From the NCBI GenBank assembly GCA_934045075.1, contig OW203744.1, positions 6,883,795 through 6,947,794 on the forward strand: a stretch of DNA of 64,000 nt. Reading direction: 5' to 3'. The stretch comes from Yponomeuta sedellus (Eukaryota > Arthropoda > Insecta > Lepidoptera > Yponomeutidae). The notes under the pieces are model-generated. The model was not told the DNA's origin and searched no databases. It worked only from the letters and a program-made list of their open reading frames with translations. Made by a program: the position numbers and the translations under genes. Shown piece by piece: positions 1 through 64,000 of this stretch (positions are counted from its first letter, which is position 1; each line of letters begins with the position of its first letter).

Positions 1-1922
1 GATAGTACCTCATAACTTCTCCAATCTTTATCAAAAATTAAGGACGTCAACAATTTGTTGACGTCCTTCATTTTTGTTGGTTTAAGGGTTGCTGATCCCG
101 ATGGTATATTTTGTGGACTGATCATATATGTTAATTTTCCTTTTTTACAGACGCTTTTATACACTCCCGTATTTGCTACATAGTGTATTTCGCCTTTGAC
201 TAAAACATTGCCGGCCACAAGTCTAGAACGCTTTAGCACAAAACGCTTGCACTTCATAAAAGGCACATGCCAAGTGCCAACGGTTTTCAAAACATTTTTA
301 GCAGCTTCTTTCCAATCATTGACTGGAAACTCTTGTCCTACTGAAATGACGGTACCATATTCTTTTATGATGTCTGTGTAATCATTCGGTTTTAGTATTG
401 TGTCTCGTGTTCGAAACTCCGCTTCGATTCTTCCTAAGACTATCCACCGGAAGAAAAGAGTGACCTACGACGGGAAATATAACTTCCATATTTTGGATAT
501 GTTCAGGAGCTTCTGTTAACCACTTTGTGCACATGGCTACAACAGTCGTATTTTTATTTGGTCCGGCACATCCATCCGCCACTAGCCGAACTGTATCAAT
601 TTGGGCTGGGAATCGGGTTTCATTTAACCGATGGTAGATCGCAGACGATATTAAGTTTGAGTCTTTAGAAAATTGGTCTTCTGTCCAAACATATGTAAAA
701 GTATTATCTTTACTAAGCTGGGACTTGGAAGAGCCCGAAACCGTTGTAAAATTATAAAGATAAAACTGCCTAGAATAATAGGTGCTTTGGTCGGCAATCT
801 TAGACAGTGGCATGTTTTTTTGACAATCATACGAAAATATAAAAACATACGGAGAATCATCTTTCAGATAGTTAAAAAATGCTTGCGCGCGTTTTTTGTG
901 TACTCTTAACTGTATCATTAAATCATTTTTGGTTCTCTCTTCTTTAGCCATCTTAAGTTTCTCTCCAAGTTGCAAACAGACAGAGCAGACATCTGTTCGA
1001 CGTGAACCAAATCCTAAATTAAATTGCGGTTAAACACATTTCTGAAATAACTTCTTTTAACTTTTAAATTTTCCTGTTTGTCATACCGTATAAAATGTAT
1101 GACAAACAGGCACCATTTGTCATACATTTTATACGGTTTATTTATGCTTAATTCAGCAGGTAGGTATAGTCTTGCGTTCTACTACCTCGGCAGTAATGCG
1201 GCTCAGAACACTTTAACTTCTTTATAAATTCCACAACTGATATTTTCCTAGCCATGTATTTATGAGACTTATGGTCTCCTCCTCGTCTCTCTACTGGAAT
1301 CTGCCCTTCTTTTAGAAATCTCTTTTCTATATTTTCTACTCTATATACCTTTTGAATCCAGGTACATCTAAGAAAGTTTTTTTTCAAACTCTTAAAATTT
1401 TTTTTGTGGAGTGACTGAAAATAAAATATTCAGTACTTATGTCTTTTTTCTTGCGAGTTGCCTTTCGTGGCCGACGTATGGCAGTAGGTGCTCCCTTGAT
1501 ATGCTTTAATATAAAAGCATCTTGCAATCGTTTGTCCTTGTTTTTATAAAAACGTGAATGAAACGAACTCAAATCAGTTATTTTTAGAGAGTTACAAGCA
1601 AATTTTTTTTATGCGTACAGTTATTACTTTCGCGTTTATAATATATGGGTTACTTTGCCATACTAATATATGGTTTTTTGGACTCTCCAAAAAGCATCCC
1701 TATTATAAGAAAAAGAAAAATGTAACAAGTCAGTATTGCCTAGCTTTTTAAGATGGTCGCTTTCTGCAGCACTCCATTCGCAAGGCTCAAAACTGTTTGA
1801 TCCACATTAAACTCACCTCTCAAATTTTTGCTGGTTTCGCTTCCATTTTTCTGGGTCTCTCTGCCGTTTCCGGGTTTTGCTTTTATCAACCACGGTCGGG
1901 AACTTGTCCATCTTTACAACGA
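1..1922 (-). pseudogene. DUF7869-type protein, decayed copy 1 (runs off left edge)
   Basis: A first exon starts at an ATG near 1922 and gives a basic N-terminus (MDKFPTVVDKSKTRKRQRD...) with a GTGAGT donor near 1825. Further coding pieces lie at about 1750-1384, 1387-1148, 1045-382 and 425-1. The best part (975-382) has three conserved blocks: YDCQKNMPLSK followed by a YYSRQ block, LVADGCAGPNKN, and VVGHSFLPVD. This spacing matches the D / D / H-D blocks of the intact copy at 15969. Reading open from about 425 to base 1 needs one frameshift. Stops near 1600-1750 and a hairpin insertion near 1086-1136 break the gene. The family name is from memory; the function (DDE-like transposase) is inferred from the copy at 15108-19264. 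Confidence 0.75.
1086..1136. repeat. Perfect 21-bp stem-loop inside DUF7869 copy 1
   Basis: Bases 1086-1106 are the exact reverse complement of 1116-1136, with a 9-base loop. It replaces about 40 expected residues between the YLLN end of one coding piece and the Cys-rich block of the next, so it is probably a small insertion or a snap-back rearrangement. Confidence 0.85.
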
Positions 1923-2999
1923 ATGTACATTTACCAATAAATTACAGCGATAACTGCTTACTTATCGCTTTAACTTTGTTTTCGTCGACAACAACGCACC
2001 GAATATACTAGATTCCGCCATAATAATTTGCTATGTCACGTGACCGAAATAGCGGCATGTCATTGGCTTAGCAGGACTTAGCTGTTTTTTAATCTACCTA
2101 ATAAGGACTTTGTTCATTTTTCTCCCAACAGCACACTTTTGAGTGGATTTACTATTGGACTTTGTCAGTTTTGAATTATATGCGTTTGAGCAGATTTAAA
2201 AAAATCAAAAAAAGTTGCCATTGTAAAAAAAATCTTACATTAAGAAAAAAGTGGACTTTGCAGGTTTTGAAACTATACGATAATACTGTGTTTAGTTTCT
2301 TCTTCTTCTAGAGGTATAAACAGCATTTAAATTGTATCATACGTACGTGCAGCAAAACAATCATGAACACAGCACCTTTTCTGCGCCGTAGTGGCACAGC
2401 CACTCAGGCCAAGTCAATAATCCAATTCGAAGGCAAATCGGAGTCCAAATTGGGGTGCGGTAGTCAACAAGTACAACAGAGATTCCGGAGTCCAAGACAG
2501 AAACCAAAATTGTCGAAATAATCACGAGAATCGCAAGAAATACACAAAACACAAACCGCCGCAAGTTCACAAACAGACAGAAGCAAAATTCAAAAAAATC
2601 TGTCATTGAGTACAACGCCGGAGCATCCCGTTCCGTTATAATACTTATAATAGCACCGAGCTTATTATTAATACCGTAGAGAGAGAAATTAAATGTATTG
2701 TTAGTATCTTTCTTTTTAATTAATTTATCTTCATAATTTTGTAGAGTATAATATGTAATTTAGTATTAGAAATGGAATGTTATTACGTGCACCGTTAATC
2801 GAGAGTTACGTATTTAGTGTTAACAGTTTAAAGAAACTAATGTCAATTACTTTTTATTCCATTTTTAATAATAGCGCCATCTACTGATAATGTCAATAAC
2901 TATTTCGCGCTCATTAATTACTCTGTGGTGTCGTTTGTACTAAGTGGTAGGACCGTGAATATGCTATTAAAATATATTAAGAAAACAGAGAAGAGCTTA
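1923..2999. other. Non-coding stretch with three GGACTTTG motifs
   Basis: No coding region is supported. GGACTTTGTTC occurs near 2105 and GGACTTTG again near 2157 and 2252. The first equals part of the terminal repeat of the element at 15108-19264 and lies upstream of copy 1 in the same relative orientation, so it may be a worn element end. The remainder is AT-rich sequence before the host exon at 3309. Confidence 0.4.
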
Positions 3000-3260
3000 A
3001 ATTATCACCATCATTATAATCAGCATAGGCCTCTTCCAAGACACGCCACTGAGCCCGATCTTCGGCTCTCATCTTCCAGTCACTGCCCACCGCTTTGTGA
3101 ATGTCGTCGCTCCTCCTGTTCAACTGCTGATCCTCCCACTACCACTTCAGTTTGCTAATCCGTTGAGCTTTGTCGACGATTTTAGTTCTGTGGCGTAGTT
3201 CTTTAATAACTTCGTTTCGGATTCGATCCCACAGAGGTCAAATCCGAAACGAAGTTATTA
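3000..3260 (-). mobile_element. RTE-type LINE 3' fragment with inverted 5' end
   Basis: On the minus strand the sequence reads ...RNEVIKELRHRTK..., then DDIHKAVGSDWK, then DRAQWRVLEEAYADYN. This is the C-terminal tail typical of RTE-clade reverse transcriptases in Lepidoptera. Bases 3204-3223 are repeated as an exact inverted copy at 3241-3260, so the 5' end of the fragment folds back on itself, as twin priming produces. It sits just upstream of host exon 1. Confidence 0.65.
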
Positions 3261-3308
3261 TGCGCTTAAATTATACTCATTCAGTGATGTGTTAATGCCT
3301 TTTTCTAG

Positions 3309-3442
3309 GTTGACTGTAACTCGCCAGCTAGGTTTACTTCAAAGGGACAGACCTTGGACAGCTATAACGGTCAAAACTCGACAAGCTACCACGTCTACTC
3401 TCAACATTATGATGTTGGACGCCGTTCAGTTAAAAGAAGAGG
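3309..3442 (+). CDS. Host exchanger exon 1 of those visible
   Basis: The acceptor TTTTTCTAG precedes 3309 and the donor GTAAAG follows 3442. It encodes [16 protein letters not shown]... and ...VKTRQATTS..., matching the conserved LG-LQR and VKTRQA region of SLC9C proteins. It ends one base into a Gly codon completed by exon 2. Confidence 0.75.
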
Positions 3443-6400
3443 GTAAAGATCTATTTGGGGGTTTTCACTAACGTGTAACCACTTTCTTATATGTAGTAAG
3501 AAAAAATAATTATTAGGAGTGGTAACACATGTTTGGACCTTTTCCTTCCCCCAAATTATTTGGGGTTCCCTACTTCATTCCGAAAATTCTTTGTTCGAAA
3601 TACGGTTCACCTACGAATGATACTTCGAACGATTAATTGTTCGACGCCTTATTCAATCGAATGTTTATACACCGACCGACTGCTTGTTGGATCGATTAAA
3701 TCGAAAACTTAACTGCGATGCTTTTTAATGCGACGGTTAATTTTATCGCATGTAAATACACCGATTGCTGCTAGTTCAATGGCACCGGCCTTGTTACATT
3801 ATTATCTATCATCTAATACTGAATTATTGTAAAAGGACCTACATAGAAGTTTTAATGCTTAAATCCTTTTAATTGTTCTTTAGATACTCGAGAGTAGTTC
3901 ACATTTTCTTCGCAATCTGATGTCATGAGGAATGTTTATTCATTAATAAATTTGGCGAGCCGTTAAATTACGTATTTTATAAAAATACTAACACTCCGCA
4001 AAATGTTTTTGGAAGTAACGAGGCATTGAAAAAACAAGCATTGATAATATAATACACCGGTGTAACATTTTTCGAAGTAACAAGGCACCGAACAACAAAA
4101 ATATCGGATAAAAAAGGCGTCGAACAAACAATCGTTTGAAAATTTCGCAATGAAATAGCGAACCCAATTATTTGATGTAATTAATGAAGAGTCGTGAAGA
4201 TTCCTTAGTAAATAGATCCGTTCTTTTGCCATTAAGATTAATATATTATGCTTTTCAAACTCTTTAAAATCAGAATATTTGTTTGTGTCAACGGCAAGGT
4301 TAAATGCAAACGTTTTTGTTCAACAATTTCAGGATTTTTGGATGAAATGGAGTACCGAATGCTTATTAGTGCCATACAGGAAAAAGTCCAGTTATGTAGG
4401 CATAAAGGTAGTTTGGTGGCTCCTTCATCACCTGAAGTAAGTTAAGTTTTCAACTGATTAAATCTCATTCTTTTGTCATAGGAAACAAATCAAAGATTCA
4501 TTGTAGTGGATAATGAGAGAGAACGAGTGAATTGTGACGTTTAAGGCAAAGCCTCTACTTACGACTTATTGTTACGTAAAAAAAAAATACTGAATAAACT
4601 ATCCATTACAAACGATACATATTTCATATTACTTCAAGATCAATTCATTCATCTTATAATTCGCAGACTCAACTTCGTGCTGTATCGTGGCTTCAGGGCA
4701 ACGAAAGAATTGCCGATTTCTTCTTGGAAAATTCAGAAATACTAAATTTTAATTTTAATGACATCCTTATATCTCGAGGTTAGTTTAACATCTGAAATTA
4801 CATTTAACGACGTTAGTTTAATAACACATTGTGTTATATTTAAAAAAAATGATGAGTTGCCAGTTTAATGTTTAGAAAAAATGTAAATTATGTAGTATAT
4901 ACCGAATGCCTCTCCCCAAGAGATAATAAATAATTACATATCGAAATACATATATAGGAAATACATTGCAGCTCTCAGATTGTATTTGTTGCAAATCAAA
5001 GCAGTAAGTAGCAGTATTTGGAACATATGTTTTTAATAGCTTGTAGAAGGCACTGACTCTTTGTTTATGAACTCGTTTTTCGATCATGTGTTGGTTGTGT
5101 TCTGCTGATTCTTGTGGAGTGTCTTTGACTTTATTAGTCAAAAAGGTACAGCGACTGCATGTGTCAGAGGCAGGTGACTTGAAACTTATATTGAATTCAT
5201 TCACAAAGATTCTGTAGAACATTGCGAAATGAACTTTGTGAGTTGGCTCTGCACTTTCATTGTACAGTTTATATAATTTCTTCATGCAAAGATCACAGAA
5301 AAGATAAATTCATCTTGACTTACTCCTATTGCAATAACTTTCTGTTCCTCTTAGTCGACCTATGAAAGTCCTCACACATTTTTTTCTTTTCAGTACTCTT
5401 GTGGCTTCTTCTATTCTATAAAAAAAAGAAAAAGTTAAAGAGTGCCTATTAAAACTTGATTACGATGAAACTGAGATGCTATTGATGAGATAAACTCACA
5501 ATCACGCATATACACACTAACACATAACGCACACACAAACACACACACCTACACACACACAATCATTCACCTACATAAACAAGCACATCCACTTTTTCCT
5601 GTTTTTCTTTTAAGTACCTAATATTAAGATATGTCACTGCATTTCTTATTAGTGATAAAAGGCCGTCCACTGTTGTACAGAGGATCTCTGGCTCCCATAA
5701 TAAAGATCATTCTAGCTTGGGAGACAGAAGACTCACCAACTTAGTTCCTTGTCAGCCATCTGTTCACTCCTACTTTGTGTATATTTAAGCTGATTGATTG
5801 TATGTGGCTATCAATAAAGATTTTATTTATTTATTATTTATTTCCACCTCGTTTTTCTTGAATAGAATTGCCTTCAAATGTCGCTCTTGAAATGTTCTGG
5901 ACTTTTGTTCCTCCTACTTTCAGTATGTTGAGTAATAACTTTTTACATAACCGAAGACTCATTTCCTTCCTTTTGAGAAATATTTAACTGTGAATTTATG
6001 TAAGTTTCCAGGTTTCTGTTTTTTGTTTTTGTTGATGGGACCGGGCCTTCGTCTCTGTATCTCGGTAGCAACTTCGATCATATTAGCTATCATCCCGTCT
6101 TGCCTCTGTTTATTAGGGATGCTGAAAAACTTATCTCTCATTTCTTTGACCATAGTTGGTGTTAATTTGTGGCATGAAATTATTCGTCTAAGTATGAGAA
6201 CAAGGCGTAAAGACGTTTACAGAAGATGGAGCCGAATATTCTTTCTTCTTAGCTGCTGCTCTTTTGCCCCCCGTTATTTTCCGTTTACGAATCCCGGAAC
6301 TACATTCACTTACTAATACGGTATCGGTTTCGTCTTCGTTAATTTTTGATATAGGACGTATGCACTGCACCTTGAGTAGAGTGGTATCGGCCGACGACAA

Positions 6401-9400
6401 TGTATTGGACTTTCACTTGCAAATGTTTCTTACAGTAAGAACACAAATCGATAGGCAGTCGCTGAAATTGTGAAAAACCAGTATCGTTTAGGTTATCCTG
6501 CCAACCTGTCAAAAAGAAAAAACGTGCGTTCAAAAAGTGATTTGTCACACAAAATGGCAGCTGCAATGCTCTGATTCGTTGCACGGAAAAAATATTTTAT
6601 AAATGAAACGGACATTTGGAGAAGACACTGTTTGTTTAAGACAGTAGATTTTAATTTGAAAGCATAGGTGACAAAGATTGTTATGCACGAAATTGAATAA
6701 GCAAAAATAGAGTATAAATTCTTTTTAACACACTAACTTGTGCTAAGGACAATTTTAATAGTATTTGGAGGCTAAAAATTCCACCCATGCCGGGACTCGA
6801 ACCCGCGACCTCTGGCTAACCGTGCCAGCGCTCTCCCAACTGAGCTAATGGGCGAGTACCGGCATCAGTGAAATTTTGAACCTCTTCTTCCTGTGACTAC
6901 ATTGGGTAGTAAATTCACGATTTATTTTTGTGTACTTGGGCAGATATTGCATCCGTTATTATGAAGTCACATAACAACATGGGGTCTTACGAGGGTATGT
7001 ATTTCTCGTATCAGTTTAAATAAAAATACAATATAATTATATATAAGTACTGTTTATTAATTATTAAAAAAAATAACGAAACGTAATGTCTATAATTTTA
7101 AAGTAACAAAACAGTTTTTTAGACTAATTAGTCATTTCTAGTAATACTGTCAGTTTAAAACAATAGACTCTATCGATTTTTAACACTGAAATCTACGGAG
7201 ATCGATTAGATGCAGCTCAGGCACATATCAATGTTATACGTTCACGACAAATAACCTTTTTGCACGTTTTGCAACATCCGCTAGCCTTACACTTTTTTAG
7301 AGGGGCAATAGGCACAGTAAGTAGTTTTCTTTGGATTGGGCTCTTCTGTGTCGTCTTTAGTTGTTCCAGGAGCAGTTTTCGGTAACGTACTCTTTATCTC
7401 ATCTCGCAAATATCGCTTCAAAGTGGGTGCTTCCAAGCGCTTGGCCATATAGGGTGAAGTTAGAGCCATGCTCAAGTGTTTCATAAATTTGCGGCGGTTT
7501 AGAGGCTTCTCGCTTTTAGTGACAACATTGTGCCTGTATATTATATATGCATTTACGAATGCAATATTCAGCATCCCATAGAAAAGGCACATGGGCCATC
7601 TGTTAGTATTCCTACTGCACGACATAAGAGAGCACATCTGATCAAGGGTATCTACTCCTCCCTTGGTTTGGTTGTAGTACATGATCATTTCTGGTTTCCC
7701 AGTAACTTCGTTTATGGCCGCGTCTTCGTCACATGATCACAAAAGGTAAACCATCTTGGCCGGTTTCGATTTATATGAGACAAGTGTCAGGGGTCCGTCG
7801 AAACAAAGCATTGATGATCTTACTGGTCTGGAGCGACTGTTCTTCTATTCTTCAAGTATCTCTCTTTTATTAGAGAGAATGGTCCGAACAGTGTTAGTAT
7901 ATAAGACTCTTGAAGCAAAGATTGAGCCAAAGGAATCGATGTGAATCACAGGTTATATTGCGACAACTGCCGTGGACAGGCTTTGTCAACTCCTTCACTT
8001 AGTACTCTCCGAGGAGTGCGCCATTGATTTCCGTTCCTCTTCCCAAATAAGGCACTGCGTTTATCATATACGATATACCACTGTCGCATACCATGACGAT
8101 TTTTATGCCGTATTTGCTTGGCTTATTGGGAATGTACATCCTGAATGAGCATCTACCTCTTGAGATGTTCTCCTGAAGTGTAATGTTATACACTGGTCAA
8201 TAAATAGATCCCATACTTTGCGCATTGGAGTAAAAATGTCAGTGGCTCGTAGTGTTGGTCGAATAGTTTTGTCGTCCATTCTAACGCATCGTATCAAAAC
8301 ATCAAACCGATCTCGACTCATAACGCAAACATAAATCATTGACGAAGATAGATCAAATAACTCATCTGTGGACATGTGATTATCTTTTTTTGCTGCTGTC
8401 ATTACCAGGATGTCGATCAAAGCGCGAATTACATTATCATGGGTGTCACGAAATGTAGCACTTATCATGGGTTCCTTTCGTCTTAGAGATATTTCAGCAA
8501 TTATCTCATCAGTAAAGAATATATTAAAGCAATGCAAAGCTTCATAAAGATTGCGACACATTCGCCTCGGACCCCTTTATGACCTTACAATATTCAATGC
8601 TGAGATTCGTCCTCGTCTTGATGACCAGCAATGTTTATTCTTACCTCTTATGCTAGGCCGAGACACGGTTATCAGACGACGAGAAGCTGTAGGGGGTACT
8701 TGTTCAGTATTTCCTTCAGGTGGTAGACTGGATGCTATTGACCCTTGATTCCTCTCCTCGCCGACGAATGTCTCCTCAACGTCACTCTGCACGTCGTCTA
8801 CGCTCAGATGGTCCTCGAGCTCGCTGTCAGTATCGGCAGATGAAAGGTTCTCATCGCTCTCTGAAAAAGCCGCCACGATGCTTTCGTCTTGTAAATTCCG
8901 ATTTTCGATTACGACCGAATATTCTATAATATAAAATAAAGATAAAACTATCGCTAAAATAAAGAAATGTTACCAAAAATAACCGGTGCATTAACTAACC
9001 GCATGGTGCTTGGGGGATTTTTGCGGAAGTTATCAAAGTAATTTTCACTTTTAAAAAATAACCTTAATTGAAATTCATACAAAAATCCTAAAAGTCGCGT
9101 AAAAGATAAATCCAACACCAATGTTGGAGTCAAAATGACGTTGTATTTCAAGAGCAATGTTGTATTTCGAAAACGGGAACAATTCGGTGCCGCGGCCGCC
9201 ACTCGATAGCTCCGCTCTTCGACTGAAAACTGAAATGTCCGTAAAGCCCTGCGCCGGATACGCGCGGATTAGAGAAAGACCGCAATATTTCGAAACACAC
9301 GAAGTCATTTTGCCGTAGATTATCATTCTCGGGTTAACCCTTAAATGCATAAAACTTGTTTTTATTCTAAAAAAATAAATTTCAGCTTATAAATTAGCTA

Positions 9401-12400
9401 TAGAAATAAGGAAAAATAATAAAAAAAAAACAAAGCCACACGTTACTATCTATTTTTGTTAAAAATCAATAAAAGCCGTTTTTGGCACTGCATGCATTCA
9501 TTTCACACAAATTATGCAGTACATTATTTTTTTTGTGAATTTCATTAAAACAATTTGTAGATTTCTTCGCACACAAATGTACCTTACACTTACTGCACAT
9601 AGTAACTGTTTTCAAATACATGATGGGAACATACACATTTGCATGTCGGGCATTATTATTTGTTCATGTTCCACTCCATCGAGTATCACATCCAATGAGG
9701 GCAAAGCTTGACAAAGCTTGGCCAAGCAAGCTACAAAGCACAAATAGTTTGAAGCCCCACTCGTGGGGCTTATTTGGCAGATATTGATTCAAAAAGTGCA
9801 CCACCTTGGTTGAGCAAATCCATCCGTCGATGGACAATCTTTGTGCAATAGGTACACTACAAAACCTTTGGTTGAAGTGATCTATCACAGGTTAAAGTTT
9901 GTGTAATTTATCATGATCTTGATGGCTCACTGGCAGGTGTTTTGTGTTATCATTGAAGTGTAATATTCTTCTAATCTTTTCAAATTTATTTACGGCCATA
10001 GCTTCTCGAATTGGGTAAAACCCAAATTTATCCCAGTATGATCTTATGTTGGGGTAGCGGTAGACAGACATGAAAGTAACAATACCCAAATATTTCAGAA
10101 AATCATTCTTTGTTAATATTTCAGTTCGATTGGGCTGTTGAATTGCGTATAAGTTTGATATTTTCACAATGATTTCTATCCATAGAAATAGTGCATTTCT
10201 GCGTCTTCACTTAACGTGTAACTCATCTTTTACACCTCCAAGTAAACAAAGTCCAAATCAGTATGCAAAACAAAGTCCAATAAACGAGCAATAGTCAAAC
10301 GAGTAGGTAGCTAGGCAAAGCAAGTGTGGCAAAGACAAAATGGCGGCATGAGTAGCAGTAAACACGAAGTGAGTACGACTGAGGAACTTGTTTTGCGTAG
10401 GCTTTGGTTGCGCGCTGCCCGCGACGCTACCGCAACAATTTGTTCTCTTATTCTTATTCTCTCTTAGGAATGATAAAATTACCAAAAAGTTAAGTTTTTG
10501 GCAGACACCTAATTTTAAGAATTTTCCGCCTCGCTCTCTTTGAAGGCCGATTTTGGCCAAAATAGCCCAATGAAGTAGTAATTTTTTTTATGATTTTTGA
10601 AAGCTGAGAGTGGCGCATTTTCGGAACTTACTCAGAAATCATGGAGTCATCTGTTTCGATTTTTAATTTAAAGTTGAAATTTTAAGTCATAATTCGAAGA
10701 ATGTAAATTTTTCACTTTAGACTAACATTTTCGTAACTTGCATAAAAGTTACGAAGCTGATTATCTTACGCATAAAAGTACAACTCATGAAGATTCAGTT
10801 TCCGAAAAAAAAAAATCTTGAAAAAGTCTCTTACTTTTTTTTTTAGAATTTTTTATGTTAGTCAGATCAAAAATTACCAAAAAAATTCATAACTCGAAAA
10901 CTACAAAAAATCGCGGAACATACATGAGGGTTATTCGGGTACCCCTCGATACGCGGGAACCAAAAAAAAATTTTGGACGTCAATCGACCGCCCACCCTGT
11001 ATATAGCACTATATAGCTCTTTTGGCAAACTGTGACCAAATGAGTATTATTTAACAAGTAGTTGACTATATATTGCTGTGGCAAATAAACATTAATAATG
11101 TATTTCTATCCCTCAGCTGTCGGTTTTTTAAAACACACGAAATAGCGTAAATAAATGAGGCAACAACTCAAACTGGCTGTCTATGTTGTTATGTTGATGT
11201 TATATGTTGTTTGTCATTTTTTCTTTGCAGGTGACGAGCCCAAGGGGATCTACGTCCTTGTATCCGGTTTACTAGAAGCTACTTATGTCCCAGAAGGAGA
11301 CATAGATGAGGCTATACCCAACTACGAATACTTGACAGACTTGAAGTTCAGTGAACCGAGTCAGGACTTCATCGTGTCGGGAAACGCGGTTGGCATGCTT
11401 GGGGTACGTTTGATAAGTATCTAGCTAATTTGCTTACAATAGTAACCAGACAAGACGTCACAAACATAAAAATACACCCAAACTGCGGCCACTTGTACAA
11501 ATTTACAGCGGCCTCCAGTGGGAATAGAACCCACAACCTCTGTCTTGACACCCAAGCGCCTTAACGGCTACACCAACGAGGCAGTATAAATAAAAATGTT
11601 TATTTCCCGGACGAGTGATTCTAATTGAGAGAGAAAGGTTGAGTGTTGTTAGCATCGGTTTTGGAAAATGAATCGGGAAGAACTTCCAATGGTTGTTGAG
11701 AAACACTAGATAACATGGAGGTCGGCTAGAAAACAAGCGACAAAGGGAGTTTGTTCGGTATAAGGGAATAAATAGTTTGACAGCACTGCACAAGATGCGT
11801 GATTGATGTTTTAGTATGGTTAAGGTTATACCGGAGTTATTTTTCACTAAGCAGTTTCGTTTAATGAGAGTCATGTAATGCTCTATTAAAAATGGGATGA
11901 CCTTTTTTTAGGTTTAATTTCGTACTGTGCGTCTCAACTTCAGATGTGTAAACCACGGTGTAACATTTCGTACAATTTGTCTTCACATTCTGCTAATACT
12001 TAAAAATTTGGTTTCGTTTGTAGAATTTGCAATTTTCAATAGTGGTTTCAGCTTATTACGAATCTTAATTACAAGGCACCTTTGCTATGAAGGAATAAGA
12101 GAAGAAGTTAATTAAGGCACACCAACACCCTGCAAGTAAAACCTTAAATTAATAATAGAGGGCTGGCGTTTATGCCAATTACAGGTGCGCACAGAACTCA
12201 CAGTTTAACACTAACAAATAAACTGATATCTGATATCAAATCTAGAAGTCTAGCCTACATCTTTTATAAGACTCTTTTATAAGGGTTATCTTTATTTACA
12301 GGCTCTGACAAATCGCCCGTATGGTTACACAGCGCGATGTGACTCTGCAATTCAAGCTTATTACATCACGATGCCAATCGTTAAGGAAGCGTTCAATTTA

Positions 12401-15400
12401 TCAAATCATCCAATCATGGGGTGAGAAATATAAATCCTTTTATTGCAATTACTGTATACAAACAAAATTGAATCATTTTACATAATTATCATTTGTTACA
12501 CGGTGTAGCGACCGATGATATTAATGTGGATTACACTTTTATTTTCTTGATTATAAGTTATAATGTAGCGACGATCTTACGTCGTCAGAGTCGACAGAAT
12601 TAGGGTATCAATTATTTTAAATGCAGAAATAGCATGAACTCTTAGTCTGGAATGATTGTTTAATCTTTCATGAATGTAACAATGCAGTTGCAAAGTCTTA
12701 CATGTATAATATGCTGATTGTTGATGTAAAATTAGGTAATGAGATTAAACTTAGTAGTAGGGACTTGGGAACAGTAAACAATGAAGGAGTTTATTAAGAT
12801 AAAAGTGTCAATGCAAAATAAAATAGTTGCAAAAATATCACACTTAATAGTAAAAAAAACATGCACAGCACGATATCCAATAAATTTTCGTCAAGAACAC
12901 AGAACACATAAAATAATAATAATTTAAGAAAATAAAAATCCCTGACTGATCAAGCCACTCCGGAAAATATCTGAACCAAAGGATCACAACACCCTGGCAG
13001 CATTATCACGCTGCACTGCCAAAGAGACCCTCTGTCTGAGATACGCACCAGAGCGGCAGTCAAGCCCACGCTCCTTCAAGCGGCGACCCAGTTCCCCAAC
13101 AAGGATCTTGGTCCGAGTCCTCTAAACTCCCATTGTCTCTAACGCAAATAGAACAAAAGTATAATTATTCATAGGGGCACCATATTTTTGTTACTAGAGC
13201 GTAGCTGGGTGTTTCTTCAAGTTTACATTTATTTTGCACTTTTTTCTGTAATTTTATAATTTTGTCTAATTTAAAAGTAAGATTAGTCGGATAGGAATCT
13301 ACATTTGAGGCAGTGAGGATATGTGTGTGTGTACTAGGGCATTGAAGATTGCGCAGTACAAATTGAGAAAAATAGCATCGAAGAAATCTTTTGGGGATGG
13401 TAATGACATTATGTTACTGGTAATGAAATTTGTGTTGCTGGTAATGATTTTATGTTTCTGGGAATGACGATAAAAAAGAAAAGCATTTAAGAAATCTTTG
13501 TTTTTATTTTAGTACCAAAATATATTAAAGTATTAAATCAACATAGTATTACCTAATCAGTTTTCAGTAACCACCCAAAGTAAAATAGGCAAAAAAATTT
13601 TTTTGTATTACGCTTAATTGAAAAATTTTTGTAAAATCAACACAAACATTTTGTTAACATCACTATTGATTCATTATTTCAGTCTCTTATTTTCTCTTCT
13701 TTCAACGCTAATCCTTAACTTTTAAGCTTAAATTTCTTAACTAAACTCTCTTTTTATATTTGGCTGATTTACTATATCTTTGATTTAATCACTCTACTTC
13801 TATTCATTTTCAAGTCATCTTATTCAACCGATGCCCGATACACCCTTGATTGTTGTTTTCATGAATCATTCTTGTTTTTATTCTCTAAATCTTAGTCTTC
13901 TTCTTAATTAGCTGATTTGCATCTTTCATTGTTGTTTGGAATCATTCTAGTTTTTATTTATTCTTTAATCTTCTTCTTATTTAGCTGATTGACATCCTTG
14001 ATTGTCATATCAGATAAAATGTGTATTCTTTTTCTAGGTGGTATTCTTTTTCCTTTACTCGATTCAACGATACTTTTGGAGCACGATGGCTGCTGGTTTT
14101 CTGCGTTTGCATGTCTATGCAAATTTTTTTCCAAGAGTTTACGGCTATCAGTTGTAGTTTGTGTTATAGTTTTTGGTGCACACGGTTTGGTTAGTGACAA
14201 AGGAACGACAACATCATAATCTTCAATATGATTTGGATCTGGAACTATTTTCTTATTTTGTATAAATCCTAAATGTTTGTTGTGGTGACAAATCTCGCCA
14301 GCATCGCACAAAAAACAACTGATAGACCGCATCGTTGTAAATCTTTGAAATTTGTCCCATATAACTTGTTGTACAGAAAAAGTTCCTTTAAATGGTTTTA
14401 AATCTTTCGGTATTTTCTTTTCTCTTTCTATCACGTCTGCCTCTTCAACTGCTTTTATAACTATGTTTTCTATGCGATCGTTCGTAGCATTGCAAAATTG
14501 GCTAAAACTTCCAACATCTTCACCAAAACGACCCATCTGGTCGGCTGTTCTTTTCAAAACTGCGCCAACTCCATCTGGGGCACCCTTGCCGTGCCCAGAT
14601 TCCGAGTAGTTCCATGAAACCCTTTTTATTTGTGGAAAATCTTGTGATATCTGAGAAATTACATAAAAAATGTATTCATTCCTGTACTGAGAGGATGGTG
14701 AGTCAGACAGAAAGTGTATAGTTTCAATGAAAGGGTTTCGTTTGTATGCTTCTTGCAGTAACGGTATCAAATGCTCCCATATTGCTGGTACATCGTGGCG
14801 CGTACATTCACTTATAGTAAAAACACACGTCGCTTTTACGGTTGCTGTAGAGAAATCATGGGTATAAATCACAGCTGTATGCAAGGACAATGACTGCCAC
14901 TGCCAGCAAAGTGAAAGCTTTGAACTTCTTCGCCGTACTTAAGCGCATAATTCTCTGAGAAGTCCACGTGTCATTGCTTCATCAAATCGCAATAAATTTT
15001 CTCTCATATTTTTCATCACCGTATACTGCTTTAAAATCTTATAAGAGTGCAAAAAGAATTTCGACAATGCTGTGTCTAACTTTTGAATCAACTTTAAAGT
15101 TTCTTCTCGATTCATCCGTAGAACAAAGTCCGATGTGAAGGATTGCTATTTTTTAGTACAGAGGACCAAAGCTATAAAGTCATGTAACTCCAGAACTATA
15201 AGATTTGAGATTTTGATTTTTTGATATGTTTTCTTAAAACCCAAGCTTAATTAAATACCGTTATGCATATTTCACTAATTATTTTGATTACTGATTTAGG
15301 GAGTCTGAAATTGACATAGGACGTTTTACAGTGAAACAACAGGTGTCCGTTGTGAACATAGTGCGTTTTACGGCGGAGGAGCAGGAGTCCTTAGTCAACA

Positions 15401-18400
15401 TAGTACGTTGTTTTGCGGAAAGTTTAAAATAAATGACGTCTCATATTAATACAGTTTGTTTTTCATTCAAAATTGTTCTTCTCTTTCCAGTCCCATTTTC
15501 AGAGTTACCAACTCAGATGTTCGACAAGTAATACAAAAAAGTTTATTGTTATTACAAATCGTTTATTAAAATTCTCAACATAGGTAACAAAGCTTTAGAG
15601 CTGGTGTTTCTTTATCACAGCACTTTTTGGCACATACTTGGAAATAGGTACAGTTTTTTGGCACTGACTTAGAAAGAGTATGCAGCTTATTTATTAAATA
15701 CTACTAGGTAGGAACATAATTAAAGTAGTTTAAACACCATTAATTAGTAGGTTTTTATACTAATGATTAACAATCAGTCTCTATTATTTATCAGTCTTTT
15801 ACATAGCTAACAACAATAAAACAGTAGGTATCTAAGGTATGGCATATGGCACTTATTTGTTATAATTATTGTTAGGTATAGGTACTCGTAGCAAGGTTAG
15901 TTAGTTGAGTAGGTAAGAAAGATGAACTTTTATCAACAGGAGTAGCAAAAACGGATACAAGTCTGAGATTACTCCAACAGCTCCTCATCAGATTCTTCTT
16001 CTGTATCATTCACAGTGATGTGATGTGGTAAAGAGTTAAAAAATGAATGATACTCAGTAGGAATAACCTCAGATCGGCACATATCAACAAGATCTTTATA
16101 TTTAGTGACGGGCAATTTTATAGGTCCGGAATAGGCAGGTTTCAGTTCAGTTTGTACAGAGTTTCTTGTGTTACCGCGGATAACCAAAATGTCATAGTTA
16201 GATTCAGTCAGATCATATTTGAAAAACAATTTGTTAGGGTCACTACCATCTGCATGAACTTCACGAATGTTACTCCAGTAGATCTTCTTTCCCTTAATGT
16301 CTTTCATCCAAACCTTGTTATTAACAAGGCATTTAAAGTCAAAGACGTCATTCTGAGTCACGTTGCGAACCACATACGGCTCTCCTTCACTTTTAGCCCA
16401 TCTCACTAACAAACGCCATTCATCTGGACTGTAAATAGTTTTGGGTTGGGATGCTCTCTCGATCACGGAGTGGACACTGTCCCCTTCATTCTGTGTGTGT
16501 CCCTTCTGTAGAAATCGGTGTGTTATGCGTATCTTGAACTTTTTTGCGGCGTAAACATATAGCGAAAACACAAAGCGGTTCCGATTTTGGCCAGCACAAT
16601 TGTCAGACCAAAATCGGATCTCTTTAGCACCTTGCTCAACGTTAGCCTCTATAAACTTTAGGAGGCAACTGGAAACTTCATTAGCTCCACGTTTGGCTAC
16701 TGTCTCGTCCCACATAAAGCAAACCGCCTTCTTTTTTCCCATGTCGAAAACCGTGAAATTTAAACAAGATAGTTTCCTTTTGTAATAAAACGTGCTTATA
16801 TTTCCGTGAGGGCAAGTCAAAACCTTCTCAAAATCAAACACAGCAGCAATGATGCTTCCATTTGATTCTTCAGCGTCTTTCTTGTCCTTGCTCTTCAAGT
16901 CTCTTGCTACCGTTTTGTTGGACTGATGCTGCAGATAAGCTTCTTTTTCTTGGTCCGTTGGATTTTTTTTCATGCGAAACACGTGACATTCGTCGCATTG
17001 ATCTTTTTTGGGAATATGAAAACCAATGTTGAAATTCGAATTGACGATGTCTCGATACTGGCGCTCTTTTGTAGCCTTGGTGCTGTATTTTTCTAGATCA
17101 AACCAATCTTGGTACATTTTGAACATTTTTCCAATAGTTAAGTCTCCTGGTAGGTATAGCTTTTTGCTATTCTTGCGAATATAGTGTGATTCGACAGGAT
17201 CGAATGCCTGGACATGGTCACAAACGCTTCGTTTCATGTCGTCATTCATTACGACTTTGTGATTATCGTGCCGGCCCCGTCTGTCCTCTTCGACAATGGC
17301 ACTGCCATCGTACTTCTTCCATGCTGTTTTTAGGATACGGGTTGAAACTGCAAAAGTATTTACAAACATAGTTTGGCAAACTTCAACTCTTTCGCAGTGG
17401 GATTCGCTCGAGCCTGTAATCAGCGGCAAATTGTATTTGAATGTGTATTTCCTGTTGTTTGGAGTATCCTGATTGAGACATCTTTTCTTTTTAATTTTAA
17501 TAGAATATTTCACTATGAAATTCCATTGCAAGGCGCGATCCCCCAGTTGCCAAAATTTGGCAAAACAGGCCAATCTTTGTTCTTGGGATATCTTTTCACA
17601 GCATTTGTTACGGCATTTGCATGATGGTCCCATCGTTTTCTCATCCATGGCTTTGCCCTTTTTGGTAACGTACTTTTTACCCAAATTCTTAAGGCATTTA
17701 CGTTTAACATCTGTCCATTCGTTTGGGCGCCTTTGTCGTTTCCTTGTGGTTTTAGGTGTATTTTTGCAGTCACTTGAATGCGATACAGCAGGTGAATTGG
17801 CGGAGCTAAGCAACGCAGAAGAAATTGTAGAGAAACTGTCTTCATGCTCCGAGCAAAAGTTACTGTCGCAGATGGAATGAGAATTTATAGGTGATGGCAT
17901 AGGTGTTGGTATTGATAATTCCATATTAACTGGGGTCGTCCTGTGAGACTTTTCTAACTCTTCAATTTGAATCAGTGGTGAATTTTCGTAGCTAGAAGGT
18001 ACTTCAAAAGAAAACGGCGTAGGTTGATTGCTGTCAATATCCTGGTGCGGTTGAGTAGAGCTGATATACAGAGGCTGGCTGGTTGAGTGGGTTGGGTTTG
18101 TATATTTGCTGGGGACAGTTTCCCTACCCCCATCATCGTCACATTGTAAATCTTCCTCCTCTAATATGTCACTAAGTTGTTGGCTTATTTCTTCTGCCCC
18201 AGGTGGTAAGGGCGATAACGTGCCGTGTTCTTCGACAATCACGTCAACTGCAAAGAAAAAATAACATAATTATGTATTTTTTTTATAGTAAATTAAAATA
18301 AAGTAGCTTATTAATCTACTGTAATAAAACAACTTGGATTTTTTTCATGATAAACTGGTCTTTCAATGCGAATAATGGCCTAAGAGAAATGACGATCCCA

Positions 18401-21400
18401 TTAACAACGTTCTATCTTAAGATAGAACGCACAAATCGATATACAGATTCCGTACAAAAACGTCCTATATAAACACGTAACCCCTAAAAGCAACAACAAG
18501 TGCGTACAATAACGTCTCAGGATTTCTTAGGATATACATTTGTAAACTGATTAAATTATCAATTATTACATTAAAAAGATTCCACTGCGAATCAAAAAAG
18601 TCGTTTATATCGTATTTTAAAGCTGTAATTCATCATCAAAGTAGTCCGACAAATAACGTCGTATTTTTACATCGATTGCTCACAACGACTTTTTATGTTT
18701 ATAAGGGAATATGTGGTGAAATCGGATTAATTAAGAGATTAATAGTATGTAAAATGATGTAAAATAGTTGAAATTAGTCTACTTACCGGCGTTTACACCC
18801 TCATTGTTGTCAACAACTTGAACATTTGAAAATGAGTAATACTGGTCAGACACTTTTCCGTCTTCTTTTATCATATTTAATATTTTCTGTGACCGAGACA
18901 TCTTCAACAAAACTATTTTAAAGCCAAAACCATAATAGTTACCACAATTATCGTCTTTAAATTAAAAAAAGCAAAGAGCATCACCAAAATCGTCCTCTTT
19001 CTAACGAACAGCGACCGGACTGACGATCGGACGCGGCGCGCGTGTCGCCCCCGCACCCCGCGCGGCGCACCATGTGATCTTCGGCCATTGTTGTGCGGAA
19101 TGAAAGTCAGAACGAACATTATTCGATTTATTATCTCCGAAACTAAACAAGATGCAAAAAAATTAAAAACACACGTTTGTAGATCTTTGAATCCCTGATA
19201 AGATTAGCTGTTCAGCTCATTTTGGTTATATATTTACAACGGACTTTGTTCTACGGATGAGTCGTTCTGTTTCTTTCTCCTTGGATGTCATCCGCTGTTT
19301 TTTCACTTGTTTGTAGTAATTTTTTTTTCCTTAATATTTTGTGTATTATTGTCTGCTATGTGTATTTCTAATTATAAGCTAAATCTAAAAACTAACAAAA
19401 CAAACCTAAATATATGTGCAAATTAATTAATTTTAAACACTACCTAAAAGCCAATTACTGCGCCCAGATCATCGCCGCCTCTGGGGAGGGTCCCCAGTAT
19501 GCTGGCTGCATTACCTCGTTGGATGGCAAGACTTATCCTCTGCCAGAGGTAAGAGCCAGCTCTGGAGTCTCTGGTCGTGTTGTTGAGGCGCGACGCAAGT
19601 TCTTTAAAGAACAGTCGCGCCTCAAGCCCCCACGGTCCGAGTGTCTCGACACCAAACGGCACGAATAAGTGACTCAGTGCCAGAGTCCCGTATTTGAGCC
19701 ACTTGATGCCTTCAGCACTTGATGCCGCAGCGCTGGCTTTTATGGAAGTGGCCCGGACGTGGGACGGGGCCAAAGTGTCCGCGCATGTTGCGTCCCAAAC
19801 CAGGGTCCTCCCATTTTTTCATGGGATCATCGACATCCCATCCGGCCTCCTACTATCGTTCCGGACCACACCGTTTGGCTCTAGAATGGCCGGGACGTTA
19901 ATTGTGGCTAGAGCCCTTCGGATGATGTCGTTGATCAACGCATGACGAGGAAGTCTGCCAGCACTGCGTTGGCATGACAGGCCGTGTCAGCCCAGACAGT
20001 CAACTTTTTCTCCGCAGAAGCAGCGATGTGGCGCAGTCAGTTTTGTGCCAAGTCGCAGACCCACAGCTATCGTCAAACTCGTATCATCTAGCATTGTTCC
20101 AATGCTAGGCGATGGCAATGCATGCAGCCAAAGTCCGGATTCCGGCTCACTCACTGCTACGAGGCGAGCGCGCTCTGCAGGGCTTTCTGCGTTATCCAGT
20201 AGTTTGTTTTTAACCACTTTGCAGAGCGGCTCGTCCCACAGCCTTTGTGAGTGGAGCACGGTCGCTAGATCTTCCCCCGGACAGGCCTGAACCCAGGCAG
20301 GATGTTAACGAAGAGATCTCGCACGACATGAGCCGAGGATAGGAATGCCGGGAGGGCTACACTGGAATTTTTTCTAATGCCGAGTCCGCCATGACGCATC
20401 GGGCAGGCAACGACGCCTGATCCCAGTTCTTTTCGTCTAGCTGACAATTAAAAATTTCTGTGAGGGTCTGTTTTAGAATTTGGTCAAGTGGTTCCAAAAG
20501 GTTTTTGTATTTCCAAAAGGGGTAACAGCGTAATATATAAGTAAATTTAGGGACGAAAAGGCAGAATCGCACTATACATAGAGCCAAGTGTGCGTTTATT
20601 TCTTTAAGTCGAAAGGAGGATGATTCAAATTGTCTGATGAGGCCTTCAATGTAATCAGGCATCGCTTCTTCTAGAATCGGGGCACCAAGAAGGTGAAGCG
20701 ACTCTTTATTGAGAATTTTTATATTTGGGGCCGTACTGTTGAAATCTGTTGAGATTTGTTTTCCTGTATTTAAGTCTATTGAGTCGGGGATATAGAGTTC
20801 GCATTTAGAGAAATTAAGTTCTAGGCCTATTTTCTGAAGATTTTCCGAAAGGTATTTTAAATCCGAAAGAACTGTATCTGCTTCACCTCCAATGGTTCCG
20901 TCGTCTAAGTACCAAACGTTGAATTTAGAATTTAACTTGCTTATTGTCGGATGTATTGCCAAACTAAAAATTGCTGGTCCGAGGGGGTCTCCCTGCTGGC
21001 AGCCAACTGCCGAGTGGAGCAGATTGCCTTTAAAAATCAAATTGGTCGGATTTCTGTAGCATTGCCACAAGTATTTATATATGTCTGGTATATTTTGTTC
21101 AGCAAGGCGCCTCTATCTACCGAATTAAAGGCGTTCTTAACATCGACTTTCAGCATCACCTCTTTACCACAGCCCCGAAGGTACGCGCGGGCTGCATGTA
21201 CAGCAGCCTCGCAGCCGCCTTTGCTGCCAAAACCAAGCTGTGTTGGGTGGAAAATGTTGGTGACACTTGGCAGAATATACCTGCAGCACAACTTCGAGGC
21301 TATTCGTCTTAGTGTATTACCTACTGCGATTGGTCTTATTCCACCGTCTTTTTTCCTAAGGGCAACAAGGTTGTTACCGTACATAATATCCGTTATCCGT

Positions 21401-24400
21401 CCGTCCTCCCTCGCGTATCCCGACAGCATGAGGTTGACTAACCGCGTCAGGTCGTCCAAGAGGTCTCGGCCAGCAGCGCCAGTGACGCCGCATATTAGAT
21501 ATTTAAGATGTTGCGGCGTCAGACCGTCGACTCCACCGGCGGATCCGTTCTTAAAGGACCTGACCGCCTGCAGTACATCGTCAGCTGTTACGGCAAGCGC
21601 GGGGTCTGACAAGGACGGTGGATCTGGAAATTGGCAAAGAGGTATCTGATATTTTTGATTTCAGTAGTTTTTTTGGTGTTGTCTGGTTTCTTAAATTCAC
21701 GTAAAACTTTTATAGCTCTGGGCTTCTTCGATAGCAAGCTGTCATTTTCTTTAGGTGTCTTATTCATATTTTCTACACTTTGTCGACGTCTATGTTCTCG
21801 CATTCGATACAAGGCATATTTGCGTTTCAATGTCTTAATAATTTCTCTCAAATATCCCTGTTTTTTCTGCTCCTTGTAACGTACTCATCTTAAAATCAAT
21901 GAAACTTCTTTAGCTGTGTAAACCCGATCGCCAACCCCTTTCAATGGATCTCTTGAATTTTCTTTAATTATGACTTCTTGGTTTTCTTGTATCTCAATTT
22001 GTTCTGGTTCTGGTAATTTCTGTCTTTCTTCTTTCTTGCTTTGCCTGTAACGTCTTGAATTTTCTTTCCATTTCGTTCTTTGTAGTTTCTGTTTATTCTT
22101 ATTCTTTTCTGCAATTGAAGTAATTTTCTTTTCTGCTTTTCTTTCCAAATAGCGTGCTCTTTGTTTTTCTTTTTCAATAGCATATAATCTAGGATCATTT
22201 TTGATTTCGGCGTAACGACGTCTTCTGCACAGCCTCTGCTGAGCAAGGCGCTATTCTTTTCCTTTCTTCGTTTTCGCTATAAATCTGTGAATAAAATAAC
22301 CCACTTTCTAGTGCTATTATGATAACCAATGCTAATGACTTCAAGGCGAATTATGATAACGGATACGTAAAAAATTCAGTCGAACAAAGAACCAACCAAT
22401 CTTCTTATTTTTGAAGTCGGTGTAAACATAAATTCAACTCATTTGTCATTAATTCGTCATCACCCACAACATGAAATATCCCGGCAATGACGTTACTGGT
22501 AATTACGATTTCAATTGAAACATGTTTAAAATGTTCATGAGGAATATTATGTTCAGTGAAAGATTTTTTAGGTTTAATAGTATGTGTAAAACACTGAAAT
22601 ATTGAAAATACATACATAACTCACCGAGTAATCCTAAATTCCGGTAATGATGCTTTTCTTGACGAAGGCTGCGTAGAAACACTTTTTCCAATTTGATTCA
22701 CAAAATACATGCACACGCCGGACAAGTACTCAAGTTCGGCTAACTACCGAAAGGGGGTGCGCGGGTCGCCGCGCAGGATTGCAGGTTATAGCAAGTGTCA
22801 CTTTATAAACTTTTTTTGTCCTGTTACGTGTAATGACAAATGCCAAACGTTTTTAGACTAAAATAATATATTCAGTTTTTTAAATATGCACTTATTTATG
22901 CATAAAATAAGAACATATATTACTGTTATTTATAACACTTACGTACATTGAATTGTTTATTCAGGAACCATTGGTGTGGCGTATATACGGCACTGCCGGC
23001 GTGTAAATAGCCTTCACCAATTACTAATTTGCGGAAAAAAATATTTTTGGAAAGGAAGCGAATCAAACAATATGGCTGCCTACCTTCCTAAATACAAGAT
23101 TTGAACAGACTTATGAAATTGCCGAAATTTAGCGGAGGAGCGGGTTCTTTTGCGATTACTTCCACAATAAACATCAAAGATGAAATGGCTCACCTAGTCG
23201 ACGGGATGCGAGTTCGTTCCGACGGGAAACCGGGGCGACAGCGAGCCACGCGGCGGCAAAGCCGGCCAGCGTATAAATCCAGGAAAATACGGCACAAACA
23301 CAGTTCCTTGTTAGGTTTAAAGTTAGCGGTGATCACCAGAAACACAACACATAAAGAAGGTTCGGCTTTCCAAGGGTTTTTCTTAATTTTTCACGATTAA
23401 ATAGCGGAGCGGCGTGAGGAAGGGTGAAGCGGAAAAAACAGAAGAAGGTGCGGGGGCCGGGGGGTAATGCAAAACAGCAACATTTGAATTTTCAAAACAC
23501 GTAGTGCCATCTCTTGGCTTCTTATGGAACTCTCGCGTGTTTAGGCGGCACAAATCAAACCTTCATGTTAAATTACAGAAATAAAAGCGGCTGAACCAAC
23601 CATTATTCAATTATTTTTGATAAACTAAGAATGTGCGTGGTTTGAACGCTGTGGGCGATGATGTTTGGTAAATATTTTATAAAATAGAATCAGAATTAAA
23701 CTACTTATGTTCACAAAATAGATTTGTTTTTTTTTTAAATTATAATAGGAAGTTAAGTTGTGCCTTTTTTCTAAAAAAATGACACCCTAATTTTTTATTA
23801 GACTTGAACATAGTTTTTCGCTCATTTGAAGAAACACCCAGCTGCCGATTCCGCAGCGGCACCGGGAATAAGAGTAGTAGCGGACAAATGCGAGGGAGCA
23901 AATGTACAGGCGCAAGTTGCGTCCCTTTCAACAACGCCTTTTCTCCCAGGGCACAAGAGTAAGACCGTCCGGGCGCTTCCCTTCTTTGCGGAGCCCTTCA
24001 GATGATGTCGTTCAACGAATGGTGTCTTGACAATCTACCCGCACTCCTGACACAATGCATCCCGTGACGTCCCAACTCATCAAATTCGCTCGGGAATTAA
24101 TAGCATTTCGGACATCGACCTTAACAATCACATCATCCGCGCCACCCCTAGTCCAGGCATACAAACGAGTGGCATGAATCGCCACCTAAACGAACGCCGA
24201 AACCCAGCTGCCGCGGTTGCAAAACAGTAGATAAATCGTCCTTTACGGCACGGCAACAAAGCTTTGTCAACAAACGGCGAATCACGCCACCAACTGCAAT
24301 GGGCCGAATTCCTCCATCCTTCTTTAAGGCACAAAGTGAGGCGCCGTACAGAAAGGGACGCATTTCCCGGTTCACCATGCCCTTTAAGATTAATGTTTGC

Positions 24401-27400
24401 TAGCTTGCACATTCCACATTTATTGGAACAAATTAACACATCACAGGAAAGAAAAGACATGCCAATCATAAGTCAAACAAGAACGATTCACATAAATACA
24501 CGTTAGGACATGGCAAGCTCACAGCATCCTGTGGTGTGTCAATGTTGCCACAAAGGGCATCTGACTCAGAGTTGTGCTGAGGGTGTGAGCCCTCAGCGCT
24601 GGTTTTCAGTTACTACCCGCGGTGTATATTACGAGCTGGTACGTAACAATTGAAAATAGGGACAATATGTAGGTATATAATATATTTATAAGGGGTATAT
24701 TATAAGGTCATGTCCTACCAGAAGAAAAGGAGCCGGCACTTCACGGACGTAACCACCTACACAAGACACACATATTTAGAGTAATCAAAGATGCTTATAA
24801 ACAACTTGCATTGTCCAACAGTCTTGAAGCAGCAATGTGGCGCGAAATAGGAATCAAAATGGCGTTGATGGTGCTTCCGACAGTGCCCGCCTACCATGGC
24901 TGGTCGACAGAAAAGCTCAGTTTGAGATTGGAGCACGCTTTTGTACCATGCCTAAAAGCTTTCAAGGTATGTATTGTTTTTGGCATTAATATGAATGAAT
25001 GATTTATTGTGCCACAAACAAATATAACAGTAATTACAAAATGAAGTGATCGTGTGACAATTATACTATTTCATCGTTTGCTGTTTCTATTTGAAACAGC
25101 GCTGATTTTCAAATAGCACCTTCACACCAAATGAGAAATAAAGTGTCATGCAGGTAGGGCTTAACATGAAAAGAAACTTAAATAATTGATTAAAAATTTA
25201 TTAATAAATAAATTTGTTCCAATTTGGGACAATATACATCCTTCATACCGTCTATACATACATCATTCATTTCACACTATCTCCGCTGAGGAACCGGCTC
25301 CCGGGTTCTCTAGAATACTTCCCTCACGCCGACGACTCCGCTCCCAAGTCCCTTACATATACATTGTACTGGTAACTTTTGGCCTTGCCGCAGCTTTTGG
25401 CTACCGACTTCTACTAGTATAAAGGTTGTTTTTTTTTTGTCAAATTATAAGTATTACTTTCGTTCGCCGAGTATTATTACCTGCTACGATATTTTTCAAA
25501 GAATTGTTTGGTAAATAATCGTATCCGTATTGGATTATCTCCGTTTTCTATGCCACAATATAAAAATATGTCAACATCACCTTTAAAATCAGCTCAGTCT
25601 TCTACTACTATAAGGCTCTGGTCGAAAATTATACACTGGCACGTTGGTATAAACGTTTATTCCATTTTCACACGTTTTGTATGTTTCGGGCATAAGCTCC
25701 GCATTTAACGACGGTTCGTAACAGACTACCGAACCGTCGACAAGCGCTTCTATTTATATTAAACTAACCTAATGGTTGACATTTGCGAGTCAAAACACAA
25801 CTTATTTAGTACCGGAAATTGTGCGATCACTAATCATTATCTGACTCGCAAAGGGCAAAAAATTAGAAAGCTTTAAAGTAGAAATATAATAATGATCGAA
25901 CATTAATTAAATAATTATCTAACATTCGGCCTTTCCTGCAATAAAGTTTGTCCCCAAACTTAATTAAAGCTTGTTCACAATGATCATGCAACATTATTTT
26001 TTTTTTTTAGGAATACTTGTCTGAAAGATTGTAATACCTCTTTGTTTGACATACTTTCTTAAAATAATAAATGCTAAGTTTATTTTGACATGCATTATCT
26101 GACATAAATGGTGTTTAGGTTTATTTTGTCATCCGTTATCTTAGTTTATTATAATCATTGACAATTGGAAATAATTAACGGTGCTCTCTCACATTAAAAA
26201 TTTGTTTTTAAAGACAAAACATGCAAAACAAAATATAATCTTACTGTACATCTATTTATTACACTCATGTTTCACGAATAAATTTCTCTTTCTTTCTTTC
26301 TTTTTTATATTTTTTTTTAATATTTTTTTTTACATCACGAGTATTATTATTACATATTGTTTAATAGATCTATCACCACTAGTTATAACCTATTTAAAAA
26401 CCATTAATTATTAAAGTTACTAATCATTATCTACCAATATTGAAAGTCCCTTACAGCCAACCAATGGATCTGTCAACACTGGTTTAACATGACTTATCAC
26501 ATAGTCCAATGGACCTGTCAACATTTTAGCTATCTTTTAAGCTATCAGTGGATCTGTCAACACTGCATGTTCACTACAAATAATATGGTTCAATGGATCT
26601 ATCAACATTAAAACCATATTGAGCCTACCAGTGGATCTATCAACACTGGTCAAGAAATATTAATAACGCAGTCCAATGGCTCTGTCAACATTGAACACTG
26701 TCAACATCTTTTATTGTATCAGTGGATCTATCAACACTGCACGTACACTACCAATTAACAATGGAAATTCAATGGATCTGTCAACATTGAATGTACTTCC
26801 GGCTCATCAATGGATCTGTCAACATCGATGATTAGGTTACATGGCGTAAATGAACAAACTATAGTAGGTACTTGGTTAAAAACAAATTCTGAACCTGGCA
26901 CAAACAAATCAAAGTTTAGTCCTTATCTTCATCACCCTCGTCAGTACCACTCTCTGAATTACTAACGGGTATCATTGAAATCCAGGGTTTTATACGATCA
27001 GCAGCCCACACATTGCAGTAATCTTTCTGATTTATATTAGTGCCTTTGATACTTGATACCTCATATCTATCATTCTCTAGTATCTTTGTGACCTTAAAGG
27101 GGCCGGAAAATTTAGGAAGTAGTTTCTTGCTCTTGCCGTTATTACCGGGGGTAGGTTTCAAAATCTTAACCAAATCACCTTCTTTGTAAACCCTGGCCTT
27201 CTTTTTGCACCTATCATACCTTTCTTTCTGAGCGACTTGATCTTTTTCAATATGTGCACTAATCTGTTATCTAATTTCTTGTGTATTCCCTGGCTGGCGT
27301 GTAACATTTAGAATTTGAGCGAAAATGTTATCTCCTTTGCTAGCTAGCGATATCCCAAAAAGCGCTTCCCAAGGGGCTTTTCCTATACCTTTGTTAAGAC

Positions 27401-30400
27401 TGTTGTTTAGTCTCCATTGTAGTTTCCTAAGAACAATGTCCCAATACTTTTGCCCAACTTGTCTGTGTATGCTGTTAAAGTGTCCAAAATGGTACGGTTG
27501 TATCTCTCCACTTGTCCGTTGGCTCGTGGAGAGGCTACAGCATTTAGGATATGATTAATTTTGGAATCGTCGCAGAACTTCTCAAATTCCTTAGAGGTGA
27601 AAGATGTTCCCTGATCGGAGATTAACCTATCAGGATAGCCAAAAGTAGTAAACATGTCATCAAGAGCACGAACGGTAAGGTTTGTTTTGAGATTCCGTAA
27701 TGGTTTAATTAGGCAGAGTTTCGTAAAACCGTCAACCAAAACGAGTAAATAAGAGTTACCTCTAGCACTTTTTACGAATGGAAGTGGTCAATATGTACGG
27801 TGTCGAAAGGTCGGTCAACTTTGTGTATTGGGTGCAAAAATCCTTCCTTTGCACCACTAGGTTCTTTGCTATATGCACATTCTATACATTCTTAATAAAT
27901 TTTCTCATTTTAGAGAACCAAAAATCCCTGCTAATTTTGTTTAAAGTTTTTTCGAAGCCAAAATGACCAATGTCGTCATGATTTAATTTGCACAGTTGGA
28001 ATCGGGCATTTTTTGGTACAACCCATTTCAATTCCTCACCAACCCTTCGGAACAACGCATTATCTTTAAGTAAATAGTTTTTCTGTATATCTGAATAATC
28101 TTTATCTTCCAAAACTTTACGAATACGCTGCAATTCATCGTCTTTCAACTGTGTTGTAACTAACCAATCTTCTTAAGTGATTCTCAGTATGGAGGGCATA
28201 GGATCCTGCATCATATCGGGCTCTAACGGTTGAGGGTTCCTGCTTAAGGCGTCTACATGGGACATTGTGTGCCATGGCTTGTACTGAATGCTAAAGTAAA
28301 ATTCTTGCAAAATTATCCACCAGCGTGCTATTCTCGGGATGAGGTCCCTTTTGATTAAAGTGGCTCGTAACGCACTACAATCTGTCACTAATGTGAATGC
28401 AACACCTAGCATATATACACGGAAACGTTGAAGAGAAGCGACAACTGCCAAAGTCTCCAACTCATAGGCATGGTAATTTTGTTCCTCTAGACTAGTTTTC
28501 CTGCTGAAATATGCTATTGGTTTCATGGTGTTTTCATAGGCATCTTCTTGTAATAATCACGCCACGGGACATACTGATTATAGTTATCTGTGCATGATCT
28601 CGTCAAGCAGAATAACTTTTCAAGTTTAAAGTCGCTGGACATAATCACGTTATGCCACGGGACTGCTCGTTATCAGCACATGATCACGTCATGGTGAATA
28701 ACGAAATAATTGTGTTGCAACGTTGACATATTTTTTCGTATCAAGAGAAACCTGGATAATGTAGGTCAGTAGTGAAACAAAAACAAATTAAAACGGGTAG
28801 CAATAAAACGAGTGACTGTAAATTACAGTTCTAAGTGTCAAAATTAATTAATTTGGGTTATAGAATTACTAAGTGAGCGACTGACTGCGAGTGACGAGAA
28901 ATCAACAGAACAGCAACTTACAAACATTAATTTGAGTTACTTAAAATACAAAATGAGCAGCTTCATAATATTTGAGCGACCTAATATTTGTTTGAGTGTC
29001 AACGTTATGTCCTGCATTTTTTTTCAATATTTGGCAAATGTATTTTTTATACTGAGCGGTATTTTATCTTAAATGAAGTGTTACGAATACAAAAACCACT
29101 TTGAAAAACACACTAATGAGCAGAGTATAATGAGCTCACATTAAAAAAATAAAAATAATATGAAATAACTATTTGAAGAAACACTATTCTATTAGTTGAG
29201 AAATTTTATTATTGAAATATAAGGGTAATTAAATAAAACAATGTACTCCGTAAAAATAAAGTAATATGCATGCATTTATTTCAATCAAATGAACAAAAAA
29301 TAAAATAAGACGCTTCAGTCCACTAAAAAAAAAACTTCTTATTAATACTAAGAAACATTGATAGGTATGAGGAGCCCTACTACTTATCGTCACTGGAAAA
29401 TAAGTGCTGGCTTGGACTTAGTGGGCCGGCCCCGTTTTCTTTTTTGTCCAATGGGTATCATTTTTGCTTCCAGTGGTGGTGTTGTTAGTTTGAGCCGAAT
29501 TGCTAGCCCCAAAACGTGTTTGCATACATATCTATTGAAAAATTCGGGACAGTCGCACGATCCTTTTTGCCAGTCCAAATTTGGCAATGTGGTTTTCTGG
29601 AAAGCAACTGACTGCTTTTTATACTTGTCAAAAGTCTGCCAACGATCATTGTAGTTTAAATCTGTAGCATTTTCGTTGCAAATCAAATATACTTTTTTGG
29701 TAGGATCCGATGCTACTATCTTTATATTTATGCTTTTCTTCGCCCAGACGTAAGCTTCCGTCCATTGTCGAAGCTCAATAGTAGGTGCCTCAGGTAACGA
29801 AGAGTTTACTAATGACCACTGGGCTACCATATCGGTAGCAACAGACAGAAATCGCGACAGAGGAAATCGTTCTCGCAATGTATTGTGGTCTTTTATGTTT
29901 CTATTAAATGACTCGAGGGCATTATTTGTCGATGGCGACATAGGTGCTGCACCTAAGAACCAATTGCGATTCTTTCTGAACCATTCCTCTTCCATGTACT
30001 TTACAAAGGTGGTTTGTGTTTTCCATTTCTCAAGGAACGCTTGCGAAGCGGCATTAAACACTTCGAGTAAAGCTGCGTTATGCCAAGCATCTACATCCCT
30101 CAAAACGCTTTTTTGTTCCTTTTTTGGCACAATTTTTTCTACTTTCTTTTGTATATTTATTTTAGCATGTGCCCAGCACATACGAATAGTCGGTTCTTCA
30201 CTAAAAACATCTGAAAATGCGTTTTTTATACTTTGAGCTGCGTCGCAGATCAGAACTCTGGGTTTCATTGTGTAATCGTATAATTTCATAACTTTGTCCT
30301 TTATTCCTTGGAACATTGTCTGAAAATCTTCTTGGCGCTCATTTGTAGCTACTCCCAAGCAAATAGGATGAAACTTGCGATTTTTATCCGTAGTGCCAAC

Positions 30401-33400
30401 AATCAGCACCGGAAATCCCTGCCATATCAGTTTGTAAGTGGCATCAGTGTGTATGAGTTCCGTGAATAAAATTGTTTTCAATAATGTTTTTGTAGATAGA
30501 TTGAATCGGAAACTTGGCTGATCACCTTCAATAACGTGGTAACTAATGACGAAAACCTCGTTGTCATCCTCTGGAATAGCGGTACGTTTAAATATCCACT
30601 GCTCTAATTCGCCCAGACAAATACCCGATTTTCCAAATTTTTGTGCTCTGAGATCCGACAAATAATTGTAGAGTTGCCTTTTTGATGGTAAGGGTATTCC
30701 TTCTATTTTAGCAAGTTCTGATAAAATTGCTTTGGGTTTCAAGCGTTAATTAAACAATTTCTTAATTTCCTCTTTTGTATTCTCGTGAATGCCGTAAGTA
30801 TCTCGGGTACCAATAGCACTTTGGTTATGTTCTGAGTCAGTTTGATACACATTTACCTTATCGTCATCATTAACAAATAACAAATAAAGCTCCGCGTCGC
30901 ATTGCGGCCCTCTCTTTTTGACTTTATTGCAGCGATAGAACCTTTTTTGACCATCTTCAGTGGCACGTGTGTAATTCCGCGACCAAATACATTCAGAATT
31001 TACGAAGTTTAAAGCATCTTCTTCATTAGAAAATTGTTTTAAAAATACCCAATCTTTCGTCTTCTTTTGCTTTTTAGTCACTGTTATTTCTGTTTCACTC
31101 TCAGATTCACTTTGGTACACTGGAACTTCATTCATATTATCACCACTTGTCCCTGGTAAGCTAGAATTGTTCATGATTGTAACTATAAGCAGTTAAAGAT
31201 GTTAAAACAAATTAATTACGCAGCACGTCCAAATATTACGTCACATCACAACATAAACAAACGCACAATGCAGCGTGCGAGCCAGTGGTGCGAGCACATG
31301 GCAATCGTAAACACGCAACGCTATTGGTCCGCAGCCCAACTCACCTGACTGCAACGATTCGTCGCCCCGCCCCCATTCGAATTCGCGCGCATTTAAAAAT
31401 CTGAAGTTTTCATTAAAAAAGCGTATCAAAATAAAAAAACATCAAATAGAATATCAGTAACCAATAATCATTAATAAAGCAGCTTACAAAACTTTGCTCA
31501 AAGTGAACTTTTTAGTAGTTCGCTAAGTATAACCTCACTTAGAAAAATCGAATCTATCTTAATATTGAAGTTGCCCTCTCTGTATTTCCAGTCGCTCACT
31601 TAGTAATGAAGTCGCTCGGATAAAATTTTAATATCTGAAATGGATTTATCACAATCCACTTTTTGTAAGCACGTTCTGGATTTTATTATAAATCAATAAT
31701 AAAATCGTCGTCAGTTTAGTACATTTTTCGCTTACTCAAATTCATGCCGCTCAAGTTATTAAAACAGTATGTCATCATCAGTCGCAAAGTTTTTTTTTGT
31801 TCGCTCGTTTTATAATTCCCCAATTAAAACTAACCTTCATCGCTGCTGGATGAATAGCGATGTCCAAGGCGATTTTGTAGCCGTCTAATCTTCCGTCTTA
31901 TGCGATCTTCATCATCACGTTTTCTCTTTCCCATAATATCACTTGGGAATACTACAAAACACAAGAAACAATCACTAAACACTAACCGAAAAACTTTAAC
32001 TTAAGCGTAGGTGTCGCGATGCCCGCACAAAGAAAGCGAATGAAGTTTGTGTGCGGGGAGGCGGGCAGGGTATGTATGTAGAGACGTACCTACCTACATA
32101 GTACCGCGGAGGTACTTTTGTTTCTCTTATTACTCTAAAATATTGTGCGATACCTGGTACATTAGAGAGTGTACTACCTAGTTAATTATATAAATCTCCT
32201 CGAATGTAACGCCTCGTATAATTATGGTCAAACATCACTTCAGGTAAGTTCGTTTAACCACAAATTAAAATATTGAAACAAATTAGTAGCTTCTTTTTAG
32301 AAAGATATCTATTTGCATGAATCATAAAAACTTCTACGATTTTTTTTAGTAAAAACTTCATGGTTGGTTTTTCTTTTTAATAGACAGTTGTCAGTTGGGA
32401 AAGAGAACGCACGAGTTCGGGAAAGGTAAAAAAAAGCACGAGTATGTAATAGCCCACATCCCAAACGCTATACGTCCCTGCAATACGCTACTTTTTAAAC
32501 AACTGTTTTAAAAAATACTTTTAAATCTGATTCCGTCATTACATCAAAAAACAGCAATCCTGTAAAAACATTTGAACAAGAAAGGAATAACTTTACTTGT
32601 AGTTAGTTTTTTGCGTGAAGTACCAAAGCTAATATTTTGAATTAAATATATGTAATAGGTCTTTAGATGGGCAATTCAGGAAATAAAATATGTAAGTACC
32701 GCTATACCAGAACACCAAAAAAAAATTGCCAAATTATAGTTTCCATTGTTTTGACATATATTTGAACTAAAGTTTCAGACAATATTTTTTGTATACATGA
32801 GTTTTAATATGTACTATAGCCTCCCAAAAAATCAAATCGCACCGACCAAACCCAAGAAAATAATTAAAAAGTGACTAGCTGGAACATTAGTATAAAAGTA
32901 ATTAACTGGAACATTTGATAGAAAGGCAAATTTTGTATAGAAACACGACTACAGCCTTTTGCGAAGGAAATATTTATATCCTTTACTATCTTTCGATATA
33001 GTTCGTAGGAAATGATTGGTTGTTCGGGATGTTTTTTGAGAAAATCATTAAACATGAATGGGCTTGTAACCTCGGAAGAGAGGTATCTTTTTTTGGGCGC
33101 ATGTTCCCTCCGGTAATGCGATATTGTTGGTCGAAATGATTCAATATGTCTTTGAATTAATTCATGGTCAATTTTGAACTTTTTTTCGCTGTGTCCTCTT
33201 CCATCTGATGGAACGACAGCATTGCCGTTCTTAACAGCATTTCTGACCACTTTTTCGCTATTTTTGATGTAGCCGAGCGCCGTCAAGAAGAAAACCCTGC
33301 ACACTGCGATTTTCTCTCCTGTTTCATCACTGAAAAAGTACTCTATCACACTATTTTTATTTTTAATGCACTAACCCGTGCTAAGGAACAAATTTAAAAA

Positions 33401-36400
33401 CCTATTTAGAGGCTAAAAATTTCACCCATGCCGGGATTCGAACCCGCAACCTCTGGCTATCCGTACCAGCGCTCTACCAATTGAGCCAATGGGCGACTCA
33501 CGGCATCAGTGAAATTTCGAACCTCTTTACAATATTCTCTATATTACGTACAGGCAGCGACATCTGACTTAAGCAAATTTTTAGCCTCTAAATAGGTTTT
33601 TTAAAGTACTTTATCGTTTTACTCCGGTTTTTCTTTTCTTCATCTTTACAAAATACTTTAATTTTGACTGTTCTTGCGTATGACGTATTGTTTAAGATGA
33701 AGTACCGTTGTTCTTTCTACGCAACCAGTACAAGTCGTGAATGTTTTGTCTTCGGTCTTCTGAAATATTGATTTTGCATCGATTTCGGTAGTCACTTCGA
33801 GCACCTTCTAAAATAAATTAAAGTATGTGAAAACGATGCATTTTATTCATTTTAGACATCATGTTTCATACAGACATTTACTGCTTAAGACCTACACAAT
33901 CGATATCTAAATAGAAAGAGTGTAGATTTTTTTTTCAAAACAACCGGGTACGATTCCCGAAAAGAGTACAGATGTTTTTTAAAATGTATGAATGCAGTTT
34001 TTCTTGTTATCAAAATCGATGACATGGTTCCTCAGAACAGATCTTCGTTTGTCTTATAGTTTCAGACATTCCCATACTGACCGATTTGAATGAGATACCC
34101 TGTATACTAATATTTTTTAACACTGCATTGAGATATTATTGTAATTACACACATGTAATGAGAAAATACAATTATTAATGGATAAAGTAATTATGTGAAA
34201 AGCATAAACAATGAATTTCAGTGACATTCATTGTTAATGTTTTTTCCTGCCATACATCTTAATTTAATCTTCATTTACTTTTCTCTTCTTAATTTCCATG
34301 ACTGACTTCAACGGAAAAATACCAAGACCTACAAAACTTGTACTGTAGGTCTTGGTATTTTTCCGTTGTCAATTCCAGTGAGCCTGAAACAAAGAAACAA
34401 ATTAATTAAAGAAAAATAAAATACAAACCTGTATAATATTTAACCTACTTTTAAAATGGAAGTTTAACATACCTTTATATGCAACATCTGGTAAATGGAA
34501 TTCATTAGCTCGACATTGTATCAGAGAGTTAAGCCTACCCTTCTTCTTTGTAGTTATTATGCCTTTTGATTGCAAGCCATTATAATTGCTACGGTGTCCA
34601 ATGTATACTTTTTCAGATGAGCAGTAGAGTTCTCGTATTTCTTGGATTTTGAAAGGACATGTTTTCTTGAAGGTCTCGTGTTGAAGAAATAGAGACCAAA
34701 CTCGGACAATTTGTGGATCTTCTTCAACGTCGATAACCCTGAATGGTTCTGGTTTAACTCGTGCATGTGCAATGAGCTCATAGAAATCACAGGGCATTTC
34801 CATTTTAGTTTTGAGTTTAATGATGCCAAAATTCTTGTCACATTCCATGTGAGAATAATCCCGTATGGGGAACGTGATCTTTACATGTTTTAACAATTTG
34901 CACGTGTTTGTCATAAAATAAATCCACTTGATCATATTATAATTCTTGTTTTGACCTCCACATGAATCACAGAAAATGCTGAGATTTTTTACCCTTTTAT
35001 CAAGGTAATTGATAATAAAATGATGTAAAAATTAAATAACTTCATTTGATCCTTTCTTTGCGACAGTCTCCGGATAACAATAAAAATATGACTGTCCTGT
35101 TGACAAAACAAGGATATTAAAAGTGTACATAGACAGTTGTCTTCTGTAGTAAACATCATTTGTCGTGATATTAGGTAGTGAAATATTTTTCTGAAAATCA
35201 ATAGCAATCGGCCGGGCAAAGCTAAACGTAGGTGGCGCTGCCGTAGATGCGACCCTTTGTCACTACTTGTCAAAGTGTTTACGTGTTTTTCTGCTCAAGT
35301 TTTCGCCGTTTCACACAGTTTTTTTGATAACCTCGGCTTTTCTTATTGGACTCTGGACTGTTTTACGTATTTGGAATACTGTTATACCTGTATTACGACA
35401 ACCTTGGCTTCGCACACGACTCTGGACTGCAACGTGATTTGGATATTCTTTTACCTGTGGAACGACGAATTTGGCTCCTAAACGCGGATAAAAAGCACGA
35501 TGTATGCCACTTGGCGATTACCAGAGCTTAAAGAAGAGCTAAGGAAGCGTGGTGCCTCCTTACGAGGCAAAAAAGCGGACCTGGTTGAAAGGTTAGAAAT
35601 GTACGACAAACACTGTCACTTAGCTCAGCCTGACCCTGATACCGAAGATATTTCAATGCAAACACCACCTACCACCTCCTTCAAAGATGTGAACAGTAAT
35701 ACTGTACTGCCTCCACTCAACACTACATTAATCAGGCAGTATCTCAATTTAACCTCAAAGAAATTGGACCAGGCTCTCCATCTGTATGAATCCAGATTTT
35801 TGACTGTGGTCAGATCATCTTGGGTCGAAGACAGATGCTACATTAAAGGTTTTTGTAAGAAAACAATGAAAAATCTTCAATATGAAGTCAATGTTAAGTT
35901 AAATAAAGAAGGACCACCTGAAGAGCCAACATCGTGAATGCCCAGCCGGGAGCGGAGTCAATGCAACTTGCAAACATATTGCAGTGCTTCTATATGCCGT
36001 TGAAAATATGGTGCACCAAAAATGTATCTTATTGAGTGAAGTTTGCACGCAGCGACTCCAAAAATGGAACTTTCCCAGCAAAAAATACACTGGTACACCA
36101 GTTAAAGCTGATAAGCCACCCAGAAAACGTCAAGTAAAAAAATTACTGTTTGCACCCTACCCTGTGGAAAATATAGACAGAGAAAGATACAACTTCAAAG
36201 TGAGGAATCTAGTGCTAGCTTTACCAAACTCAACAATGCCATTGAAGCAATGTTACGAGCCAGCAAATCCCTATGCTGTTGAGGGAGACCATAATTATTT
36301 TAAAATGGATGCCCGAAAAAACTTGTTACAAGAGCTAAAATTAGTCGACATCACAGACGCTGATATAAATAACATACAAGATGACACAATCAACCAGACA

Positions 36401-39400
36401 GAATCAAAAGAGTGGCATCTTCATCGGAAAACCAGACTTACAGCAAGTATATTTCATACAATTTGTCACTTAAGAGAGACAACAAAGGGCAAGTATGCCA
36501 GAGAAGTATTCGAGAGAAAGGACTTCTCATCAAGAGCCACAACACATGGCCTATTAAATGAAAAAGTTGCACTGGCTCAATATTGTGCAAACAATGACTT
36601 ACAAGTCGAGCCTTGTGGACTTTTCGTCAGCAAAGAAAGACCATATCTGGCTGCTTCACCAGATGGGCTACTAGGGTCCCAAACCATCATTGAAGTAAAG
36701 TGCCCTTATGCCAGTCGCTTTAAGGATATAGAACCTAATACAGTGCCATATTTGTTTGAAGAAAATGGTGCTCTGCAACTAAAAAAAAATACACCATATT
36801 ATTATCAAATACAGGGCCAATTATATTGCACTGGCAGAGATTTCTGCAATTTAATTGTCTATACATTCAAAGACTTAAGAGTCATTTTCATCTCAAGAAA
36901 TGATGCATTCATCTCAGATATGCTGATGAAATTAGATTCATTTTATGAACATCATTTTAAAGAAGTTCTATTTAATAAATACTTATATTATAATTATGAA
37001 CGAATGGAATAAAACAACTTTTAGAACAATTTACTTTTTATATTTACTCACAATACCTTCTCTAAAGTTACATAGCATAAAACATATAAAGAATATTTTT
37101 GAGGCTAATGGGACATAAAATTGGTTCAGTTTTTAGTATTGCATAAGTTTTGGTTAGGCCTATTAATCTTTCAATATGCACTCTTTGGCTAGCTAGTTTT
37201 TTATCTGATTTTGATAAGATTCCTGGAATTTGTGCTTTGCCTTTAAGAAATGTAGGAATATTTATCCCTACACCCTTGCCAACAAACAAATCTTGGACAT
37301 TAAAGCCTCGATCTGCCATAATGCTATCACCTTCCTCGCACATATTCAATAAATCACTGCGCTCTACAATTTGGCGGTCACTTGTGGCTCCTGCATATGC
37401 TTCTGAGCAATAACTTAGTAAGCCTCCTGGAGAAGAGCCAACTAAGATTTTCACTGTATTTTTGTGTTTGTAGGTCTGAATGTAGCTTTTTGGGCGCTAG
37501 GATGGCTTGGTTTTTGAATTGGAATTTCTGTGCCATTAACTATCACTCTCGTTGCAGGGAAATCTTTATAGAATATGTCTGGCATGTAAAAGTTGACTAA
37601 TTTGCGATTTGGCCAAATATCAAGTAGTCTCCATAAATCATTTACAAAATTAATCCAAGTGACAATTATGTTAGAAACAGTGGTTTTACTGACACCAAAC
37701 ATCCTGGAAAGTTCAAAGTCTGTTTTGTTTCGTCTTAACTTCATGAGTAACATCAGGAACTGATCCTCTACAGACAAACTGAAGTCTTTATAACATAACA
37801 TAACATAACATAACATTTACATACAAGCACATACATTGCTTCTGGCCCCACACTAGGATACCCTGTATCGTGGGAACCAGAAACAACGACATCACAAACA
37901 TGTAAACATCCAAGACCTGGATTCATTATCGGTAAGTAAGGTATCTGTTGAGAACAGGGCTAAGAATGTTGATGTTTGAGTGGATGCTTGTTGATGACTT
38001 GATGTTTGTATAGGATCAGAAGAATGGCCAGGGAGTGGTTCAGTTTCAGCAACTTCCACCTCATCTAACACTTCAGTTAAAGGATAAATATCTTTACTAC
38101 TGCTTGATGTCGAAGGATTGTCTTGGACTTCAAACAAACTTTTCTTGCAATTTCTCACAGTAAGCCGTTCTTGTCTTTGCTTAGCTTTCTCCGATAATGG
38201 TTTATAATTCCATGAAAACTGGGAGGGTACAGCATTCTTTTTTAGATGTCTATGTTGATGTTGTAATCCTGCAAATTACAAACACAATGTAAATGTTAGG
38301 TAGGTAAGTAATTATTATGAAGATTCATAATTAAAAATACACTAAACAACTGTTTAAAACAATACCTGTGTCTCGACTGCTGCCAAGATAATCAGTTTCC
38401 AAAAAATGATTTCGACATAACCTCGAACTATTTGAAGGACTGAATTTTGGACGTCGTATCGCTTTTAGCCACAGTTTCTGCACTTGTTTGTCTCGAGGAA
38501 ATTTATGAGTACCCATTTCAGAGCATTTAGACACACTGCAACGCGGCATTATTGTGTAACAATATTATTTTGAAAAAATTGCATACAGTTTACACTTTGT
38601 TATGGGTACAAACTACGACAGCGCCACTTTGACAGTTGCCAACCCCATTGCTTCAAATTCCGTATGGGGAACGTGATCTTTACATGTGTTAACAATTTGC
38701 ACGTGTTTGTCATAAAATAAATCCACTTGATCATATTATAATTCTAGTTTTGACCCCCACATGAATCACAGAAAATGCTGAGATTTTTTACCCTTTTATC
38801 AAGGTAATTGATAATAAAATGATGTAAAAATTAAAAAACTTCATTTGATCCCTTCTTTGCGACAGTCTCCGGATAACAATAAAAATATGACTGTCCTGTT
38901 GACAAAATATGGATATTAAAAGTGTACATAGACAGTTGTCTTCTGTAGTAAACATCATTTGTCGTGATATTAGGTAGTGAAATATTTTTCTGAAAATCAA
39001 TAGCAATTGCTTCAAATTCACAACAATTTCGAGCCTTCAGCTTACTGCTCTTTTTTCCGTCATAAAAAACTCCGGCTTTTGCAAGGTGTACCTTCTTTTC
39101 TATTGTCAATTTCTTTATTTCCTTCACATTTTCTGTCGTTCCGTCTTGTTTAGATAGAGAAGTCACCCCTGCATTTATTCTATCACATGTGCTACAGGTA
39201 TCCGACCTTGGATATCCGAAAAAGATATTATATCTGGAATTCACTTCTGTATGTTTCATATGACAGTGTGTGATTAGGATACTTCTCTAAAAACAGTTTA
39301 TGTACTTTCTTTATATCAAACTCCTCAGGCAGATATATTTTTGAAGTTTTTTTGTTGCTGTAGTGGCTACATCGTCCTTTAAAAGATTTTAGGTGCTATT

Positions 39401-42400
39401 TTATGTCATCATGCGCTTCAGTTTGCAATTTGTTCGGGCGGTTATCATGCCTTCCCCTTTTGTCTACTGGTGCTATGCCAGAAAGTTTTAGGCTGGATTG
39501 AATATATTGAACTTTGGCGTTGGTTATACCAAAAATAGAGCAAAATGCTTTAAAGCAAATGGGAATTGATTGAATAGTATAAATAAAATAAATAGCTGCA
39601 ACTTCTTCTTCTATCTTGGAAATGTTTCGATGGAACCGCACTGTTATCCTAATCCGCACTCTCCGGTTGCGGTTACGGCTAGCCGCAGCCCGGTTAACCG
39701 CGATTGCAACCGTATCCTGCGGCCAGCCGGACATGCAGCCGCAGTGCGGCTAACCGGACAGTGCGTACGAGGTCTAAGTGTTCTAATTATAACATTTTAC
39801 TGTCTTTATTTATTACGTGGCTTTCGCACTCGTACCGTCTTTCTGGTGTAATTTTGGCTAAGCCTGCAATAATTTTAACCTTCGTCTATTTTCAAGATTT
39901 TGTCTTGCGACAAGCCCTTTCGCTTGTACCCACATGACTTCAATGGGGTCGATACATTCTAGGCGCGCCATTTCGCCACGTTTTTAAGATATTAATCTTT
40001 ACATGGTTTTGCATATCGATCAAATCACTTTTGCTTGATTTTTCAGGCAATTTTTTTATTTGTTTTTTATCCACTCCACCGTATATTTGATTTCAGCCAG
40101 CTCATGTTGGGGAGGGTTTTAATTTCTTTAACTGGTACGGATCATTATCTATAATTAATACGGCGTTGAGTTGCAGCTAAGGGAGTATGCCCGGGAGCCA
40201 TTCCTCATAACAGTCACTGTTCATGTCTTGATGATAATTTTCCTTCCCCGATTTGGATGTAAACATTAATAAACTTTCGTCAAACAAATTTACTCGTTCC
40301 CTATGTGCGAAATCATTAAACGTCGATAAAAGCATAATTTATTATCGATAAGAACCTTGCCTGACTCTTGCAACACTTGTGCAAATTAATCTGTCAAAGT
40401 AGTCACAAAATTATGGTTTTAAAAACCTATTTAGAGGCTAAGTTATGCTTGTTCCTTTAAGCACAGTTGCGTTTCAGTATTTTTTATGGACCTATTGATA
40501 TTTTGTTTGTGTGTTTCACAGGTATTTGTCGTAAATGAGTTGATGGAAGATTTAGTGCTTATCGATGGGATATGTCAAGATATGGCCACGAGAGAAGTCT
40601 TCCAACCTCCGTGTTACATTCCGAGGTTTGCCCTTGTCAATACAACTCCAGTACAGCTACTCATTGTTCTTTGGTTCTCCGAGAGCATTTACCTTTTTCT
40701 CGGAGTGGAATTAAATTAAGATAAGATAAGATAATTGTTTATTTTTCTGTCCACAAATTACATTCGTATACAAAAATAACATTGGATAAATGATGCAATA
40801 CAGCAGAATGTACTATTTGTGGAAATTATAATAAATTATATTAAATTATAGTTTCTTAGGTATATTTATGTCTAATGATTGCAAATTTGAAATACAGAAC
40901 AGCACACCGACTGATGTTCCCCAAATCGTCGCAACTGATAGTGTCAGGCACATGTCCCGAAACGAAACTGCTGATAATACCGGCGAAGGACACTGATGAA
41001 CTAGATATTATGGAGGACGAACTAGACGACGTTCAATGCGAATTGGTCTGTTTAGTTTTTTATTACTTCATTATTTTCATCATCGTCATCATCAACCCTC
41101 TGCTGGGTATTGCGACCAAATGCCATTGGTCATTCTCGGTCATCCTTGCCATTCGTGTCCACGGTCGTCCCTCCGCCTACTCGGTGATATCGGCGCACCG
41201 CTACTACTACACCAGATATCTCTTCAGCAATAAACTAAAGATATTCCGAAAAACTATTAATTGGTCCTTTCACAGGTGTCGAACGTTTCGTCTCGCTGTC
41301 TCTATCACAAGGTAGTACGTAAATTATCAAGCGACAACAAAATGGGTAGCAGACGCGGTCGCACCAAGCGGAGACGTGGGAATCCCAGACGTGTTAATTA
41401 TCGGGACTCTGTCTGGAATAAACAATGTTAGCAAACTGTCGGAAATTATTTAACAGTGTGGTGCCCAAAATTCTTAGTTCGTATGGCAATCATCACAAAC
41501 TAACTTTCCACAGCCACTGCAACCATGGCTCCCGTGAACAGCCATCAGAGCGAGAGGGAATTGAATTCGAAATATTACAAGCCGAGTTTGGTGGAAATGG
41601 TAAGTTTTGATTTTCTCTCAATCATCTCTTCATTCAGTGTTCTGTGATGTTCACGTAAACAGTTAAGGCTCGTTTACGCTGAGTCAACATCGTGCGACGG
41701 TTTGACTACAAATAGAAACTACATGCAGCATATGTGGCATACGTCAGCCTATTTTACGCCGAGGCTTGCTTGCTTCTGTGCTAGGATAATTTCAATAACA
41801 TTGTGCCTGTGTCTCCATCCTTACAAAATTCAATTAACACAACTGAAGGGTTTGACGACCTATATGTTTGACCTCTCCAACGGATTCTGTCTTCTGGATT
41901 TTTTTCAATTAATCTCTTCACATTTAACGAAGTTAAAACACTACATATTCCGACCGTATTTAGTATGAAATATTGTAACTGCGGCCGCCAAGCCTTAACT
42001 ATTTTGAAATATAATTCAATAATGAGGAAACGTTGTTTTATCCATTTTTACAAAACTATACTGTCAGCTGTCGATTTGTTTTTTTAGGGTTGCCAACACT
42101 TTGTTGCACAAATGGCGGTAAATTCAAATTTTGCGTTAATTTTGGGATATCCTTTATATATAATATTAACCCTAGAGTGGGCGCGTCTTTCTGCGTAACG
42201 TCAGTGGGCGCATGGGGAGCATTTTGTCGCCCCTTTTCCTATAACATTTTAAGTAGAAATACAGCAGTTGAATTAATTTATTTTTTCGGGATTTAAGTAA
42301 TACACAAATAAGTAATGAAAAATCAACATAATATTTATCTCTGTTAAAAACTTTGGTTTACACAAGATATTGGAAAACTTGATATTTTAATTGACTTTTT

Positions 42401-45400
42401 TAACTTATCCTATATAATACTCATTTGTACTGAAAAAACTGGTAAAAAATTACAAAATTATATGTTTTCTAAATCTACAGGATATGCTTTATCCAGTCTT
42501 CACAATGTTCATTGTACAGTAACTTTGGGCATCTGCAACACCCTTTTTTTGTACGCCTATTTTTCTTTGTTGGACATATACTGCATTTGCCCTCCTTCTT
42601 TGAAGATGATGCTTGATCTGCTGGTACAAAGCGAGCAATTTTCTTTCGAACAATTTTCAAGATCTTGTGATCATATATTGCTTGACTAGGACCATGGCAA
42701 TTTCTTTCAAATACTGTCGGCGTAACATCAAGTGTTCAGTACTGGCTTTGTAAATAATTTGGCTGTTTATGCCGGCAGAATTCATTATTGAGAAAAACAA
42801 CCTCATTGGCCATCTGCGAGTCATTCTCCCAACAGAATATTCTTCCTTCATTTGGTCCACGACGTCAACACCATCTTTAGTTCCATTATAAAATGTTATA
42901 ATTTCAGGCTTTGCAGCAGGCCCGGTGTTTTCATCGATTTTATCATCCTCATGCAAAGTTGATAACAGTAATACTATTTTTTTTTTGCTTTTTGTTTGGA
43001 ACATAAGACAGCAAAAAAGTCTTCTCGCCAAATCCAAACATTGAAGATGGTTTTGACCGATCTTTGGTGTTCATTATGTGGAATTTCTTTTTTATTTTTA
43101 CGTAAAGTTCCAACGATGGTCGTTTTATGATCATTTAGCAACTGGTCAGCAAGAGGTATCGAAGTAAAAAAGTTATCCATAGTGATGTTGCGACTAGTGT
43201 TGGGATTAGTGAGGATATTTTGGGATAATCTTTTTTAAAAACCTATTTAGAGGCTAAAAATTTCACCCATGCCGGGATTCGAACCCGCAACCTCTGTCTT
43301 TTAATAATCTTTTTACCAAAGCGTTTGCTGAATTTTCAACGTCGAACTGCCCTGGAGGTTGTTTTTCAGCATACACCTCTAAATTGCTCGTATAAAACGA
43401 CTTTGCATCAACAAGTGCATATATTTTTATGCCATATTTGGCAGGTTTATTAGCTGTATACACCCGAAACTTACATCGTCCTCTAAAAGATTCCAGCATC
43501 TCGTCTATAGTATAAAGTTCTCCGATTTGGTAATGTTTTTGACAATTCGTAACAAATGCTTCGAAAATATTTCGCATAGCTGCCATATTATCATCCCTAG
43601 CACGCTCTGTTCTGGTGTTTATATCATCAAATCGCAGATGCCTTAGCAAAAAATAAAACCTCTTTATCGACATGGTGGCCCTGAAAATATCAGGAGTGGT
43701 CCCATCGTTTCCCCACATTTCTTGAATGTTTAGATGGTTAATCTTTTTCAGTCCAGCCATAATCCGATAAGAGCTTTTACTTCGGTTATGTTTGTCTCCT
43801 TCGCATCTGTCTCACGGGAAAAAAATTCTTTAAATGCTCGAATATATGTATTAGTAAATAATACAATATCGTCAAGCATTGATTCGGTAATAAACAAATG
43901 AAAACATTCTACAGGTGTTTCACAACTCAAAGCTTCGTCACCCTTTACTCCGGGTCTGTTGATAACAATATTTTCCTAACTTGTCCGGATATTCGGTCGT
44001 GAAGGTGGGTGAATTAGCCATTTGGTACCATCTTTACCTTAGTACATCGGAACTCTAGTAAGTCGTCGTTGAGAAGTCGGAGCAATAGACAAAAGTTGAG
44101 ATTGAGCTGACGTACTTGCCTGCGGGGATGGTACAATTGTCCTACGGCGAACTAGCTGTGCTAATGGTTCATCATCATCACTGGGCGTAGGTGTTGGAGA
44201 TTGATCACCTGGTTGTATTGTACGTTTGCGACGACGAGATCGAGGCTGATGACATATTATAGTAGCTGGTGAACGGCTACGGCTTCTCTCTGAATTAGAT
44301 GTCCGTTGGCGTCTAATAGGTGGTATTTCAGAGGGCACAGATATTGAAGAAGGTTCTTCCTTGTCAGAATCGTCGTTGTCTGCTGACTGTTCTGTGTCCG
44401 TGTTATGCTCACTATGATGTGTAGATCGATCACTTTCTGATACATTCTCGTCTACAAACTGTGAACTAGCATCTTCAAAATCAGACGTTTCCTCTAGCCA
44501 AGACACTATTTGAGCGTCCATTTTGTTATTGTTTTTGATATTATCATTTGCTACTTTTTAATCCTGAAATTAAAAACGTTTTTTAGTTTTCACTATGAAT
44601 GCACCATAAAATAATCTATTTTTAACTTCGCAAAAAATACATGACACAATTTTTACTTACTTGAGTGGGCGCGCGGTGAGCAATTTGGCGACACGCGGTG
44701 GTAACGACCTTCTCGTCAAGCGGTCCCCCGCGCACTGATGGCGTCTTGCCTTTCGGCACGCGTTGCGAACGAAAGTGGGGGCAGCTACTTAGAAGCGCAA
44801 GCCTAAGGCCTAGCGCTTACATACAACTGTTGAATCGACTAAACTGTTTCGTCGAGTTGTGTACTTTTCGTGATTTCTACTCAACTAAACAGTTTAGTTG
44901 ATGGAAGTGCGCATACAATCGATTTTATATCTTCTCAAATCGACCAGTCTTTATTCAGCATCGCTCGAGTGTTTTCAAACCATGTCAATTAACAACAAAG
45001 TTTTAGTTTGTGCTTTGCTTTATAGAAATTTTAAGAGAGATAAAAAAAGATACTGTTTACATCCTGTACTTAGTGATAGATTATCTAGGGGAATATTTCA
45101 TACGTTACATTCTAAGCTGAAAGAGCACCCAGACAAGTTTTTCAAATATTATAGAATGAGTGAAGAAACGTTTAATGAAATAATTTCATTCGTGGTTCCT
45201 TTTATAAAACGCCAAGATACAATATGGAGATGCGCCATATCAGTAGAAGAGAGACTTAGTGTTACTTTAAGGTAAGTAAAACACATTTATAATATAGTAA
45301 TCAATATTTTATTTTAATAATAATTACAGCCAGTAATTGAGTTTGTGAAGCTTAAATAAAATTTTAGATCAAGTCGAGTAGAGGACTGTGCGGAGAAGGT

Positions 45401-48400
45401 GTGAAATGCGATAGGTATATAGGTAGCTTTGCAAACTATCCGCAGAGTTTTGGGAGCTAGTACATGGGCATTGTCGGATATATTCCGGTCTAGAAGCGTC
45501 AATATGAGGTGTGGTAGATCCAGTGTAATATTCAGGTTGTAAGAAAGTGGAAGGCTGAAATAAAATGTTACGTGAAGGAAGTGTTACGGAAGATTGAGTA
45601 TGTTGGCTTTTATCCTTCGACATACTTGCAGTATTTCAATTTTGGCTTGAAATTTTTCGTCGTTCTGTCATAGACTGTAACTTAGGAACTAAAGAGAGAG
45701 CAAAATGTTTGTCTTCGTCTAAACCATCTTTTAGTATGTTCAACAAAGTTTCTTCGAACTTCGGACCAGAGTTATTTTTTTTTCCTTGTATTTTGTGTTA
45801 TAGGTACATTTGAGCCCATAGTGTCAGAGGTTACAGTCTCATCTTCGGCTTCAGCTGCAGTGGAATCTAGATTACAATCAGTCGGTCGTTCTGCTAATGA
45901 AGATTTTAGAATATCGATATTTTCGACGTTTCTTTGCCGCTTGTCCGGATGTTGTTTTTTGAGCCTTCAATTCTCTTGAAAAGCAGGTTCTCAAGTTAAG
46001 CCATTTCTGCTGGACCTAATGTATACCTAATGTATTAATGTATACAATAAAATATATATTTATTTTTCTATTTAACAGATAATAATTACAAAAGTTGAAG
46101 CTTATTTCTATAATAAAGGGTGTATCGGAAAGGGGGTGTACATGTACCCGAAGGGAGATCAAGAATCTACTCATGAAATTAAGCAACTCTCCCAAAGAAA
46201 CCCATATAGAATTTAAAAAAAAAATCTTCGATCTCCCATGTACTAATTAAATAGGTATATAACACGTCGATTTGTATGGGAGATCGAAAACAAAAATTGG
46301 ATTTCTTTGGGAAAGTTGCTTAATTTCAGGAGTATATTAAAACTTCCTTGGTGTGCATACCCCCTTTCCGTTACACCCTGTATATTCTTATGTAATACGT
46401 ATATTTTTTACAGATATCTGGCAACTGGCAACAGCTTCAATACCCTCTCATTTACATATCGAATAGGAGCAACAACTGTAAGAAACATCGTAAGAGATAC
46501 GTGTGATCAAATTTGGGCAACAATGCAACCAGTTTACATGCCTCAAAGGACAGAAGAAGATTGGGTTCAAATTGCAGATCAATTTTATGCTCGAACTAAT
46601 TTCCCTAATGTCATTGGTGCCCTCGATGGCAAACATATTCTGTTGATTCAACCAGATAACTCTGGATCTTATTTTTTTTATTATAAAAAATACCATTCTA
46701 TGGTGTTAATGGCTTGGACTGATGCCGATTACAAATTTATTTATATTGATGTTGGTGCATATGGAGGTTCTTGCGATTCAAGTGTTTTCAAAAACTCAAA
46801 TATGGGAAAAAGATTAGAGGAAAATAGTTTGAATATTCCGAATGGAAGAATATTGCCCCATGACGATAATGGGAAAATATGCCTATTTATCTTGTGGCTG
46901 ATGATGCGTTTGGGCTTTCCAATACTATTTTACGTCCTTATGCTAAGAGGGGCTTATCTTATGAAAAAAAAGTCTACAATTATAGACACACAAGAGCTCG
47001 CCGGATGGTAGAATGCACTTTTGGTATTTTAGCCAACAAATGGCGAATATAAAAACCTATTTAGAGGCTAAAAATTTCACCCATGCCGGGATTCGAACCC
47101 GCAACCTCTAGCTATCCGTGCCAGCGCTCTACCAATTGAGCCAATGGGCGACTCACGGCATCAGTGAAATTTCGAACCTCTTTACACTATTCTCTGTATT
47201 ACGTAAATTTGTTCCTTAGCACTGGTTAGTGCATTTAAAATAAAATTAGTATAAATGGCGAATATTTCATAGAGGGCTCGATGTAAACCTAGATTTTGCA
47301 GAATCTATAATAAAAACATGTTGTGTAGGTACTACATAACCTCGTTCGAATTAAAGATGGAATACAATTCAGACACGTTATATGACGTTCCACTAGAAAA
47401 TATAAAATCTCATGGTGACAACAGAGGCAGAAACCTCACCGGAGGTATAAATGTCCGACAATACTTAACGTCTTATTTTGTTTCTCTTCAAGGCTCTGTA
47501 CCTTGGCAATACGATATAGTACAAAATGATTTTTTAAATAAATAAATAATACAATGTTCGAAACTAACCTCGTTTTCTTTTATTTTCTGGGTCTAATTCC
47601 AACCATCCAGATACGACTTCCACGCAAACTTCCTCCCATAGCTTTTTCTTCAGATTGATGTCTGAGTACTTTTTTAGACTCTTTAAGTAAAGCGCAGGCC
47701 TTTTTTCTACGCTGTTAATGAACTCCTCCGTATCGTCCGTAATAGTTCCCGCCATGGCGACAAGAGACGTGGCGCCGCTTCAAATGCTTATACGAGACTG
47801 GCAGTCGCGGTCAGTCGCGGATCGACTGTTCAGTCGATGGTCTGCGCACATCAATACAATGCAATACAAATTGCGCTTGATCGATAGTTGTCCAACTTTT
47901 AAATCAAAAGCAAATCGATATAGCTTTTTGACTTTTTTGTCGAGCAACTATCGAGTTGACTGTATGTGCGCTATTCATATATTCTTTCAAACATATGACA
48001 CACAACAAAATAGTTGTTCAACTAAAAGTTGTATGTAAGCGCTAGCCCTAACGGTCAAATGTTTTACGAATTATTAACGTTTTTTTAGCGCGGGCGGCAA
48101 AATGCTCATAGCGCGCCCACTCTAGGGTTAATTAGATATGTTTTTATTTTTATAAAGAAAATACTTGAATAGCCTTCGCTACATAATCTACTCGTTATCA
48201 TATTGTAGCAAACACTTGTAACAAAGTGATGCGACTATCACTGTTGTAAAAATAAAGGTGTCCATGAAGTTTTGCCTTTGATATCCTGTCAAACAGTTCA
48301 TGAGTGTCAAAAGTTTAAGAAACTATTGGAATTAAACAGATAGTAACTAAAATTTAACAACAATTACTTTGATCATTACACAACAATATTTAAATTTCAG

Positions 48401-51400
48401 CCCGAGCGGTTGTCGCCTACCAAACACGGTGAGTAAATAGTGCAAGCACTATTCTTTTATTTATGCGCGAATCTTACCTTTTATGTTCTATAATCGATAA
48501 GTCATAATACGATAAGCAATAAGACTAAGTTTGGAGTTTTTTTGTCCATTTTTTCTTCTAAATTATGTAGAGTTTGACATGGACACCTAGTTTGTCTTTG
48601 GACATTAATTAAGCCACGGTTTCTGCGCTACTTTAAATAAAACGTTTTCATTTCATAATGTACTTAATGCAATTGCAGATGTTAAGGGTGAATTGAAACA
48701 CATGCCGCCCTCCACTGTTGGTTTGCGTCTTGCGGAGTCTGAAGAAGAGGTAAAGATGATAAATTCTGTTCAACGATAGGTCATTTAACATTAACTGGCA
48801 AAGTAGTTAATCGTGTCGAACGAAATGACTCCTAATTAAAATATACACTTTTATTTCTTAATAGATTTATGCAACGACCCTCGGCAAATCAAGAAAGAAT
48901 TCGCAGTAAATCAAGGATACGTTTTTAAAGATAAAGAAAAGATTTTTTAAGGGGCAATTGCCTTAATTAGTCAGATTAAAATATTGTGTCATAAGCTCAC
49001 AATTAAGTGGTTCCAAATAAATATTTTCTTTCTTTCTCTTATACTAATTTAATTTAAATTACGGTTCAAAGATGTTGGTCAAAATGTAGCTACGTAATCA
49101 TAATTGAAGGGTCTGTTTGGATAGAATAGTGATAACTATGAAGCGTGTCCTGGAAAGTTGTTGGATCAAAATACTATTGCCCTGAAAATCTAATACATTA
49201 TGTTTATACATCCTTTTTAGTTGTGCCTACTTATATTGTATTGTCTTGTCTTATAAAAGGTTCGTAATTAAGTCAAAAGAAATTTAAAATATTTTTTTTT
49301 AATTAAAGCAAGATTTTGTCATCTACAAGGGCATCGTATAAAATATGTACAGCGCAGAAGCGGCGAATGCGGCATGCCTGGCGTAACCTAGAAACCGTAC
49401 AATTGATAATATATGCGCACACATACCTATGGTTCTCCTTCCAGTTAGACATGTGCAATAATGTTCAATTATATTATTATGTTTAGTAGGTATGTATTCG
49501 CTAATCATTAAGGCCTGCGCAGAGGACTGTCCCCCTTGTACTTTTTTATCCGTCAATATCTCAGAACACAAAAATAAGGAGAAGTGCCTTGTGGGCGTGG
49601 CACTGTCGCCCAACGTTAGCCCATTTGGGCTAACCTCTGCGAAACTTTAAAATATGGCCGTCAATCGCTTCGCGCCAGCCGTCGTAGTAACATCTGAGAA
49701 AAATGCCTAATTGCGCAGTGATTACCTGCAGAAATCGCTGTGATACATGCTATTCAAAAACAGGGGAGTGTCTTTTCACCGGTAAACCTATTTTACTCAC
49801 TATATTCGTCTTATAAACTACGAAAAATCATAATTATAATAATTTTATGTGCAACGTGCATCACATTACTAAGAACATAAATGGGACGTATTTATTACAT
49901 TGTAGTTACTCCACTGCTGTTTCTATATAGGATTTTCGTGGAGGTTTGCTAACTAGGAAAAGCCAGCCCGCAGTGAACCGTCACGCAAAACTGATCATTG
50001 TTCAATGCGATGTTTCAAGGTACGGCCGCATGTATTTGCCGCGAAATGTCAAATTCACCAGTAGGTCAGCTGGAGACATAGTGATGGGGTAGTTCCTTTC
50101 TTTTCAGACTGATTAAGTATCAATATTATTGAGGCATTTATAATCGTTCGTCCAGACTTCCAAAATTACTAGAACCAATTATTGTAAGACTAGGTATCTA
50201 GTCTTATCGTCGACTATTGCCCACGACTCCATCTGCGTAGACTTCAGCTTGCGTTGCTAAGGAAGCTTTTATTTTAGTAGAAGGATTTTGTCTTATTTAA
50301 TCAGGCCTAGCTTCGATCATGTATTTCAAAAAAATTCTAATAAAGATAAAGAAAAATACGAAAGAAAAATGGATCAAAATACAGAGGGTATAACTGATTT
50401 CCTCTCAAATAAAGTACCATTTGCTCCATCTATTTTACAGAGAAGTGTTTCCAGATGCTAAAGTGGGGGAAAAAATATTTCCGTGGGCAGTTCCTACTTT
50501 GAAAATACCAGTAATAACGAGTTCCATAAAGGTTGAGGTACCAGTATATTTAAAATCACGATAAAATTTTACATGGTTTAGAATATTCAATTATCACTTT
50601 ATTCTAATCTTCATTTCATATGGACGACGCATAACTCTCCAAAAGAAAGTGTTTCTAAAGAAACAAATCAGGTGATGTGGTTGTGGTACTAAATCATAGT
50701 CTTATATGGTATGTCGGTACTTGCTTATATGTCATATCGGCAAGTGCAGCGTTGGACGACAAGATGGAGAGAAGATCTCAGCCTAGTCGAAGGAAGACGC
50801 TGGATGTAAGCCGCTTTCAACTGGTCTTTTTGGAAATCCATGGAGGAGGCCTATGTCCAGCAGTGGATATCTTGTGGCTGAATGATGACGATAATGAAAA
50901 TATTCTCTGTAGGATTTCAGTCGGATGCTGATTTTATTTTTTAATCTATATATGTTTCGAAAGTTTCATTGAAATTTTTTTTGATAAGCTTACAAAAGTT
51001 CTTCCTATTTACTGTATTTTTAATTAGCAAGTTACTTTATTTACAGGCCCATGATACATTTCAATCACAGCCATAAACATATTCTTTACTTAATCCATAT
51101 AATCCAAGCGTGGCTACTGATTTCCAATATATCACTTTTACTCGGACAAGTGGCAATTTCTTCAGAAAAATGGTTGTTTTTCGAGTTTATACATGTGTTT
51201 ATTCTATTTTTTATATAGCTGGGTGAATTATTTTCAGAGAATGAGAAAGTAATTGCTATTGTATTCTTAAAAAGTCAGCACTTCATTCTTTCACCCAACA
51301 AAAACTGCTGTTAATTTACAGAGTCCTAACAGAGTTACCAATATTTAAAGCCAATTTGTAAATGGTAATGTAAGTGCATTTCACGTTACATTGGGATTCA

Positions 51401-51595
51401 TATACTAAATAAAATACAAAGAAATATCCAAGATCCAGGTACAAATACGTCCCTGACCGTGGACATGCTCTTCACACAAATATTTGTTCTTTCCATTATC
51501 AGGATTTAAACCCAGAAGACCTAGCTTTCCGGACAGAGTCACTACCAAGTATGCTTCAGTGGTGTTCTGTCCAACAAATTACCATATCGTATTAG
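3309..51595 (+). CDS. Sperm-type Na+/H+ exchanger, C-terminal half (13 exons, 5' end outside window)
   Basis: Exons at 3309-3442, 4333-4436, 4667-4778, 11231-11403, 12302-12420, 24822-24966, 40522-40625, 40898-41045, 41276-41345, 41514-41599, 48401-48428, 48679-48749 and 51503-51595 join in one frame with AG/GT borders (1387 nt, about 461 residues and a TAG stop). Exons 1-2 resemble the SLC9C segment after the membrane domain ([25 protein letters not shown]). Exons 3-5 form a cyclic-nucleotide-binding fold ([19 protein letters not shown] ... [17 protein letters not shown]). Later exons are less conserved and acidic or Ser-rich. SLC9C proteins are plasma-membrane exchangers of sperm flagella gated by voltage and cAMP; that role is family knowledge, not shown here. 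A cyclic-nucleotide-gated channel is a weaker alternative. Introns of 6.5, 12.4, 15.5 and 6.8 kb are packed with transposons. Confidence 0.75.
4333..4436 (+). CDS. Host exchanger exon 2
   Basis: The acceptor CAATTTCAG and donor GTAAGT frame a 104-nt exon reading [18 protein letters not shown] and on to PSSPE. The GxLDExEY block is typical of NHE10-like proteins just before the cyclic-nucleotide-binding fold. Confidence 0.8.
4667..4778 (+). CDS. Host exchanger exon 3
   Basis: The acceptor TTCGCAG and donor GTTAGT frame this exon. It encodes [19 protein letters not shown] and ends ...NDILISR plus the first base of Gly. This is the lead-in to the cyclic-nucleotide-binding fold, whose next strand is in exon 4, 6.4 kb away. 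Confidence 0.8.
4779..4984. other. Short intron stretch before DUF7869 copy 2
   Basis: AT-rich intron start; no feature seen. Confidence 0.5.
4985..6400 (-). pseudogene. DUF7869-type protein, decayed copy 2
   Basis: From right to left the minus strand shows a basic N-terminal piece (6400-6188, [15 protein letters not shown]), a second piece (6153-5959, [20 protein letters not shown]), an [19 protein letters not shown] block near 5950-5870, and after an insertion the [17 protein letters not shown] block and 5285-4985. The last piece has the cysteine cluster DTCSRCTFL and the first aspartate block YCFDLQQIQ. The order matches the intact copy at 15969, but everything after the first aspartate is missing and there are stops and frameshifts. 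Confidence 0.7.
5420..5870. mobile_element. Retroposon-like insertion with CA-rich repeat and TTTATT tail
   Basis: Foreign sequence separates two pieces of DUF7869 copy 2. It holds a CA-rich simple repeat (about 5519-5563) and ends near 5820-5850 in AATAAAGATTTTATTTATTT, like the 3' end of a LINE or SINE. No coding region or clear target duplication was found. Confidence 0.45.
6726..6895 (-). mobile_element. tRNA-derived SINE, copy a
   Basis: The minus strand carries a tRNA-like core (A-box like TAGCTCAGTTGG, B-box GGTTCGAGTCC) at about 6855-6781, followed by the family's downstream block (AGCCTCCAAATA) and the tail with GTCCTTAGCACAAGTTAGTG. The older, more diverged look suggests an early insertion. 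It is not a functional tRNA gene: arms are imperfect and several near-identical cores recur in the window. Confidence 0.7.
7206..8925 (-). pseudogene. piggyBac transposase, IFP2-like, decayed
   Basis: Translated pieces follow the order of the IFP2-type piggyBac transposase: an acidic N-terminus with [12 protein letters not shown] (8876-8577), [20 protein letters not shown] with [14 protein letters not shown] (8561-8210), [17 protein letters not shown] (8150-8000), a badly damaged stretch with [10 protein letters not shown] (8000-7700), then [16 protein letters not shown] to RYLRDEIKS (7688-7320) and the cysteine-rich tail ending at a stop at 7206-7208. At least six frameshifts or stops break it. 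The 5' terminal region is at 9075-9333. It lies in host intron 3. Confidence 0.9.
9075..9337. mobile_element. piggyBac 5' terminal region and TTAA target site
   Basis: The element ends at 9333 with GGG followed by TTAA (9334-9337). Read inward on the minus strand it starts CCCGAGAATGATAATCTACG, close to the known IFP2 5' end, and internal motifs (GTAAAAGATAA, GTCAAAATGAC) keep the IFP2 order. No matching 3' end was found left of 7206. Confidence 0.8.
9664..10167 (-). pseudogene. Second piggyBac-family (PGBD-like) transposase fragment
   Basis: The minus strand reads [31 protein letters not shown], ...[19 protein letters not shown]..., [11 protein letters not shown] (10167-9892), then through one in-frame TAA into [13 protein letters not shown] and [20 protein letters not shown] (9888-9720). 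These are N-terminal and early catalytic blocks of PGBD-type transposases, a different branch from the copies at 7206 and 42475. The remaining catalytic part and C-terminal zinc finger are absent. Confidence 0.8.
10168..11230. other. Non-coding intron stretch
   Basis: No gene seen. CAAAGTCC occurs twice at 10246-10275, and the rest is AT-rich with A/T runs up to the acceptor of host exon 4. Confidence 0.5.
11231..11403 (+). CDS. Host exchanger exon 4 (cyclic-nucleotide-binding core)
   Basis: The acceptor TTCTTTGCAG and donor GTACGT frame 173 nt encoding [20 protein letters not shown] ... and ...[21 protein letters not shown] and G--VGMLG are the beta-strand and glycine positions of a cyclic-nucleotide-binding domain. 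Confidence 0.85.
11508..11582 (-). mobile_element. tRNA-derived SINE head, second family
   Basis: The minus strand reads GCCTCGTTGGTGTAGCCGTT ... GGTTCTATTCC ... GGAGGC, with pol III A- and B-box matches and pairing acceptor ends. The anticodon arm is not a proper tRNA arm, so this is a SINE head or tRNA relic, not a gene. It lies just after host exon 4. Confidence 0.6.
11583..12301. other. Intron without recognised features
   Basis: Probable downstream part of the SINE, then AT-rich intron to the exon 5 acceptor at 12300-12301. No coding region is supported. Confidence 0.45.
12302..12420 (+). CDS. Host exchanger exon 5
   Basis: The acceptor TTTATTTACAG and donor GTGAGA frame [20 protein letters not shown] and on to ...NHPIM plus two bases of Gly. 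It completes the cyclic-nucleotide-binding fold. The codon is finished by exon 6, 12.4 kb downstream. Confidence 0.85.
12421..13957. other. Intron stretch without genes
   Basis: AT-rich; about 12950-13140 is less AT-rich and may be a retroelement scrap, but no frame is recognisable. A small tandem repeat lies at 13396-13470. Confidence 0.4.
13396..13470. repeat. 20-21 bp tandem repeat, about four units
   Basis: GGTAATGA or GGGAATGA recurs at 13399, 13419, 13440 and 13460, each followed by a similar T-rich stretch. Confidence 0.75.
13958..15107 (-). pseudogene. Family B putative DDE-like protein, main part
   Basis: The minus strand encodes [15 protein letters not shown]..., then [19 protein letters not shown] (near 14960), [27 protein letters not shown] and [20 protein letters not shown], then a basic tail with [10 protein letters not shown]. 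The spaced HVDFSEN, LSDS---QYRN and GHGKG--DG blocks look like an RNase H-fold triad. Two frameshifts (near 14950 and 14905) break the reading; 14890-13958 is open for 310 residues. The upstream continuation lies at 19265-19330, on the far side of the DUF7869 transposon, and the frame is continuous if that element is removed. Proteins like this are widespread in invertebrates and unnamed; a transposase origin is inference. Confidence 0.7.
15104..15132. repeat. Left target duplication and terminal inverted repeat
   Basis: TTCT at 15104-15107, then the 25-bp repeat 15108-15132. Pairs with 19240-19268. Confidence 0.85.
15297..15433 (+). repeat. 42-bp tandem repeat with open 14-residue units
   Basis: ACATAG recurs at 15314, 15356 and 15398, an exact 42-base period. 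The + strand is open over the repeat and reads units like [14 protein letters not shown], ending at a TAA near 15433. It is inside the transposon, downstream of its gene. No start codon or partner exon is evident, so a small second product is only a possibility. Confidence 0.55.
15969..18901 (-). CDS. Intact DUF7869-type protein (putative transposase), two exons
   Basis: Exon 1 (18901-18787) starts [16 protein letters not shown] and ends at a GTAAGT donor. Exon 2 (18247-15969) follows a TTTCTTTGCAG acceptor in matching phase and runs to a TAA; the product is about 797 residues with no internal stop. Order: acidic Ser/Pro-rich N-terminus; basic [10 protein letters not shown]; Cys cluster near residues 245-255 (CKCRNKCC); [11 protein letters not shown]; a CDECH pair near 455; [41 protein letters not shown]; acidic C-terminus. 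The D / D / H-E spacing suggests a nuclease of RNase H fold acting on DNA in the nucleus. It is the sole gene of the element at 15108-19264, which argues for a transposase. No experimental function is known to me. Confidence 0.85.
18408..18429. repeat. Perfect 22-bp palindrome in the DUF7869 intron
   Basis: The sequence is its own reverse complement across 22 bases, centred on TTAA at 18418-18421. It lies in the intron between the two exons of the intact gene. A dimeric binding site is possible; nothing further can be shown. Confidence 0.7.
19240..19268. repeat. Right terminal inverted repeat and target duplication
   Basis: The 25-bp repeat 19240-19264 mirrors 15108-15132 and is followed by TTCT at 19265-19268. 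Confidence 0.85.
19265..19330 (-). pseudogene. Family B protein, piece upstream of the transposon
   Basis: The minus strand reads [18 protein letters not shown], open up to the element border. It joins in frame to ETLKLIQKL at 15103 downwards when the DUF7869 element and one TTCT are taken out. Confidence 0.7.
19440..21650 (-). mobile_element. Non-LTR retrotransposon ORF with C-terminal restriction-like nuclease
   Basis: Minus-strand pieces 21612-21037, 21070-20357, 20447-20265, 20259-19987 and 19985-19444 form one protein with frameshifts near 21095, 20405 and 20262 and two in-frame TGAs. Reverse transcriptase blocks: [76 protein letters not shown]. The C-terminal part has a Cys/His cluster (CFCGEKVDC ... 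HGLSC ... RH) and RPDG followed about 15 residues later by VWDATC, the PD...D pattern of the restriction-like endonuclease of R2/NeSL-type elements. The clade is inferred. It interrupts the family B gene between its N-terminal (21655-22250) and central parts. Confidence 0.7.
21655..22250 (-). pseudogene. Basic N-terminal region, probably of the family B gene
   Basis: Three overlapping minus-strand frames encode very basic, helical sequence: [37 protein letters not shown] and [13 protein letters not shown], then [20 protein letters not shown]. Family B proteins commonly start with such Arg/Lys-rich stretches. Frames are broken. The link to 13958-15107 is inferred from order and strand; the retrotransposon at 19440-21650 and the DUF7869 element separate them. 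Confidence 0.45.
22251..23829. other. Intron stretch without recognised genes
   Basis: Short GC-rich patches near 22740-22780 and 23210-23270 sit in otherwise AT-rich sequence. No frame resembles a known family. Confidence 0.4.
23830..24400 (-). mobile_element. Internally deleted sister of the RLE-type retrotransposon
   Basis: The minus strand from 24378 reads [35 protein letters not shown] and, near 24130, [13 protein letters not shown], the same reverse transcriptase blocks as at 19440-21650. Immediately left (about 24060-23830) comes sequence like its C-terminal nuclease region. The palm (YLDDG) and zinc cluster between them are gone, so this is an internal deletion derivative. Confidence 0.65.
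24822..24966 (+). CDS. Host exchanger exon 6
   Basis: The acceptor TTGTCCAACAG and donor GTATGT frame [19 protein letters not shown]..., [17 protein letters not shown]... to ...LKAFK. The phase matches exon 5. The LE--MWR motif follows the nucleotide-binding fold in NHE10-like proteins. The next intron is 15.5 kb. Confidence 0.8.
24967..26460. other. AT-rich intron, low complexity
   Basis: Long T and CTTT runs (26270-26340) and no coding signal. A weak copy of the hairpin motif of the next array may lie at 26364-26384. Confidence 0.45.
26461..26829. repeat. Array of nine hairpins with constant loop and co-varying stems
   Basis: The motif CARTG-GATCTRTCAA-CAYTG occurs near 26462, 26507, 26546, 26591, 26629, 26674, 26720, 26770 and 26808, spaced 38-50 bp. 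When the left arm is CAATG the right is usually CATTG; when CAGTG, CACTG. Two units have longer perfect stems: ATTCAATG/CATTGAAT (26767-26792) and ACCAGTG/CACTGGT (26627-26650). Two have one A-C mismatch (26461, 26806). The array lies just 3' of the integrase end of the minus-strand Ty3/gypsy remnant. Confidence 0.85.
26916..28552 (-). mobile_element. Ty3/gypsy retrotransposon remnant (RNase H and integrase)
   Basis: Minus-strand pieces give RNase H (28526-28173: [42 protein letters not shown]), the integrase zinc-binding part (28148-27882, [16 protein letters not shown]), the integrase core (27739-27407: [41 protein letters not shown], with D, D and E in place) and its C-terminal region (to 26916: [15 protein letters not shown], acidic tail). 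Frameshifts separate the pieces. Gag, protease and reverse transcriptase are missing and no LTR was identified. Confidence 0.8.
28552..28715. repeat. Two imperfect direct repeats of about 65 bp
   Basis: GCCACGGGAC ... CATGATC-CGTCA ... GAATAAC occurs at about 28558-28616 and again at about 28654-28710, between the gypsy remnant and the Mutator-like element. Confidence 0.55.
28795..31821 (-). mobile_element. Mutator-like element with 9-bp target duplication
   Basis: AATTAAAAC flanks both ends (28786-28794 and 31822-31830). The ends are imperfect inverted repeats: GGGTAGCAATAAAACGAGTG on the left and GGGGAATTATAAAACGAGCG read inward on the right. Several TGAGCGAC or GAGTGAC motifs lie in both subterminal regions, and ATTACTAAGTGAGCGACTG occurs inverted near 28866 and 31583. 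The element is 3027 bp with one transposase gene. Confidence 0.8.
29390..31174 (-). pseudogene. MULE transposase, one in-frame stop
   Basis: The N-terminal 142 residues (31174-30746) hold an acidic start and a FLYWCH-like zinc-binding region ([10 protein letters not shown] ... [19 protein letters not shown]). One TAA follows ...KKLFN, then the same frame runs on for 450 more residues (to 29390). The MULE core is clear: [32 protein letters not shown] with CWAH downstream, [14 protein letters not shown] (D, D, E), and a SWIM zinc finger [14 protein letters not shown]. The tail is [13 protein letters not shown], an AT-hook-like motif. No other lesion is seen. Activity with the stop is doubtful unless read through or spliced. 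Confidence 0.9.
31831..32900. other. Non-coding stretch
   Basis: A C/G-richer patch near 32010-32070 lies in AT-rich sequence. No gene or clear repeat recognised. Confidence 0.4.
32920..33830 (-). pseudogene. DUF7869-type protein, decayed copy 3, split by a SINE
   Basis: Right part (33830-33616): [20 protein letters not shown], then LYWLRR, matching the cysteine/FW block of the intact copy. Left part (33347-32930): [37 protein letters not shown] (compare [12 protein letters not shown]), [20 protein letters not shown], and [20 protein letters not shown]. The SINE at 33348-33602 interrupts it; without it the frame KYFFSDETG is continuous. The catalytic-like half is missing and one stop lies near 33700. 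Confidence 0.7.
33348..33602 (-). mobile_element. tRNA-derived SINE, copy b (longest)
   Basis: A 13-bp target duplication, AAAGTACTCTATC / AAAGTACTTTATC (33335-33347 and 33603-33615), brackets 255 bp. On the minus strand the order is: terminal block AAAACCTATTTAGAGGC, linker, tRNA-like core (B-box GGTTCGAATCC), inverted block AGCCTCTAAATAGGTTTT, tail TTGTTCCTTAGCACGGGTTA and an A-rich end. Core and tail share one strand here. Confidence 0.8.
33840..34309. other. Spacer between two DUF7869 pseudogenes
   Basis: AT-rich; no feature seen except the hairpin at its right end. Confidence 0.4.
34310..34367. repeat. Perfect 24-bp stem-loop
   Basis: 34310-34333 is the exact reverse complement of 34344-34367 with a 10-base loop. 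It lies just past the C-terminal end of DUF7869 copy 4. Confidence 0.85.
34861..35208. repeat. Direct repeat, left copy
   Basis: Matches 38660-39007 at constant offset 3799, with about seven substitutions and no indels by eye. It is one half of a tandem duplication later split by the ISL2EU element. Confidence 0.85.
35500..37012 (+). pseudogene. SAP-SWIM-YqaJ nuclease of the ISL2EU element
   Basis: The product starts [18 protein letters not shown], a SAP DNA-binding motif (residues 1-35). After a one-base frameshift near 35905 the second frame has a SWIM-type finger [16 protein letters not shown] and a YqaJ-like nuclease: [53 protein letters not shown] (PD...ExK) and [19 protein letters not shown]. 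These are the catalytic positions of lambda-exonuclease-like enzymes. It may trim ends during transposition; that role is not established. Apart from the frameshift the reading is open (145 plus 342 residues). Confidence 0.8.
37068..38549 (-). pseudogene. THAP-domain DDE transposase of the ISL2EU element
   Basis: Exon 1 (38549-38367) starts [20 protein letters not shown] with LCRNHF, a C2CH THAP finger, and ends at a GTATTG donor. Exon 2 follows TTTGCAG near 38275 in phase: [19 protein letters not shown], the closing AVP motif. Then come an acidic linker (38158-37892), [11 protein letters not shown] near 37850, [12 protein letters not shown] with a helix-turn-helix ([15 protein letters not shown]), [47 protein letters not shown] and [14 protein letters not shown]. 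This is the DDE_Tnp_4 fold (catalytic D expected at NGTE, then D and E; the first is changed to N). Frames break near 37880 and 37452. Confidence 0.8.
37791..37816. repeat. TAACA microsatellite
   Basis: Five units of TAACA lie inside the transposase gene and extend the frame of the right-hand piece artificially. Confidence 0.9.
38660..39018. repeat. Direct repeat, right (complete) copy
   Basis: 359-bp unit ending ATTGCTTCAAATT (39006-39018); the same 13 bases precede it at 38647-38659. Its partner is 34861-35208 plus 38649-38659. Confidence 0.85.
39650..39775. mobile_element. Small GC-rich MITE-like inverted repeat
   Basis: CCGCACTCTCCGGTT on the left faces an inverted CGCACTGTCCGGTT on the right. 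The internal sequence is rich in CGGTTA and GGCTAGCC and stands out in the AT-rich surroundings, within DUF7869 copy 4. Confidence 0.5.
39776..40521. other. Intron stretch with a SINE scrap
   Basis: No gene. A scrap of the SINE family (AAAACCTATTTAGAGGCTAA, then TTGTTCCTTTAAGCAC) is at about 40420-40465. Confidence 0.5.
40522..40625 (+). CDS. Host exchanger exon 7
   Basis: The acceptor GTGTTTCACAG is clear. It encodes [35 protein letters not shown]. The donor GTTTGC is weak but gives the phase needed by exon 8; GTACAG 40 bases further is an alternative. Confidence 0.7.
40718..40740. repeat. AAGAT short tandem repeat, retroposon tail
   Basis: Repeated AAGAT units followed by TTGTTTATTTTTCTG, res­embling the tail of a minus-strand retroposon inserted in host intron 7. 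Confidence 0.5.
40898..41045 (+). CDS. Host exchanger exon 8
   Basis: The acceptor GAAATACAG and donor GTCTGT frame [49 protein letters not shown]. An acidic cluster follows the hydrophobic strand. Confidence 0.75.
41276..41345 (+). CDS. Host exchanger exon 9 (end uncertain)
   Basis: The acceptor CCTTTCACAG is clear. It encodes [20 protein letters not shown] and NKM. The donor GTAGCA after 41345 is chosen because it alone gives the phase for exon 10; earlier GTAGTA and GTACGT donors exist. Confidence 0.5.
41514..41599 (+). CDS. Host exchanger exon 10
   Basis: The acceptor TTTCCACAG and strong donor GTAAGT frame [29 protein letters not shown] second open frame exists, but only this one continues into exons 11 and 12. 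Confidence 0.65.
41600..42165. other. Intron stretch left of the nested piggyBac
   Basis: No feature recognised up to the TTAA at 42166. Confidence 0.45.
42475..44521 (-). pseudogene. piggyBac transposase (third copy)
   Basis: The N-terminus (44521-44039) is acidic and Ser-rich. After two in-frame stops the frame reads [20 protein letters not shown], then [21 protein letters not shown] frameshift near 43755 leads into [67 protein letters not shown] (43236-43303) cuts the frame before [20 protein letters not shown]. Then [47 protein letters not shown] and a cysteine-rich tail CSICPTKKN...[13 protein letters not shown]. Catalytic D positions (IDE, MDN, VDVVDQ) are kept. Another frameshift is near 43000. 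Confidence 0.9.
43236..43303 (-). mobile_element. tRNA-derived SINE, copy d (5' truncated)
   Basis: ATAATCTTTTT is duplicated at 43225-43235 and 43304-43314. The 68-bp insert has the family's 3' block and half of the tRNA-like core (B-box GGTTCGAATCC on minus). Removing it rejoins ...[15 protein letters not shown]... and SRNITMDNF in one frame. Confidence 0.85.
46118..46379. mobile_element. MITE with long inverted repeats in the Harbinger intron
   Basis: Both ends read GGGTGTAWCGGAAAGGGGGT inward, and the arms stay alike for about 85 bases (GAAATTAAGCAACT, CCCAAAGAAA). The 262-bp insert is non-coding. Confidence 0.75.
47051..47252 (+). mobile_element. tRNA-derived SINE, copy e, core inverted relative to tail
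   Basis: A 13-bp duplication AAATGGCGAATAT (47038-47050 and 47253-47265) brackets 202 bp. The tail block TTGTTCCTTAGCACTGGTTA and A-rich end read on +, but the tRNA-like core reads on -. In copies a and b core and tail share a strand. Removing the insert restores [11 protein letters not shown] in the transposase. Confidence 0.85.
48401..48428 (+). CDS. Host exchanger exon 11 (28-nt microexon)
   Basis: The acceptor TAAATTTCAG and donor GTGAGT frame PERLSPTKH plus one base of Asp. The phase fits exons 10 and 12. Confidence 0.65.
48679..48749 (+). CDS. Host exchanger exon 12
   Basis: The acceptor AATTGCAG and donor GTAAAG frame [24 protein letters not shown]. Confidence 0.7.
48750..49700. other. 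Intron 12 stretch with retroposon tails
   Basis: About 48950-49050 ends in CCAAATAAATATTTTCTTTC, typical of a retroposon 3' end. The 20-mer ACTTTTTTATCCGTCAATAT at 49540-49559 is shared with the foldback element at 54765. An 18-base inverted pair, GTTAGCCCA/TGGGCTAAC, lies at 49615-49634. Confidence 0.5.
49703..49781 (+). CDS. Possible THAP-domain first exon
   Basis: An ATG at 49703 opens [26 protein letters not shown], ending at a GTAAAC donor. MP-CAV--C-N and G---F fit the start of a THAP finger. A possible later exon at 50441 (...[10 protein letters not shown]...) resembles the closing AVP motif, but the middle exon with W and C--H was not found. It may be a gene inside host intron 12 or a P-element-like or ISL2EU-like relic. 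Confidence 0.35.
50750..50940 (+). mobile_element. RTE-type LINE 3' fragment
   Basis: In mixed frames the + strand reads [12 protein letters not shown] sequence, [15 protein letters not shown] and a GATGACGATAATG tail, the stereotyped 3' end of lepidopteran RTE copies ([11 protein letters not shown]). Confidence 0.6.
51503..51595 (+). CDS. Host exchanger last exon
   Basis: The acceptor CCATTATCAG is followed in phase by [30 protein letters not shown] and a TAG at 51593-51595. No later exon is needed; a poly(A) signal lies 170 bases on. Confidence 0.65.
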   Translation, partial: DLNPEDLAFRTESLPSMLQWCSVQQITISY

Positions 51596-51767
51596 TATAC
51601 AGTACAGGGGTCATCATCATTATCAAAATAATCAAATTCTATATCAGTAGAAAGCCAAGTTTGCGTCTTTATCATATACTGAAGCCACAAATACTGTCAA
51701 AAAGACACGTATTTAATGAATATTTACATTTCACAGGACAGTAAATTAAAATAGGATTATTTGTTTT

Positions 51768-51773
51768 AATAAA
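51768..51773 (+). terminator. Poly(A) signal AATAAA
   Basis: Canonical signal 173 bases after the stop of the last host exon, followed by a T-rich stretch. Confidence 0.5.
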
Positions 51774-51799
51774 ATTGTTTTTGTAAATTTAACATGCTC

Positions 51800-54760
51800 T
51801 GTTTTTTGTATCATCCAAACACGAAGTTTACTGTTAATAAATGAATAACCTCTCATCGGATAATTTTATCGATAGATGTATTATTTGATACAAGTGTTCC
51901 ATCCAAGGGGTAGCAGTAACTTCGCAGAAACCTTCGACAGTAATGTTGTCCTGCTTTCGCTAACCAACCTTCCATAAGAAAAAAAGAGATGGCACTACGT
52001 TTATCAATGCACCGATTTCAAGGTGCGTACAGGCCCTACTGTCAAACGCTACCGACTAGGGATAGGCCTAACTCTCCATCGATATCGATAGAAACGTTGA
52101 AAAATTAAGACACCTTGGACTAAATCATGTAAATAATTATAATAAATTGCTTTGTATATAAGTTTTAAATCATGTTTAATCAAAATAAGTAACAATAATT
52201 TAAAAAGCAACACTTTTTTATACAAAATAGTGAATTTACAATTATATACGTCAACGTCAGCATAATACTCCGTCTCAGATTTCTTCCTGAATAAAATCCG
52301 TAACGACATCCAAATTTACGTTACGTTTCTTCTTCCAATTTTTAAATACAGATCGAGTTAGGTCCTTGTGTTAAAAAGTTGTTTATCTTGCAATGAAATT
52401 TGAAAAGGAAAATACTATTGCTAATATTGACTAGGTAAATCCATCTTCGACCGCAATCTGTCGCTAAAAGTCGTATTTAATTATCACAATATTATATTAT
52501 TATTGCAAGTAATAATTCAGTAATTCGATGGATGCAGTAATTTGATGTGTCAAGTGATGAATTCTGATATTTGAATACGTTTTATTGACAGATTTTAGAC
52601 AACAGGTATAGGGTTTGATGACCACATCAACTAAGGAATTTTCGAACGCAAGACTATAAGGATCATCAACTACGTCAGGCTGCAGTAAATTTGATCAAGA
52701 AAGAAGAATATGACCGTGGCATTGGCAGATAACAGACATTTTGCTCACTTCCCATGTTCAGTACTGACCTGAAAACAAACAGAAACTTTTGATAAAGGCG
52801 TACCTACAAAAGAGAGCTGCTTAAATAATAACATATTCCACTTTTAAACACTTTCGTTTTAGATCTCTTTATAAAAGCTATTTGGGTTACAAGCTACGTC
52901 TATTATTGACTGATCCTGATAATTAATTATATACTTTGAAGTAAGGTACAATTTGCATCTATATAGTCAGATATTTTTTGCAATAAGGTGATCACCACAT
53001 AATTTATTAATTGTGAAACTAACAGCTTTGACGTCCATTCATTTAACATTTTGTTTTTATCTTTCAACTTTTCTTTATCTATGATTTACACTGTTGGAGA
53101 GATGGTTTTTTGTGGGTAAGTCTATGGTAGTTTGTATTGTCCTTGGGTGAGATTTAAATTCAGGACAAACATAAAACAGCTGATGGGGTTTGGAAAACAA
53201 ATTGTGTACACGTAGAAGTCTTAATATAAGCAACATCGTGATGTGGGATGTTCGGGCTTGTTTTTTTTTTATATTATCAATTCTCATATCACACTGTTTA
53301 CTTATTACGATTTAGAAATTTTTAAATAAAGATAAACTGTTAAATGAATTAAATGGATGAAGGCACCACTCGGATGCTGTGGTGCCTGGGACACTGTTTG
53401 GATGTAGTAGACTTAACTAAAGAAGTATGGCAAAGGAAAAAAAATATTGTAAGTTTTCATAGTTATTCTCGTTATGCTCGAATACAAAATAAACTCCTGG
53501 GAGCATCCTGTTTTGTAAAAACATGTGATAAGTGTATATGAAAAGGTAGAGGTACATATTCTGCAACAAATGTTTAACTTTCTCACCATTACTTCCATTT
53601 TTACTGGTCTAAGGTGGGCACCACATCTTCCTTCAGGCGTGTTCGCAATAAGTTTCTTCGTCCCAATCACTCGTGTCTAAAGTGCCTTGAGCGCAGTTTA
53701 CAGTCGTTTTTGTCCTGTTTCTTATTTCTGCGTTTTGCGTGCTTTTGCTTCCATTTATCAATTTGGGAAAACTTGAACAAGAAGAAACAATGGATTATGT
53801 ATTAAGAAGGCGTGATGAACAAGTATCGACTATACTACTACTGAGGCGAATTTTCATCGACCATGCTTTTGCCATCCCATCACTAGGACAACCTACAAAT
53901 GGATTGGTTTATTTTCTTAATTTTAGAGCGTAGAAGGGTTCGAGAAGCAACAATTACGGTAATTTTGGTTGATGAGTCATTAGGAAGTTTATTTACAAAG
54001 TGATATTTTATCCGTTGGTCCTTTTATGCGAGAAAACATAGGTTTTAGGTACTCACATTTGGAAGTTCATATTATAATCTCCGTTTTCTTTGTTTCTTAT
54101 GTGACCTGCAGCCACCACGCACTTTTCACCTCGTTGTGCATTTATTGTACAATATCCCAGGGTAAGTTGTGTGCACCAAAATATTTTAGTTATTTCAATT
54201 TTCTAAAATAATCCGACGACGTCTTCACAGATTTTGCACTTGCGATAACCCGACTAAATTTGAAAACATTCAGAGTGCTGCCACTATTGTAAGTTACATT
54301 ACCATCTTAATTTGGACTCTTACTCAGGGCATTAAGGCATCGTTTTGACAATTAGGCCTGTACGCTGTCACGTGACCATCGTTTCTTCTATTGGTTTAAT
54401 TGTTCTGTGGTTCCATCCCTAAGGAGTTCACCGACGCTGTTGTTTACGTGTATGAGTGTATTCGTACAATTGTTTTTCATAGTGTGCGAACCAATTAAAG
54501 GATTAGAACGCTAGTAAATGACTGCACAGACGTGTGCGTGAACCTTATATTTACAATATTGTGCATGTAATGAAAACGCACACATATTCAAAAGTGGCGA
54601 CAGCGGTACCGGACTTATTTCGCGGCTAGGGCATATCTCCTTCTTTCTATGATCTGAGGTCAATATATTGGCCTTTTTGCATCTACTTAATGAGATGATT
54701 TATACAGCGTCCAGTGGTATCTTCACTCACACTAGATGGGAGAAGCGACCACTCCGACGC
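51800..54760. other. Downstream region without recognised genes
   Basis: Mostly AT-rich. ATCGATATCGAT, containing the DRE-like TATCGATA, lies near 52079-52090 and could belong to a promoter, though no gene next to it is convincing. Short frames at 53413-53940 show no known family. Confidence 0.4.
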
Positions 54761-54764
54761 TGTG

Positions 54765-55276
54765 ACTTTTTTATCCGTCAATATAGATCTCGTATAAATT
54801 GTATTGATTAACGCACACGATGGACTAAAAGTACCCCGTACAAAAAGTTCCTCATGTTACCGAGGGCATAAAGAGATCGGACTGGTTAAAAGTTAGATGT
54901 TTTCTTTTAAAACGCCTTTTCTTTTTCTGCGTAATGTAAATTATGTTCCTTGGGGACAAGAGTCCCTCGTCTGTAAAAAATGTCCTCCGAGTACTTGTCG
55001 TGGACTCAACGCCTACGGTGTGTGGTCATTTGTTCCCCGGAAATTGAGTGATAGAAATACGCTATGGAAGCAAATATTCTGAGATTACATTGTGTTGTAA
55101 TGTACATGAAATTAAAAAAGAAAAGGCGTTTTAACAGAAAACACCGAACTTTTGTCCACTCCGATCTCTTGATGTCCTCGGTAACTTAAGGGACTTTTTG
55201 TACGGGGTACTTTTAGTCCTTCGTGTGCATTATTCGATACAATTTATCAGAGAACTATATCGACGGACAAAAAAGT
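54765..55276. mobile_element. Foldback (long inverted repeat) element
   Basis: Arms of about 160 bp at 54765-54926 and 55115-55276 are inverted copies (ACTTTTTTRTCCGTC at the ends; AGTACCCCGTACAAAAAGT inside; AAAACGCCTTTTCTTTTT at the inner edge). The 190-bp centre has no coding signal. Confidence 0.8.
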
Positions 55277-55399
55277 ACCCAGGGATAGTCCCTCGTCTGC
55301 TCACGCCTTTAAAGAAATATGGTTTGAGTAATAATACACTCCACATTTTACAATACGAGTGTAACTTAGGACCTAGTGCGCGTGGTTGCTAAACGACAC

Positions 55400-55937
55400 G
55401 TAAGATAACAACGAAAGCCATTTTGAACTGTAACGTCGGCGCCAGCTACTTCACTGCCCCTAAGGCCTTACTCCTAATGGGGGTGCGTGTTAAGGGTCCC
55501 TGAGGGGGTGGGAAATTAAACTCCGGGGTTAGTTGCAACAGACTGGACCTCCGTTTATTATAGGGACCAGAGATATTCCACACTTATACTACTGAAACTA
55601 ACCTATCCGTGCACTTACACCTAACGGCTTTATGCCAAAGAACTGGGGCCTCACGGGCCACTATCTATTGCATGCTTGCTAAACCCTGGGTGGCGGCACT
55701 GATGCCGCGCCCTTCTCTGGGTGAGCCGCCCCGGCGGTGGTGGTCGTGCGCGGGACCTCGGGTCGATACTTCAGGAGCCCGGAGGCAGCACCGACCACGA
55801 TTGGCCCGGAACACGGCCACGCCGGCGGCAGGGGAATTTGGGTAGAACTCCAACCCGGGATCGAATCCGCATAAGAGCGTGACCGACCTCCAGTGTATGT
55901 TGGAGCCCGACGCAAAGTCCGTCCGTCTTGACTGGTT
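55400..55937. other. GC-rich repeat fragment
   Basis: About 55640-55930 is much richer in G+C than its surroundings (GCCGCCCCGGCGGTGGTGGT) and abuts the LINE tail at 55938. It is probably the end of another retroelement; no frame is identifiable. Confidence 0.35.
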
Positions 55938-58750
55938 TTTTTTTTTTTTTAACCCTATAAAGGGCAACCTCCGGAGGACACGGGGGAGGGAGGTGGTGAA
56001 TGCTCATGCATAACAGCACGGACCCGGCCGTGCTGCCAATGTGGGACTCACAAGAAGTGCGCCTACCCACTAAACACCACCTTGGGACTGGTTTTGGTCC
56101 TAGAGACCCCTAAACCCACATCGGGAGCGACCCCCCTCGAGGCCGAGGAGGGCGCACAGCGGAGCTCCCTAGCGGAGCGTCCGCTTAGAAGAGTTTATAT
56201 TACAAAACTGCTATGAAAGAGCAGTGCCCCCCCTAGGGGGACACTGGCAGAGGAGGGGGGCGCGTCTGACTGGGACCGAGCCTCTAAGAGGTGGTTCAGG
56301 TCAGACGACAATTTGTCGGGCGGGTCAACGAGTACGTTCCTGGGCCTGCGCACCAGGTAACGTGGGTCCGTCGTGGGCGGAGAGTAAGTCGCTGCTTCGC
56401 AGATCAGGGGGTTGGGATGTTCTTCAGCAGTGCTGAAGAACGTCTCTGAGAGTGACCTAATAAATTGCTGCATGGTTGGGATTTCCATGTCCCGATGTAG
56501 GTCTGCGTTCCTGACGCACCAGTGAGCGTTCAGTGCCCTACGAATAAAAATGTTCTGTACCCTCTGCAGTCCGTACAGGGCTGAGGGGGACGCGTGAGCG
56601 AAGACGGGTGCCGCGTAAGTCATCACGGGACGAATGCAAACCTTATAGAGCGTTCGCTTGTTCCTAGCTGACATCCTACTATGCCGGCCTATCATGGATG
56701 ATAGGCGGCCTAGGTAAAAACGGGCTGTCCGGGTCACCTTCCGGATGTGTGGGACGAAAGTCAGGTTCCTATCTAAAATGACACCTAGGTACTTGGCGGA
56801 TTTTTGCCAGGGGACTGGGGTCCCTAACATGCGAATGGGGGGGTCCTCGCCGAGAAACCGTCCACGCTTGTGTTCAAAACGCACAGCCGTGCTTTTCTCC
56901 GGGTTGACCTCGATGCGCCATAGTCTGAACCAGGCTCCTAGCTTATCGACCGCGGGTTGGAGTTTGCGGAGGATACACGACATCTGCCGACTCTTGCAGT
57001 AGAGTGCGGTGTCGTCGGCAAAAAGTGACAATTGGACCCCATCGCCGGGAATGGGAATGTCATTTGTGTACGAAATGTACGGGAGGGGGGAGAGCACGGA
57101 GCCTTGCGGGACCCCGGCTCTGAGCGGACGGGGGGACGAGAGTACCCCCTCGTGTCTAAAACGGAAGGACCGATCCTTTTAAAAGCTATATATGACGCGG
57201 ACAAGTCGGTCGGGGAGACCCAGTTCGTACAATTTGTACACGAGCCCTGCGTGCCAGACCTTGTCAAAGGCCTTGGCGACATCGAAGAAGACGGCTACCG
57301 TCTTTTCGCGCCTAGGGAAGAAACCACTCAAGATATACTCTACTATGCGGTGGACTTGTTGAGGGCAAGAGTGCCTAGCTCGAAAGCCAAATTGGTGATG
57401 GATGATGAGAGGGGTCCCTCTGACGGGAAGAGGTGGTTTCTCATACGAGTGAGAATAACTCGTTCGAAGAGCTTGCCCATGGCCTTAAGAAGGCTGATGG
57501 GGCGGTGGCTAGATGGGACGTTGAGGGGCTTCCCGGGCTTGGGAATGCCTATGACTGTCGCCTCTTTCCATGCGGATGGAAAGTGACAGAGGTCAAAGCA
57601 GGCATTGAAGAGAATGGCAAGGAGGGTGAGCACCTGGCCAGGGAAGTTTTTGAGCGCTAGGTTGGCAATACCGTCCGCTCCTGGGGCCTTTTTACGTTTC
57701 AGTCTTTTGATAAAAAGCTGAATTTCGTCAGTGGATACCGCGATAGGGTCGTCGGTTAAGGGGAGGGAGGTCTTTTTACGGACCTCCTCCTCAACCTTGC
57801 CTATGTGAACTGGGTCCCTATGCTGGACGCTGGGAGAGCATTGAGCCTCAATGCTGTCAGCGAAGCATTCGGCCTTTTCGTCGTCCTCGAAGGCGGTAGT
57901 GCCATCGGGACGCATCAAGGGAGGGGTGTGGGTGATCGCGTCAACCCGAAGGGCCCTAGCTACTTTATAGTATGCTACGTGGGAGGGGGAAATGGTCTCC
58001 ATGAGGTCACCCCAATTGGAGTTGCTCAATTCGGAGAGCCGCGACCGGACTTGTCGCTGGAGGACGTTTGCACGTTTCCTGTAGGCAGGAGTTGGGTAGA
58101 GCGAGGCCCTTCGAAGGGCGGCTCTTTTGGCCCTTATCAGATTTCTGACGTCGAGAGGGAGCTTACGGTCATGGACCGGAACTTGGTGTTCGTTGTCACG
58201 GATGGCTGTTTGGATCACATGCGTGAGGGAGTCTACGACGCTATCTATTTTATCCGTGCTGTCAAGACAGCCGGGTGTGAGCAAAAGCGGCGAATCGGGG
58301 GCTTCAGCAACGGTGACTAGGGAGGCTTTAACACCGTCCCAGTTGGTGATAGTCTTAATAGAGAGTGTGGAGTGAGTCGGGGGACCTAGCTGGAGCGAGA
58401 CCGGTCGGTGGTCGGAACCTAGGTTGTCGAGAGGCTCGATCGACCTGAGGTTGAGGCTGACGCCCTTTAAAAGGGCGAAATCTAGCACGTCGGGGGAGTG
58501 CGCTGGGTTGTCAGGGTAGTGAGTTGGAGAAAACGGACATAGGACGTCTAATTCGCCCCGCGAACGCGAGATGGAACGCTTCCTAGTGCGGGACGTGGCG
58601 GAGCCCGAGATGTACTCGGTATCCATCGGGGACGGGGAGGGGAGGATCACGGGAGAGGCCGGGATAATGGTGGGGGCAGGCTCGTGGCGGCTTATATACG
58701 CTCGGGCGCTTCCCCCTCCACGACGACCATCGGTGTGCACGCGCTTGCTG
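55938..58750 (-). mobile_element. Jockey-clade LINE, 5' truncated
   Basis: On the minus strand 58740-57343 encodes the end of an AP endonuclease (PDVLDFALLKGV, SDHRPVSLQL) and reverse transcriptase blocks KRKKAPGADGIANLALKNFP, WKEATVIGIPKPGK, HRPISLLKAMGKLFERVI. 57282-56938 and 57097-56195 continue with FADDTALYC, LGVILDRNLTFVPHI, and IRPVMTYAAPVFAHASPSAL. Frameshifts lie near 57370 and 57090. A GC-rich 3' untranslated region follows, and a T-run at 55938-55950 marks the poly(A) tail. Composition (G+C-rich) differs sharply from the host intron. Confidence 0.85.
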
Positions 58751-58869
58751 CGTGCGCCCTGTTGCTAGGCGTGGTGACGTCATGGAAGATTCCGCTCCGG
58801 CCGGCTATTGTATCGCGGCGCCGCGCTGCCGCGTTACAGAACTGCTTTAAGAAGTGTAAGAATATTAAA

Positions 58870-59030
58870 ACTTACACCCTTGTTAATAAACAAATCTTGG
58901 ATCTTAAAACCTCGATAGGCCATAATGCTATCTCCTTCTTTACATATTTGTAATAATTCACTGTGCTATTTGGCGGTCACTTGTAGCTCCTGAAAACGCT
59001 TATGAACAATAATGTATTTACTATGTCAGG
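58870..59030 (-). pseudogene. Fragment of a second ISL2EU transposase
   Basis: The DNA matches 37270-37430 (AACAAACAAATCTTGGA... and TTTGGCGGTCACTTGTRGCTCC), and the minus frame reads KEGDSIMA-RGFKIQDLF. Only this core fragment remains, next to the Jockey LINE's 5' end. Confidence 0.7.
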
Positions 59031-59506
59031 AAACGATATTTCCACAGCAGCATTTCTATATGATAAAATTTTCTCGGTTGATTACATTTTACTCCACGAT
59101 TGGAGAAGTAGTATTCTCGACGTTTGAAAAAAAAACTCTTAATATTGCTTATATTTTGTAGAGCTTTTGTGTCTTTAGTCCTACTAAGTACAAGGACGTA
59201 GTACAGGAAAACCCTCCGGCAACTTAGATCCCATGTGTTTGACAACCCATACAAAGTGACTTATTAAATATTTGACTTTTTAAGTTTAAGCTGAATTTCG
59301 ACAAAAAATGTCGTTAGTTTTTGATATTTGGTTCGTAGAAACATGTTTGTTTTATTATAACGATTCTAATGTTGTACTTTTCCTAATATGTATTAATTTA
59401 ATTACTTAGAGTCAAATATTCGTATTATTATAGCGAACTTTCTTTGACTGCTCAACTAGTATGCCGTTTGAACGGTTTCTTGTACCATTTGATACTTTGC
59501 TTACTC
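59031..59506. other. Non-coding stretch
   Basis: AT-rich; no feature seen. Confidence 0.4.
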
Positions 59507-59950
59507 TCAACAAGATGTGCCTGAAGCATCTGTTCTTTTGGACCACTTCAGCCACGCCTTTAATGTGGTCACTGATAAGATCCAGCTTGTATTGCGCAGG
59601 TCAACCCGGTTTTTTGGAAGGAGTATTTCATGCGCATTGGTAGAATACCGATTCGCATGGAATGTCCTGGTACGAGTACATCGGCAAAACTTCCTCGCAA
59701 TCATCTAATTCCTCTCCACTGTCCTCGCCATCCACAAAGCAACATTGGCCGCTTCTGTTGCGCTCTCTCCGGTCTTGCTGCGATCTTACAAGTCTCTCTC
59801 GCGCAACTCGCTGCCTCTCATTCCTCTCACGCACCAAGGACTTAAGTCTCACTCTCATCTGCTGGGGAATATCCTTCAGGAAGTCATCTGTCCATAGTTG
59901 GCTGAAGGCCTGGTCCCACTCTCATAATAATGGGTAGTTCCTGAATCTAC
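59507..59950 (-). pseudogene. Unrecognised degenerate coding region
   Basis: From the right the minus strand reads QLWTDDFLKDIPQQMRVRLK, then Arg-rich RERNERQRVARERLVRSQQD, then GQCCFVDGEDSGEELDD. A second frame has DHIKGVAEVVQKNRCFRHIL, LRVSKVSNGT. The biased composition and helical Arg-rich stretch look coding, but I do not recognise the family and frames are broken. Confidence 0.35.
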
Positions 59951-60150
59951 GACGTCGTAGACGACGTCGGCGTCTTCAGCCAGGTAACTCTGCCGGCATC
60001 TCCAGCTCTTTCCACAGGTTTGAAGCCGCTACACGCCTTGGCATTTAAGCAAGATTTTACTCTTTTTTTATCCTCTAAATAGGTTTTTAAATTTAAGCAA
60101 GACACAAATAAATTTAGATAACTTGACAAAAACCAAACAAAGTATTTTAA

Positions 60151-60305
60151 AAACCTATTTAGAGGCTAAAAATTCCACCCATGCCGGGATTCGAACCCGT
60201 GACCTCTGGCTATCCGTCCCAGCGCTCTTTCCAACTGAGCTAATGGGCGACTCACCCGCATCAGGGAAATTTCGAACCTCTTTTACAATATTTTCCGAAT
60301 TACGT
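60151..60305 (+). mobile_element. tRNA-derived SINE, copy f
   Basis: AAAGTATTTTAA is duplicated at 60139-60150 and 60306-60317. The insert starts AAACCTATTTAGAGGC, contains the core (B-box on minus) and ends ATTACGT with no tail. A reversed scrap of the terminal block lies at 60068-60090. Confidence 0.85.
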
Positions 60306-60317
60306 AAAGTATTTTAA

Positions 60318-60574
60318 TTGATATTGCACAGAAACTGAACTTAGTGACTTGAACGTTCCAAAATAAACGAAAATAAAATGTCCATTTCTAAATCAAGATC
60401 ATTTTGGAGTAAAATGGACAAAAAAACTCCACACTTACTTTTTCTAAAGTTTATTAACAGAGTTTAAATAATTATTATAAAACATAGAATTATAATGCAT
60501 TAATTCCAGACATCATTATGATCTTAATAATCTTTAATATTATAATATTTGCACCCCATTTGGCACAAAGTGTA
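60318..60574. other. Spacer before the BEL/Pao element
   Basis: AT-rich; no feature seen. Confidence 0.35.
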
Positions 60575-60827
60575 CTTTACACATTTTTTGAACCGCGTGG
60601 TGTGATTCGAGAGAGGAGTTGCAGCAGTCAGTGGAAATGAAGACGATAATTTTAAGCAATCACAAGTAGTTTTTTAATTAGAGAAAATACATCGAAATTG
60701 TAAAACGTTACGACGTGTGTGATGTTAGCCGAAGGTAGACCGAATGAAGTGAGCCGCAGAGCCGCTTGCCGTTTGCACCAGTGTGAATGCATGTACTATT
60801 GACACGCACACATGGAGTGCGTTAACA
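60575..60827 (-). repeat. Probable 3' LTR of the BEL/Pao element
   Basis: On the minus strand the purine tract AAGGGCGGCAGAA is followed by TGTTAAC at 60827. A candidate CA end (GTAAAGTACA) lies near 60575. The second LTR is outside the window, so the limits are provisional. Confidence 0.45.
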
Positions 60828-63800
60828 TTCTGCCGCCCTTGGAACGTTCTGTTCCAACGTCGGAAGTGGGCAAAGCCGGTTGAAAGCCCGCCTGAGGGTC
60901 CCCGACGATGTCTGGATATCCGCAACGCGGTTGACGCCGTCTGTACCCGGGTAAACTGAAGAAACTCGTCCGAGTAGCCATTTGTTAGGTGGCAACCTAT
61001 CGTCTTTGATGAGTACTAGGTCTCCTGGGTGTGGCTGTCCTTTGTCTTTGTGCCACTTATTTCGTCTTTGTAATTCCGATATATACTCTTTATAGTAACG
61101 GTTCCAAAAGTGTGTCTTCAAGGCTTGAACCCGCTGATATCTTGTAAGCGTGTTGATTTTTGTCTCATCCTGGAAGGCATCAGTTACCTGGGGAGCTGGT
61201 AACATAGTGAGCAGTCGCCCAATCAGGAAGTGTGAAGGGGTCAACGGGACTAGGTCGGATGGATCAGTAGAAAGTAGGGGTTAAAGGTCTCGAGTTCAGA
61301 ATACTCTCGATCTGTATTAACACAGTGTTCATCTCTTCGTAATCTAAATGAGCTAAGGCTAAAACTCGCTTTAAGTGATGTTTGATTGACTTAACCGATC
61401 CTTCAGCTAACCCATTAAAATGTGGACTATAGGCTGGATAAAATTTGAAATTGATATCATTTTCAGCGGAGCTAGAGGTTATATTATCACAATTATTTTT
61501 TAGAAATTTAGCTAATTCATTTGATGCCCCAACAAAATTCGTCCCGTTATCTGAAAATATATTTGCTGGTCTACCGCGACGGGCAATAAACCGATTTAAT
61601 GCAGCTAGATATGCTTGTGTGGTTAACTCAGTGACAAGTTCGATATGTATCGCACGAACTGCCATACAGACGAACACACAGATGTAAGCTTTCTTTAGTC
61701 GGCATCCCCTGCCCTTGCGATCCGCTATCAGGACTGGCCCTGCGTAATCGACGGCTGTATTTGAAAATGGGTATGCTGCATGTAGTCTATGTGTAGGCAA
61801 ATTTCCCATAATAGGCTGGAAAGTTTTTCCTGAAAACCTACAGCATTTGACACAACTGTGAGTCACCTTTCTTGTAAGATTTCTCCCTCCAATTATCCAA
61901 AATTTGTGACGCAATGTTGCTAACAGTGATTGTGGTCCGGGATGCAAAAGTGTGTTGTGATAATATTCTACAAGTAATTTAGTTATATGGTGTGTTGAGT
62001 GTAATAAGATTGGATGTTTTGTATTATAGTCGTAATAAGAGTTTAACAGCCTGCCTCCCACTCGCATTATTCCTGTGTCGTCAAGGAAGGGATTTAAATT
62101 TAATAGTTTGTCCTTTGTTGAAAGCAACTGTTTTTTAGATAAAAGTTTGTATTGTTCTGTAAATAAATCGACCTGTACAATTTTGCTAAGTGTTTTTGTG
62201 GCTGAGTCAAATTCCAATGTCTGAAGTGAACCAAGTAATTTGTTACGTGGATTACGACAATTATGAACAAACCTTTTTAAGTAAATAACAACTCGAAGTA
62301 ATTTTCCAAAATTAGAAAAGTGATTTATGAAATTGTCTTCATTTAATGTGAAGTTATGACATTGCAACTTGACTTCAGGTAAATTTTTAACATCGGTTTC
62401 TTGTGGTTGAGTAGGCCACTGCATATCGGTGTGATGAAAAAAGTGCGGTCCTGCCCACCACAAGCTTGAGGTTTTGAGTTGACTTATCGACAGTCCTCGG
62501 GATCCAATGTCGGCAGGATTCATTTCTGTGGGAACGTAGTGCCATGAATTCAAATCTGAATTAGATGTTATTTCGTTTATTCTATTGTAAACAAAAGGTT
62601 TTAAATTTTGTGTTTTACAGGTTTTAATCCAACCGAGTACAATTGTAGAATCGCACCAGAAAAAAATTTATGAAAATTCAATTCTCATACATTCTAATAC
62701 CTTTTTTGCTAGTAAAGTGGCAAGCAAAGCACCGCATAGCTCTAGCCTAGGTATGGTTAGTCTTTGTTTTAGTGGCGCAACCTTGTTCTTTGCTAATAAC
62801 AAACGTACGGTAACATGGCCGTTATTGTCTATTGACCGTGCGTATACGCAAGCTGAGTAAGCTTTCATTGAAGCATCGCTGAAGGCGTGAAGTTCGACCT
62901 TAATGAATGAGTCACATAAAACTCATCGTGGAATTTGTAAAGTGGATAAATCAGGAAAATTATTTACAAAATTTTCCCATTGTAATTCAATCTCTGGGGG
63001 GAGTGACTCGTCCCACGAAATATTTTTTGACCAAAGAGTTTGTAAAATTTGTTTAGCTTGTAGCATACAAGGATTTATTAATCCTAACGGATCAAAAACT
63101 TGTGCAATAGTGGATAATATATTGCGTTTGCTTACATTTTGTTTTTGCTTAGACATGTTTTGTGAGGAAATATTATGTGGTGAAAATAGCAAAGTGTCCT
63201 TTTTGCAAGCCCAGAGCAGGCCAAGTGTTTTTGAATAGTCGTCCCTGCCTAAATTGAGTAAATCGTCGCTGCTATTTTCATCTACGATTTTATTTAATAA
63301 CAAAGGATTGTTAGTTCTCCATTTTCTTAAATGAAAATGAGCACTTTCTAGTTCTCGTATGATTCCTTTGCATGTTTGTATGAGGGTTTGTTCGTGGTCA
63401 CTTCCGGTTATGAGGTCATCGATATAAAAGTCGTGTAAGATTGTTTCACTTACATTTTTGTCTGTTGAATTTTGGCCTAGTTCGTAAATACACCTTGTAG
63501 CCAGGTATGGAGCCGAAGCTGTACCATAAGTAACGGTGTGCAACTTGTATTGTTTTATTTCCTGTTCTGGATCTGACCGCCAAAATATTTGTTGTAAATC
63601 TTGCTGTTTCTCATTTATGAGAATCTGTCTGTACATTTTCTCTATATCGGAAGTGACTACGAATTTGTGTTGACGAAATCGTATGAGTATGCTGAGTAAA
63701 TCGTCTTGTACAGTAGGACCTTTGTGTTGTATGTCGTTAAGCGACTTGCCTGAACTCGTGACTGCTGAAGCATCGAACACCGTTCGTAGTTTTGTAGTTA

Positions 63801-64000
63801 GGCTATCCTCGCGTAGGACGCCATGATGTGGTAAAAAATAAGAAAATTCATTTTTGTCTGTGTCTGAACTTTCAGACATGTGATGCAATGATTGGTATTC
63901 ATCCATGAACTGTATGTACTTTTGTTTAAATATAGGATTGTGCTTGAATTTCTTCTCAAGAGATTTAAATCTGACTAACGCTTGTTGTTTTGAGTCGCCT
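60828..64000 (-). mobile_element. BEL/Pao retroelement polyprotein (runs off right edge)
   Basis: The minus-strand frame is open at base 64000. Domains in order: BEL-type reverse transcriptase (63906-62923, HGVLREDS, KLRTVFDASAVTS, YIDDLITG), RNase H region (about 62900-62580), H2C2 and integrase core (62553-61264: HTVLL-like H block, CVKCCRFSG, VDYAGPV, SDNGTNFVGA, HFNGLAEGSVKSIKHHLKR) and a DUF5641-type C-terminus (61244-60828: HFLIGRLLTML, GDLVLIKDD, RVADIQTSSGTLRRAFNRL). Breaks: in-frame stops near 62915 and 62690 and a frameshift near 61280. Gag and protease lie beyond the edge; no env-like region was seen. Confidence 0.85.

Follow-up and report, generated by a model that had tools for sequence, protein, structure and literature searches.

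Among described transposons, those of the Sola superfamily offer the closest comparison to the element reported here. One review, in its passages on Sola, gives them a 'DDD-TPase', target site duplications (TSDs) of 4 bp, terminal inverted repeats (TIRs) of 11-1124 bp and lengths of mostly 2-9 kb (PMC10741241), and the 4-bp TSDs of Sola2 are described as AT-rich (PMC3627910). As far as the available passages of the open-access literature on Sola and on new DDE superfamilies go, no link of Sola to the domain DUF7869 was found. Not one of the 5.39 million open-access papers searched, a set outside which most subscription papers lie, names the domain (PF25273), and its motif strings do not occur there; its Pfam entry states an unknown function, as an initial annotation of this locus also said.

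The DUF7869 gene considered here lies in a window of 64,000 nucleotides (the whole stretch analysed) from contig OW203744.1 of the moth Yponomeuta sedellus. We are highly confident that it belongs to a class II DNA transposon that is autonomous and moves by cut-and-paste, and that the DUF7869 protein encoded by the one long gene of this element is the transposase. The borders are as follows:

15104..15107, no strand: left copy of the TSD, TTCT, read from the flank sequence
15108..19264, no strand: complete TIR transposon of 4157 bp, with five full genomic copies of 99-100% identity and the same ends
15108..15132, plus strand: left TIR, CGATTCATCCGTAGAACAAAGTCCG, with similarity extending to 15139
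19240..19264, minus strand: right TIR, CGACTCATCCGTAGAACAAAGTCCG, with similarity extending to 19233
19265..19268, no strand: right copy of the TSD, TTCT, read from the flank sequence

The 25-bp inverted ends and the TTCT on either side, both reported in the initial annotation, are present. The TIR arms are identical at 24 of 25 positions (91% over 32 nt when extended) and the termini read CGA..TCG. With up to three mismatches allowed, the 25-mer end occurs in the window only at the two ends of the element, where shuffling expects 0 occurrences. The left TIR contains the core CGTAGAACAAAG, which is common to a second DUF7869 family.

The genome to which the window belongs comprises 657.5 Mb in 57 contigs. 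Against the possibility, raised with the initial annotation, that no other genomic copy might share these ends, five full-length copies carry them (C25 has two; C5, C13 and C19 have one each), and the element, then claimed as a complete TIR transposon, is apparently complete. No aligned column distinguishes copy L002 from L003; relative to these two, L004 has one differing column and the window copy six, and L005 carries an insertion of 12 bp and a deletion of 3 bp as well. The frame of 797 amino acids is open in all five. Their flanks are dissimilar, with the duplications TTCT, AATT, ATAC and ATAC, and AGTT / CGTT in L005.

The intact two-exon gene of about 797 codons proposed earlier is found on the minus strand, its splicing predicted from splice sites read in the sequence:

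18787..18901, minus strand: predicted exon 1, beginning with ATG, GT donor at 18786-18785
18248..18786, minus strand: predicted intron of 539 nt, GT..AG
15969..18247, minus strand: predicted exon 2 including the stop, for a spliced product of 797 aa
16986..17216, minus strand: candidate H-H-C-C zinc site ahead of the catalytic core (H383, H393, C456, C459), proposed from conservation
16833..16835, minus strand: Asp510 within FDFEKV, first acid of the proposed catalytic triad; 177 of 180 aligned rows have Asp here
16602..16604, minus strand: Asp587, second acid of the proposed triad; 172 of 180 rows have Asp here
16479..16481, minus strand: Asp628 within GHTQNEGD, third acid of the proposed triad; 170 of 180 rows have Asp here

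The gene matches PF25273 with 39.3 bits, against a curated cut-off of 26. A Pfam match to Lyase_N (19.2 bits) fell under its own cut-off of 26 and was disregarded. Opposite to the gene, no open reading frame listed for the element is longer than 135 codons, and on the strand of the gene no other exceeds 123.

The alignment of 180 rows used all 120 listed relatives of the 225 found and consists of 121 near and 59 far rows, with P0284 dropped. The initial annotation had claimed D / D / H-E blocks, and in an earlier alignment of 83 rows, drawn from 82 of the 120 listed relatives (225 found), E626 was indeed invariant; the 59 distant rows of the wider alignment overturned it as the third acid. Since the position of E626 is occupied by Pro in 41 of these 59 rows and that of D628 by Asp in 57, Asp628 (GHxxxxxD), rather than a His/Glu pair, most likely provides the third catalytic acid. 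Ahead of the core, H393 is kept in 176 of the 180 rows and C456 and C459 in 175 each, while H383 is kept in 119 of the 121 near and 33 of the 59 far rows; judged by this conservation, the region may bind zinc.

Structure prediction and comparison with RNase H-fold enzymes, which the initial annotation had proposed as a check, give the DUF7869 core a predicted RNase H fold of the integrase/mariner type. Foldseek returned no match at E <= 1e-3 with a model of 593 aa, and one with a model of 311 aa, close behind which stood RNase H1, RuvC and NurA. Solved structures searched with the 83-row sequence profile gave no match at E <= 1.

At least 149 matches to PF25273 were found in this genome, every one above the cut-off (150 of 239 candidates were scored), whereas the same search of 14 control genomes gave none. 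A second family (family 2) has elements of 4.2-4.5 kb with 65-66% DNA identity to the window element in the matched part and ten members among the fetched loci. From the 17 genome matches to the window element, L012, whose right end lies beyond the locus, and L019 and L020, which do not align to family 2 over the element, were dropped. Both ends could be read in nine family 2 copies, eight of which show an exact 4-bp duplication (the exception is L014); a frame of 806-820 codons is kept in three of the nine and broken in six.

The ends of family 2 and the window element share the core CGTAGAACAAAGNCNGATNTG; a genome-wide search allowing one mismatch found it 27 times, and the reversed pattern not once. 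Judged by their positions, 24 of these matches are ends of known copies, and another, on C20, has a PF25273 match 2.5 kb away; the match at C12:22659056 presumably represents the distant end of L012, and that at C25:14299715, with one mismatch, is accounted for by no copy. As nearly all are copy ends, the search gave no sign of numerous short derivatives carrying this core. Two ends of family 2 type stand in opposite orientation 13.5 kb apart at C12:22645544-22659076, which suggests a family 2 copy bearing a large later insertion.

Three further families have readable ends. Elements of famX (CGGCTGC..GCAGCCG, 1.9 kb) carry a 4-bp duplication in four of four copies; fam575 (3.2 kb) has GAGGG.. 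at one end and ..CCTCTC or CCCCTC at the other, with a duplication in two of two; and fam777 (GAAGACG..CGTCTTC, 3.7 kb) likewise has one in two of two, both AATT. Because AATT adjoins every end of fam777 that was seen (three copies), it might there belong to the element. Over the five DUF7869 families, 20 of 22 copies show an exact duplication of 4 bp, and none shows one of 3, 5 or 6 bp. Left flanks paired with the right flanks of other copies match in 34 of 462 pairings, so that 1.6 matches would be expected by chance. The two copies with no exact duplication are L005 (AGTT/CGTT) and L014 (CTGT/ACAT); the tally omits copies with one end unread (L037, L045, L048 and L054) and the families 729, 569 and 1107. 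The five copies of another DUF7869 family, L030-L034 on C9, C10, C11, C15 and C36, have a long open reading frame and share more than 99.9% identity across 3.4 kb, and by this identity more than one DUF7869 lineage looks young.

Within the window, five stretches on the minus strand (532-1056, 4983-5384, 33050-33331, 34717-35199 and 38741-39572) have 22-30% identity to the DUF7869 protein, several of them with stops, and are probably remnants of other families. The window also holds a frame of 342 aa on the plus strand (35984-37012) whose YqaJ-like recombinase domain scores 60.2 bits and which may belong to a different mobile element, and a frame of 450 aa on the minus strand (29390-30742) with MULE transposase and SWIM domains.

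As part of the preferred reading, the element would be a recent insertion into a gene of family B, another family of mobile type, and two parts of this gene flank it:

19269..19330, minus strand: about 20 codons of the family B frame, upstream of the insertion and in phase with the frame from 15107 downwards once the element and one TTCT are omitted
13958..15107, minus strand: family B gene remnant on the downstream side, with a stop and a frameshift in its sequence

The claim that this frame becomes continuous without the element is borne out, with some reservations. With the element and one TTCT omitted, a frame of 76 codons, some 20 of them on the upstream side, crosses the junction before a stop, and an alignment with 12 relatives chosen from the 120 listed carries the frame across the junction with nearly equal spacing. 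However, similarity on the upstream side is low, and a second frame, of 51 codons, is likewise open there, so that openness across the junction is by itself weak evidence. Family B has no Pfam match and 200 relatives, the 120 listed of which include moths, beetles, spiders and fish. Its layout D / SDxxxxQ / GHxxxxxD, whose Asp positions are kept in 106, 117 and 118 of 121 rows, is similar to that of DUF7869, and judged by this layout family B may be another DDD transposase family.

Empty sites were found for other copies. Among the fetched loci, the joined flanks of three of 18 copies match other members of the repeat around them, without a break where the element inserted: L004 in three repeat copies, with ATAT, ATGT or TCAC in place of ATAC; L017 (family 2) in one repeat copy with a single ATTT; and L013 (family 2) in one repeat copy elsewhere in the locus of L013 itself, also with a single ATTT and with a one-base gap two bases on. 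These sites are paralogous, not orthologous. For the window copy, a DNA search returned its own flanks and one weak piece (76%) that stops short of the junction, and for L005 its own flanks alone.

The location of the gene within inverted ends is by itself no proof that it encodes the transposase, and the element might be non-autonomous, with DUF7869 as a passenger and its ends recognised by a transposase from elsewhere. We regard this as very improbable: five families whose ends differ by eye (families 1, that of the window element, and 2 have a core in common) each contain DUF7869 and give 4-bp duplications, the element has no other frame above 135 codons, and the protein has a predicted integrase-like core with three conserved Asp. 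The term 'cargo' used for the gene in the initial annotation is better replaced by the element's own transposase. It is still harder to believe that DUF7869 is a domesticated host gene, spread by ordinary genome duplication among coincidental repeats. The protein is apparently constrained between families 1 and 2 (dS is not estimable), as a host gene might be, but the exact ends are shared between copies with differing flanks on four contigs, and exact 4-bp duplications and paralogous empty sites accompany them, while many of the PF25273 matches fall into groups of equal score. The claim of a DDE-type transposase is thus supported by multi-copy ends, duplications in five families, empty sites, open frames in all five full copies and the predicted fold.

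The putative transposase would be expressed from the spliced gene, bind both inverted ends of 25-32 bp and pair them. Its RNase H-like core with the triad D510-D587-D628 would cut the element out, the 3' ends of the element would be joined to target DNA 4 bp apart, and gap repair would leave the 4-bp target duplication. We infer, along with catalysis and the order of these steps, that movement would be by cut-and-paste rather than replicative and that it may be current.

Compatible with an autonomous transposon is the view, which we consider probable, that these elements belong to the Sola superfamily, an enzyme class already described whose link to DUF7869 is absent from Pfam. The D/D/D residue pattern with its predicted RNase H fold, the 4-bp duplication, the TIR length of 25-32 bp and the size of 4157 bp all fit the Sola descriptions, in the passages that treat them (PMC10741241, PMC3627910). 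The likeness is to these published descriptions, and the 'DDD' of the review may be generic shorthand. Duplications of 4 bp occur in other superfamilies too. Sola2 ends in GRG; here fam575 begins with GAG and fam777 with GAAG, whereas families 1, 2 and X begin with CG.

Other described systems show differences. The 4-bp duplications of many sequences differ from the TA of mariner/Mos1, Metnase and Tc1/mariner elements. Mariner has a spacing of D-x34-D, in contrast to D-x40-D here, and solved chains gave no sequence match. The TTAA of piggyBac and Kolobok was seen in none of the 22 copies. Unlike retroviral integrases and Ginger, exon 2 has no rve or H2C2 match in Pfam (E <= 0.01) and the proposed third acid is Asp; the TIRs of Ginger are given as 40-270 bp in the passage of the review that covers them (PMC10741241), longer than those found here.

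We hold it unlikely that DUF7869 forms a large and currently moving DDD superfamily, undescribed and distinct from Sola, as an old clan to which family B would also belong, with a possible integrase-like zinc site ahead of the core and a recent passage between beetles and moths. Among the 120 listed of the 225 relatives of the window protein, the named species are moths and butterflies save two beetles, under labels such as 'uncharacterized', 'hypothetical', 'unnamed' and 'DUF7869 domain-containing'. One beetle sequence (P0011, Diabrotica virgifera, 73% identity) falls, in a tree of 51 hand-picked rows, within a supported group of eight (SH-aLRT 99), where the remaining sequences with a species name come from moths and a butterfly; this nesting is compatible with horizontal transfer or contamination, either of which is possible. 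Viral contigs yielded 128 pattern-matching stretches and no relative among them, and prokaryote genome contigs 98 stretches and one relative. The latter, L021, is a DUF7869 piece with 38% identity on a contig of 5.6 kb (JAIEQN010000152.1) in a Gemmataceae MAG, probably eukaryotic DNA mis-binned in a bacterial assembly.

These observations offer a testable function for DUF7869, a domain of unknown function in Pfam that is linked here to TIR elements and abundant in a single genome. With five nearly identical copies whose frames are open and whose ends are defined, and with a predicted triad, transposition can be assayed directly, and the DUF7869 element might yield a new gene-delivery tool for insects.
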